This document shows, piece by piece, positions 1 to 41,634 of a stretch of DNA of 41,634 nucleotides (positions within the stretch are counted from its first letter, which is position 1; each line of letters opens with the position of its first letter). The notes beneath the pieces were generated by a model that was not told the DNA's origin, searched no databases, and saw only the letters and a list, made by a program, of their open reading frames with translations. The DNA is taken from the NCBI GenBank assembly GCA_002731275.1, contig PCBK01000054.1, positions 17,308 through 58,941 on the forward strand. Direction: 5' to 3'. The position numbers and the translations under genes were made by a program. The stretch comes from Deltaproteobacteria bacterium. Its GTDB lineage: Bacteria; Myxococcota_C; UBA6777.

Positions 1-780
1 GCCGTTGTCAACGCTCCCAATGTCCAATATACCGACACTGGGGCCACATCAACAGGCACAGCTTCACCGAGACTGTTAGGCGATTTGGGTGAATGGAAAA
101 CGTTGCCAAACTTGCTCTTCCCACGCGAAGGCTTGGGGCTTGGTGTGGGTAAAGATCCAACCACAGCGAACGTCTGGTACCTATACGCGCTTCTCGGTCG
201 CTCGACGGCCGGTGCACTCTCAAGAAGCTACGAATACCTGAGAATCCAGGAAAATGCCAACGGCACCCAAACTGTGGGAGCATGGATCACTGGAGGTGTG
301 AACCTCGTCAGCCAAGGTCGCTGGCAGCTCGCAGGATTCTCAGTGACCGAGCAAACCAGTACACGCGTCGCAAGCGGGGCAACCTGGATCTACGCAGGTC
401 CAGGATTGGGCTCACAAGCCTCTGTTGATGGTGCTCGTGTGCAATCCGGTGGCTTACTCACAGCGTGGAAGTCCGTCTCCAAAGCCAATCCAGGCTTCGC
501 AGGATACGGATATGCCGCCGCAGCTGATCAATTATTCATCTTTGGTGGACAAGCAGGAAATCCCAACACAGCAAGTCGCTCAACAGAGTTATGTGGTCCG
601 GGCTCTCCCTGTGGTGGTGGCGGTGGTTCGCTCCCAGACCTCAGAGGCTGGAACTCTGGGATCTCATTGCTCACGGCGCGATACTTGATGAGCACAACCA
701 TCGAAAGTGCACATATCTACATCCTTGGCGGGAACACCCTGACAGGCCCCACCAAATCTGTCGAAAGCACCGTCTGGTAA
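1..780 (+). CDS. Beta-propeller/kelch-like protein, 3' part
   Basis: The frame is open from the first base, so the gene starts outside the window. 259 codons are visible before the TAA. The visible part repeats a loose pattern of small and aromatic residues with Gly-Gly turns, for example LFIFGGQAG and IYILGGNTL, each followed by a Ser/Thr-rich segment. This is the pattern of kelch-like propeller blades. A Gly-rich loop (CGGGGGS) sits between the last two blades. No catalytic motif is seen. Kelch-like propellers are usually binding scaffolds, and in this genomic setting a secreted or surface role is likely. The missing N-terminus, which would carry any signal peptide, prevents a firmer call. 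The family assignment rests on pattern only. Confidence 0.6.
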   Translation, partial: AVVNAPNVQYTDTGATSTGTASPRLLGDLGEWKTLPNLLFPREGLGLGVGKDPTTANVWYLYALLGRSTAGALSRSYEYLRIQENANGTQTVGAWITGGVNLVSQGRWQLAGFSVTEQTSTRVASGATWIYAGPGLGSQASVDGARVQSGGLLTAWKSVSKANPGFAGYGYAAAADQLFIFGGQAGNPNTASRSTELCGPGSPCGGGGGSLPDLRGWNSGISLLTARYLMSTTIESAHIYILGGNTLTGPTKSVESTVW

Positions 781-974
781 CCTCCTCCAATCAACAAAAC
801 TCCCCCTCGCCAAAGCGCTCACAGAACACTCCCCCTCATTTGCTGACTCTACGTTCGACCCTACCGTCCAATGACACTCTCCAAGAGTCCCTCCACGCCT
901 AGAACACACCTCCCCTACTTTTTCACACGTTTTGAATATTCCCAATATAAATCAATGCACTCCAGATCATTCTC

Positions 975-1202
975 CAGAGAACAGCAAAACCACGCCAGAG
1001 AACAGCAAAACCACGCCAGAGCTCAGCAAAACCATGATAGAGCTCAGCGAAACCATGACAGAGCTCAGCAAAACCATGATAGAGCTCAGCGAAACCATGA
1101 CAGAGCTCAGCAAAACCATGATAGAGCTCAGCGAAACCATGACAGAGCCCAGCAAAGCCATGACAGAGACCAGCAAAACCACGCCAGAGTTCAGCAGAAT
1201 GG
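975..1202. repeat. 21-bp tandem minisatellite in a convergent intergenic region
   Basis: Ten full 21-bp units start at 975 and are followed by a partial one. Unit variants alternate (CAGAGCTCAGCAAAACCATG then TAGAGCTCAGCGAAACCATG), so the middle has a 42-bp higher-order period. The array has no stop codon in several frames on both strands. The plus-strand frame from about 932 would encode a heptad peptide (ELSKTMI/ELSETMT) with Leu and Met in coiled-coil spacing, but it starts with TTG and has no ribosome binding site. The rest of the 781-1367 gap between the two convergent genes shows nothing else. Confidence 0.85.
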
Positions 1203-1367
1203 TGTGAGCGCGCAGCAGTGTACTTTACAAGGTAGAAGACGCACACCTGGCTTCTGTGACACCGAGAGATGCAACAGAAGAAGGATCGACGCGACTGTCA
1301 AAGGGAAGAGAAGGCTTGATTGGATTTGTGGACAGGAGAGGTCAAAAAGGGAAGGAGGAAGAAAGTC

Positions 1368-4300
1368 TTAGGATTGTCGGTAAGAACGACGGATCGTCAA
1401 CACACCAAAGAAGATCAAGAAGAAGACCCACTCAGCGGGCATATTTGAAGCATCAGATGAACACACACAGCCGCCTCGAACATTCCCACCATCAGGCGTC
1501 CCACCTGCATCAGCCGAGTCACCAATGATCTTTTCGTCTGTGTTTGGATTGATGACCTGTCCTTTCCCTTGACACTGCCCTTCTGAGCAGACTTGGTTAT
1601 CGGGACAAGTGACGCCAAGACAGGGATCATCGACACATTGTGCCTTTTTGGGATCACAAACACGTCCAACACCACACACAATGCTCACACAAGGATCGAT
1701 TTGACAGGTTCCTTCGTTACAGAAGAATCCACCTTCGCAATTTGCTTTTGCACATGGATCTTCTGTACAGGCACCATCCTTACAAACGTTTCCATCGAGA
1801 CACTCGACACCAGCGCAGGATTTTACGCAATCGCCTTTGCGACAGAATTCACCATCACCACAAGTGACACCCTTACATGGATCATCACTGCACACACCCT
1901 GGCTACAGACTTTTCCTTCGGAGCATCCGGTGGTGTAACAGTTGTCTTTGACACAAGTCCCTTCAATGCAAGCAAATTCGGATGGGCATGTCACCTTTTG
2001 GCAAGCATCGAGACACTGGCCAGCCTGGCAAATTCCACCTTTGGGACAGGTGATGGACAAACATGGATCATCTGCACATTTCCCTGTAGTGGCATCACAC
2101 AAACGTCCGACTTCACAAGTGACAGATGCACATTTGTCTTCGGCACAAGCTCCGTCAGGCTGACAAACTTTGCCATCGTCACATGTCACACCACTGCAAG
2201 GATCAGCTTCACAAACACCGTCGACACAGCGTTGTCCAGCGACACACTTCACGCCAACACAGGAAGCCACACACGAGCCACCACGACAGAATGCACCTTC
2301 TTTACACACCACACCTTTACAGGGATCGTCTGTACAAGCGGACTTCACACATATTTTACCGTCATCACATCCGAGGTGGTAACAATCATCTTTGATACAC
2401 TTACCCCCTTTACACACTTCACCAGCCGCACAGTTGGTGTCTTTGCAAAGATCAACACATTCGCCCTGGGAACAGCTCAAACTCTTCTGACAGGTCATCA
2501 CTGTACAAGGATCGTCTTTACACTCACCGTCGATACAAACACGACCGGATGGGCAAGTCACGCCTTTACATGGGTCAGAGATACACTTCCCTTCGTAACA
2601 AACTTCGCCAGCTTTACAGGTCACACCAGCGCATGCATCGGGTTTACACAGGCCCTCCACGCAAGAAGTCTTCCCTGTACAGGTCACCTTGTCACAAGAC
2701 TTGATGCACTTTCCATCACGACAAAACTCCCCATCATCACACTGCAAACGAGCACATGGGTTATCGACACATGCCCCCTGTCGACAGACTTTGCCGCTTG
2801 GACAACCGAGAGTATAACAATCAGCAGGCGCACACTGCCCTTGCCAACAAACAAACCCAGAAGGACATTGCAAGCTGTCACAAATATCCTTACACACACC
2901 AGCCTGACAGAATTGGCCGCTCGTACAAGTCACATCTTTACAAGCTGTTTTTCCATAACAACGGCCATCACGACAGACTTCGCCTTTGGTACACTCACCA
3001 TTGCGACAGAGATCGGGACAGATACCATCCTCACAAGTGACGCCGTTCGGACACTTCGCGCCGTTATCGACATTTCCGTCACAGTCGTTGTCCAAACCAT
3101 CACAAATCTCAGTAGAAGGTTGGAGTCCCTGGCAACCTGTCCACTTCCCACGAAGACATCGATCGAGTCCAGGTCCACATTTCCCTTTACAAGAGCGGAT
3201 CAGGTTCTCATCTGTCAAGCCATCGCAGTCGTTGTCTTTCCCATCACAGACCTCGACCTCAGGCACACCGCCACCGGCACACGCTCCCCACTTACCGTCC
3301 GCACATGTCTGCTCACCTTTTCCACAAGCCGTCGCACACGCACGTTTTTCGCCATTTTTACAGGGAGCACTACAGTCTTCGTCAACCTTTCCATCGCAGT
3401 TATCGTCTTTTTGGTTGTCACAGATCTCTTTGCTACCAGGCTTGACCTCACCCTTACAGGTCGTCTCCCACTTACCACTCACACAAGCTTGCGTACCGGG
3501 CGTACAAATCCCCACACCTTTCGTCTTCGCATCGCCTGTATAACAAGAACGAATCGCACCATTTTTACAGTCGCAACCGTTCTCATCAACTTGTCCGTTA
3601 CAGTCGTTATCACGACCATCACACACTTCTGTAGAAGGTTGGGGGGCTGTACAGCTCGCCCATTTTCCGGCGGTACAGATCTCTTCACCTGCACCACATG
3701 CCGTTTTACACGCACGCTTTAGACCCTCATCGATTGCGCCATCACAATCGTTGTCAGCACCATCACAAGCTTCTGCGACAGGAACAACCGCGCCAGCACA
3801 AGCGCCCCACTTTCCAGCAGCACATGTTTGCTTACCAGCTTTACACGCGCCAACTCCAAGTGTTCCTTTTGGTCCACTGTAACAATCTTGGGTATCACCA
3901 TCTTTGCAGCTTCCTGTACAACCCTCATCTGTCTGGCCGTCACAATCGTCATCAGCTTGGTTGCCGCATACTTCTGTTGAGGGTTGTCGCGCAGAACACG
4001 CTCCCCATTTCCCGGCCGTACAGACTTCGGAGCCAGAGCCACAAGCTGTCTTACAAGCCCGAATCATCGACTCGTCAGTGCGTCCATCACAGTCATTGTC
4101 CTTTCCATCACAAAGCTCAGCGGTCGGCACAACCTGACCGGTACACACATCCCATTGGCCATTTTTACAGGCTTGTGTACCATTTTTACAGAGCCCTCTT
4201 CCTGCTGTCCCAGCTGGTCCGGCATAACATGGCTTGGTCTGACCAGCCTGACAAGAAGGCTGGGTACATCCATCATCGATCTTTCCGTTGCAATCATCAT

Positions 4301-5495
4301 CGAGACCGTTTCCACAGGTCTCTTTGCTCGCCGGTGTACCAGCGACAACAGAACACACAGTCCCACTTTTTGCAGCATTACAGACCTTTGTACCGGCTCG
4401 TTGGCAGATACCTACGCCAACCTGACAAGCCTGTCCCAAGTCTGTGTAAGTCTCGTCGATTTTTCCATCGCAGTTGTTATCAGCGTTGTCACATTGCTCG
4501 GTGGCAGGAAGAACTTCACCAGTACATGCCCCCCACTGTCCGGCAGAACATGTCTGTGTGCCGGGTTTACAAAGACCGACAGACCGCGTCCCTGTAGGAC
4601 CGGAGTAACACGAACGGGTCAAGTTATCATCGATTTGACCATCACAGTCATCATCTTTGTTATTGCAAACTTCGGGGGTTGAGGGGTTGGTCACGTTGCA
4701 AGCGCCCCACTTTGCACCAGAACAGGTCTGCGTCCCTGTACCACATGATGTGGTACACGCTTGAGGTGTTACGTTATCATCAACCTGTCCATTACAGTCG
4801 TTGTCGAGACCATCGCAGACTTCTTTTGTAGCAAGATCGACAACTGTCGTGAGGGCTTGCTCCAGTCCAGATTGTGTCGAAGCGATATAGGCCTTGGTCG
4901 TCCCTCCGGCGATCGCGTAGGGGTCCAACTTGGGAAGGCTCCCCTGTCCACCAAAACCAACAGCGAAGGTTTTCACGTTATAAACAAGTCCACCAATCGA
5001 AAGTCCCGGCGTGTTTAAACGAGTAATGATGGGCGCTGGGTCCTGTCCGTTGTGTTCCTTGTCGGACATCAAGACGATGTATCGAGGGCGTCCTTTGACA
5101 GGATCAGTGGCGATAAATGTCTTGAGATAGGCCTCAGCGGAGACAAACGCGGCATGGTAATCAGCCGGACCGCTCGGTTTGTTACCGTTTAGATAGTTAC
5201 AGATGTTGGTTGCGTTGTTGTCCGCGATTCCAAATTGCAAGGTGGCGGTCTTTGAAAAGGTCATCAACCCAAAACGCAGTTTACCTTGGAAAGAATTGAC
5301 GACGTTACATACGGAGGTATCCCACACTTTGTCGTTGTTGACACTTCCTGATTGATCGAGAAGCAACAACACATCAGGCTTTTGATCGCTTGTACACTGT
5401 GCGTCTGCGAGCTGTGGGTAACCAGCAAATAAAAAGACTGCCCACAACATACTGCACAGAAAAAGACCCGGCGAGTTGAAAGAGACACGTATCAT
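1368..5495 (-). CDS. Secreted VWA-domain protein with MopE-type metal-binding repeats, Cys-rich repeats and MYXO-CTERM-like tail
   Basis: This 1375-residue protein has a strong ribosome binding site (GGAGG, 4 bases before ATG). Residues 1-32 are a signal peptide ending ADA. A von Willebrand factor A domain follows (about 38-230), with the MIDAS motif DQSGS. Then come about eleven MopE/Stig-type motifs of the form CDGxDNDCDGxxDE, spaced by Cys-rich segments; this family is known to bind metal. The second half has about 23 units of roughly 20 residues (CxxxxCxxGxxCxxGxC). The tail has GCVCS, a hydrophobic helix and IRRSYRQS, as in MYXO-CTERM proteins whose Cys motif is cut by myxosortase. A role as a large disulphide-rich surface adhesin or matrix protein is inferred. 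No substrate is evident. Confidence 0.93.
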   Translation of the reverse strand: MIRVSFNSPGLFLCSMLWAVFLFAGYPQLADAQCTSDQKPDVLLLLDQSGSVNNDKVWDTSVCNVVNSFQGKLRFGLMTFSKTATLQFGIADNNATNICNYLNGNKPSGPADYHAAFVSAEAYLKTFIATDPVKGRPRYIVLMSDKEHNGQDPAPIITRLNTPGLSIGGLVYNVKTFAVGFGGQGSLPKLDPYAIAGGTTKAYIASTQSGLEQALTTVVDLATKEVCDGLDNDCNGQVDDNVTPQACTTSCGTGTQTCSGAKWGACNVTNPSTPEVCNNKDDDCDGQIDDNLTRSCYSGPTGTRSVGLCKPGTQTCSAGQWGACTGEVLPATEQCDNADNNCDGKIDETYTDLGQACQVGVGICQRAGTKVCNAAKSGTVCSVVAGTPASKETCGNGLDDDCNGKIDDGCTQPSCQAGQTKPCYAGPAGTAGRGLCKNGTQACKNGQWDVCTGQVVPTAELCDGKDNDCDGRTDESMIRACKTACGSGSEVCTAGKWGACSARQPSTEVCGNQADDDCDGQTDEGCTGSCKDGDTQDCYSGPKGTLGVGACKAGKQTCAAGKWGACAGAVVPVAEACDGADNDCDGAIDEGLKRACKTACGAGEEICTAGKWASCTAPQPSTEVCDGRDNDCNGQVDENGCDCKNGAIRSCYTGDAKTKGVGICTPGTQACVSGKWETTCKGEVKPGSKEICDNQKDDNCDGKVDEDCSAPCKNGEKRACATACGKGEQTCADGKWGACAGGGVPEVEVCDGKDNDCDGLTDENLIRSCKGKCGPGLDRCLRGKWTGCQGLQPSTEICDGLDNDCDGNVDNGAKCPNGVTCEDGICPDLCRNGECTKGEVCRDGRCYGKTACKDVTCTSGQFCQAGVCKDICDSLQCPSGFVCWQGQCAPADCYTLGCPSGKVCRQGACVDNPCARLQCDDGEFCRDGKCIKSCDKVTCTGKTSCVEGLCKPDACAGVTCKAGEVCYEGKCISDPCKGVTCPSGRVCIDGECKDDPCTVMTCQKSLSCSQGECVDLCKDTNCAAGEVCKGGKCIKDDCYHLGCDDGKICVKSACTDDPCKGVVCKEGAFCRGGSCVASCVGVKCVAGQRCVDGVCEADPCSGVTCDDGKVCQPDGACAEDKCASVTCEVGRLCDATTGKCADDPCLSITCPKGGICQAGQCLDACQKVTCPSEFACIEGTCVKDNCYTTGCSEGKVCSQGVCSDDPCKGVTCGDGEFCRKGDCVKSCAGVECLDGNVCKDGACTEDPCAKANCEGGFFCNEGTCQIDPCVSIVCGVGRVCDPKKAQCVDDPCLGVTCPDNQVCSEGQCQGKGQVINPNTDEKIIGDSADAGGTPDGGNVRGGCVCSSDASNMPAEWVFFLIFFGVLTIRRSYRQS

Positions 5496-5736
5496 GAGAC
5501 CTCCATATGGCGTCTTGCCCTAATGTTTCCTATCTGTTCCATCTATCCGCTCCTGCAGAACAGGTCATACCTAAATAGAGGTGGCTGCTGGTTGGGGTGT
5601 CCAAAAATGGCTTCTATCCGAAAATCATAAGTGCAGCTCGCACAGAAGACTCAGCCACGTAATCTTTTGTCGTGGGCAGTGGTTCATTTTTCATTTTTTT
5701 TTGAAAAAACACGGAGGGAGAACACAAAGTGTTGAT

Positions 5737-6519
5737 TTACGGTAAGATTTGAATAGGCACAGTGATAGGAAGTAGATCGACACCACCCAACAAGATGACC
5801 CCCTCTCCACTAGCGTGACAGGCCACATCCAATTGAAGCGTTGGTTGTCCGGATGTATTAAGGACCCCAACATTCTCGACAGAGAACAAAGAGGGCTCGC
5901 TAGAGTAGCCATACACCGTTGTATTTGAGGGTTTTCCTTTCAGTGAAAGCTGTAAAGATGTGGTCTGTCCTGGTGTACACAGATGAACAGAGAGATCGTC
6001 GATTTTGATGTTGCGACCAGTTCTTTCACTGGCAACAGGGGGGATGATCGTCAGACATTCGCCACCAGCGAAGACATGGACTTGATCCCCTACCTCCAAA
6101 GAGAGTTTGTTTCGGTGCAACATCAGCGCGAAGGTCCCGTTTTTTGAGATCGCTCCCTGCATTGGGCTTCCAGTCCACCCATCAGGGACACGCACGCTGT
6201 ATGTTTTCCCTCCCCACCCAGGCACATTTCCTCGTAACAAAGAAGGCTCATTGGGCAACAACTCCTTCACAAAAGAGAGCTGCGCCGCGTTTGCAGAGCG
6301 ACATGCTGAGGTGTCCAAAAGACCTTCTTCGCGAATCACACCTTCTTCGCGGATCACACCACCGTCACCGACGTTCTTTTCAACCTTTCCCTGCTCGGCG
6401 ATGCGTCGCTCTTCCCATTGCTTGTCAAACTCAAATGTACGTGTTCCACAGTTCACCAGAAGCACACCCAAAGACAAGCAGATCAACGCTCTCAAATAAG
6501 GCATACTCCCCCCAATCAT
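5737..6519 (-). CDS. Putative lipoprotein linked to an ECF sigma factor
   Basis: This is a protein of about 260 residues. The N-terminus has a short charged start, a hydrophobic stretch and a lipobox ending VNC, so it is probably an outer-membrane or periplasmic lipoprotein. The start chosen is the ATG that overlaps the TGA stop of the upstream sigma-factor gene (TGATG), which implies translational coupling. A GTG three bases upstream and an ATG at 6504 are alternatives. After the lipobox there is a low-complexity segment with a direct repeat (VIREEG twice). The rest is beta-rich with a few Cys and no family I recognise. Coupling to the sigma factor suggests it belongs to the same signalling unit, perhaps as a sensor or target. 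That is inference. Confidence 0.8.
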   Translation of the reverse strand: MIGGSMPYLRALICLSLGVLLVNCGTRTFEFDKQWEERRIAEQGKVEKNVGDGGVIREEGVIREEGLLDTSACRSANAAQLSFVKELLPNEPSLLRGNVPGWGGKTYSVRVPDGWTGSPMQGAISKNGTFALMLHRNKLSLEVGDQVHVFAGGECLTIIPPVASERTGRNIKIDDLSVHLCTPGQTTSLQLSLKGKPSNTTVYGYSSEPSLFSVENVGVLNTSGQPTLQLDVACHASGEGVILLGGVDLLPITVPIQILP

Positions 6520-7109
6520 CACGACTTTGACATAAGGTCTTCAAAAGAACTACCACGACGTGCAAGCTCCCTGGAGATCATTGCTTTAAGGTCATTCCTT
6601 GCGTGGTACAATCGCGACGCCACAGTCCCAGGAGGCACACCGAGTTGACTTGCGGCCTCTTCGAGAGAGTGGCCTTCGAGGTCGACCAGCAATATAGCCA
6701 TACGCTTTCGCGAACTTAGCTTTTTTAAAGACTGCGCGACGAGCGCTTTGGTCTCCTCCTGCGAGAAGAGCTCATCAGGGAGTGGGGGTGCGCTTTGTCG
6801 CTCGTAGACCTCTTCGGGTGTGGTGCGCTCCCAAAAATCCCGGATGCGCGTTTGTTTACGGAATGTGTTCATGGCGACATTTGTCGCGATGCGGTTCACC
6901 CACGCAGCAAACTCCCCTTCTCCACGGTAACTTGGCAGACAACGAAACATCTCTGAGAACACTTGTTGAAGGCAATCTTCTGCAACATGTGCGTCTCCCG
7001 TCAATCGCATCAAACGTCGCAGAAGTTTGGGGGAAAACTCTTGGTAGAATTCATCGAATGCTCTTGGGTCTCGCTCCTTGAGCCTGTCGACCAAGATATC
7101 ATCTCTCAC
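6519..7109 (-). CDS. RNA polymerase sigma factor, ECF (sigma-70) family
   Basis: The gene encodes about 196 residues, a normal length for an ECF sigma factor. Region 2 lies near residues 15-85 (DEFYQEFSPKLLRRLMRLTG, then the AEDCLQQVF helix and WVNRIATNVAMN). Region 4 lies near 135-185 and has a helix-turn-helix with the signature HSLEEAASQLGVPPGTVASR. The GTG start at 7109 is chosen because GGAGGGGG lies 4 bases upstream; a longer frame reaches 7133 without a better site. It sits 84 bases after the FecR-like gene and overlaps the lipoprotein gene that follows. ECF factors direct RNA polymerase to envelope or stress promoters and are usually held by an anti-sigma factor, for which the FecR-like neighbour is the obvious candidate. 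Confidence 0.95.
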   Translation of the reverse strand: MRDDILVDRLKERDPRAFDEFYQEFSPKLLRRLMRLTGDAHVAEDCLQQVFSEMFRCLPSYRGEGEFAAWVNRIATNVAMNTFRKQTRIRDFWERTTPEEVYERQSAPPLPDELFSQEETKALVAQSLKKLSSRKRMAILLVDLEGHSLEEAASQLGVPPGTVASRLYHARNDLKAMISRELARRGSSFEDLMSKS

Positions 7110-7193
7110 ACATCCCCCTCCAACACCAAACACCAGATATGTTGATTCGCAAACACAACATTCAACACAGGCTCCATCACGCGCCCAAATACA

Positions 7194-8486
7194 CTATGGG
7201 GACGAGCAACCGTACTTTCGCAGCCAGCGAATACCACGCTTATCCGTCGAAAGAAGTTCTTTTTTGGCCTTTTGGCACGAACCACCTTTTTCCAGGACAG
7301 CCCTCGCAAGTAAGCGACCAGCACGTTTCATGAATGGTATAACCTTACAGCTTTTTCGACACCTTTGCAACAAAGAAAGCGCGCGCTGGCTACGTGGTCT
7401 AGACTCCGAAAATCGCAAAACAGACAGGCGATACAAAGCAAAACCAAAGAACTTTCCACTTGGATAACGCTCGACGTACTGTTGGAAGTAAGATGCACAA
7501 GAAGCCTTGTGTTTATTTTGGAACGTTCGGTAACAAAGACGTGCAGCGTTAAGCAGCGCAAGCTCGCTGCGACCACCAAGTTTCATATCCGCAAGCGCTC
7601 GCAACGCGACGAGTTTCCAGCGAGTGTGTCCCTCAACCTTCGCGACGAAGAAATCCAACCATTGGGCACGTTTCTTCAACGGATATCGCTGGCTCTGTGA
7701 AAGATCCATCACGAAACGATAAAAAACAGACGGCTCACGCAATTGTAACCACCGCAATCTCTTCTCAGGAGACTGCTCCTCCTCTGGTGGCAAGGAGTAA
7801 CGTTCGTAACGATGATCGGACAAAGAGAACCGCGCGCCTTGTCTTTTGGAGAGGAACATCTCCTTCCCTTTGACAAACACGGAGACCTTTCCACGTTGGA
7901 CCTCCACCCTCATCCAATCCACTTCTTTCTCGACGGTGAATTTTGTGCCTCTTACGACAACGCGGAGATCCTTGTGACGGACCTCAAATCGCTTCATAGA
8001 GTTGGGCTTGACCGCGAGCTTGACAAATCCTCTCTTCAACTCAAATGTCTGCTCTTTGCGCTTTGAGGGAGATGGAAACATTGTAAAGTGGGTATTGCCA
8101 GAGGCTCGTAGAGACCAAAGACCTTTTCGGGCGATCGTCCCGGTTTTCCCTGCTTCAAGAGAGAAGTCTTTCTTTTTGGTGACCCCCTGCTTCATAGAGG
8201 GCTGAAGCGATGCCCATCCACCTGTGGCTTGCAGTGATGGCCCCGAAGGACTCCACAAGCGATAACCGATCCCTCCAATGAACACACACAAAGCGACCGC
8301 AGCGACAGCAAAACGCATCGAGAACGTCGCTCTGTGAGAGTTCGAAAAATGCTCTCTTTTCAAGCGCTCATGAGTACGCTGGAGGATCGCCGACTCTTCT
8401 TCTTCCGATATCACAGGATGAATAGATTGAAACTTCCTGTGATAGTCAACTTCCTGAGTGGGGGTGGAAGCATCATGTTCGCCCAT
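7194..8486 (-). CDS. FecR-domain membrane protein, probable sigma regulator
   Basis: The gene encodes 430 residues. The ATG at 8486 is chosen because GGAGAG lies 7 bases upstream; the frame extends further without support. Residues 1-57 are polar and would be cytoplasmic, 58-76 form one membrane helix, and a FecR-type domain follows at about 95-235 (segments such as FELKRGFVKLAV, RFEVRHKDLRVVVRGTKFTV and VEVQRGKVSVFVKG). The C-terminal third is helical, rich in Arg and Leu with several Cys, and resembles a tetratricopeptide-type fold. FecR-family proteins sense periplasmic signals and control ECF sigma factors. Here the FecR gene lies upstream of the sigma gene, the reverse of the usual order. 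The anti-sigma role is inferred from domain and neighbours. Confidence 0.88.
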   Translation of the reverse strand: MGEHDASTPTQEVDYHRKFQSIHPVISEEEESAILQRTHERLKREHFSNSHRATFSMRFAVAAVALCVFIGGIGYRLWSPSGPSLQATGGWASLQPSMKQGVTKKKDFSLEAGKTGTIARKGLWSLRASGNTHFTMFPSPSKRKEQTFELKRGFVKLAVKPNSMKRFEVRHKDLRVVVRGTKFTVEKEVDWMRVEVQRGKVSVFVKGKEMFLSKRQGARFSLSDHRYERYSLPPEEEQSPEKRLRWLQLREPSVFYRFVMDLSQSQRYPLKKRAQWLDFFVAKVEGHTRWKLVALRALADMKLGGRSELALLNAARLCYRTFQNKHKASCASYFQQYVERYPSGKFFGFALYRLSVLRFSESRPRSQRALSLLQRCRKSCKVIPFMKRAGRLLARAVLEKGGSCQKAKKELLSTDKRGIRWLRKYGCSSP

Positions 8487-8620
8487 AAACTCACTCTCCG
8501 GCTTCGTAGGGTAGGCAACACAACACAACGTCGCGAATACCTGTAGATCACTGTGCCAAAACACAACAAGCATGTGATATGTGTCTGTCACCCAAAGAAA
8601 ACAATTTCTTCAACTTTTTT

Positions 8621-10108
8621 TCAAAAACGATATGTAAGTCCAATAAATCCATGAAGTTGCCAGGGGTTCACGTTAAAGAAATCGCTCCCCTGTCGTTGGA
8701 ATTGATCCTTCGTGAAGAATTGGTGGTAGGCCAATCCAACGTACAGCTCAAGCTGCTTGGTCAACGAAAAACCAAGAGAAAGTTCGCCGCGAACGCCTAA
8801 ACGATATGCAAAAACAAGCGCCTGTTGATTCGTCACCCACAAACACTCTGCGACAACGCCAGCGCCTAGACGGGCAAAAAACGCTCCCTGAGAAAATTCC
8901 CATCGAGCGATCAGAGCAGGTGTCAAAACACTTACATCGGATTGTTCGAGCAGAAATTGTTGTTGAAAGGAGACTGACACACCCAAAGAAAACGACTCCA
9001 GTCGCGCATCAAGCTGTAACAAACCACCAAATGGAACGCCAAAATCTCCTCGCAGCGCCGAAGACATCGCCGCGCTTAATGCAAACCTCCAGCCTTCCCC
9101 TTGTGGTGCCACCGACTTCTTGATCCCACCAGCCAACGCAACCTTACGAGAAATAGAACGCTTGGGCGGAATCCTCCTCACGACAACTTCTCTACGCTTC
9201 GAAGGTATCACCCTTGCAACAACTTTCCGCCTTGGAGGGTTCGCAACGACAACTTTCCGCTTCGGAGGCACCGTTCTCGTAGCAACTTTCCGCCTCGGAG
9301 GCACCGTTCTCGTAGCAACTTTTCGTTTCGGAGGCACCGTCCTTACGACAGCCTTACGCCTTGGAGGGATCGTCCTCACAACAACTTTTCGAACAGGTGT
9401 ACCAGCAACACGCTTTACAGGGATTGTTCTCACAACATTTCGGCGGGCAGGAGGTTTGACTCTCACCACAGCGAGTGTACGTCTGGGTGGATTGGCTTTG
9501 GATCTGCTTACAGGTCTCTTCCTCACCAAAACTCGCTTCTTTGGTGGGCTCGTCCTCAAGACCTTTCTTTTGGGTGGAAGTTTCCTGACAACGTTCTTGC
9601 GCTCGTCGTTTGGCTTTAACCTTCTACGAGGTCGCTCGGCTGGTCTTCTTTTTGGAGGAAGAATCGTCTTTTTGGGTGCTTTGTTACCAACACGTTGTGT
9701 GACAAGAGCAGGACGTGACGTCTTGGGATCGAGCAACATATCTTCGTTTTGGAGCAAACTGGTCTCCAAGAAGATCTCCAAAAACACGACGACAGAACGC
9801 CCTCGAACATCAAAATCATCGTCTTTCCGGATGGTGTAAGCTCTGTGTTTTTTTTGCCAGCGAAAGACGACCTGACATGCGTTCTCAAATTGGATAAAGA
9901 TATGATCGCGTTTTGCACGTGGTGAGATGGTATATCCCTTTGCGACCAAGGTTTTTTTGAGCCAGATCACTCCACGCTTCCCAAGACATTCGAAGTTCCC
10001 CGACATATGTAGGCTACGTTGTGCGTGGACATCTTTCACCAAGACCTTCCCTGTCAGTAAAGCTGCCACGAGCAGGAAAAGGAGTGCGTGAAAAATGCGG
10101 CGAAACAT
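8621..10108 (-). CDS. Signal-peptide protein with basic Pro/Lys/Arg repeat linker and beta-barrel-like C-terminus
   Basis: This is a 495-residue protein. The start at 10108 gives a clean signal peptide (hydrophobic core, then DVHA); the frame extends upstream into the kinase gene without better support. Residues 30-130 form a small globular domain. Residues 150-320 are a highly basic linker made of an 11-residue repeat, roughly PPKRKVVVRTV, encoded by near-identical 33-bp DNA units (clearest at 9200-9380). The last 165 residues are amphipathic strands that end in YRF. A terminal aromatic residue after alternating strands is typical of outer-membrane beta-barrels. The positive linker could bind lipopolysaccharide, peptidoglycan or DNA. 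It lies just after the kinase gene. No named family is recognised. Confidence 0.85.
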   Translation of the reverse strand: MFRRIFHALLFLLVAALLTGKVLVKDVHAQRSLHMSGNFECLGKRGVIWLKKTLVAKGYTISPRAKRDHIFIQFENACQVVFRWQKKHRAYTIRKDDDFDVRGRSVVVFLEIFLETSLLQNEDMLLDPKTSRPALVTQRVGNKAPKKTILPPKRRPAERPRRRLKPNDERKNVVRKLPPKRKVLRTSPPKKRVLVRKRPVSRSKANPPRRTLAVVRVKPPARRNVVRTIPVKRVAGTPVRKVVVRTIPPRRKAVVRTVPPKRKVATRTVPPRRKVATRTVPPKRKVVVANPPRRKVVARVIPSKRREVVVRRIPPKRSISRKVALAGGIKKSVAPQGEGWRFALSAAMSSALRGDFGVPFGGLLQLDARLESFSLGVSVSFQQQFLLEQSDVSVLTPALIARWEFSQGAFFARLGAGVVAECLWVTNQQALVFAYRLGVRGELSLGFSLTKQLELYVGLAYHQFFTKDQFQRQGSDFFNVNPWQLHGFIGLTYRF

Positions 10109-10161
10109 AGCAAAAAACCTGTAAGTGCATATACCAACGTAAACAAAAGATGACTTGTGCG

Positions 10162-11901
10162 TTAGAAGAAGAGGATTTTGGCCAAAATCCCTACAGATGC
10201 CAAAAAGAAAAAGACAAACAGGATCAACCAAATATTTGTCCCTTTTTTGGACGGAGAGGGAAGTGAATCGTTTGTGAGCGCGTCTCGTTCATGAGGAAAA
10301 AGCATCCCTGAAGACTCTGCAGAGAGCTTACCAGCGTGGACAGTATCCCGTAGCACAGGCGTCGCAAAAGAGGAAGGTGGCGTATGAATGTGTGTGGAGA
10401 TATTGGCGGGTGGTGTAAATTGCATTCGATCAGCGTCAGAGATCGTTGGGAGCTCTCTCGCGCGTTGTTGTGCTTGCACTGCGCGTTGGAACTCCTCCCA
10501 AAATTGCTTTGCACTTTGAGGCCGCTGCTCGCGCTTTTTGGACAACGCTCGCTGCACAAAAGCCTCCATCATCCGCCCCCAATGGACATCAGATGCGATC
10601 TCAGCGAGCTTGGGAGGGTCGGAGAAGAGATGTTTGGACAGCAACACGTGTAACGCCTCCCCTTCAAAGGGGGGCCTTCCTGTCAACATCTCGAACAAAA
10701 CGACGCCAAGAGAGTAAAGATCGGAGCGCGCGTCGAGCTCTTCGTCGCGCCCCTGTTCAGGCGCCATGTAGAGTGGACTTCCTAGATAAGTGTCTTGTGC
10801 GGTCAGCTCGCTTTCTTCTTCATCCACTGCGGCAATCCCAAAATCGATCACTTTGACCTGCTCTGAGCGGTTCTCTTCGGAGACAAGAAGAATGTTGTCC
10901 GGCTTTAAATCTCTGTGACAGATCCCAAGCTGGTGAACGTACTCCAAGACTGAACAGACTTGTTCGATGATGGGAAGGATACGTGCAAGAGGCAGTTTTT
11001 GTTGGCTCGCGAGAAGTTCCTTGAGGGTCTTCCCTTCAGCGTATTCCATCACGAGATAAAACCCACTGTCTGGAAGCAAACCAAAGTCAGCAAGTTGTAC
11101 GACGTTCTCATGTCGAATCTTCGCGAGCGCCTTCGCCTCTCTCTTAAAGCGTTCAATCGTTTCAGCGTTCGCGTTCATCGTTCGAAGCAATTTTACGGCG
11201 AAGAACTGTTGCAAGTGGACTTGCTCGGCTTTGTACACCGCACCAAATCCTCCCTCACCGATCTTCTCCAAAATTTTAAAGTTTCCGAGCAATCGACCAA
11301 TAAAAGGATCTTGTGGAGGAACAAATGGGCGGTTTGGCGATATCGCAGGCTTGGAGGCTGGTGGGGGTGTAAAGGCATTCACTGGTGTTTGTGAAACTTG
11401 GGGACCATTAAACACGGTGCCATCGTCATCATCTCCAAAGGGGTCTTCCCAAGCACTGTTGTCAGGACGAAAAGCCACAGGCTCTAATGTATGGCCTCTT
11501 GGCGCTTCCATTTGAAGCCGATGCACAGGTGGCGTCGATTTTTTGGGGGTGACATCTCTTGTAGGGGCGGTCTGATAACCTTGTGAAGCCTGACCTGAAA
11601 AAACAGTATCGTCCTCATCGTCCCAATCGTCACCGTCTTCCATCTCAAGGGGAAGCTCCTCAGGGAAAGGACGCTCACCTGTGTACAGTGTCTTCATCCC
11701 TCTCGGATTTGGACGTCTCGCAAATGGGGATGCATTGTCCTGCGCAAAAGGATTGGCTTGCTCTAAAGTCGATGGAGGAGGTGGTGTATGTTGGTTTTGC
11801 TCTAAACGTCTTCTGACTTCATCAGAAACACGAGGATCCGCGAGCGTCTTTGCTGGCGAGTCTTTCTTTGACTTTTCGCTCTCTGCCATCGTCCCATCCA
11901 A
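10162..11901 (-). CDS. Eukaryotic-type serine/threonine protein kinase, membrane anchored
   Basis: The gene encodes 579 residues; AAGGA lies 4 bases before the ATG. Residues 1-200 are a disordered Pro/Asp-rich region with two similar acidic motifs (DDEDDTVFSG and DDDDGTVFNG). The kinase domain follows. The Gly loop GEGGFGAVYKA is near residue 213, the ATP-binding Lys lies in FAVKLL, the catalytic loop HRDLKPDN is near 330, DFG near 353, and the YMAPEQ motif follows. After a Pro/Ser-rich linker, one helix near the C-terminus (about 553-577) anchors it, so the kinase domain faces the cytoplasm. It has all catalytic residues and should be active. It lies upstream of the barrel-like protein in the same direction. 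Such kinases are abundant in Myxococcota. Confidence 0.97.
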   Translation of the reverse strand: MDGTMAESEKSKKDSPAKTLADPRVSDEVRRRLEQNQHTPPPPSTLEQANPFAQDNASPFARRPNPRGMKTLYTGERPFPEELPLEMEDGDDWDDEDDTVFSGQASQGYQTAPTRDVTPKKSTPPVHRLQMEAPRGHTLEPVAFRPDNSAWEDPFGDDDDGTVFNGPQVSQTPVNAFTPPPASKPAISPNRPFVPPQDPFIGRLLGNFKILEKIGEGGFGAVYKAEQVHLQQFFAVKLLRTMNANAETIERFKREAKALAKIRHENVVQLADFGLLPDSGFYLVMEYAEGKTLKELLASQQKLPLARILPIIEQVCSVLEYVHQLGICHRDLKPDNILLVSEENRSEQVKVIDFGIAAVDEEESELTAQDTYLGSPLYMAPEQGRDEELDARSDLYSLGVVLFEMLTGRPPFEGEALHVLLSKHLFSDPPKLAEIASDVHWGRMMEAFVQRALSKKREQRPQSAKQFWEEFQRAVQAQQRARELPTISDADRMQFTPPANISTHIHTPPSSFATPVLRDTVHAGKLSAESSGMLFPHERDALTNDSLPSPSKKGTNIWLILFVFFFLASVGILAKILFF

Positions 11902-12149
11902 TCCTTTCCAGGGTCTTCAACCTCAAGCAAATACGCGCTCAAAACGGTCCATTCACACATCAACACACCACGCAAACACTCAGTGGCTCTGTACCCTGCA
12001 CAATAGTACGACGCCACAAAAGAGTCAAGACAAGCCCTTTACTTGGCAACCTCTGGCCTGGATGCATTCTCCACATCGACCTACACCCTCCATACGAGTC
12101 GGGTCCACACAAAGACAAACCTATAGCAAATTCAAATCCTTCACACTGA

Positions 12150-12220
12150 GATGACATGACCATGACGTTTCGATGACGTGTTCATGACGTTTTGATGACC
12201 AAACAATGACCTGACAGTGA
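12150..12220. promoter_or_regulatory. Phased 11-bp direct-repeat array, probable regulator binding site
   Basis: ATGAC (GTGAC in the last unit) recurs at exactly 11-bp spacing at 12161, 12172, 12183, 12194, 12205 and 12216. Two extra copies lie at 12150 and 12155, and one TGAC at 12211. An 11-bp period places the sites on one face of the helix. Read on the other strand the unit is GTCAT plus an A-rich spacer, close to the half-site of PhoB-type boxes. The array lies between the divergent kinase and desaturase genes and ends 34 bases before a TATACT box. Confidence 0.7.
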
Positions 12221-12253
12221 CTAAACTGTTACAACAATTTATCAATAAAAACA

Positions 12254-12259
12254 ATATAC
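12254..12259 (+). promoter_or_regulatory. Candidate -10 box of the desaturase gene
   Basis: TATACT lies in a very A/T-rich stretch 33 bases before the desaturase ATG. The nearest -35-like hexamer is TTACAA at 12228 with a long 20-base spacer. A weak -35 is common at promoters driven by an activator bound to upstream direct repeats. This is inference from position and sequence. Confidence 0.4.
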
Positions 12260-12292
12260 TATAAACATACATCCAATATAGGGAGACACAAT

Positions 12293-13267
12293 ATGGAGAA
12301 CACAATAACACAATCAACAACAGGCTCAGCGATACGCAGTGGAGCCTTTATCGCGCTGCACTTTCTGTGCTTTGCCGCTATCTTTACAGGTGTACACCTC
12401 CAAGACCTGCTCCTCTGTTTTGCGCTGTACTTCATTAGAATGTTTGGCGTGACCGCAGGATACCACCGCTACTTTTCCCACCGTAGCTTCAAGACGAGCC
12501 GGGTCTTTCAATTCCTCTTGGGTTGGCTTGCGATGACATCCGGACAAAAAGGCTGCTTGTGGTGGGCCGCACATCACCGTCATCATCATAAACACTCCGA
12601 CCAAGAAGACGACGTCCACTCACCAAGACAGCAAGGATTTTATTGGTCCCATGTCGGCTGGATTATGTCGGACAAGTGGATGGATACAAACTTCAATAAG
12701 ATCAAAGATCTGACCAAGTATCCCGAGCTTGTTTGGCTCAACAAGATGCAGTCGCTCCCCATTACGCTGCTCGGCATCGCGGTCTGGTGGTTCTTTGGTT
12801 GGAGTGGACTCGTCGTAGGTTTCATCTGGAGCACGGTCCTGTTGTGGCACGGTACATTTACCATCAACTCACTCGCGCACGTCATCGGAAGCGTGAGATA
12901 CAAGACCAAGGATGACAGTAAAAACCACTGGCTCCTCGCGCTTATCACACTTGGCGAAGGATGGCATAACAACCATCACTACTACCAATCCTCCGCAAGA
13001 CAAGGGTTCTTTTGGTGGGAGATCGACATCTCTTATTACATCATCAAGATGCTCTCCTTTGTTGGCATCGTGTGGGATGTTCGTGAACCACCCCAACACG
13101 TCGTCGCAAAAACCATCGCCTCAGAACAAACAGCCCAAGAGTCCGCGCCCAATTTGCTCACCAATCCGCTTCCAGTCGCAAAACAGCACCTCACAAACGT
13201 CTCAGAAGACATGATTCGACAGGCCAAACAAGCCACAACGAACAAGACAACACACTCCACCACCTGA
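12293..13267 (+). CDS. Fatty-acid (acyl-CoA/lipid) desaturase, delta-9 type
   Basis: This is a 324-residue membrane di-iron enzyme. The three histidine boxes are complete: HRYFSH at residues 58-63, HHRHHH at 94-99, and HNNHH at 225-229 within GEGWHNNHHYY. Box spacing and the surrounding hydrophobic helices match the stearoyl-CoA/acyl-lipid desaturase family, which inserts a double bond into a saturated acyl chain and so controls membrane fluidity. GGGAG lies 8 bases before the ATG. The C-terminal 50 residues are polar and look like an unstructured tail. The gene follows the phased repeat array, so expression is probably controlled. The electron donor and exact substrate cannot be told from the sequence. 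Confidence 0.95.
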   Translation: MENTITQSTTGSAIRSGAFIALHFLCFAAIFTGVHLQDLLLCFALYFIRMFGVTAGYHRYFSHRSFKTSRVFQFLLGWLAMTSGQKGCLWWAAHHRHHHKHSDQEDDVHSPRQQGFYWSHVGWIMSDKWMDTNFNKIKDLTKYPELVWLNKMQSLPITLLGIAVWWFFGWSGLVVGFIWSTVLLWHGTFTINSLAHVIGSVRYKTKDDSKNHWLLALITLGEGWHNNHHYYQSSARQGFFWWEIDISYYIIKMLSFVGIVWDVREPPQHVVAKTIASEQTAQESAPNLLTNPLPVAKQHLTNVSEDMIRQAKQATTNKTTHSTT

Positions 13268-13502
13268 GACCGCCGAAAGCGCCAGAAAGCGACCGAAAAA
13301 GAACCCTTCGTGAAGATCGTTGCTGGAGCTTGGAAGTCGAGCTTCAAAAAGCACACAAAAGAAGAATCACCTTCGCCATCCCCCAACACACCTCTTCCCT
13401 CGACAATACGTCTGGTATTTGCACGTAAGTCCCGCTATACTCCCCCCGTCGTTGCAAGAGCAACTCCCCATCCATCACTTTCAAAAAGAACGAAGGACCT
13501 CA

Positions 13503-16500
13503 ATGCGTTACTCCCAAAAGATCTCACTGTTGTTGTTTGGCTCGGGCTTTTGCGCGCTGATCTACCAGATGACCTGGTTGAGAATTTTGCGTTTGGTGTT
13601 TGGTTCAAGTACCTCTGCTTCCTCTGCTGTTCTCGCAATCTTTATGGGCGGCCTGGGCCTCGGCGCGTGGCTCTTTGGTCATCGCGCTGACGCATCCAAA
13701 ACCCCACTGAAATTGTATGCACATCTCGAACTTGGGGTCACACTCGCGGCAGCGATCAGCCCATTCCTCCTCGTCGCCGTCCGAAGCATCTACTTGGCTC
13801 TCGGTGGAGAGGCCCTCTTGGGTTCGACAGGTGGGACCTTGTTGCGTCTTGGATTGTCGGCCTTCGTCTTGGGCATCCCGACTGTTTTGATGGGTGGGAC
13901 GCTGCCTGCCGCAGTCAAAGCCGCAGAGCAACGTGAAGATCTGAGTCGTAGACATCTCGGTTTGATTTACGGAACCAACACCATCGGCGCGGTCCTTGGT
14001 GCCTTTATGACCACATTCTTCTTCCTCGAATGGATGGGCATTCGGATGACTTTGTGGTTCGCCTGTGGGCTAAACTTCTTGATCTTCTTCGCGGCATTGC
14101 GGCTCTTCCAAGTCCACGTAAAAAGCACAACAGAGACCCCCTCCTCCGAAACAGACAACCCCCCGCCCTCCGAAACAGACAACACATCGCGTGAAAAAGG
14201 CCCCTTCGCGTTTCTAGCATTTTCCGCGATGACCGTAGGTTTTGCGTTCTTTTTGATGGAGCTTGTCTGGTACAGGATGCTCTCCCCCCTGTTGGGCGGC
14301 TCGTCTTACACCTTCGGTACGATCTTGATCGTCGCGCTGCTAGGCGTTGGGCTGGGAGGATTGATCTATGCGATGGGGGCACAAAAGAAGCGCCCGACAC
14401 TGCAGCACTTTGCGCTCACCTGTGCGCTGGAGTCCTTCTTCTTGATCATCCCCTTCGCCGCAGGCGACCAACTCGCCTACTTCGCTGCGATCATGAGGGC
14501 TTGGGGAGCGAGCAGCTTCTTCACACTCGTCACCTCATGGCTTTTGATGAGTCTACTTGTTGTGTTTCCAGCCTCCCTGCTTGCTGGCTATCAATTCCCG
14601 CTCCTGATCGCGCTTCTCGGTCCAGGAGAAGAAGAAGTGGGTCAGGAGGTCGGTAGAATCTACGCCTCCAACACATTTGGTTCAATCCTTGGCTCCCTGC
14701 TTGGGGGTTTTTGGCTGATCCCACTGTTTACAGCGACAGGAGTCTGGCGTTGGCTCGCGGTCTTCTTGCTGCTCCTCGCAAGCCTCGCCTTTGTCATGCA
14801 CTTACGCACCTCAACCCCAACACTGACCTCCGGGCTCCTCCTCGTCCTTGGACTCTCGACGATCTGGATGACGACATCAACAGGTCCATCTGCGGCCTGG
14901 AGACATTCGACGATCGGCGCAGGACGCTCAAAACTCGCGACGGCAAAAGACGCCAACAATTTGCGAAAGCAATTTCAAGAGATCCGCTGGTCCACCTTGT
15001 GGGAAAAAGAAGGCCTTGAGAGCAGCATTGGTCTTAACAGGACCAACGGCATATCGCTCTATGTCAATGGAAAGTCAGACGGAAATGCTCGAACGGATGC
15101 TTCTACAGGCGTCTTTCTCAGCCTGTTTCCCGGCGCACTTCACTCCAACCCAAAACACGTCCTGATCGTCGGACTCGGCACTGGCACAACTGCCGGATGG
15201 ATCGCCAAAGACCCTCGTGTCGAACGGGTCGACGTACTGGAGCTTGAGTCTGAAGTGGTCGCGTTCGCCAAACGATGTGCTGCGGTCAACCAAGATGCTC
15301 TCAACAACCCCAAAGTCAATGTCATCATCGGCGACGCAAGAGAGCTCTTGCTCACGACAAAACGAACATACGACATCATCGTCTCGCAACCCTCAAACCC
15401 TTACAGAGCTGGTATTTCAAGCCTCTTCTCGAAAGAGTTTTATGAGGCAGTCATCGGCAAGCTCAAACCAAACGGATTGTTCGCCCAATGGTTACAAATG
15501 TACGAAGCCTCTCCCAAAGTCCTCGGCTCCGTCAGCAAAACATTACAGTCAGTCTTTCCAGCCACTGAACTTTGGGAGTCAGAACAACGCGCCGACCTCC
15601 TCATGGTCTCTGGTCGAAAACGCTGGACACACGACCTCAAAAAACTTCGCAAAAGACTCCAGCTCCCCATCTATCAACAAGCTCTACGCGATATATGGGG
15701 CGTCAAGGGCGTTCATGGTCTGTTCACTGGTTATGTTGGTTCTTTCGACATCATTCGCGATATTGTGAAACAAAACCATGGGCAGCTCAATACTGATGAT
15801 GCTCCATTTGTGGAGTTCGACTTCTCCAAAAACGTCGGTCAAAATGTCCACATCGAAGTGAGTAAGCTGCGCAAACGCGCACACAACATAGGTGCCGCAA
15901 AACCACACACCCACAATGGAACGCTTAATTGGCAAAAAGTCATCGAGTTGAGAAGTAGCCGTACAATCATCGCCTCAGCGCTTATCCCCATCCAACCGTA
16001 CAGCGCAAAGGACAGTGCACGTAGGCAACTCGCCCGCAACCTCTACCAAAAAAAGCAATACTCACGTGTCCTCAAGGTCTGGGATCTCAAAAAGGATTCT
16101 CCCCTCCCTTACGGTGATCTGCTCATGCTCGCCCATGTCACTGTGATGCAAAAAAACCCAGCAGCCTCCTCATACCTTGAACAAATCAAGTCCGTTTACC
16201 CCATAGACTATAAACTCTCGAAGGCACTCCAACACGCGCTCGATAAACAACCTGCAGAAAAGGTTGCGAAGCTCCTTCATGAAGCCTTCAAAGAGGCACA
16301 GACCAACCCATGGTTCTCTGTTGCGCTCATGGAACAGGCTCTCCCGCTCTCTTTTTGGGTTGCAAATCAAAGCAAAGCACACGCGAAGAACCTCTTTGAA
16401 ACACTCAAAACGCCCTTTGCTGTTCGCATCCTCGACCTCGGACGTAGTCTCGCGCGCTTGAGCCTCGCCAATCATATAGGTTTTTTGCAGCACTGTGTCT

Positions 16501-16643
16501 CTGCCTTCAAGCCCTTTGAACCCCACGTGCTGTGGACAGAAGCGATCCTTCAATCGCGACTGGCATGCTACAAACACCACAAATCTCCCCTTCTCTCACG
16601 AGCCCAACGAGAGCTCAACACCTACCGCGCAAACAAAAAATAA
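13503..16643 (+). CDS. Membrane spermidine-synthase-like protein with C-terminal helical region
   Basis: This is a 1046-residue protein. AAGGA lies 5 bases before the ATG at 13503; the frame is open further upstream but has no such site. The first 450 residues hold many membrane helices, starting GFCALIYQMTWLRILR. A Rossmann methyltransferase-like domain follows with the Gly loop VGLGTGTTAGW near residue 555, the acidic DVLELESEV near 575 and GDARELL near 610. In true spermidine synthases a catalytic Asp follows YDxI. Here the motif is YDIIVSQPSNP, so that Asp is missing and aminopropyl transfer is doubtful. This fused membrane form is known in many bacteria without a proven reaction. The last 250 residues are helical and resemble TPR units. 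The TAA stop is followed in frame by the next gene. Confidence 0.92.
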   Translation: MRYSQKISLLLFGSGFCALIYQMTWLRILRLVFGSSTSASSAVLAIFMGGLGLGAWLFGHRADASKTPLKLYAHLELGVTLAAAISPFLLVAVRSIYLALGGEALLGSTGGTLLRLGLSAFVLGIPTVLMGGTLPAAVKAAEQREDLSRRHLGLIYGTNTIGAVLGAFMTTFFFLEWMGIRMTLWFACGLNFLIFFAALRLFQVHVKSTTETPSSETDNPPPSETDNTSREKGPFAFLAFSAMTVGFAFFLMELVWYRMLSPLLGGSSYTFGTILIVALLGVGLGGLIYAMGAQKKRPTLQHFALTCALESFFLIIPFAAGDQLAYFAAIMRAWGASSFFTLVTSWLLMSLLVVFPASLLAGYQFPLLIALLGPGEEEVGQEVGRIYASNTFGSILGSLLGGFWLIPLFTATGVWRWLAVFLLLLASLAFVMHLRTSTPTLTSGLLLVLGLSTIWMTTSTGPSAAWRHSTIGAGRSKLATAKDANNLRKQFQEIRWSTLWEKEGLESSIGLNRTNGISLYVNGKSDGNARTDASTGVFLSLFPGALHSNPKHVLIVGLGTGTTAGWIAKDPRVERVDVLELESEVVAFAKRCAAVNQDALNNPKVNVIIGDARELLLTTKRTYDIIVSQPSNPYRAGISSLFSKEFYEAVIGKLKPNGLFAQWLQMYEASPKVLGSVSKTLQSVFPATELWESEQRADLLMVSGRKRWTHDLKKLRKRLQLPIYQQALRDIWGVKGVHGLFTGYVGSFDIIRDIVKQNHGQLNTDDAPFVEFDFSKNVGQNVHIEVSKLRKRAHNIGAAKPHTHNGTLNWQKVIELRSSRTIIASALIPIQPYSAKDSARRQLARNLYQKKQYSRVLKVWDLKKDSPLPYGDLLMLAHVTVMQKNPAASSYLEQIKSVYPIDYKLSKALQHALDKQPAEKVAKLLHEAFKEAQTNPWFSVALMEQALPLSFWVANQSKAHAKNLFETLKTPFAVRILDLGRSLARLSLANHIGFLQHCVSAFKPFEPHVLWTEAILQSRLACYKHHKSPLLSRAQRELNTYRANKK

Positions 16644-16742
16644 AGAGACCTCCCACACAACAGGCAGCTTGCACATCAACCCACATGCCCTGTATCCTCA
16701 ACAGAACGGACAAACCCAACACAAATGCACAGGGAAAAGCTC

Positions 16743-17684
16743 ATGCAACACATCAAACGATCCACCCGCATCAAGGGCGCATTGCTCGTTCTTTGCTTTG
16801 TGTGCATACAAGGATGCACCTCACAACTCTCGACAACGGAGCCGACCAACACATCCGACGCAGCCACCGAAAAAGCACCTGTCGTCGAAAAGGAGTTGAT
16901 GTGCAATGGTGCCGCTCTCTTGTGTGATCGGGCATACAACGATGTAGCCTACGCGACGACACACAACGCCATGAGCGCACGTGAAGAAAATTGGCAGGCA
17001 CCCAACCAACAATTCGGCATCACCAAACAACTCGAAGATGGGATCAGGGGGTTGATGTTGGATGTACACATGTGGAAAGACAAACCATATCTCTGTCATG
17101 GCGCGAACAGCGAGTTTTGCGCCCTCGGCAACCTCCTCCTCACAGAAGGCCTGACACGCATCAAACAATTTTTGGACACCCACCCACACGAGGTCATCAC
17201 GATTATCTTCGAGAATTATGCCCCCTTTGACGCGCTCAAGCAGGCTTTCGAAGACGCAAAGACGCTCACATACACCCACACACAGGCCACCAATGCACCG
17301 TGGCCAACGTTGCGAGAGTTGATCCGTACAAACAAACGCCTGGTCGTCTTCACTGACAAAGAAGGTGGTAAGGCCCCTTGGCTTCATGATGTATGGAAGT
17401 ACGCCTGGGAGACACACTGGAAAGCCGAAAGCACACAAGAACTGAACTGTAAGAAGAATAGAGGTGATAGTCCAGAGAATAAACTCTTTATCCTCAATCA
17501 CTTTGTCAGCAAATTGTTCCCCTCAAAAGAACTCAGCAAAGAGGCCAACAGTAACCCCTTTTTCATCAAACGAGCGCAAGAATGCCAACAACAAAGTGGG
17601 CAACTCCCCAACTTTGTCACAGTCGACTATTACGATATAGGTGATGTCTTCGAGGTTGTTAAGACGCTAAACGGCTTACAGTAA
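16743..17684 (+). CDS. PI-PLC X-domain lipoprotein (phosphodiesterase-like)
   Basis: This is a 313-residue protein. The ATG at 16743 has AGGGA 8 bases upstream; the ATG at 16725 does not. The N-terminus is a lipoprotein signal with lipobox IQGC. The body matches the phosphatidylinositol-specific phospholipase C X domain. The first catalytic His lies in ATTHNAM, a metal or phosphate-site region is GIRGLMLDVHMW, and the second His is in LCHG. HEVITIIFENY and RLVVFTDKEGG are typical core strands. Such enzymes cleave phosphoinositide or similar phosphodiesters; in bacteria the natural substrate is often unknown. It should act in the periplasm or on the cell surface. The gene is in the same frame as the preceding gene, 99 bases after its TAA. 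Confidence 0.92.
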   Translation: MQHIKRSTRIKGALLVLCFVCIQGCTSQLSTTEPTNTSDAATEKAPVVEKELMCNGAALLCDRAYNDVAYATTHNAMSAREENWQAPNQQFGITKQLEDGIRGLMLDVHMWKDKPYLCHGANSEFCALGNLLLTEGLTRIKQFLDTHPHEVITIIFENYAPFDALKQAFEDAKTLTYTHTQATNAPWPTLRELIRTNKRLVVFTDKEGGKAPWLHDVWKYAWETHWKAESTQELNCKKNRGDSPENKLFILNHFVSKLFPSKELSKEANSNPFFIKRAQECQQQSGQLPNFVTVDYYDIGDVFEVVKTLNGLQ

Positions 17685-17714
17685 ACGCCAATCACCGCAA
17701 AGAGTGACGTTTAC
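17681..17714. terminator. Possible hairpin between convergent genes
   Basis: GTAAACG at 17681 pairs with CGTTTAC at 17708, with an inner CAC/GTG pair. It overlaps the stop codon of the PI-PLC-like gene. There is no T run, so it is not a standard Rho-independent terminator. Confidence 0.3.
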
Positions 17715-17779
17715 CAGATGGACGCAAGAAGAACCCCCTCCAGAACCAACAATAGAATCCACGGATACAACAGATTTGT

Positions 17780-18310
17780 TTACGAATCTTGAGGATAACG
17801 GGTCGAGACATTCCACTCTTGAGGAAGCGTCCCCCGACACACAGCACACACAAACTGCTCTTCTTTTACGAGATTGATACTATCGCACTCTGGACACCGA
17901 CGGAATGTGAATGAATACGAAAAGCCCACAGGAGCTTCAAACCCAGCGCGCTCAAGTGCAGATGAAACAGCCGGCCATGAAGATGGTTCAGGACAGTAGC
18001 CTGTAGATTGATTGCTCACCATCTCCACCTCGACAGACTGTTTGTCTTTGTAAAATGTCATCTCACCGGCAGAGAGAACAGGTTCTCCAGCAGCACAAGC
18101 GACATGCTCACTGTGGCGATCCGAGACCCACAAGCAACCTTCCCTATCGATCACAAAGGTCACTGTGAGACTGTGACCGCGCTCCCATCGTTGCAATGTA
18201 TCACTAGACCACGCCAATAAATCCTCAGGCGAACGCACAGCGCACTTGGAACACTCATAGTGCGCCAATTCCCGGAGGTGTTCGGGACCAACATACTCGT
18301 ACAACTTCAT
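17780..18310 (-). CDS. Conserved hypothetical protein with C-terminal zinc ribbon
   Basis: This is a 176-residue protein starting MKLYEYVGPEHLRELA. The start at 18310 is chosen because AGAGGAG lies 6-7 bases upstream; the open frame further up runs into the repeat block at 18338 and is not credible. Two Cys pairs near the end, CPEC and CAVC 14 residues apart, form a zinc-ribbon. The middle (VTFVIDREGCLWVSDRHSEH, then AGEPVLSAGEM) is the most protein-like core. I recall similar uncharacterised proteins in other Myxococcota but cannot name a function. It is convergent with the PI-PLC-like gene, with only 95 bases between them. Confidence 0.85.
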   Translation of the reverse strand: MKLYEYVGPEHLRELAHYECSKCAVRSPEDLLAWSSDTLQRWERGHSLTVTFVIDREGCLWVSDRHSEHVACAAGEPVLSAGEMTFYKDKQSVEVEMVSNQSTGYCPEPSSWPAVSSALERAGFEAPVGFSYSFTFRRCPECDSINLVKEEQFVCAVCRGTLPQEWNVSTRYPQDS

Positions 18311-18337
18311 CAAACGCTCCTCTTTTGCATCATCCAA

Positions 18338-18880
18338 CATGAAATCTGTTCCGGCAGACGTTGCACCAGCGGGCGGCCGCTGGACCCCGGTTGAACCCCT
18401 GCGGGGTTGGGGCTTTACCACCTACAATGCTCTTCTTGGAGAGGCTTCTCTTCATAGCTGATTTGCTTTGTGCGCTTTGCAACATATGCCTCAACAAACT
18501 CTCCACCTTGAGCCTCCGGCTCTTCCCTCCTCTCAAGCCTTTCGAGAGGAGGGAACTATTACCCGACATACGCGACGGTTGAGGTCGGACACAAGGCCCG
18601 CCCCTACAGACATTCATCCGATATACACGTGTTTTTCGTTTATATCGCGATATCTCGCGCTCCCCTTGCCGACAGGAGCAAAGCGCAAGTCGCGTAGGGG
18701 GAGCTGGACGACCGCAGGTCGGACTGATGGGGTTTTGCATCGCTCCCCTTGCCAACGAAGTTGAACAGTAGGGGGAGCTGGACGACCGCAGGTCGGACTG
18801 AGGGGGTTCTTTCCTCTTCCTTGGGTTTTTTTGCGTCTTCACTTGCAATCATCCACCTTGATTTCACCTCATGAAAGGAT
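18338..18880 (-). repeat. Mosaic structured repeat, copy A
   Basis: Read on the minus strand this block shares modules with 30420-31575 and 41289-41634: the end motif GCAACGTCTGCCGGAACAG, the hairpin CTCCTCTC/GAGAGGAG, the hairpin GAGCC/GGCTC, the text GGTGGAGAGTTTGTTGAGGC, and the tail near 18828-18855. It also has two copies of a GGGGGAGCTGG hairpin module and two of a GGGAGCGATGCAA-type module. It begins just upstream of the ribosome binding site of the 17780-18310 gene. It explains most of the 18311-18963 gap. Open frames inside it are by-products of the repeats. Confidence 0.8.
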
Positions 18881-18963
18881 ATATCGTCCTTCGTACGACG
18901 ACTTAATGGAGCTTTACGTTCAATGATTCTTTGAAAGAAACAAAGCATGGTTTACATAACATT

Positions 18964-19455
18964 TCATCCGTATTTTTTACTCTCCAGCCAATCCAACATC
19001 GACAGCAACAACGTATGAAGCGTCTCCATCGAATCCTGCCCCATCGACGCTGCGATCTCTTCCTCAATCTGCTTTAATGTTATCAACCCATCTTTCATCC
19101 CCTCTCTCCCACTCTTCGAAAAACGTATCAACCTCGCTCTCCCATCACGGGGATCAGGGATTCTCTCAACAACCCCAAACGACTCCAACTCAGCAATGAC
19201 CTGACTGACCGCCTGCTTTGAGATCTCCATTCGACGCGCAAGCTCCGTTAATCGCGTCCCGTCAAAATCGATGTATGGAAAAAGCGCCAGATGCGCTGGC
19301 CTGATCGATTCAAACCCCTTCAGCTCTCGTACACGCGCTATCCCTCTCTCATTGAACAAACGCGCACAACGCATCAACACCTGCCCGACGCTCCCTCTCT
19401 TCGCCTCCTCAAGCTCGATCTTGTCCGCCTCCAATGTACACTCTTTCTCAACCAT
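18964..19455 (-). CDS. MarR-family transcriptional regulator
   Basis: This is a 163-residue protein with AAGGAG 7 bases before the ATG. A winged helix-turn-helix domain occupies the middle: TRLTELARRMEISKQAVSQV is the recognition region, and VERIPDPRDGRARLIRFSKSG is the wing with the conserved DxRxxR pattern. The flanking helices would form the dimer interface. MarR proteins bind inverted repeats and are released by small molecules. It is divergent from the DUF4336 gene, and a perfect inverted repeat (19559-19580) lies between them, so autoregulation and control of that gene are likely. The inducer is unknown. Confidence 0.96.
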   Translation of the reverse strand: MVEKECTLEADKIELEEAKRGSVGQVLMRCARLFNERGIARVRELKGFESIRPAHLALFPYIDFDGTRLTELARRMEISKQAVSQVIAELESFGVVERIPDPRDGRARLIRFSKSGREGMKDGLITLKQIEEEIAASMGQDSMETLHTLLLSMLDWLESKKYG

Positions 19456-19558
19456 CCAATCACTCCTTCACTGTAACAACAACAATACACCGCAAAAACA
19501 ACACAAACACAAAAAATAGTCAACAACACTTAACGAATTACATCTCCCTCGCTACTAT

Positions 19559-19580
19559 TTAGTCAACCTTAATTGACTAA
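19559..19580. promoter_or_regulatory. Probable MarR operator
   Basis: This is a perfect inverted repeat, TTAGTCAA, 6-base spacer, TTGACTAA. A further half-site, TAGTCAA, lies at 19515-19521. Both sit between the divergent MarR and DUF4336 starts, where a MarR dimer could block both promoters. Confidence 0.7.
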
Positions 19581-19627
19581 TCACTCACATGAGACTGATA
19601 TACAAGAAGTATACAAAGGAAAAAGAC

Positions 19628-20326
19628 ATGAAAGAGACCAGACTCAAACAAATCACAGATGGACTTTGGTACGCAGAAGATGACCTTTTTATGGGAGGGA
19701 TTTTGCACTTCCGGTGTCGCATGACGATAGTCAGGCTCTCTTCAGGTGCGTTGTGGATTCATTCACCCATACACATCGATGACGCGCTGGCCAAGGAGAT
19801 CGAAGACATCGGTTCTGTCGAATATCTCGTTGCTCCCAGTAAACTCCATTATCTGTTTATGAAAGATGCCATGCAACGCTACCCCAACGCCAGCTCCTTC
19901 GCAGCCCCCGGATTGCAGGACAAGAGACAAGACCTCACATTCGATGAAGTCCTCACAGATCAACCACCTGACAGCTGGCAAGAGGACTTTCAACAACACA
20001 TCATTCAAGGAGCACCTGATGTCAATGAGGTGATCTTCCTACACAAGGCAAGCCAATCGTTGATCGTGACAGACCTCATCTTCAATATCCACTCGTGTAA
20101 AAATTGGATCTCACCGTGGATATTCAGAATGGTGGGGGTCTACAAAAAGACAGCACAGAGCAGACTGTGGAGGCAATTTGTGAAGGATAAGGAACCTGCC
20201 AGAAAGAGCCTTCAACATATCCTTGAGTGGGACTTTACGCGGCTCATCATGGCACATGGAGAGCTTGTGGAGACAGGCGGACAGCAAGCACTCGCTCAGG
20301 CAACAACGTGGATGCAAAGCCGTTAG
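19628..20326 (+). CDS. DUF4336-family protein (metallo-beta-lactamase-like fold)
   Basis: This is a 232-residue protein. The ATG at 19628 has AAAGGA 7 bases upstream; the ATG at 19589 has none. The sequence matches the DUF4336 family, with the start ITDGLWYAEDDLFMGGI, the segment MTIVRLSSGALWIHSPI, and EYLVAPSKLHYLFM, which corresponds to the place where true metallo-beta-lactamases carry the HxHxD metal motif. Here that motif is only partly kept (LHYLFM), so hydrolase activity is uncertain. A later LIMAHGELVE keeps one His. It is divergent from the MarR gene and shares its operator, so it is probably the regulator's target. The stop is TAG. Confidence 0.88.
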   Translation: MKETRLKQITDGLWYAEDDLFMGGILHFRCRMTIVRLSSGALWIHSPIHIDDALAKEIEDIGSVEYLVAPSKLHYLFMKDAMQRYPNASSFAAPGLQDKRQDLTFDEVLTDQPPDSWQEDFQQHIIQGAPDVNEVIFLHKASQSLIVTDLIFNIHSCKNWISPWIFRMVGVYKKTAQSRLWRQFVKDKEPARKSLQHILEWDFTRLIMAHGELVETGGQQALAQATTWMQSR

Positions 20327-20368
20327 GCCATCACAGTCAAAGATTGTCCGGAAAGTTGGGGTAGGGAG

Positions 20369-20404
20369 AAAAAAAAAAGCCTCTCTCTTGTCAAGGAGGA
20401 GGCC
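20369..20404 (-). terminator. Rho-independent terminator on the minus strand
   Basis: On the minus strand GCCTC pairs with GAGGC around an inner CTT/AAG pair, directly followed by ten T. It would end transcripts coming from the right. The nearest minus-strand gene stops at 21105, so either its transcript has a 700-base tail or a small RNA lies between. Confidence 0.5.
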
Positions 20405-20499
20405 AACTCAATTACACCACAATATGAATTTGCTTGTGAAGGACAGGTAGCGATCTTTTACGTATTTGTTATCCGTTTGGATATCAAACTGGTCCCAGT

Positions 20500-20660
20500 C
20501 GATGTGAGAATTTGCTTTGTCCCAAGTGTCCGGTAAAGGAGCGGGGCATCAAAGGAGCGCCAGCGACGCTCCGCGACTTTTACCAAAGCGGGTTTGGGGC
20601 GGCGAGCCCCAAGAGGTCCGGCCGTCAGGCCGCTGAACGAGATCTCCGCAAGAAGATTCG
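20500..20660 (-). other. GC-rich hairpin block, possible small RNA or dispersed repeat
   Basis: Three strong hairpins follow each other: GGAGCG/CGCTCC near 20560, TTGGGGC/GCCCCAA near 20595, and GGCC/GGCC near 20625. The block is far richer in G+C than its surroundings. It lies upstream of the minus-strand terminator at 20369. No convincing gene is present. The rest of the 20327-21104 gap (20661-21088) shows nothing clear. Confidence 0.4.
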
Positions 20661-21088
20661 TCACAATGCCCTAGAAACCCGGGAATCTCTATGTATTCTC
20701 AATCCTTGCTGGGTGTTGTTCCTCTCTCCTCTCCATCCGTTTCGCAGACGTGTCTCTGGAGAAAACTCCTCTCATACTGAGAAGGAGTGATTGGCGATCA
20801 ACATCAAAGGAAAAATCCTTTTCTTTCAACCTCATCCAATCAAGGAGCCTACCTTTTCCACAATGTGTCACTTGTCTTCGTGACGTTCACGAGTGTAGCG
20901 CAGGTTGTATGTCATAACGTGTCACACGTTGCAAAAAACAACTGCAATATCAGCAGGATACACATCTAAAAAAGATGTCTTTGTGAGGCACTTTTTGTCT
21001 GAGCAGAAATTCTAAGAAAAGCATACGCATACCCCTCAAAAACTGAACACTGTCACAGTAGTGCTCCAAATCCATGATCTTACATCGT

Positions 21089-21143
21089 GATCACGATCAC
21101 ATGATCATGATCGAATACGATATCGAGATCTGATCATGATCAG
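21089..21143. repeat. Cluster of GATC palindromes over the 3' end of a gene
   Basis: Seven GATC sites lie within 53 bases. They include the perfect palindromes CTGATCATGATCAG (21130-21143) and GTGATCACGATCAC (21087-21100). The cluster overlaps the last codons and stop of the protease gene. Confidence 0.7.
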
Positions 21144-23453
21144 CCCCATCACAAACACAAAAAACCATGTGATATCATAATCATGCTCCCCTTTCACAGA
21201 GCAGCTACAGCCTTGCCCCGGCAGATCACCTTCAAGTGTCACCTGACGACGAACGTCCAGCTCGCTCCAAGATGGTTGTGACTGACACACAGGCGCAGGC
21301 TCCACACACAAACCAAAGAGTTTCTTGTACATTGGCATACAGATCTTCCCATCCCGACAATCGCCTCCTCGACAAAGACAAACAGCCAACTGCTTCGCAC
21401 TATCAGCAAACAACACCTCACACTTCCCTCCCTGAAAACACTTCTGTGTTGTCGAGCAATCCTCCACACAAATGCCACCACCAAGCTCCGTCAAACACAC
21501 GAGCCCTTCCTTGCAGCGATGATGAGCATCACAACGCTGCCCACGCTCTCTCTGTCGAGTAACAGGCGCAACACAAAAACGCCCCTTCAGCTCACCCACA
21601 CAGCTCTGCCCACTCGGACACGTTCTGTTCGCCTCTTTTGGAATGCAGATCCCCGGAATATCAAAAGTATGATCGAGATAAGAGTACGAAGTCAAACAGG
21701 TCTTCCCATCGGCACACTCGCCGTCTGATTGACACGAACAGACCCTATTTACACACTTTCCGGTCTTGTTCTTCCCCTGACAATCTTTATCCGACTCACA
21801 CAGATAATGGCATATCGAGATCGGCGCCAACCATCCCCCCAACGAACCACAGCGACTGCCTTCTCTACAATCCTGGTTGGTTATACAGACTCCACCTGGA
21901 GCACCATTTGGAGGCCCACACGTTGCCACACAGCGATTGCCTGTGACGGTCTCCACACAAAACAGTCCATCTGCACATTCAACTCCCTTACAAGGCTCAT
22001 TCAGGCCCGGTAATGCCGTCTTCACACAGCGTTGCTTCTCACAAGTAAACCCATCAGGACACGTACTGCCTTCATCGCAGCGAACGGCACACTCGCCAGT
22101 CACAGGGTAACACACTCCCCTCTTGCTCACTTCGTCATGATGACAGCTAAATCCACCAGGACAAAGACCAAGCTCATCACAAGCCTGGAAACAAAGTTTG
22201 TGCGATGCGACCCCAAGACATCGCCCTCCCTCACCACACGCCTTGTCATCAGAACACGCCTGACAGAGTGTCTTGATGGCTTGTTGCCCACTTGAACGAC
22301 AGACACCTCCATCACACTTGCCCTTGCCACATTCTTTATCAGAGGTACACGTCACATCCTGACATACACCTGTCTTCTCGGGAAAACATCCCCACGCACC
22401 ACAACGATCTCCCAAAGGTCCACAGAGTGTTCCTTTAGGACAACACCCGCCAGATGCACACTTTGACACACAGCGTCCACCTCCAGGCATCATCACACAA
22501 TACCCACCTGCACAATCACTATCACTCTCACATGGACTGCAAAACGAAGCGGATGGTGCAGGTGTTTCGATCACACACTTCCCACTCTGACACGTCCCAC
22601 AGTTCCCACAATGCTCATCATTCGAACAAAGATAGCCTCTCGCGACATCTCTCTTCAAATAGGACTGAATAAACGCGTCATACACATCCGTCCTCGCAAT
22701 AAACGCCACACCATCACAGGCGAGCGTCCGGCTGCCATCGATATTTGAGCCATTACTATATGAATTCACCCCAACGACGTACACATCCCCATGAATACGC
22801 ATCAAGGCTGGTCCACCAGAGTCTCCATAACAGATATGTCCCTTTGGTTGGTAAAAAGCCAGCCTATCTGAAAACACTTTTGTGATGGGCATCGTGATCG
22901 CTTGTTTTCGTTTGGCTTCGAGCTCATTGGGGACTTTTCTGGTCAAACCATACCCCAAAAAGAGCGGACGCTGCCCCACCCATCGCTTCAAAAAAGGAGT
23001 CCTCAGATAGGGAAGTGGTTGGACACGCTTTACAGGCACAGGGAGCTTAAGCCAGACAAGACCAACATCAAATCCTGCGATAGGATCGCCACTCCAATTG
23101 GGGTGATTGAGCGACTTTGGCACATCGATCTCATGGGACAACCTGACGACAAGATCCTTTGTCATACTCGTCGGCGGTGATGTGTCCATGCGAAAATAAA
23201 GTTCGTGCCCTTGCGCATGAAGCGATTGAAACGCGTCAATACAGTGCGCAGCCGTCAGGACGACAGATGGAGAGATCAATGTCCCCGTACACACAGGACG
23301 TTCGGCAAATGTAAAGGCTCCCACTGCGGGAAAACGCCCATCCAATGTCCCGTCGATCACTGAAGCGGTCTTCACATCGAGAAAAGCATCCTCTCCATCA
23401 CATCCCCACACACACAACACCAACACCAAACAAACCAAACGCCAATGTACCAC
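21105..23453 (-). CDS. Trypsin-like serine protease lipoprotein with Cys-rich repeats and MYXO-CTERM-like tail
   Basis: This is a 782-residue protein with a GTG start and GGGAG 8 bases upstream. The N-terminal signal ends in lipobox VWGC (Cys18). The S1 protease domain spans about 30-270, with catalytic His70 in LTAAHC, Asp129 in FDVGLVWL and Ser212 in GDSGGP, so it should be active. The rest is built of Cys-rich modules (CxxDxxCxxGxCxxG and similar). The C-terminus has GCSCS, a hydrophobic helix and IRSRYRIRS, close to the tail of the 1368-5495 protein and to MYXO-CTERM. It would act on the cell surface. A lipobox plus a myxosortase-type tail would anchor both ends, which is unusual. The Cys two residues before the active-site motif remains, but the classic CxGDSGGP form is changed to CYGDSGGP. 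Confidence 0.95.
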   Translation of the reverse strand: MVHWRLVCLVLVLCVWGCDGEDAFLDVKTASVIDGTLDGRFPAVGAFTFAERPVCTGTLISPSVVLTAAHCIDAFQSLHAQGHELYFRMDTSPPTSMTKDLVVRLSHEIDVPKSLNHPNWSGDPIAGFDVGLVWLKLPVPVKRVQPLPYLRTPFLKRWVGQRPLFLGYGLTRKVPNELEAKRKQAITMPITKVFSDRLAFYQPKGHICYGDSGGPALMRIHGDVYVVGVNSYSNGSNIDGSRTLACDGVAFIARTDVYDAFIQSYLKRDVARGYLCSNDEHCGNCGTCQSGKCVIETPAPSASFCSPCESDSDCAGGYCVMMPGGGRCVSKCASGGCCPKGTLCGPLGDRCGAWGCFPEKTGVCQDVTCTSDKECGKGKCDGGVCRSSGQQAIKTLCQACSDDKACGEGGRCLGVASHKLCFQACDELGLCPGGFSCHHDEVSKRGVCYPVTGECAVRCDEGSTCPDGFTCEKQRCVKTALPGLNEPCKGVECADGLFCVETVTGNRCVATCGPPNGAPGGVCITNQDCREGSRCGSLGGWLAPISICHYLCESDKDCQGKNKTGKCVNRVCSCQSDGECADGKTCLTSYSYLDHTFDIPGICIPKEANRTCPSGQSCVGELKGRFCVAPVTRQRERGQRCDAHHRCKEGLVCLTELGGGICVEDCSTTQKCFQGGKCEVLFADSAKQLAVCLCRGGDCRDGKICMPMYKKLFGLCVEPAPVCQSQPSWSELDVRRQVTLEGDLPGQGCSCSVKGEHDYDITWFFVFVMGLIMIRSRYRIRS

Positions 23454-23623
23454 CCGACACTCCCTGATTTACATGTAGAATTATCTTTCCTTCAGAAGCT
23501 CTATTTTGGCACACCCCTTCACGAAAGCCAACCCACCCACACGTCCATATCCCCTCCTTCTCTTTGTCCCTTGGCGCTGGTATAACGTCAACATAGTGTT
23601 CGAACAAACGACAGGAGCTTATC

Positions 23624-24778
23624 ATGAAATGGTACGTGTACAGTGTCCTCACGCTCTCCCTATGCACCTTTCCCATGCACACTCAGGCCAAACCCCCAAC
23701 ATCCCGACCAGCAACTCAAAAAAGCACACCTCCAACCCAAACAACGACATCGTTTACACTCAAGACCTCTGACGGCTTTGCCCTCCGCGCCAAAATCCAC
23801 CTGCCTGCTGGAACAACACCCTCCACACTCAAACGTATGGTCATCTTGATCCACGGTTCAGGCCCCAACAATATGGACCTTGATCTGACAAAAGTCACAA
23901 AAGGACAAAAAGAGAACAAGCTCTTCAAATACGCCAGTCACGCTCTCGTAGCAAAAGGCTTTGGTGTCTTGCGATACAACAAACGCACATACGAAGTCAG
24001 GCAAGCGCTCATACAGAGAAAACCCTACGCACAAAAGTGGCTCGCAACAGTGAAGGCCAATCCCCTTAACTCCCTGATCGAAGACACCAAGCGCTTCGTA
24101 CGATACACCAAAAAACACTACCCCAAGGCCAACATTTACCTGTACGGTATCAGCCAAGGTACATACATCGCGTTACAAGCCGCACACGAAGACAAATCAA
24201 TCAAAGGTGTCGCTCTCACAGGATTTTATGCCACGCCAGCCTTTACAACACTCACATACGTCCAAACTGTGATCCGTCCTCTCCACTTTCTCCGCCCTCT
24301 CGACAAAAATCACGACAATCAGCTCGACATGAAGGAACTTCAAAATGGTGGAACCATCGGTATGCAGATGGGACTTCAGTTCGCCATCCTCGACGCCAAC
24401 AACGACGGAAAAATCAGCTTCATGGAAGTGCAAGGTGCAAATATCATCAATTACTTTCGGTTCCAGAACAAAACCGTACAGGCATACAACAGACAAGAAG
24501 CCACACGCCCAACTGTCATGGACATCCTCAAAACATCCTCTTTCAAGGTCGTCTTCCTGCAAGGAATGTGGGACAACCAAACACCAGCCTCGCACACTCG
24601 CGGTATCCAGCTGATCAATCAGTTAAAGTGGAAAAAGTCCAACTTCTCCTTCACCTTCTTCCCCAAACTCGGACATGTCCTCGATCCACGTGACAAATAT
24701 ACCGATCTTTACTACAGCAGGATGTCACCCAAAACACTTCACACCGTCTGCTCTACACTCGACAAACAATTCCGATAA
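23624..24778 (+). CDS. Secreted alpha/beta hydrolase with two EF-hand loops
   Basis: This is a 384-residue protein; AGGAG lies 7 bases before the ATG. A signal peptide (residues 1-22) ends TQA. The alpha/beta hydrolase core has the oxyanion region ILIHGSGPNNMD, nucleophile Ser177 in GISQG, probable acid Asp317 in WDNQTP and His351 in LGHVLD. Two canonical calcium-binding EF-hand loops, DKNHDNQLDMKE (227-238) and DANNDGKISFME (257-268), lie between the nucleophile and the acid, where lids of this fold sit. Calcium control of the lid is inferred. The enzyme should act outside the cytoplasm on an ester or peptide substrate that is not evident. It is convergent with the sterol-desaturase-type gene. 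Confidence 0.92.
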   Translation: MKWYVYSVLTLSLCTFPMHTQAKPPTSRPATQKSTPPTQTTTSFTLKTSDGFALRAKIHLPAGTTPSTLKRMVILIHGSGPNNMDLDLTKVTKGQKENKLFKYASHALVAKGFGVLRYNKRTYEVRQALIQRKPYAQKWLATVKANPLNSLIEDTKRFVRYTKKHYPKANIYLYGISQGTYIALQAAHEDKSIKGVALTGFYATPAFTTLTYVQTVIRPLHFLRPLDKNHDNQLDMKELQNGGTIGMQMGLQFAILDANNDGKISFMEVQGANIINYFRFQNKTVQAYNRQEATRPTVMDILKTSSFKVVFLQGMWDNQTPASHTRGIQLINQLKWKKSNFSFTFFPKLGHVLDPRDKYTDLYYSRMSPKTLHTVCSTLDKQFR

Positions 24779-24804
24779 CAAACTGTCGATCTTTTTTTGG
24801 AAAA

Positions 24805-24852
24805 TAACCCCTGCATATCTCGATTTTTGGGCAAGTTTCCACTCACCCCTGC
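24805..24852 (+). repeat. Dispersed copy of the 39-bp repeat
   Basis: CCCCTGCATATCTC, then a T-rich piece, GGGCAAGTTTCCACT and CACCCCTGC, match the tandem units at 29205-29438 in order. It lies between two convergent stop codons. Confidence 0.7.
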
Positions 24853-24880
24853 TGCTGTTTCCCCCTGTTGACGACGCTTT

Positions 24881-25744
24881 TTACCGAGTGACACCAGCCA
24901 CAGCTTGTGGTTCAGTTTGCGCGGTCGTCTCCTCCACGACCTTGGGGCGGTGTGTCACTTCATCGTAGGTTTCGAAGTACTTTTCATGATTCGTCCCCAT
25001 CCATCGATCCCACCAGTTAAAATACAGGCTGAAGTTCCCCTTGCTTCGGTGGTGGTGCATATTGTGGTGTGTGGAGGTGTTCACCCACTGCCCCACAGGA
25101 TGGCGCACAAAATTCTTGGGGAAGAGCTCGTATCCAAGGTGGCCGAGAACATTCATAAAGGTCATAAACAAGAGGAAGATCCCAATCGCGGAGATATGGT
25201 GTGGGATGGCAAACAAGAAGACATAGATGATACCAGCCTCGACAACAGCCTCCAAAGGATGGAAGGCAAAGGCAGCCCACGGCGAAGGGTTGTGTGAATG
25301 ATGATGCACAGCGTGAAAATATTTGAAGAGTTTTTTGTGATGCATCGTACGGTGTGTCCAATAAAAATAGGCATCATGAACGACGATCATCAAGAGGATA
25401 CTGAAAACGTAGTAGGCCCAACCGTAATCGGAGATGTTTTTGTAACCCAACGTAAGATCGGCCTTCCTCAACAACATCACCGCGATCCCATTGAGCGCAA
25501 AGATCACAAAGGTCGAGAGTGACCAAAGGACTTCATTGCGGACCTTCTTGGGTTTGGGAAACTTTTGCTGGATACGACGATGTTGCAGGCGTTTGTGTTG
25601 CCACTTCCAGAAGATCATATAGGCCACACCAGACATCACGAGATATCTCACCAACACCACCGTAAAGAGAATCCCCCAAACCCACATCAAAACGTACGGA
25701 TCAAGTGCTTCCCATATGGTCATATCTTTGATCGATTTCATCAT
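24881..25744 (-). CDS. Sterol desaturase / fatty acid hydroxylase superfamily protein
   Basis: This is a 287-residue membrane protein with AAGGAG just before two adjacent ATG codons (25744, 25741). The His clusters of the superfamily are complete: HDAYFYWTHRTMHH, then FHAVHHHSHNPSPW, and near the end HHNMHHH. These bind a di-iron centre that hydroxylates or desaturates lipids, sterols or alkyl ethers. Several membrane helices surround them. The C-terminal tail (ETTAQTEPQAV) is polar. The substrate is not evident. With the delta-9-type desaturase at 12293 it is the second di-iron lipid enzyme of the window. It lies 76 bases downstream of the DCC-type gene in the same direction and may be co-transcribed with it. 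Confidence 0.95.
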   Translation of the reverse strand: MMKSIKDMTIWEALDPYVLMWVWGILFTVVLVRYLVMSGVAYMIFWKWQHKRLQHRRIQQKFPKPKKVRNEVLWSLSTFVIFALNGIAVMLLRKADLTLGYKNISDYGWAYYVFSILLMIVVHDAYFYWTHRTMHHKKLFKYFHAVHHHSHNPSPWAAFAFHPLEAVVEAGIIYVFLFAIPHHISAIGIFLLFMTFMNVLGHLGYELFPKNFVRHPVGQWVNTSTHHNMHHHRSKGNFSLYFNWWDRWMGTNHEKYFETYDEVTHRPKVVEETTAQTEPQAVAGVTR

Positions 25745-25819
25745 TCACTCCTTGTGCTTCAACCATGATACACACAAAGAAGGAGATAAAACGAAAATGT
25801 TGAGATTGTGTGGAGAGTG

Positions 25820-26221
25820 TCAGCTTGAGTGGACTGAATCGGCAGGAATCTCGCAGGTGTCGCTATCACAACGACCCGTCCAGCGAAGACGGTTTTTGGC
25901 AAAAATGGTGTAGGCTGCGTCAAGTAAGTGTGAGATCCCAGGGAGACGTGTCAACGGTATCAACCAGCGCAACCCAATCGCACCATACAAGCGACGGAAC
26001 ACCTCAACACCTTCGATCCACTCACCACCTGGTAAGCGACCCTGAATGCGTGACATGAAGTCATCCATATCCCGACCGTACGCCTTCGCGCGAAATGTTG
26101 GCGACGCGATGTCCGTAAAACGTATCCTCTGCTTGCGATCCAAACGCTTCATCATGTTGATCTCACGAACACACAACGGACATTCACCGTCAAAAAAAAC
26201 TTCAACCTCCCATGTATTCAT
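25820..26221 (-). CDS. DCC-family thiol-disulphide oxidoreductase (DUF393)
   Basis: This is a 133-residue protein. The ATG at 26221 has GGAGGA 4 bases upstream; the frame extends to 26473 without support. The signature [12 protein letters not shown] with Cys14 and Cys17 and the following [13 protein letters not shown] match the DCC/DUF393 family, a thioredoxin-like fold. A hydrophobic stretch ([19 protein letters not shown]) may contact the membrane. The exact partner is unknown. Two more Cys lie at the C-terminus (GRCDSDTC). It precedes the sterol-desaturase-type gene in the same direction, so it could serve that enzyme, which is inference. Confidence 0.93.
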
Positions 26222-26702
26222 TCGTTCCTCCCACTTACTTTTCACCAGATGTCTTCTCTTATCCGGTGATGACGCTGTATAATCAGCAGGTTTGTACATG
26301 ATCCAAAAGACCCACCTGCAATGATGAATAAAAACAACATCACCATGTTTACATGACCCGACAACAACCATCCACAGGAGGCAAGTACATAAGGAGTTAT
26401 GTATCTTTTCCCCATATGCAAACATGGCGACTAAAGACAACATACATTGACACTTTTGTAGAATCAAGTCCATCGACGAGAAAAAATGAAAAAAAGTGCT
26501 CTCATCCTCTCAACACACAGCCGCATCGCCCCTCGACAACGACGCTAGATCCAGATCAAATCATCCCCAAAGATTTTCGTGTACAACAACCTCGCGCTGC
26601 TGCAAAAAGCGTCAAGAGCTTGCAATTTTCTTTTTGTGGAGTACTTTTTTGGGAAGGGTCAGGGATAGTCTGGCCATCCTCAAGAAACGAAAGGTCATGT
26701 GT
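26222..26702. other. Divergent intergenic region, no gene seen
   Basis: This 480-base gap separates the divergent DCC-type gene and the unknown gene at 26703. It has A-rich stretches and one inverted repeat (GCAGGT at 26288 with ACCTGC about 28 bases later). Open frames that cross it have no ribosome binding site. It presumably holds both promoters, but no clear boxes were found. Confidence 0.4.
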
Positions 26703-27545
26703 ATGAAGATCGCTGTCACCAAAGAACAACAACAAACCTGGCAAGATCCATTCTTGTACCTGAGCCAACCTATCTACAACGACATCTACAGACACCTTGG
26801 CTGTCTGCTCTGTTTTGAAGAGCCCGTCCCACAAGCCCTTCGAGAGTCTTTTGAGAAGTCTGCGCCCTTCCCTCTCAGCCATGACACCATTTGGAGCGAC
26901 TCTCTGTTGTACGTCGGCACAGGCAACTGGCTCGAAGCTGATCTTCGTATAGCTTATAATGAAAGCATCTGTGAGACGCTTCGTGAGCGCGATTGCGCGA
27001 CCGTCTGCAATTACCTCGATAAACGAGAGTGTGCACTCGATCCATTCGACCGCATCGATCTCCTCTTCAGCCAATTTGATATCCAACCCACTCCAGAAGA
27101 GAAGAAACTCTTCAGCGAGGACTTCCACAATTGGCTGCTCTCACTACACGCCCAAGTCCCCATCTCGTTCGTCTACACATCGGACAAAATGCAAACACAG
27201 TCCTTCGATGAGTGGCTTCAGCGCAGCATCCAAGAAGTCCCCCAAAGACTGTTCCCCAGGCTCCTCTCATTGTGGAATAGTCAGGAGCTGAAAAAAAACC
27301 ACACAGATGAAATGCTCCCTCCTATCGCAGATAAAGCCAGTCAGGGGATGCTCAACATCTTCCTCGAACAGCAAACGTCTCTCCCACAAGACGTCCGCGA
27401 CGCCCTTGTCGGTGTTGTCAACGCGATCATTGGAACACTCGAAGGACACCACACCAAGATCTGGTCTGAGGGTTTTCTCAACGATCTCGCAGCCCTCGAA
27501 GATGACAACTACAAACGCATCAAGACCCGAAAGATCATCGCCTGA
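26703..27545 (+). CDS. Hypothetical protein upstream of a patatin
   Basis: This is a protein of about 280 residues that I do not recognise. The ATG at 26703 has AAAGG 8 bases upstream; the ATG at 26697 is an alternative. It has no signal peptide or membrane helix, so it is probably cytoplasmic. It is helical, acidic and contains two Cys clusters near the N-terminus (LGCLLC and CATVCNYLDKREC). It ends in TGA directly followed by the ATG of the patatin gene, in the same frame, so the two are almost certainly translated from one message. A role as partner or regulator of the phospholipase is likely from context only. Confidence 0.85.
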   Translation: MKIAVTKEQQQTWQDPFLYLSQPIYNDIYRHLGCLLCFEEPVPQALRESFEKSAPFPLSHDTIWSDSLLYVGTGNWLEADLRIAYNESICETLRERDCATVCNYLDKRECALDPFDRIDLLFSQFDIQPTPEEKKLFSEDFHNWLLSLHAQVPISFVYTSDKMQTQSFDEWLQRSIQEVPQRLFPRLLSLWNSQELKKNHTDEMLPPIADKASQGMLNIFLEQQTSLPQDVRDALVGVVNAIIGTLEGHHTKIWSEGFLNDLAALEDDNYKRIKTRKIIA

Positions 27546-28334
27546 ATGGACACACAGCAAACACTTCGAGAGTGGTTACGTGAAGCCCCTTTTGCGATGG
27601 GTATGTCTTCCGGCTTCTTCGGCTTCTTTGCACACTGTGGTGTCCTCTCTGTTCTCGAAGAAGAAGCGCTCCTCCCGATCCGCGCGACAGGTTCAAGTGC
27701 AGGCGCCTTGATCATGGGGAGTTGGTCTGCGGGACTCGCAGCGACAGATCTTCGGGATGAGCTGCTGTCACTCAAACGCAAAGACTTTTGGGATCCAGGC
27801 TTTGGTTTTGGTCTCCTCAAGGGCGAACTCTTTCGTCAAAAGCTCCGGGATATGCTCCCTCAGCAATCATTCTCCTCCACACGTGTCCCTCTGACGCTCT
27901 CAGTCTACGACGTCAAAACCCGCGAAACAGTCGTCCTTGATGAGGGTCCTCTTCCCGAAGCGATCCAGGCCTCTTGTGCGTTTCCCTTTATGTTCCAACC
28001 TGTCCGCGTCCAGGGAACACTCTACCTCGACGGCGGTATTCTCGATCGTCCAGGCTTAACAGGCATTCCAGAAGGTCAACGGTTATTCTTCCACCATCTC
28101 GGCTCACGCTCCCCCTGGAGACGAAAAGGCAGTCAGGCTCTCAAAATCCCCCAACGAGACAACATGACCGCGCTGATCATCGACGGGCTTCCACGGGTCA
28201 ACCCATTCAAATTGCACCGTGGCAAAGACGCCTTCCAGATCGCACGTGAGAGCACACAGCGCGCACTCGATATGCCGATCTCAAACAACAAGGTCCACGT
28301 CATCCCACCCCAAATCGTCCGACAACAAGGATGA
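27546..28334 (+). CDS. Patatin-like phospholipase
   Basis: This is a 262-residue patatin-fold hydrolase. The Ser-Asp dyad is visible: Ser51 in GSSAG (GxSxG) and Asp162 in LDGGILD (DGG motif). The oxyanion-hole segment is SGFFGFFAHCG rather than the usual GGGxRG. Patatins hydrolyse acyl esters of membrane lipids; bacterial ones may be house-keeping lipases, effectors or defence enzymes. No signal peptide is seen. The start codon abuts the TGA of the preceding gene in the same reading frame, with only a weak AAAG-type site, so translation probably depends on re-initiation. The C-terminal 60 residues are basic and less conserved. Confidence 0.93.
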   Translation: MDTQQTLREWLREAPFAMGMSSGFFGFFAHCGVLSVLEEEALLPIRATGSSAGALIMGSWSAGLAATDLRDELLSLKRKDFWDPGFGFGLLKGELFRQKLRDMLPQQSFSSTRVPLTLSVYDVKTRETVVLDEGPLPEAIQASCAFPFMFQPVRVQGTLYLDGGILDRPGLTGIPEGQRLFFHHLGSRSPWRRKGSQALKIPQRDNMTALIIDGLPRVNPFKLHRGKDAFQIARESTQRALDMPISNNKVHVIPPQIVRQQG

Positions 28335-28434
28335 TCTCCCTCTCAAAGAATCTCCCCTTCCACAAAAAATGAACTTGATGTGTACCCACCTCGTATGGAC
28401 TTGTGAAACTTGATGGGAACTGGTTGTCACTTCC

Positions 28435-28508
28435 GAGCAAGTAGCCTAATAGGAAAAGGCGTTTGATTTTAGTTCAAAAGACTGATGGTTCGAATCCATC
28501 CTGGTTCA
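28435..28508 (+). tRNA. tRNA with anticodon UUA (ochre-suppressor type)
   Basis: The cloverleaf is nearly perfect. The acceptor GAGCAAG/CTGGTTC has one A-G mismatch and one G-U pair. The D stem is GCCT/AGGC with a nine-base loop holding GG. The anticodon stem TTTGA/TCAAA is perfect with the 7-base loop TTTTAGT. The variable loop has 5 bases, and the T stem GATGG/CCATC has loop TTCGAAT. T8, A14, G18, G19, A21, T33, A58 and the A15-T48 pair are all present. Loop positions 34-36 are TTA, which pairs with the stop codon UAA. The discriminator is A; CCA is not fully encoded (ACCG). Arms GGTTGTCACT (28422) and AGTGACAACC (28531) flank it and could pair in the precursor. The amino acid is unknown; A73 and U35 would suit Lys, which is a guess. 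Confidence 0.75.
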
Positions 28509-28592
28509 CCGAGGGTATATCCCAAAGTGCAGTGACAACCGCCCTCCCCAACAAGCTTTCACTTTTCTTTTCGTGAGCACATTTGGAGCAAC

Positions 28593-29201
28593 ATGGCGAA
28601 CCCAATCTCTCCGACACCCCTTCATACAAAACACACCAAAAACCATGACATCACAGCCGAGAGAGTCAAATTGTTCGGTGTTGATGGTCAATTTTTGGGT
28701 ATCTTCCCAACTGAGAACGCGCTCTTTATCGCCACACAACAAGGTCTGGACCTCGTGATGCTCGACTATACAGAGCTTCCAAGCTGTCGCATCATCGACT
28801 ACGGACACTTTTGTTACACACATCAACAAGAGCAAAAGCGCAGAGACCGACACAAAAAACACAAGATCTTTCGCTTCAGACGCCGGACACAAGAAGAACA
28901 TATCCACTGCTCAACACGAAAGATCATAAGGTGGCTCGAAGCAGGTCACACAGTCATCATCGAGCTCATCAGCCCTCCCCACACACGACATTACGCTAAA
29001 GCACAATTCGACACCATCACCAACCGCTTTGCAACAGAACTGGGCTATCTCGGCGTCTTGACCTTTCCTGAAACACAAATCAAACATGGCTGGCGCGCGT
29101 TCCTCACACCACACACACAACTCCCCCCCGAACACCCTCCTCTCGAAGACACATCCGCACTCACCGCACTACAAGACACATACGAAGATATCCTCTTTTA
29201 A
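28593..29201 (+). CDS. Divergent translation initiation factor IF-3 paralogue
   Basis: This is a 202-residue protein with GGAG 4 bases before the ATG. The N-domain keeps the IF-3 pattern: ERVKLFGVDGQFLGIFPTEN, then LDLVMLDYTELPSCRIIDYG, matching the usual LDLVEVSPNAxPPVCRIMDYG. A basic linker follows. The C-domain begins at IFRFRRRTQEEH, matching the usual IKFRPxTDEHD. The strongly conserved RFRGREM motif of true IF-3 is replaced by ELISPPHTR, and other rRNA-binding positions differ. It is therefore probably not the housekeeping infC, which normally sits with rpmI and rplT; neither is here. IF-3 checks start codons and splits ribosomes, so this paralogue may tune initiation or recycling. It lies 84 bases after the UUA tRNA. 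It ends in TAA with an open frame beyond. Confidence 0.85.
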   Translation: MANPISPTPLHTKHTKNHDITAERVKLFGVDGQFLGIFPTENALFIATQQGLDLVMLDYTELPSCRIIDYGHFCYTHQQEQKRRDRHKKHKIFRFRRRTQEEHIHCSTRKIIRWLEAGHTVIIELISPPHTRHYAKAQFDTITNRFATELGYLGVLTFPETQIKHGWRAFLTPHTQLPPEHPPLEDTSALTALQDTYEDILF

Positions 29202-29204
29202 TCG

Positions 29205-29438
29205 GTCTTTATCAGGCACGTTTCCACTTACCCCTGCATATCTGTCTTTATCAGGCACGTTTCCACTTACCCCTGCATATCTCTTTTGATCGGGCAAGTT
29301 GCCACTTGCCCCTGCATATCTCTTTTGATCGGACAAGTTGCCACTTGCCCCTGCATATCTCTTTTGATCGGACACGTTTCCACTTGCCTCTGCATATATC
29401 TTTTGATCGGGCACGTTTCCACTTGCCCCAGCTTGGGC
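29205..29438 (+). repeat. Six tandem 39-bp repeats
   Basis: Units start at 29205, 29244, 29283, 29322, 29361 and 29400, each exactly 39 bp (13 codons). The core is GTTTCCACTTGCCCCTGCAT with an upstream CTTTTGATCGGGCA part. The third unit forms a perfect hairpin GGGCAAGT/ACTTGCCC. In the frame of the upstream IF-3-like gene the array has no stop and reads repeated PCIS-LLIG-QVATC. Single related copies lie at 24805 and 30379. Confidence 0.9.
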
Positions 29439-29585
29439 ATCGTCTGTCCAAAAACAAAACGAAGACATTTTTTGTGCAAAATGGTGTACGGATTCGACAT
29501 CAATGGTCATAAGGCTGTATACACAAAGGAGACACCAAAACTCCGCTATCGCATACGTACGTTTACAAAAAATGAGGAAAAGAGC

Positions 29586-30314
29586 ATGACGAAGAAAATC
29601 GTGGCAATTGTATCTGGCATCTCCCTGTTGTTGCTGAGCGTTCCAGTCTGGAGCTTCTACGCAGACAAGAAGCAGGAAAAGCTGCTCAAAAAGAGCGTGA
29701 AGAAATGGAATGCTTGGCGAAAAGCAAACCCAAAGACGTGGGTCGTTCTCAACCGCATGAAGGCCAGTAGAGCGGACTTTTATGGTGCCAATCTGTCAAA
29801 GGCCAGGATGAACAACACTTCGCTCTTTTACGCGAATCTCTCAACAGCCAATCTCAAAGAGGCGTTGTTGGGGAATGCGAGCCTCTCAGGAGCCAATTTG
29901 CGCAACGCAGATTTGAGCAAGGCTGACCTCGATGGTGCATATCTCAAACACGCAAATTGCTTTGGTGCCAAGTTCATCTCCGCAAGTTTAAAGAAGACCA
30001 ACGCAAAAGAAGCCTATCTCTGGCAAGCAGATCTGACAAAGGCCAAGATGCAAGAGATCGACCTGAAAAAAGCATCGTTGTGGAGAGCCAATCTTCAGGG
30101 CGCGGATCTGACAAAAGCAAGACTTGATGGAGCAAACCTCTCTGGTGCGAACTTCAAAGACGCAGATCTCACAAAAGCCAATTTGCAAAATGCCTTCCTT
30201 TGGAAAGCCAACCTGAAAGGTGCAACACTCCGTGGTGCAAACTTCACCGGAGCCATTTGGGTCAACGGCAAACAATGTGGTCCTGGTAGCATTGGTCGCT
30301 GCAACCCATTGTAA
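29586..30314 (+). CDS. Secreted pentapeptide-repeat protein
   Basis: This is a 242-residue protein. GAGGA lies 7 bases before the ATG at 29586. The N-terminus is a signal peptide or anchor (KKIVAIVSGISLLLLSVPVW). A basic stretch follows, then about 30 pentapeptide units of the A(D/N)Lxx type from residue 60 to 225, for example SGANLRNADLSKADLDGAYL. These fold into a right-handed quadrilateral beta-helix. The end, IWVNGKQCGPGSIGRC, is a known closing motif of exported members. The frame is also open without a stop for 128 codons upstream, back to the TAA of the IF-3-like gene. Whether it is made only from its own ATG or also as a fusion is not decided by the sequence. A role beyond a surface scaffold cannot be assigned. 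Confidence 0.9.
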   Translation: MTKKIVAIVSGISLLLLSVPVWSFYADKKQEKLLKKSVKKWNAWRKANPKTWVVLNRMKASRADFYGANLSKARMNNTSLFYANLSTANLKEALLGNASLSGANLRNADLSKADLDGAYLKHANCFGAKFISASLKKTNAKEAYLWQADLTKAKMQEIDLKKASLWRANLQGADLTKARLDGANLSGANFKDADLTKANLQNAFLWKANLKGATLRGANFTGAIWVNGKQCGPGSIGRCNPL

Positions 30315-30378
30315 AGACATCCCGACATCCCGCGCTTTTTACCCGGAAAGAACACTCCAGACAGAATTCTCCCACCAA

Positions 30379-30411
30379 ATCTTTATCAGGCAATTTACCA
30401 CTTGCGCTTGG
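30379..30411 (+). repeat. Dispersed partial copy of the 39-bp repeat
   Basis: TCTTTATCAGGCA, a changed middle, and CCACTTGC match the first two tandem units at 29205. It lies 65 bases after the stop of the pentapeptide-repeat gene. Confidence 0.6.
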
Positions 30412-30419
30412 TGCTGCCG

Positions 30420-31575
30420 CGCTTCGCTTGGCTTGGCATTGTGGGCTGGTTACCGACACCATCCTGGGGTTTTCACCCCAGACCCCACGATGCTCACGCA
30501 TCGTCTGTGTTGCGCTCTTCGAGCGCTGGGGAAAAGAAGTGGGAATAGAACCCCAACTCAACTTTATAGGCAAGGGGAGCGATGCAAGACCCTATCATTC
30601 CGAGCGAACGATCGCCAGCTCTCCCTGCAGTTCAACTTTGTAGGCAAGGGGAGCGATGCAAAAGAGGGAACAGGACCCCCTCAGACGGGCTTCGCCCGCC
30701 AGCTCCCCCTGTATGACCTGCGCTTTGCTTCGGTCGACAAGGGGAGCGATGCACGTCAAAGGATATATCGCGATATAAACGAATATTCCGTGTATATCGG
30801 ATGAATATCAGTAGGGTCGGGCCTTGTGTCCGACCTATAATATCGTATATATCGGCTGATAGTCCCTCCTCTCGAAAGGCTTGAGAGGAGGGAAGAGCCG
30901 GAGGCTCAGGGTGGAGAGTTTGTAGAGGCGTATGTTGCAAAGTGCGACGCAAAAAACCCACTGCAAGTGGGCGAGCAAAAGGGAATCCAAGGATATGGCC
31001 TTGCTATATCCGCCTGCAAGAAGGGGATGATTTGGTGGAACTAGGGGAGCTTGCGGAGACACAAGTGCAACGTCCGCCGGATCAGAACTCTAGTATCCCC
31101 CGTGTATATCGGCTAAATACTCCCTTCTCCCAAGGCTGGAGAAGGGTTGGGGATGAGGTTTGTTGAGGTGGATGATTGCAAGTGAAGACGCAAAAAACCC
31201 ACTGCAAGCTCGAAAGCAAATGAGCTTTATAAGGATGTCGCCTGCGACATACGCCTACAAGGAGGGGATGATTTGGTGGAGTCAGGGGAGTTTGCGGAGA
31301 CACAAGTGCAACGTCCGCCGGAACAGAATTCTAGTTCCCCCCGTGTATATCGTTTGAATGGTTCCTCCTCATCAAAAGGCTTGAGAGGAGGGAAGAGCCG
31401 GAGGCTCAGGGTGGAGAGTTTGTTGAGGCATATGCTGCAAAGCGCACGAAGCAAATCAGCCACGAAGAAAAGCCTCTGCAAGAAGAGCATTGTAAGTGGT
31501 AAAGCCCCAACCCCGCAGGGGTTCAAACGGGGTCCAGCCGCCGCCCGCTGGTGCAACGTCCACCGGAACAGAAAA
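30420..31575 (+). repeat. Mosaic structured repeat, copy B (three or more tandem units)
   Basis: This gene-free block begins with three short hairpins (CTGGGG/CCCCAG near 30462, GATG/CATC, GCGCTC/GAGCGC) and then three copies of a GCAAGGGGAGCGATGCA module (30573, 30642, 30737). From 30850 a unit of about 240 bases recurs three times: a CTCCTCTC-type hairpin, GAGCC/GGCTC, GGTGGAGAGTTTGT, AAAAAACCCACTGCAAG, a GATAT-type hairpin, GAGGGGATGATTTGGTGGA, and the end motif GTGCAACGTCCGCCGGA. Stem sequences change between copies while pairing is kept. No gene is supported here. Confidence 0.85.
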
Positions 31576-31585
31576 AAAATGAACG

Positions 31586-32500
31586 CTATTTAAAAACCGG
31601 ACCAAGCGAATGTATATTGGAGTTGGAGAAGGTACCTTGCTTATTGATCTCTCCAGTTCTTTTCCAGGACATATCATGAGAAGAGCAATAGCGATTGACA
31701 TACCCAGAGATGCGGAACTTGATCACACCTTTTTCACGATGTGCAGCATAACAAAGCCTGACAACGCCTCTCCTCTTAACATCCCACCCTAACACGCGAA
31801 GACTCGCCTGCTCCTTGCTGATGGGGGCGTTGTTTTCAAAAAAACAAACCTTTCGAACATACGTCCTCCCAACTTTCGAATGATTGGGGAACGTACACGT
31901 CTCTTTACGACCAAGAAACGGCAATGTTTTGTGCTTTTTGTAGTAATTTCGAAGCTTCTTCGTCGCCGTCTCCATTTTATCCCAGGGTTTTCCACTGTAC
32001 ATCATCCAACGAGTCGGTACCATCCCAGACCATGACCAGACCACAAGCACTACAATCACGAATTGTGTGGGGAGCAGCTTAAAAAAGAGGATATCAACCT
32101 TCACATCGTCAAAAGTGTACAAGAGAAAAAAGGCACGAACAAAAACCAGACAAGCGTAAAACCCTACAACACTAAGAGGAAATAACACCATTGGATTGGA
32201 GTTTGAAGCAACGATCAAGGCTGGGGAATCAAAGATAGGTATGCCAGCGCACAAAAAAAACGTCCCTCCAGTGAAGCCAGCGTAAGATGCCATCCATTTT
32301 TTCTGCGTTGGTTTTTCAAAAACGTTGTACAGCAGATACCCATCAAGCAAAAGATGAAGCAGGAAAATATAGGGCATGTACTCAGTGTGCAAAAATGGAT
32401 GAACAAGTTGTGGCATCGCTCCACCATCCATATCTGGAGGAAAAAACCACTCTAACGGCTCTATCAGATGGTAAAGATTTGCAAACAAGACATACATCAT
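31586..32500 (-). CDS. Multi-helix membrane protein with four-Cys C-terminal domain, paralogue 1
   Basis: This is a 304-residue protein. AAGGAGG lies 5 bases before the ATG, which overlaps the TGA of the upstream gene (ATGA). The first 165 residues hold about five membrane helices. The C-terminal 130 residues are soluble with four Cys: ATKKLRNYYKKHKTLPFLGR, VGRTYVRKVCFF, RLCYAAH and GYVNRYC. The same layout recurs at 33172 and 37340. The pattern of a helix, a strand pair and a late Cys-rich loop recalls the globular part of type IV pilin-like proteins, but this is a weak likeness. The function is unknown. Confidence 0.88.
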   Translation of the reverse strand: MMYVLFANLYHLIEPLEWFFPPDMDGGAMPQLVHPFLHTEYMPYIFLLHLLLDGYLLYNVFEKPTQKKWMASYAGFTGGTFFLCAGIPIFDSPALIVASNSNPMVLFPLSVVGFYACLVFVRAFFLLYTFDDVKVDILFFKLLPTQFVIVVLVVWSWSGMVPTRWMMYSGKPWDKMETATKKLRNYYKKHKTLPFLGRKETCTFPNHSKVGRTYVRKVCFFENNAPISKEQASLRVLGWDVKRRGVVRLCYAAHREKGVIKFRISGYVNRYCSSHDMSWKRTGEINKQGTFSNSNIHSLGPVFK

Positions 32501-33150
32501 AGAGCCCTCCTTCGAACCTTTGCGTGAGGCTGTTGGATGGAAAAAAGTCTTCTCTTGCGCGCACTTTTTTTCCTGACTTGGCGTAACCTTCGGTTCTTTT
32601 TGAGAGCACGAAGAATATCAGCTGCTTCATATCGTATCCAGCTACGTTTATCATGTAAACTCATTCTCTTTAGGGTACCTTGAATCGCTTTATCCCCCTC
32701 AATGTGGGAAAGAGATGCACCACAAAAAGAAGTATCAAGCCCTTTACTCAGCGTTGGAGTCGAACCACCTCCTGATTCGACCATGTAGAAGGGAGTCTTT
32801 GCAGACGATATATCCGCAACAAACTTGATACGATGATCCGTTACACCGATGAGTTTGAACAAGGCAACGTAGTAATCACAACTCACGACTTTGTAAAATC
32901 TGCCGTCCACACGGACGTACAAATTGCTCTCAGCGTCACTCATAAGAGGGAACCAAAGACTCTTTTGCTCGCCAGGTGCAATCGAACCGAGTGGATGACG
33001 ATACTTCTTCGCCCGATCCAAAGAATAGAAGACACGATGGAGAGTGGACGCCGTTGCGTTCTCGATCACGATCCTGTGGGGACGAAATATCCATACGCAC
33101 ACAGAAAGAACCACACCCACCCACAAGATACCCTTTACGATCTTGGACAT
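32497..33150 (-). CDS. Hypothetical membrane-anchored protein with basic C-terminus
   Basis: This is a 217-residue protein that I do not recognise. The ATG at 33150 has GGGAGG 4 bases upstream. One N-terminal membrane helix (GILWVGVVLSVCVWIF) is followed by a beta-rich outer domain of about 110 residues (IVIENATASTLHRVFYSLD, LGSIAPGEQKSLWFPL, NLYVRVDGRFYKVV). The last 40 residues are strongly basic (RRLRQVRKKSARKRR). It overlaps the next gene by 4 bases, so the two are probably co-translated. The position between two members of the membrane paralogue family suggests a shared envelope role. Confidence 0.83.
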   Translation of the reverse strand: MSKIVKGILWVGVVLSVCVWIFRPHRIVIENATASTLHRVFYSLDRAKKYRHPLGSIAPGEQKSLWFPLMSDAESNLYVRVDGRFYKVVSCDYYVALFKLIGVTDHRIKFVADISSAKTPFYMVESGGGSTPTLSKGLDTSFCGASLSHIEGDKAIQGTLKRMSLHDKRSWIRYEAADILRALKKNRRLRQVRKKSARKRRLFSIQQPHAKVRRRAL

Positions 33151-33171
33151 AACACCTCCCAAAAGTATGGT

Positions 33172-34044
33172 TTAAAATTTCCCATGTCCGTAGAACTCAG
33201 GTCGAGAAATCTTAACATCCGATAAAGACGTTGCTTTTCCATGTTGCACAAAGCCTCTTCCTTCACCTCTACATCTGAAATTCATCTGGAGAGACACACG
33301 AAAAGTTGAAACGCCATTTTTTTTCGAAGCAGAGTAACAAATTCGATAGAAATCTCTTTTTTTGCTCTGAAGGCCAATCTTCCTCAAGCATGACCTCATC
33401 TTTTCTGTAAGCTCTCTGTTTTCGTTATGGAAATAACATACCTTTCGACGAAGAGTACGTCCTGCACGGGGCTTCTTCTCCATCGTACAGATCTCACCAA
33501 CCCCCTCACAAGGAAACTGTTTCTTTGTTTGAAACTCCTTCACAGCTGAATCCGCAACAACCTTTAATGCAACTTTGGAATCGAATCCTGGGAGCACAAA
33601 AGCATCACTTGGTGGAAGTATTGCAGACAGAGCAAACAAACAAGTTATCACCATGACACAAGCCAACTTGAAGGGAAGGCTGAAGGACTCCCCCAACTTC
33701 GAGAATGCAAAAAAATGAATGGCCAAATGAACCAGGATAAATGCTATAAAAACAAGGAGGTAAAAAGTAAGAACATTCTCCCCCGAGAATCCCATCAATG
33801 GCAACTCGAAAAATGGGGCAAAGACGAGCAACAACACATTCAGGCTAAAAACCAGCACAGTGATTTTCGCAAACTGTTTGTTCATAATTGTTTTTTTCGC
33901 CCTACACTCTCTTTTGAGAAGGAAAGCAACAAGCAAAAGATGAGGGATAAAGAGATACATCAAATACAGCATCTGCATATGAAAGAGCATCCAGCTACCA
34001 ACAGCAAAACTTGCTCCAAATGTTTCGGGGACATACCAACTCAT
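33172..34044 (-). CDS. Multi-helix membrane protein with Cys-rich C-terminal domain, paralogue 2
   Basis: This is a 290-residue protein. The ATG at 34044 is used; GGAGG lies 12-13 bases upstream, a long but possible spacing. Four or five membrane helices fill the first 160 residues. The C-terminal domain shares with its paralogues AGRTLRRKVCYF, RICYSASKKNGVSTFRV and a final Cys loop, and has two extra Cys (FPCEGVGEIC). It is the most divergent of the three. The small gene at 34079-34318 lies 34 bases upstream, and the gene at 33150 starts 21 bases after it. Confidence 0.85.
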   Translation of the reverse strand: MSWYVPETFGASFAVGSWMLFHMQMLYLMYLFIPHLLLVAFLLKRECRAKKTIMNKQFAKITVLVFSLNVLLLVFAPFFELPLMGFSGENVLTFYLLVFIAFILVHLAIHFFAFSKLGESFSLPFKLACVMVITCLFALSAILPPSDAFVLPGFDSKVALKVVADSAVKEFQTKKQFPCEGVGEICTMEKKPRAGRTLRRKVCYFHNENRELTEKMRSCLRKIGLQSKKRDFYRICYSASKKNGVSTFRVSLQMNFRCRGEGRGFVQHGKATSLSDVKISRPEFYGHGKF

Positions 34045-34078
34045 ATCGACTTTTTCACCTCCGTGCGAGTTGATGGCT

Positions 34079-34318
34079 TTAGGCTGCTCCAAGGAAAAAA
34101 GCACCACAATTTAAATAGCCTTCTTGAAGATGGTAGAAAAGCACAAGCTCAAACAATGTGAGCTGCGCCAGCTTCTTTTTGAAGAAATGCTTCGATGCCT
34201 CTATAGGTCCCCACACTTGAATCCCAGAATCTCGTAACGCAAAGTTTCTCAAATGAATGTAGAGATAGAGCATTTCATCGCATAAAGTACCCATAAACCA
34301 CTTGAACGGCTTCGTCAT
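34079..34318 (-). CDS. Small hypothetical protein
   Basis: This is a 79-residue protein. The ATG at 34318 has GGAGG about 10 bases upstream. It starts MTKPFKWFMGTLCDEMLYLY and has no known motif. It lies inside the same-strand gene run, 31 bases after the lipoprotein gene at 34350 and 34 bases before paralogue 2. Its aromatic and hydrophobic composition would suit a small membrane-associated protein. It could also be a remnant of a larger gene. Confidence 0.5.
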   Translation of the reverse strand: MTKPFKWFMGTLCDEMLYLYIHLRNFALRDSGIQVWGPIEASKHFFKKKLAQLTLFELVLFYHLQEGYLNCGAFFLGAA

Positions 34319-34349
34319 CGACACTACACCTCCATGCATTCCTTTCGGA

Positions 34350-35468
34350 TTATTTACATGTGCCGCCTACACACTTGAACTTCCCACAAGAGTATTTCAA
34401 TCCATCCAGGCACTTGTAGAGAGAATTGGGTGCACAATAACAATGTCCAGGAGCACAATTAGGGACGGCAACCCTCTTGACAGGATCAATGCACACCTGA
34501 GAAGGCAGAGCACAATCAGTCGCCGCAGTACAAGACTTGCGCTGTGTGCAACTTCCCCCAGAACACGTCGCACCAGCACTACAATTCGCAACGAAATCAT
34601 AACCCTCACCATCTGCTCGACAAACTTGAACAGTGTTCCCCAAACAAATCACCTTTCCAGGCAAACAGGTCGACTTCACCACACAACGCCCCTCCCGACA
34701 AAGCTGATCAGAGGGACACGTCGTAAGAGGCAAAAACACACCACGATTCGGATCACAAAGTCCTACCGTATTGCCCGAACAATTGCGCTCACCCGCAACA
34801 CAACCCTTTTTCTCCAAAGGAACACATTTGCCATCTTCGCAAGTCTCGTCCTTCACGCAATTCACACTCCACTCAAATTGACTTCTGTCTGCACTACACT
34901 TGAAGACATTGCCCCCAAGACACTTCACCTCATTCTCCTTACAAACAGGGAGCTTCTTGCACGCCCCAGCCTCACATCGTTCATCAGCCTGACAAGACAA
35001 AAGTTTGCGATAGCTCAAACGATCATCACTACACACCATCACAGAGCGCCCCTGACACTTCTTCTGCCCAACACTACACACAGGATTGGGTTGACAGCGC
35101 CCACCTTCACAAAACTCATTATTCGTACAAGCCTGTATCAGCGCAAATCCCGAGAGGTCAGCAACACACGCATACACACCACCTTCATAACAGACCTTTT
35201 CACCGGCCTTGCAGGACTTTCTTTTGGTAATGGGGATCTGAGAAGGTGCTGTACACTCCCCCTCAAAACATGGCTTGTTCTTGGGACACTCTAGAGGGAC
35301 AGAACCTGAACCATCGAGATAACAGACCTTCAGGTTGACACCATCACAGACCTGCTCACCTGGATTGCAAACATTGGGAATGTCTGCGGGATTGGCACAA
35401 CCAAAGAGAGACAAAAACAAAACAACAAGGACCAGACTTTGAAGATACTTTGCACGAAAAAGAAACAT
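34350..35468 (-). CDS. Cys-rich repeat lipoprotein, tandem copy 1
   Basis: This is a 372-residue protein. The ATG at 35468 has AGGA 9 bases upstream, and the alignment with copy 2 supports it. The lipoprotein signal ends in lipobox LFGC. The body is about seven modules of roughly 40 residues with six Cys each, pattern CxxGExxCxGxxVxxCxxDxxGF then CxxxExCxxGxC. The first half is almost identical to the protein at 36042, for example KACKAGEKVCYEGGVYACV-type text and FALIQACTNNEFCEGGRC. Such modules form disulphide-linked extracellular rods. A surface-binding or structural role is likely. No ligand is evident. Confidence 0.9.
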   Translation of the reverse strand: MFLFRAKYLQSLVLVVLFLSLFGCANPADIPNVCNPGEQVCDGVNLKVCYLDGSGSVPLECPKNKPCFEGECTAPSQIPITKRKSCKAGEKVCYEGGVYACVADLSGFALIQACTNNEFCEGGRCQPNPVCSVGQKKCQGRSVMVCSDDRLSYRKLLSCQADERCEAGACKKLPVCKENEVKCLGGNVFKCSADRSQFEWSVNCVKDETCEDGKCVPLEKKGCVAGERNCSGNTVGLCDPNRGVFLPLTTCPSDQLCREGRCVVKSTCLPGKVICLGNTVQVCRADGEGYDFVANCSAGATCSGGSCTQRKSCTAATDCALPSQVCIDPVKRVAVPNCAPGHCYCAPNSLYKCLDGLKYSCGKFKCVGGTCK

Positions 35469-35507
35469 CTTTATTTTTCCTGTCATGTAAAGGTTTGGGA
35501 GTTTTTT

Positions 35508-35606
35508 TGAGGGGCTAACGGGGTATTTGAAATACCCCAGACGCAGCCTTCGGCTTTGTCTTCCCCAACAGTCGAGTCGCTTCGCTCCTACTTTGTAGAC
35601 TGGGAA
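35508..35606 (-). repeat. Duplicated leader with palindrome, copy 1
   Basis: About 95 bases just upstream of the lipoprotein start are almost identical to 37203-37291, which lies just upstream of the second lipoprotein. Both hold the perfect palindrome GGGGTATTTGAAATACCCC (here 35520-35538) and the small hairpin AGCC-TTC-GGCT. It may be a regulatory leader, or a dispersed repeat carried along in the gene duplication. Confidence 0.75.
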
Positions 35607-35633
35607 CAAGCATCTTAAGCCCAACGACCCATT

Positions 35634-35963
35634 TTAGAAAGTTTTACAGACATATGCTGTAACGTTCGCGGACAACCAAGCTACCAAGTAAGGTGCAAAA
35701 AAAGGCGAAAAGTGGACAACAAACAAAGCAAAAAGATGATATGCCGAAATCCAGAGAGTCTCCTTCCTGACACCGATTCGCAAGTAATTTCCAAGATGGA
35801 AAAAGAATCTCCTCGGCAAGAATGCGAGATACGCAATGAAGACACTCATCATCAAACAAGCAAACATACTCAACAGGATCCCAAGAGTGCTCTGGCCTTG
35901 TGAAGCTAATAGACTACAAAGCAGTCCAAAAATCACCGAAAGAATGAGGGACGCGCGGTACAT
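35634..35963 (-). CDS. Small multi-helix membrane protein
   Basis: This is a 109-residue protein. The ATG at 35963 has AAAGGA about 10 bases upstream; a start at 36005 is possible. Three membrane helices are visible (SLILSVIFGLLCSLLAS, GILLSMFACLMMSVFIAYLA, and LFALFVVHFSPFFAPYLVAW). No family is recognised. It lies between the two tandem lipoproteins on the same strand, so it may be a partner of one of them. Confidence 0.7.
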   Translation of the reverse strand: MYRASLILSVIFGLLCSLLASQGQSTLGILLSMFACLMMSVFIAYLAFLPRRFFFHLGNYLRIGVRKETLWISAYHLFALFVVHFSPFFAPYLVAWLSANVTAYVCKTF

Positions 35964-36041
35964 GTTGTTTTTATCCTTTGAGTTGTAAACCATCTTCAAC
36001 ATCAACTAGGTGAAAATGCAACCTGCTACAGAGCCTGTCCG

Positions 36042-37163
36042 CTACTGACATACCCCCTTTATGCACTTAAATTTTCCACAAGAATTTTTGTCGACGTCGA
36101 GACATGGATAACGTGTATTGAATGCACAAAAACAATGACCACCACCACAACTCGAAACAGCTGTACCTTTGATAGGATCTGCACACACTTCAGAAGGCAA
36201 ATTGCAATCATCCGGTGAGGTACAGACTTTACGCTTTTCACAGCGACCCTCTATGCAAAACTCGTTTTTGGTGCAACTCGCAACAAAATCAAACCCCGAA
36301 CCATCAGCCTTACAAGCCTGTAGAGTGTCCCTCAAACATTTAATCTCTCCCGGTGAACAGCTTGACTTCTTGATTGTACAACGGCCTTCTTTGCAAATCA
36401 GATCAACAGGACAGGCTGTAAGAGGCAAAAACACACCACTGTTCGGATCACAAAGACCTACCGTATTCCCTAAACAGTTGCGTTGGCCAGCACGACAACC
36501 ATCCCGACCTCGAAGTTCACATTTGCCATTCTTGCACTCCTCATTCCCAGCACAGTTGGCATGTGCCTCGAATTGAGTCTGAGCAGCGTTACATTTGAAC
36601 ACATTTCCCTCAATACACTTCAACTCATTTACTTTACAGATAGGGGGTTTTCTACACACTCCACTTTCACATATCTCACCAGCACCACAAGTCAAGAGAT
36701 TGCGATATCCAGAGAGGTCATCCTTGCAGATCATGACATCTTGCCCATCACACTTCCTCTGTTCTTGGCGACATACCGAATCCGTTTGACAACGACCACC
36801 TTCACAAAACTCATTATTCGTGCAAGCCTGTATCAGCGCAAATCCCGAGAGATCAGCAACACACGCATACACACCACCTTCGTAACAGACCTTTTCACCG
36901 GATTTACAGGATTTTCTTTTGGTGATGGGGATCTGAGAAGGTGCCGTACACTCCCCTTCAAAACATGGCTTGTTCTCGGGGCATTCAAGAGGCGTATATC
37001 CCGAGCCATCAAGATAACAGACCTTCAGGTTGACACCATCACAAACTTGCTCGCTTGGCTTGCACACCTTGGGAATGTTCGCAGAATTGGCACAGCTATA
37101 CAGGATACAAAGCAAAGCCGCAAGGGAAAGATATTTGAGACATTTTGTATGACAAAGGAACAT
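36042..37163 (-). CDS. Cys-rich repeat lipoprotein, tandem copy 2
   Basis: This is a 373-residue protein. The ATG at 37163 is the third of three in a row; it is chosen by alignment with copy 1 and the AGGA 9 bases upstream. The lipobox is LYSC. It has the same six-Cys modules as the protein at 34350 in the same order, with high identity in the first 130 residues and lower identity after that. This gradient suggests a fairly recent duplication with divergent selection, or gene conversion, of the N-terminal half. Expected location is the cell surface. Confidence 0.9.
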   Translation of the reverse strand: MFLCHTKCLKYLSLAALLCILYSCANSANIPKVCKPSEQVCDGVNLKVCYLDGSGYTPLECPENKPCFEGECTAPSQIPITKRKSCKSGEKVCYEGGVYACVADLSGFALIQACTNNEFCEGGRCQTDSVCRQEQRKCDGQDVMICKDDLSGYRNLLTCGAGEICESGVCRKPPICKVNELKCIEGNVFKCNAAQTQFEAHANCAGNEECKNGKCELRGRDGCRAGQRNCLGNTVGLCDPNSGVFLPLTACPVDLICKEGRCTIKKSSCSPGEIKCLRDTLQACKADGSGFDFVASCTKNEFCIEGRCEKRKVCTSPDDCNLPSEVCADPIKGTAVSSCGGGHCFCAFNTRYPCLDVDKNSCGKFKCIKGVCQ

Positions 37164-37202
37164 CATCATTCTTCCTACGATGTAAAGATTTGGAAGCTAT
37201 TT

Positions 37203-37291
37203 TGAGGGACTAACGGGGTATTTGAAATACCCCAGACGCAGCCTTCGGCTTTGTCTTCCCCAACAGTCGAGTCGCTTCGCTCCTATTTTGT
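37203..37291 (-). repeat. Duplicated leader with palindrome, copy 2
   Basis: It is nearly identical to 35508-35606 and in the same position relative to its lipoprotein gene. The palindrome lies at 37215-37233. Identity ends sharply after CGCTCCTATTTTGT, where the 3' flank of the 37340 gene begins. Confidence 0.75.
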
Positions 37292-37339
37292 GAACAGAAT
37301 GGTTTTGGTGGCATTTTTTGTTTCCTTTCGGATTTGTGT

Positions 37340-38248
37340 CTATTTGGAAATATAGCCACGTTGTTCGAATCCCCCAATAGACCATTTACTTTGTGCGTTA
37401 ATGGCTCCAGAGCGTTCAAGTACAAATAAACCTTCCCTTCTACAAAAGTTATTGACATAAGCCGTGATCTGGAATGTCCTCTTCGCTCCCTCCTGTTTGG
37501 CAGCGTAGCAAAGTCTGATGAATGACTCCTTTGATACTTTCCATCCAAGAACATGAAGACTTTCCTGTTGTGGGGTTATTGGGCCTTTGTTCGTGTACAA
37601 GCATACCTTTCGACGAAGTGTTCTTCCCACTTTTAAGTGGTTGGAAATTGTGCAGACTTCTTTCCGTCCGACATAGGGCAATGTTTTGTACTTCTCAAAG
37701 TATACATGGAGGTGCTTCGTCGCAGCTTCAAGATGTCGATAAGGCGCTCCTGAGTAACGGGTGAATCTATCCATTGGTGGTGTTGTGTAAGCTGCCCAAA
37801 CGAGGAGAACAACGATCACGAATTGCATCGGAATCAGAACCCAAAAGAGCCGTTTCTTTTGCAAATCGTCAAAATTGTACAAGAGAAAAGAAGCTCGTAC
37901 AAAGATCAGGCACACAAATAATCCAGCGAGACTTGCAACATAGAAGAGAGGGACCCCAAAATTTCCAAGATTCATGGCAGGGAGTTCAAAAACAGGAAGA
38001 AGGATAAAAAGAAATGTGCCGATCGAAAAGCCAACCAGAGATATGCCCCACTTTCGGGGAGTAGAATTGACCAAAACACAACGCAACAACAAAGCATCAA
38101 GCAAAAGATGAAGTAGAAAGAAATAAGGAAAATACCCCAGATACAAATCTCGATGCAGGCTTTGTGGTAAAGAGATTCTGTCAGGAGGCAAATACCACCT
38201 CAAGGGCTCCAGAGCCAGAGCGATCTTTGAGAATGTTAAGAAAACCAT
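37340..38248 (-). CDS. Multi-helix membrane protein with four-Cys C-terminal domain, paralogue 3
   Basis: This is a 302-residue protein with AGGAGG 4 bases before the ATG. It aligns along its whole length with the protein at 31586: LEPLRWYLPPD near the start, LVCLIFVRASFLLYNFDDL in the membrane part, and ATKHLHVYFEKYKTLPYVGR, VGRTLRRKVCLY, RLCYAAKQ and AYVNNFC in the C-terminal domain. The helices place the Cys domain probably outside the cytoplasm, where disulphides form. The function is unknown. Its likeness to paralogue 1 is greater than to the one at 33172. Confidence 0.88.
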   Translation of the reverse strand: MVFLTFSKIALALEPLRWYLPPDRISLPQSLHRDLYLGYFPYFFLLHLLLDALLLRCVLVNSTPRKWGISLVGFSIGTFLFILLPVFELPAMNLGNFGVPLFYVASLAGLFVCLIFVRASFLLYNFDDLQKKRLFWVLIPMQFVIVVLLVWAAYTTPPMDRFTRYSGAPYRHLEAATKHLHVYFEKYKTLPYVGRKEVCTISNHLKVGRTLRRKVCLYTNKGPITPQQESLHVLGWKVSKESFIRLCYAAKQEGAKRTFQITAYVNNFCRREGLFVLERSGAINAQSKWSIGGFEQRGYISK

Positions 38249-38384
38249 GAAACCTCCTGTGAACGTCTCATCTTTCGTGTTCCTTTTTGCATCCGGCGGC
38301 CTAAATCATCTTCAAAAAACACAAGAAAATATGGAAGTTTGTTGTGTCTACCTTGGAGGTTGTTCACTTTTGTACACACTCACC

Positions 38385-39206
38385 TTATTTTCGCCTCCAG
38401 AGCTCCAACAACCGTTTTCTGCTCATGTCATGTTTCCTCTTGGAAATTTCAGAACGCAAATAAAGCCATTTCAAAAGCTCAAAACTCTTTTGAAGGCGTT
38501 TCTTTTTTTCGCTGGGGCTGAAGAATGCATATCCGAAAACATATGCACATTCATATGTTGACATAGCTTCGAGTTCCTTTCCAAGGAGCTGTTTTGCACC
38601 GGCTCTGGCTCCTTGAGTATACTTCTTCCCAACCTCAAATGTAAAACCTCTTGAAGACAAGTCGATGATTTGCTTGGTGGATAGATGCTTATCGATATAG
38701 ACTCCAAGCATGAACTTCTTCAGGGAGTAGTTGGAGATCTCTTTCCTGAAGGTACTTCGATACTCATTAAAGAGTTCATCTACCAGTACCCAACGGACAC
38801 CCGATTCGGAAATGGGATATGGCACTTTTTCCGAACTCTGCGGACGTCGATACATCTCGTGCATGTACATAATTTCAAAAAAGATGTCGAGGGGATATCG
38901 ACGAAGGCTTCTTTTAGGCCTAAATAGGTAATGTGGATCCAAGCGAAACATCATCAACGTCCGGCATTCTTTGGAAAGTGCATGTTTCTGTTGTTGACCC
39001 CACTTCTTCTTCAACACATCCACTTTTCCTGTCATGTATCGGAAATCCTCAGAGTCTCTCTTCAGAGAACTCAAGACAAAGACATCCGCAAAGAAATAAA
39101 AACAAGCACAAAACAAAACGAACAAGACAGCAACGTAAAAGAACAGCTTCGTGCTCAGGTGCATGGCACGCTTTATTTTTGTCCTCAACCATTTGACGTG
39201 TTTCAT
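38385..39206 (-). CDS. Membrane protein resembling a degenerate GT51 transglycosylase
   Basis: This is a 273-residue protein. One N-terminal membrane helix is followed by a helical outer domain. The stretch STFRKEISNYSLKKFMLGVY, then STKQIIDLSSRGFTFEVGKK and ARAGAKQLLGKELEAMSTYE, follows the order of the second half of GT51 peptidoglycan glycosyltransferases (rKlxExxlAxxlE, sKxeILexYLN, GvxxAAxxYFgK, LtxxEaAxLA). The first catalytic motif (ExxxFxxHxG) and the GxSTIxQQ segment are not visible, so it is probably inactive or has another role. The ribosome binding site is weak (GAAGAAG). It is the first gene of the minus-strand run. The family link is an inference from pattern. Confidence 0.75.
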   Translation of the reverse strand: MKHVKWLRTKIKRAMHLSTKLFFYVAVLFVLFCACFYFFADVFVLSSLKRDSEDFRYMTGKVDVLKKKWGQQQKHALSKECRTLMMFRLDPHYLFRPKRSLRRYPLDIFFEIMYMHEMYRRPQSSEKVPYPISESGVRWVLVDELFNEYRSTFRKEISNYSLKKFMLGVYIDKHLSTKQIIDLSSRGFTFEVGKKYTQGARAGAKQLLGKELEAMSTYECAYVFGYAFFSPSEKKKRLQKSFELLKWLYLRSEISKRKHDMSRKRLLELWRRK

Positions 39207-40366
39207 TTGTGCTTCTTCGTGTTCCCCACATAAAAAGAGACAGGTACACCACCCTCCATCGAATATGCATCAACACCCCATACGCTACAAGCCTGAAGGC
39301 TTACAATTGTAACAAATGTGTGACAGATAGATCGTTTTTCGACGCACATGAGGTATATCTCCATGGTATTTGTAGGATTACATATTGCATACCAGATTGC
39401 GCCGAAATGTGGTACATGGTTGATTGTTCCTTCGATAAGTTCGTAACAATTTGAGGAGAGTATAGCCCAATATATGACGATGTCAAGTACAAAATATGCT
39501 CGCTGAAAGAGCCATCACCCCTTCTCCAAAGTTGAGAAGGTGAAACTAAATACATCCTCATGAAACAAGGCCATCGAACAACATCAACAAAAGAACCCTG
39601 GCACCTCCATGCGCGGACCCAAATATCTTTCGCGCCAATGCAGAACCTCCACGCATGACAAAAACAGCTTCACGCACGGAGTTAACACCTTATCGTAGCA
39701 AAAAATGAATATGATCAGCGATCTACAGGTACACTATGAAGGCTTCATGTACCACCAAGCCTACCCAAAGAGACGATACGCTCAAGCCGCCCAACAAGTC
39801 TGACGAAAAAACCTTTACTTTCAACGACACATGTAGCTGACCTTGTCATACAACAAACCCACACCACCACACAACATACGAGCTCATCCATACAACATAC
39901 CACCTTTTTCACGTAGCAAGCCTCCAAGCTCATGAAATGGATGATACCCTTCACAAAACAAAGTAACATTTCCATAAAAAAGCTATCTTATTCATACAAC
40001 AAGCCCTCTTTTTCCAAAAAAGTACCTTTGATCCAGACGACAAGCCTCATTTTTTTTCAAAACACGTCTCTGTACGCCAGCACATACTTCTCTTCCACAA
40101 AAAATCCGCAAACATCAAAAAACATGTAGCATTTAAAGATATAAATTGGCATTGCGTGGCAACACAGATACATATTGTCGTTCTTCTTGCCAAAAAGAAA
40201 AGACCACAGACAAAGACAAAGCCCTTCAAAAACAAACACAAAGAACAAAACACACATATGTATCAAAAAAAGACTTGCACACTGATACAAAGTTCGTATG
40301 ATCCGAACATCAACTCACATAAAAATATGACATATCAACATCCTCAACAGAAGTTGGAGTGGTATC
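39207..40366. other. Long intergenic region without a supported gene
   Basis: This is 1.16 kb between divergent genes, A/T-rich and increasingly A-rich toward 40366. One hairpin, CACCCCTTCTC/GAGAAGGTG (39516-39542), resembles a stem of the mosaic repeats. The segment 39790-40020 has loose direct repeats around CATACAACA and CAAGCC. Open frames here have no ribosome binding site and low-complexity products. Promoters for both flanking genes must lie here, but no clear boxes were found. Confidence 0.5.
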
Positions 40367-41245
40367 ATGGCAAAAAAGAACACAAAAAAAGCACCCAAAC
40401 CATCAAAGACAGGCTTCCTCCCAGATCTCGCAACACTCTATCCCGTCTCACAAGTTGCTCTCGACAAATTTGAACTCACCCCACACTTTCGCCAAGTCAT
40501 CAGCCCCCGAACCTTTGACTTCCTTCGAGGCGTAAATGTCCGCCCCGAAATATTCAAAGCACTAAGCGAAAAAGGATTTACAACCCAGGAAGCACAACTC
40601 GGATGGCAACTTCTTCAAGCTGCGAATGGAACGTACATGATGGAAGAGCGCCCAGGAGTCTCCCAAAAACAAATCGCCGCAGAGGTCGAACTGGATCAAT
40701 GGGATGAACCCAACTTTGAGATCATCGATGTCAGCCTCAGTATCATGTTCCCCGAACAACGCGACTACCTCTTCGAAGGTCTGTCCCCACAACAAGGCCC
40801 TGCAGCTGTCAACTCAATCAGACAATTACTTCGACGTGTCGAGATCCTTGAATCAGGCTCAGATCCCAACCGCGAAGCGACGCGCGCAGAGGACAAAGCA
40901 GCTATCAAAGAACTCGAAACAACCCAAATCCTGACCAAGGCAACACGCAAACACCTGGCAGCCTTAATCGAGATAGTAGAAACACCCTCCGAAGATGATG
41001 TCAAACACGTCGAACGCTACAACAAACAACAAGCATACCACGAAGACGCACTCAAACGTCTCGGACTATGGATCAAAAAATGGCGAACTATCGCCAAACG
41101 AACGATCACAAGACGTTCTGACCTGATCAGTCTTGGACTCGCAGAACGCCGCAAAAAGAACGACGCAGACACTCTCCCCTCCGAAACTCCCAACACAGAA
41201 AATGTCGAGAGCGAAGTCGTCGTAGATCCCCCAACAACCCCTTAA
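40367..41245 (+). CDS. Hypothetical helical protein
   Basis: This is a 292-residue protein with GGAG 7 bases before the ATG. It starts with a basic segment (MAKKNTKKAPKPSK), has no signal peptide or membrane helix, and is mostly helical. It contains ISPRTFDFLRGVNVRPEIFK, a coiled-coil-like middle (RQLLRRVEILESG and REATRAEDKAAIKELE), a basic stretch (KKWRTIAKRTITRRS) and an acidic Pro/Glu-rich tail. The basic and acidic ends would suit a nucleic-acid or cytoskeletal binding protein, but no family is recognised. A mosaic repeat copy begins 44 bases after its stop. Confidence 0.85.
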   Translation: MAKKNTKKAPKPSKTGFLPDLATLYPVSQVALDKFELTPHFRQVISPRTFDFLRGVNVRPEIFKALSEKGFTTQEAQLGWQLLQAANGTYMMEERPGVSQKQIAAEVELDQWDEPNFEIIDVSLSIMFPEQRDYLFEGLSPQQGPAAVNSIRQLLRRVEILESGSDPNREATRAEDKAAIKELETTQILTKATRKHLAALIEIVETPSEDDVKHVERYNKQQAYHEDALKRLGLWIKKWRTIAKRTITRRSDLISLGLAERRKKNDADTLPSETPNTENVESEVVVDPPTTP

Positions 41246-41288
41246 CCGACAGAGTCGTGTAGCTGACATATAAGGGAGATACTCAAAA

Positions 41289-41634
41289 TCTGTTCCGGCA
41301 GACGTTGCACTTGCGCCCAAAGCAAATCTGTCCTATGAGGACGTTTACTTCATGCGCTTTGCAACATATGCCTCAACAAACTCTCCACCCTGAGCCTTTG
41401 GCTCTTCCCTCCTCTCAACCCTTTCGAGAGGAGAGATTATTACACCGATATGTACGGGAGATAATCGAAATCTGATCCGGCGGACGTTGCACTTGTGTCT
41501 CCGCAAACTCCCCTGATTCCACCAAATCATCCCACTCTTTCTGGCGGATATAGCAAGCCATATCCTTGGATTCCTTTTTGCTTTCGAGCTTTCAGTGGGT
41601 TTTTTGCGTCTTCACTTGCAATCATCCGCCTCAA
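41289..41634 (-). repeat. Mosaic structured repeat, copy C
   Basis: On the minus strand it has the same modules as copies A and B: CTGTTCCGGCAGACGTTGCA-type ends at 41291 and 41477 (read on the plus strand), the CTCCTCTC/GAGAGGAG hairpin near 41414, the GGATATAGC/GCCATATCC hairpin (41545-41564) and the tail from about 41595. It runs to the window edge. Confidence 0.8.

Follow-up and report, generated by a model that had tools for sequence, protein, structure and literature searches.

A tRNA gene with the stop anticodon UUA and an alanine-type G3·U70 pair in a deltaproteobacterial genome

The tRNA gene and its downstream neighbours

We analysed a 41.6-kb stretch of DNA from a large-genome Deltaproteobacteria bacterium (hereafter the window), in which ARAGORN recognised a tRNA-Stop(tta) at 28435-28510 as the sole tRNA. 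The features of the locus are as follows.

28422-28431, + strand: left arm of a 10-bp inverted repeat, GGTTGTCACT
28435-28510, + strand: tRNA gene with anticodon UUA and an ACCG end without encoded CCA (ARAGORN; Rfam RF00005, 64.2 bits)
28437, + strand: G3 of the G3·U70 wobble pair, an alanine determinant (role from PMC9976931)
28439, + strand: A5, opposite the mismatched G68 (28503); the sole broken acceptor pair
28467-28473, + strand: anticodon loop TTTTAGT, with U34 U35 A36 followed by G37 U38 and thus no A37A38 for MiaA (sequence; ARAGORN)
28469-28471, + strand: anticodon UUA
28505, + strand: U70 of the G3·U70 wobble pair
28531-28540, + strand: right arm of the inverted repeat, AGTGACAACC
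28593-29201, + strand: second, divergent IF-3-like gene (202 aa; TAA stop), whose start lies 82 bases downstream of the tRNA (Pfam IF3_N; NCBIfam infC, 78 bits; PDB IF-3, E 1e-15)
29211-29429, + strand: tandem repeats of 39 bp, downstream of the IF3-like gene
29587-30314, + strand: pentapeptide-repeat gene; probable start of its own, N-terminus signal-peptide-like

The Rfam model matched positions 28435-28508 (E 8e-12; threshold, 29 bits), and the score exceeded those of about two thirds of the 103 tRNA hits in the same genome. The acceptor stem, GAGCAAG/CTGGTTC, contains one mismatch (A28439/G28503), the D arm is GCC..GGC with G18G19, the anticodon arm consists of a 5-bp stem (TTTGA/TCAAA) and the 7-nt loop, and the T arm reads GATGG-TTCGAAT-CCATC. 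U8, A14, A15-U48, G18G19, G26·A44, the T-loop TTCGAAT, and the anticodon arm are all orthodox, and A5/G68 is the only structural fault. These results confirm an earlier note, made from the sequence alone, which had described a well-formed tRNA with a UUA anticodon, canonical bases at nearly all conserved positions, and a single acceptor mismatch. The complete cloverleaf with anticodon UUA found by ARAGORN and Rfam fits a natural ochre suppressor. A73 is followed by CCG, so that CCA is unencoded, and encoded CCA is also absent from most tRNAs in this genome. No promoter-like site was found upstream of the tRNA.

The downstream gene belongs to the IF-3 family, as had been proposed, and the main infC of the genome sits elsewhere (contig C109). 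The second IF-3 protein has a different sequence in place of FRGRE(I/M)AH in its C-terminal domain. The earlier note had suggested looking for the same tRNA beside IF-3-like genes in related genomes; neither such an IF3 paralogue nor such a tRNA was found in four family members, and the tRNAs near IF-3 genes in distant genomes were ordinary ones. The tandem repeat at 29211-29429 comprises 5.6 copies, and a related piece lies at 24808-24852.

Behind the TAA codon of the IF3-like gene, the frame stays open for 370 codons (29202 to 30314) and takes in the pentapeptide-repeat protein; since 39 is a multiple of 3, the tandem repeats remain in frame. This arrangement was at first striking; programmed readthrough of that UAA by the tRNA would fuse the two frames into a protein of 573 aa. 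However, of the 265 genes in those parts of the genome that were sampled, 11 (4%) likewise have 350 or more open codons behind their stop, the intervening stretch begins with tandem repeats, and the pentapeptide-repeat gene possesses its own ATG at 29587 with a ribosome-site-like GAGGAA upstream and a signal-peptide-like start. The open frame was thus judged a coincidence, as it looks to be, and we rejected programmed readthrough at this site as very improbable.

Stop codon usage and acceptor identity

UAA was the commonest stop, ending 103 of 220 long ORFs (47% of sampled genes), in agreement with the earlier observation that many genes here terminate with it. A second stop lay within three codons after 3.9% of the TAA genes, which indicates no backup stops. 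In the relative G003, where no such tRNA was found, the corresponding values were 49% and likewise 3.9%, and the distances to the next stop were similar in the two genomes. Moreover, this genome encodes RF1, RF2 (labels inferred from the two strongest, full-length release-factor matches), and two further RF-1-domain proteins, and none of 151 listed kinase domains contained an in-frame stop. Only the anticodon speaks for genome-wide reassignment or efficient suppression of UAA, but the stop usage, the release factors, and the in-frame-stop check rule it out, and we consider it practically inconceivable. The general or programmed readthrough suggested earlier likewise found no support in these data, in which TAA is undepleted. 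Because UAA is still used as an ordinary stop, any suppression by the tRNA must be weak.

The anticodon loop points in the same direction. The i6A37 modification by MiaA follows an A36A37A38 rule. The A37 and A38 that would favour efficient suppression, without strictly defining a suppressor, are replaced here by G37 and U38. The A36-G37-U38 sequence should prevent i6A37, and weak decoding of UAA is predicted; an all-A/U codon-anticodon helix without this modification should be weak.

The earlier note identified the UUA anticodon correctly and overlooked the alanine-type pair in the acceptor stem, where the major alanine determinant, G3·U70 together with A73, is present. Within this genome, G3·U70 is present in three tRNA-Ala genes and in the window tRNA, and in none of the 71 other tRNAs (a count that excludes the Ro-linked trio described below and two odd clusters). 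G·U accounts for 7.6% of the acceptor pairs in these 71 non-alanine tRNAs, yet never stands at 3:70, which indicates that the genome avoids G·U at that position outside tRNA-Ala. The bacterial alanine identity set consists of A73, G2-C71, G3·U70, G4-C69, and G20 (review, PMC9976931). The window tRNA has G3·U70, A73, and G1-C72 in common with bacterial tRNA-Ala, and its C4-G69 also occurs in the array tRNA-Ala genes of this genome. Unlike bacterial tRNA-Ala, it carries UUA instead of an NGC anticodon for an alanine codon, A2-U71 in place of G2-C71, A20 in place of G20, and the mismatch at 5/68. Judged from these sequence features, the amino acid on the tRNA, if it is charged, would most likely be alanine. 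U35 and A73 presumably leave LysRS as a second candidate.

The inverted repeat, tRNA-shaped RNAs, and origin of the gene

The arms of the 10-bp inverted repeat that the earlier note had seen around the tRNA proved exact. When placed at random in the window, 7 of 3000 trials (0.23%) gave arms of at least 10 bp, and so did none of 86 other tRNAs of the genome, where no arm exceeded 8; the repeat is thus unlikely but not extraordinary. When the outer stem is included in folding, the minimum-energy structure no longer keeps the tRNA cloverleaf.

The repeat gives the locus 5′ and 3′ ends that pair around a tRNA-shaped module, an arrangement shared with YrlA and its relatives, the tRNA-like Y RNAs to which Ro60-type proteins bind. 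The family has Y RNA candidates of its own. In the genome under study (G000), contig C36 encodes at 12935-15338 (L036 9936-12339, listed together with L128, L129, L130, L236, and L237) a divergent Ro60-like vWA protein fused to EF-Tu domain 3; its N-terminus is helical, its vWA_Ro60 match lies below the cut-off of Pfam, and a genome-wide search with the Pfam TROVE family gave no hit despite its presence. Upstream of this gene lies a trio of tRNA-shaped RNAs with the common acceptor GTACAAA and the anticodons CTT, GTC, and TGG, embedded in extended stems that share a motif. Similar RNAs occur beside or upstream of homologous Ro60-like genes in G002, G003, and G004. The C36 set looks like a Ro60/Y RNA system with nearly complete tRNAs as Y RNAs.

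Other tRNA-like loci were also observed in this genome. At C41:44500-46900 (L034 1-2400) and C81:25789-25906 (L039), a conserved insert, TTGTG.GTTTTGTAGAAAAC.CCTCAGCA, replaces the anticodon arm of tRNA-shaped RNAs, and those of C41 adjoin a Ro-like DUF2828/DUF7788 vWA protein. A head-to-tail array of eleven tRNA-like genes of several divergent types, ten with anticodon CAT, lies at C121:35682-36561 (L033 1183-2062). A second, divergent tRNA array at the ends of contigs C65, C200, and C98 (L023/L035, L032, L044) covers most amino acids; its tRNA-Leu genes include some that lack the long variable arm.

Unlike the YrlA-type Y RNAs, the window RNA has a full anticodon arm and a chargeable-looking acceptor; it carries no Ro-type motif, and its surroundings showed no Ro-like gene. 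Both hallmarks of this lineage's Ro-linked RNAs, the acceptor GTACAAA and the stem motif CCTTAC...GAACTCGCACGG, are absent from it, and the 3′ motif occurs nowhere near. Furthermore, no Ro-like family was detected among the 30-odd window proteins scanned, and the Ro-like protein of C36 gave no tblastn match anywhere in the window. As it does not have the stem motif of the family, we did not assign the window tRNA to the Ro60/Y RNAs, and its identity as a Y RNA of the Ro60-like system was rejected.

A broader alternative is that the locus encodes a non-decoding tRNA-shaped RNA, either a Y-RNA-like RNA with a protein-binding stem made by its paired 5′ and 3′ ends, or an alanyl donor for non-ribosomal chemistry. 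The stop anticodon would bar such an RNA from translation. The exact repeat around the tRNA and the precedent of tRNA-shaped RNAs in extended stems by the Ro60-like genes of the family argue for this alternative. The missing stem motif and Ro-like gene argue against it, as do the indication of charging by G3·U70 and A73, the loss of the cloverleaf when the outer stem forms, and the fact that no aminoacyl-transferase family was found adjoining the tRNA. We regard this alternative as possible but doubtful.

In regards to origin, the closest resident tRNAs align with the window tRNA at about 49-51 of 74 positions (~66%). When resident tRNAs were neutrally mutated in a simulation, ARAGORN recognised about 10% of them after 12 changes and 0 of 3000 after 24. 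With no near resident tRNA, and with no tRNA still recognisable after simulated decay to such a distance, the gene is not a long-decayed resident copy, nor does it have the eroded fold or low covariance score of a tRNA pseudogene. As to the decayed gene considered in the earlier note, a recent arrival from another source with slight decay is conceivable. The tRNA probably came by horizontal transfer or arose from a divergent tRNA, and not by mutation of a resident one.

The source was sought in several ways. Searches of four family members, sampled distant genomes, phages, and plasmids turned up no homologue, and a scan of IMG/VR with the IF3-like protein gave no match. A D-arm pattern scan returned 57 viral stretches, 32 of which yielded a tRNA, of many isotypes and never a suppressor; a phage or plasmid origin was rejected on these grounds. 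The upstream patatin gene has a 61% homologue in G003 with no tRNA or IF3 adjoining, and this synteny approach was dropped. It is conceivable, and in our view unlikely, that the gene is a functionless orphan, recently acquired (e.g. from a phage or a tRNA array) and in early decay. Its occurrence in this genome only, the A5/G68 mismatch, the upstream region without a promoter-like site, and a D-arm sequence common among phage tRNAs of many isotypes are consistent with such an orphan. On the other side stand the high Rfam score and the preservation of every conserved position apart from A5/G68; moreover, no phage or plasmid sequence matched, and the window proteins that were scanned included no integrase and no phage family.

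Interpretation as an alanine-type suppressor tRNA

The best reading is probably that of a rare, alanine-type tRNA which is weakly suppressing or non-decoding, and not of a new genetic code. More specifically, we tentatively propose an intact, single-copy tRNA of the natural-suppressor type with predicted alanine identity and predicted weak decoding of UAA. In favour of this proposal are the completeness of the tRNA and its rank among the tRNA hits of the genome, the destruction of the fold expected from neutral decay at such divergence, the restriction of G3·U70 to tRNA-Ala and this RNA, the continued use of TAA as an ordinary stop, and the precedent of suppressor-type tRNAs in a small minority of standard-code bacteria. 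The missing minor alanine determinants (G2-C71 and G20) and the weakening of the acceptor stem by A5/G68 count against it, as do the search for homologues, which yielded none that could indicate selection, and the upstream region, in which no promoter-like site was found.

In the proposed mechanism, the transcript would be trimmed and CCA supplied by the nucleotidyltransferase. AlaRS would then charge the tRNA with alanine through G3·U70, whatever the anticodon. UAA would be read weakly, because A36-G37-U38 offers no substrate for i6A37 formation and because RF1 and RF2 would compete. Such weak reading may result in occasional rescue of UAA nonsense codons or low-level readthrough, with normal termination unharmed.

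Suppressor-type tRNAs occurred in 0.3% of genomes in one survey, and the TTA type in 0.79% of bacteria in another (PMC9858662, PMC13092985). Like these natural suppressor tRNA(UUA) genes, found in <1% of bacterial genomes, the window tRNA has the UUA anticodon, is single, and coexists with the standard code and both release factors. Unlike them, it is no one-base derivative of a resident tRNA, and it has G3·U70, G37, and the bracketing inverted repeat. It is also imaginable, though improbable, that the stop anticodon keeps an alanyl-tRNA off sense decoding and that the tRNA forms a module with the IF-3 paralogue, which would serve as a non-ribosomal alanine donor or insert alanine at UAA in a condition-dependent manner.

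Suppressor-type tRNAs are already known from a small fraction of standard-code bacteria, and the unusual element here is the alanine acceptor. What naturally kept UAA-reading tRNAs carry is seldom known. Since the acceptor predicts alanine and charging by AlaRS would be independent of the anticodon, the purpose of such tRNAs may be reduced to a simple reporter and charging question, the answer to which would also be informative about how a suppressor tRNA can be tolerated in a cell that does not recode.

Follow-up and report, generated by a model that had tools for sequence, protein, structure and literature searches.

A divergent IF-3 paralogue directly downstream of a tRNA gene with a UUA anticodon

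The window, by which we mean the whole stretch of DNA analysed (41,634 nucleotides; G000:C5:17308-58941), belongs to the 10.75-Mb genome of a bacterium whose phylum is sparsely sampled; genome searches at the family and at the phylum level covered one and the same set of five genomes (G000-G004). The window carries a tRNA gene that would read UAA, enclosed by an inverted repeat, and on the same strand a divergent paralogue of IF-3. An earlier note, made from the letters alone, had described this pair, and the observation is real: the paralogue starts 84 bases after the end of the tRNA (28508 to 28593) and, as the note had said, neither rpmI nor rplT was found in the window at E<1. The same search found no thrS apart from one fragment match at 0.41. 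The features of the locus are as follows.

28403-28431, plus strand: left arm of the imperfect inverted repeat that encloses the UUA tRNA (local arm alignment)
28435-28508, plus strand: tRNA gene with anticodon UUA, complementary to UAA (ARAGORN, Rfam, direct reading)
28531-28562, plus strand: right arm of the inverted repeat (arm alignment)
28585-28588, plus strand: GGAG, probably the ribosome-binding site, 4 bases upstream of the ATG (read from the sequence)
28593-29201, plus strand: divergent IF-3 paralogue of 202 aa, ATG start, TAA stop (ORF list, IF3_N, infC model, fold)
28632-28841, plus strand: IF3_N domain, aa 14-83, retaining 17 of the 24 residues conserved in canonical IF-3s (Pfam, conservation count)
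28854-29120, plus strand: IF3_C-fold domain, aa 88-176, retaining 3 of the 17 residues conserved in canonical IF-3s (AlphaFold2 model, 1tig match)

A tRNA gene with alanine identity elements

The window encodes a well-formed class I tRNA at 28435-28508. ARAGORN calls it at 28435-28510 with anticodon TTA, and the Rfam tRNA model, whose match ends at 28508, scores 64.2 bits (cut-off 29), which ranks 36th among the 107 tRNA matches of the genome; the two calls bear out the UUA tRNA of the earlier note. The acceptor stem consists of G1-C72, A2-U71, G3:U70, C4-G69, an A5:G68 mismatch, A6-U67 and G7-C66, followed by A73, and CCA is not encoded. The anticodon loop reads UUUUAGU, with G37 and U38. Folding energy alone did not yield a cloverleaf from this sequence. 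No close relative was found in the same genome, the best-scoring rows reaching an identity of 0.66-0.67 and another search 71% over 58 bases.

The main alanine identity element is the G3:U70 pair, and AlaRS does not read the anticodon. Alanine is therefore the predicted charge of the UUA tRNA, which, if expressed, would be expected to carry it. Among 89 distinct tRNAs compared in the genome, G3:U70 together with A73 occurs only in three tRNA-Ala genes and in the UUA tRNA; the Arg TCT and Glu TTC tRNAs have G3:U70 too, but carry T73 and a doubtful acceptor offset and were left out of this alanine-like count.

Ochre suppressor mutants exist in bacteria and combine a stop-complementary anticodon with a normal tRNA body. 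The UUA tRNA has this fold and anticodon and, judged by its bases, synthetase identity elements (G3:U70 with A73), but it has G37 at the place where tRNAs for UNN codons carry A37 beside A36. All 15 other listed A36 tRNAs of the genome have A37, and the UUA tRNA lacks both A37 and A38. UAA is a normal stop in this genome. It ends 13 of the 27 listed window ORFs, which were chosen mechanically, and general read-through of UAA is thus unlikely. The G37/U38 bases and the common TAA stops speak against a strong suppressor role. Compared with the amber-reading CTA tRNAs of phages, the UUA tRNA likewise has a stop-complementary anticodon on a normal tRNA body, but it differs in its UUA with G37/U38, in its alanine identity elements and in its chromosomal setting, in which UAA stops are common.

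An IF-3 with a divergent C domain

The paralogue is recognised as an IF-3 mainly through its N domain. IF3_N matches with 61 bits (E 1.1e-16) and the NCBIfam infC model TIGR00168 with 78.1 bits, above its cut-off of 60, while Pfam IF3_C (PF00707) does not match, so that the Pfam check proposed in the earlier note succeeds for one domain and fails for the other. The alignment to the full IF-3 profile extends to residue 127, and phmmer against the IF-3 chains of the PDB (E 1.2e-15) aligns the paralogue to residue 163. With an IF-3 C-domain profile the real C region scores 13.2 bits, and none of 2000 shuffles (1728 with a listed score) exceeded 5.8.

The AlphaFold2 model (mean pLDDT 84.6) has the IF-3 elements in order, and its pTM of 0.54 fits two domains on a free linker helix. 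In VIA-align, the IF-3 N domain (1tif) superimposes on the model with a Z of 13.4 (rmsd 1.7, 75 aligned) and the C domain (1tig) with a Z of 14.5 (rmsd 1.7, 88 aligned). The input of the model was 29 phage IF-3 rows; it leans towards IF-3, so the predicted fold of the C domain is not independent proof. A C-terminal extension is modelled as a low-confidence helix. The two-domain pattern that had been read from the letters is kept. Membership in the IF-3 family is carried by the infC model and by the fold of both domains, the latter in a model made from IF-3 rows, and it is not carried by the Pfam IF3_C sequence model or by the conserved C-domain residues, RGRE and K110 among them.

Columns were counted as conserved from 85% upwards in a set of 39 canonical-type IF-3s, which include one viral-contig, one jumbo-phage and five plasmid-record sequences. 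The paralogue lacks D106, K110, F130, R131, G132, R133, E134, G141, G167 and R168 (E. coli numbers), and the RFRGRE segment is gone, just as the earlier note had observed. Its further claim that rRNA-binding positions are lost holds in part: K110, R168, R131 and R133 are gone, but arginines stand at the positions of R99, R112, R116 and R147 (E. coli numbers), which we take to be contacts of IF-3 with the 30S subunit and 16S rRNA. The paralogue thus shares with IF-3 (infC; TIGR00168, PF05198/PF00707) the two-domain fold, the IF3_N residues, a basic linker helix and these four arginines, and differs from it in the lost RFRGRE, K110, R168 and D106 and in a C domain that falls below Pfam IF3_C.

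The genome encodes a separate, canonical infC with rpmI and rplT (G000:C109:58185-58670). The window gene is therefore not the main IF-3, and the copy count on which the earlier note had made its paralogue status depend leaves that status standing. In all four family genomes with an infC, this gene starts at AUU or AUC behind a Shine-Dalgarno sequence; in G003, ATG, GTG and TTG are absent between the upstream stop and the start of homology. In E. coli, IF-3 autoregulation depends on starts of this kind. The paralogue differs from a canonical infC gene in that it has no thrS, rpmI or rplT beside it, starts at AUG behind GGAG and bears a C-terminal extension. Its AUG start would place it outside the infC feedback control.

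Orphan infC copies occur elsewhere. Copies annotated without rpmI or rplT lie on two plasmids (Azospirillum lipoferum AZO_p6 and Paenibacillus polymyxa pSC2) and in one jumbo phage (Sinorhizobium phage Phosso), outside the thrS-infC-rpmI-rplT operon like the paralogue. Unlike the paralogue, they keep FRGRE or FKGRE and a canonical IF-3 sequence, and no UUA tRNA is annotated next to them.

A probable accessory factor, or a relic

IF-3 is usually single-copy, and a second IF3_N match (E<=0.001) was found in 5 of 154 genomes (G000, G001, G032, G056 and G111). On balance, and with modest confidence, we read 28593-29201 as a lineage-specific, fast-evolving second IF-3 that is accessory to or competes with the first and is free of infC autoregulation, and the tRNA as a separate gene. 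The conserved N domain and the C-domain arginines would let the paralogue bind the 30S subunit, with a strength that may be altered by the loss of the RFRGRE loop, K110 and R168. It could then supplement the canonical factor or compete with it, exempt from the IF-3/AUU feedback on the canonical infC. The UUA tRNA upstream would be a separate folded gene with the identity elements of tRNA-Ala, and the long stem that flanks it may serve processing or termination. With a rebuilt C domain and its AUG start, such a second IF-3 could show, as an experiment of nature, which residues of the factor matter and how cells escape infC autoregulation.

The main rival is a relic. The paralogue may be a still-open copy in decay, from a duplication, a plasmid or a phage, with the tRNA likewise a stray, a reading that we think unlikely but take seriously. 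In a tree built from 99 IF-3 rows the end branch of the paralogue measures 6.46 changes per column (median 0.48), and this long branch makes it unplaceable in the tree, where the bootstrap did not settle. The same branch weighs against an accessory IF-3, since decay would give it too, and so do the C domain that falls short of Pfam IF3_C and a promoter-like scan that made no call in 28200-29600. The loss of 14 of the 17 conserved C-domain residues also fits a relic, as do the A5:G68 mismatch and the G37/U38 of the tRNA and the lack of an orthologue in four family genomes (G001-G004; G002, 86% complete, is without any IF3_N match). But the frame is open over 202 codons behind a Shine-Dalgarno sequence, the N domain retains 17 of its 24 conserved residues, both domains are predicted to fold, and the tRNA scores 64 bits.

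Searches beyond the family returned no nearer sequence. A single-sequence search of the genomes and viral contigs, by a method that detects close relatives only, found no relative of the paralogue, and tblastn of phages and plasmids returned canonical-type IF-3s, all under 60% identity. The second IF3_N match of G001 sits within another protein, a 374-residue open frame reminiscent, on inspection, of a nucleoside hydrolase (G001:C128:18900-19052, L014; 39.9 bits, cut-off 26.9), and one of the two IF3_N copies in G032 has no thrS, rpmI or rplT nearby and no tRNA in 6 kb. G003 was considered as an empty site, as it has a patatin orthologue (61%) without an IF-3-like gene; this is the sole gene shared between the neighbourhoods, and the comparison is uninformative.

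The surroundings of the tRNA suggest another role for it, which we judge less probable than a relic: held in a long stem, it could serve as leader to the IF-3-like mRNA and control its expression, for example by RNase P or RNase III cutting or by termination at the stem and T-run. The imperfect inverted repeat is about 30 bp long with a 10-nt perfect core (28422-28431/28531-28540), a T-rich run (28563-28571) directly follows its right arm, and the ATG lies about 30 bases beyond the stem. The best local arm alignment around the tRNA scores 31, the top value among 2062 window positions of the same geometry and among 84 distinct tRNAs of the genome with enough flank, and none of 5000 shuffles reached it. 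Against a regulatory leader, the 221-base leader as a whole folds no better than shuffles (z -1.30), a terminator scan made no call at the stem and T-run, and a search of the five genomes found the element just once, with no relative.

The tRNA and IF-3 as a pair

The earlier note had gone further and suggested that two atypical translation components side by side form a dedicated device that alters ribosome behaviour at stop or start codons. Both components are indeed atypical, the tRNA in its UUA with G3:U70 and A73 and the paralogue in a C domain with 3 of 17 conserved residues. A joint tRNA/IF-3 device is possible, and what speaks for it is adjacency, which is weak evidence because tRNAs also adjoin ordinary infC genes and viral IF-3 loci. 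A tRNA-Val(GAC) is present in three of 32 canonical infC loci of about 3.2 kb each (four from the family and 28 from a survey), and in two of the three (L381 and L395) it lies directly upstream of infC on the same strand, as the UUA tRNA does here; these loci differ from the window in having an ordinary valine tRNA and an ordinary infC with rplT. The three loci (L381, L395 and L474) are from other phyla, and their tRNA lies in or beside the thrS-infC locus.

A phage IF3 is reported in PMC7162821. Of 59 viral IF-3 loci, 17 have a tRNA in the stretch and 12 a tRNA-Arg(CCT) downstream, 10 of these also with a CTA tRNA upstream. The 12 loci form one clade (100/100; L407-L410, L413, L416, L418, L420, L425, L426, L435 and L457), in which tRNA-Arg(CCT) lies 14-20 nt downstream of IF-3 in 9 of 12 and the amber-reading CTA tRNA 0.7-2.1 kb upstream in 10 of 12. 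For an IF-3 close to tRNAs that read stop codons this clade offers the best precedent, as an analogy only; its tRNAs are unrelated to the UUA tRNA, which resembles the phage CTA tRNAs (identity 0.49-0.69) no more than it does host tRNAs.

The pair is a single case within reach of our scans, which could miss distant forms of it. It did not recur in other genomes as a conserved IF-3/tRNA device would, and the look at homologue neighbourhoods that the earlier note had proposed gave neither an orthologue in the four family genomes nor a second pair. Of 32 pattern matches in the genomes of the family (five in all), 26 were examined, and none besides the window's own was called a UUA tRNA. A pattern of anticodon loop and T-loop gave 75 matches in 72 stretches of named bacterial genomes, none of them called TTA by ARAGORN. 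In viral contigs, this pattern gave 18 stretches with one called TTA (L205), and a less strict one at least 120 stretches, with 80 loci classified and two TTA among the matches listed: L194 (1355-1430) and L205 (1745-1820). The L205 tRNA has the loop UUUUAGU of the UUA tRNA, but a poor-looking stem. We found no report of such a pairing in the literature on IF-3 paralogues and ochre tRNAs, which is not proof of its absence from print.

We hold it very improbable that an alanine-inserting ochre suppressor tRNA and the IF-3 variant jointly alter ribosomes at UAA or at starts. For such a device speak the adjacency on one strand, the UUA anticodon with alanine identity elements, the phage clade, and the TAA that ends the paralogue, beyond which no stop interrupts the frame for 370 codons, across the next gene. 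But run-ons of at least 224 codons follow 5 of the 27 listed ORFs, the paralogue included, so that this one proves nothing, and the next gene starts by itself, with its own ATG and GAGG upstream. The single instance, UAA as a normal stop, the lack of A37/A38 and the tRNAs near ordinary infC leave the proposal unsupported beyond adjacency. Slightly more doubtful again is a chromosomal cassette in which an alanine-charged tRNA(UUA), in a long hairpin, heads the transcript of an AUG-started, feedback-free IF-3 variant and lets some ribosomes pass or restart at UAA under certain conditions. Least credible is a piece of a huge-phage translation module settled in the chromosome; the viral IF-3 loci with tRNAs speak for it, but the tree puts the paralogue with no phage clade, the tRNA is no closer to phage CTA tRNAs than to host tRNAs, and the neighbouring genes are of bacterial type.

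A UUA tRNA that occurs in nature with alanine identity elements would put to the test whether an ochre suppressor on the chromosome is tolerated by bacteria. Should the accessory IF-3 and the tRNA prove unrelated, the locus would be a warning against inferring function from adjacency alone.

Downstream of the paralogue, at 29211-29429 of the window, a 39-base unit that includes a small palindrome (GGGCAAGT..ACTTGCCC) is repeated in 5.6 copies. The array lies between the paralogue and a pentapeptide-repeat gene, and several frames are open through it. A read-through fusion of the paralogue and the next gene was considered and rejected, given the common run-ons, the repeat array and the next gene's own start.

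The family genomes hold other unusual tRNA genes. Several share an insertion of about 45-50 nt, placed within the anticodon arm or immediately ahead of it, whose core is a conserved hairpin of about TTTTGTANAAAACNCCNCAGCA. Five copies occur in G000, four of them consecutive on C41 (G000:C41:46150-46871, L155 1151-1872) and a further one on C81 (G000:C81:25789-25906, L058 990-1107), with one in G001 (G001:C193, L465 1460-1577) and one in G002 (G002:C152, L466 1449-1563), all within tRNAs. The reversed control pattern gave no match, and the 3-mismatch matches in G003 and G004 lie outside tRNAs. Rfam finds only the tRNA family on these genes, and the insertion was not found in viral contigs; it may represent a novel type of short intron or insertion in bacterial tRNAs. 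G000 also carries dense tRNA clusters: 13 tRNAs, including short-armed Leu tRNAs (C65:1-2500), 8 tRNAs (C200:28337-29011), 6 Ser tRNAs (C3:242648-243295) and 11 tRNAs that are nearly all CAT (C121:35682-36561).
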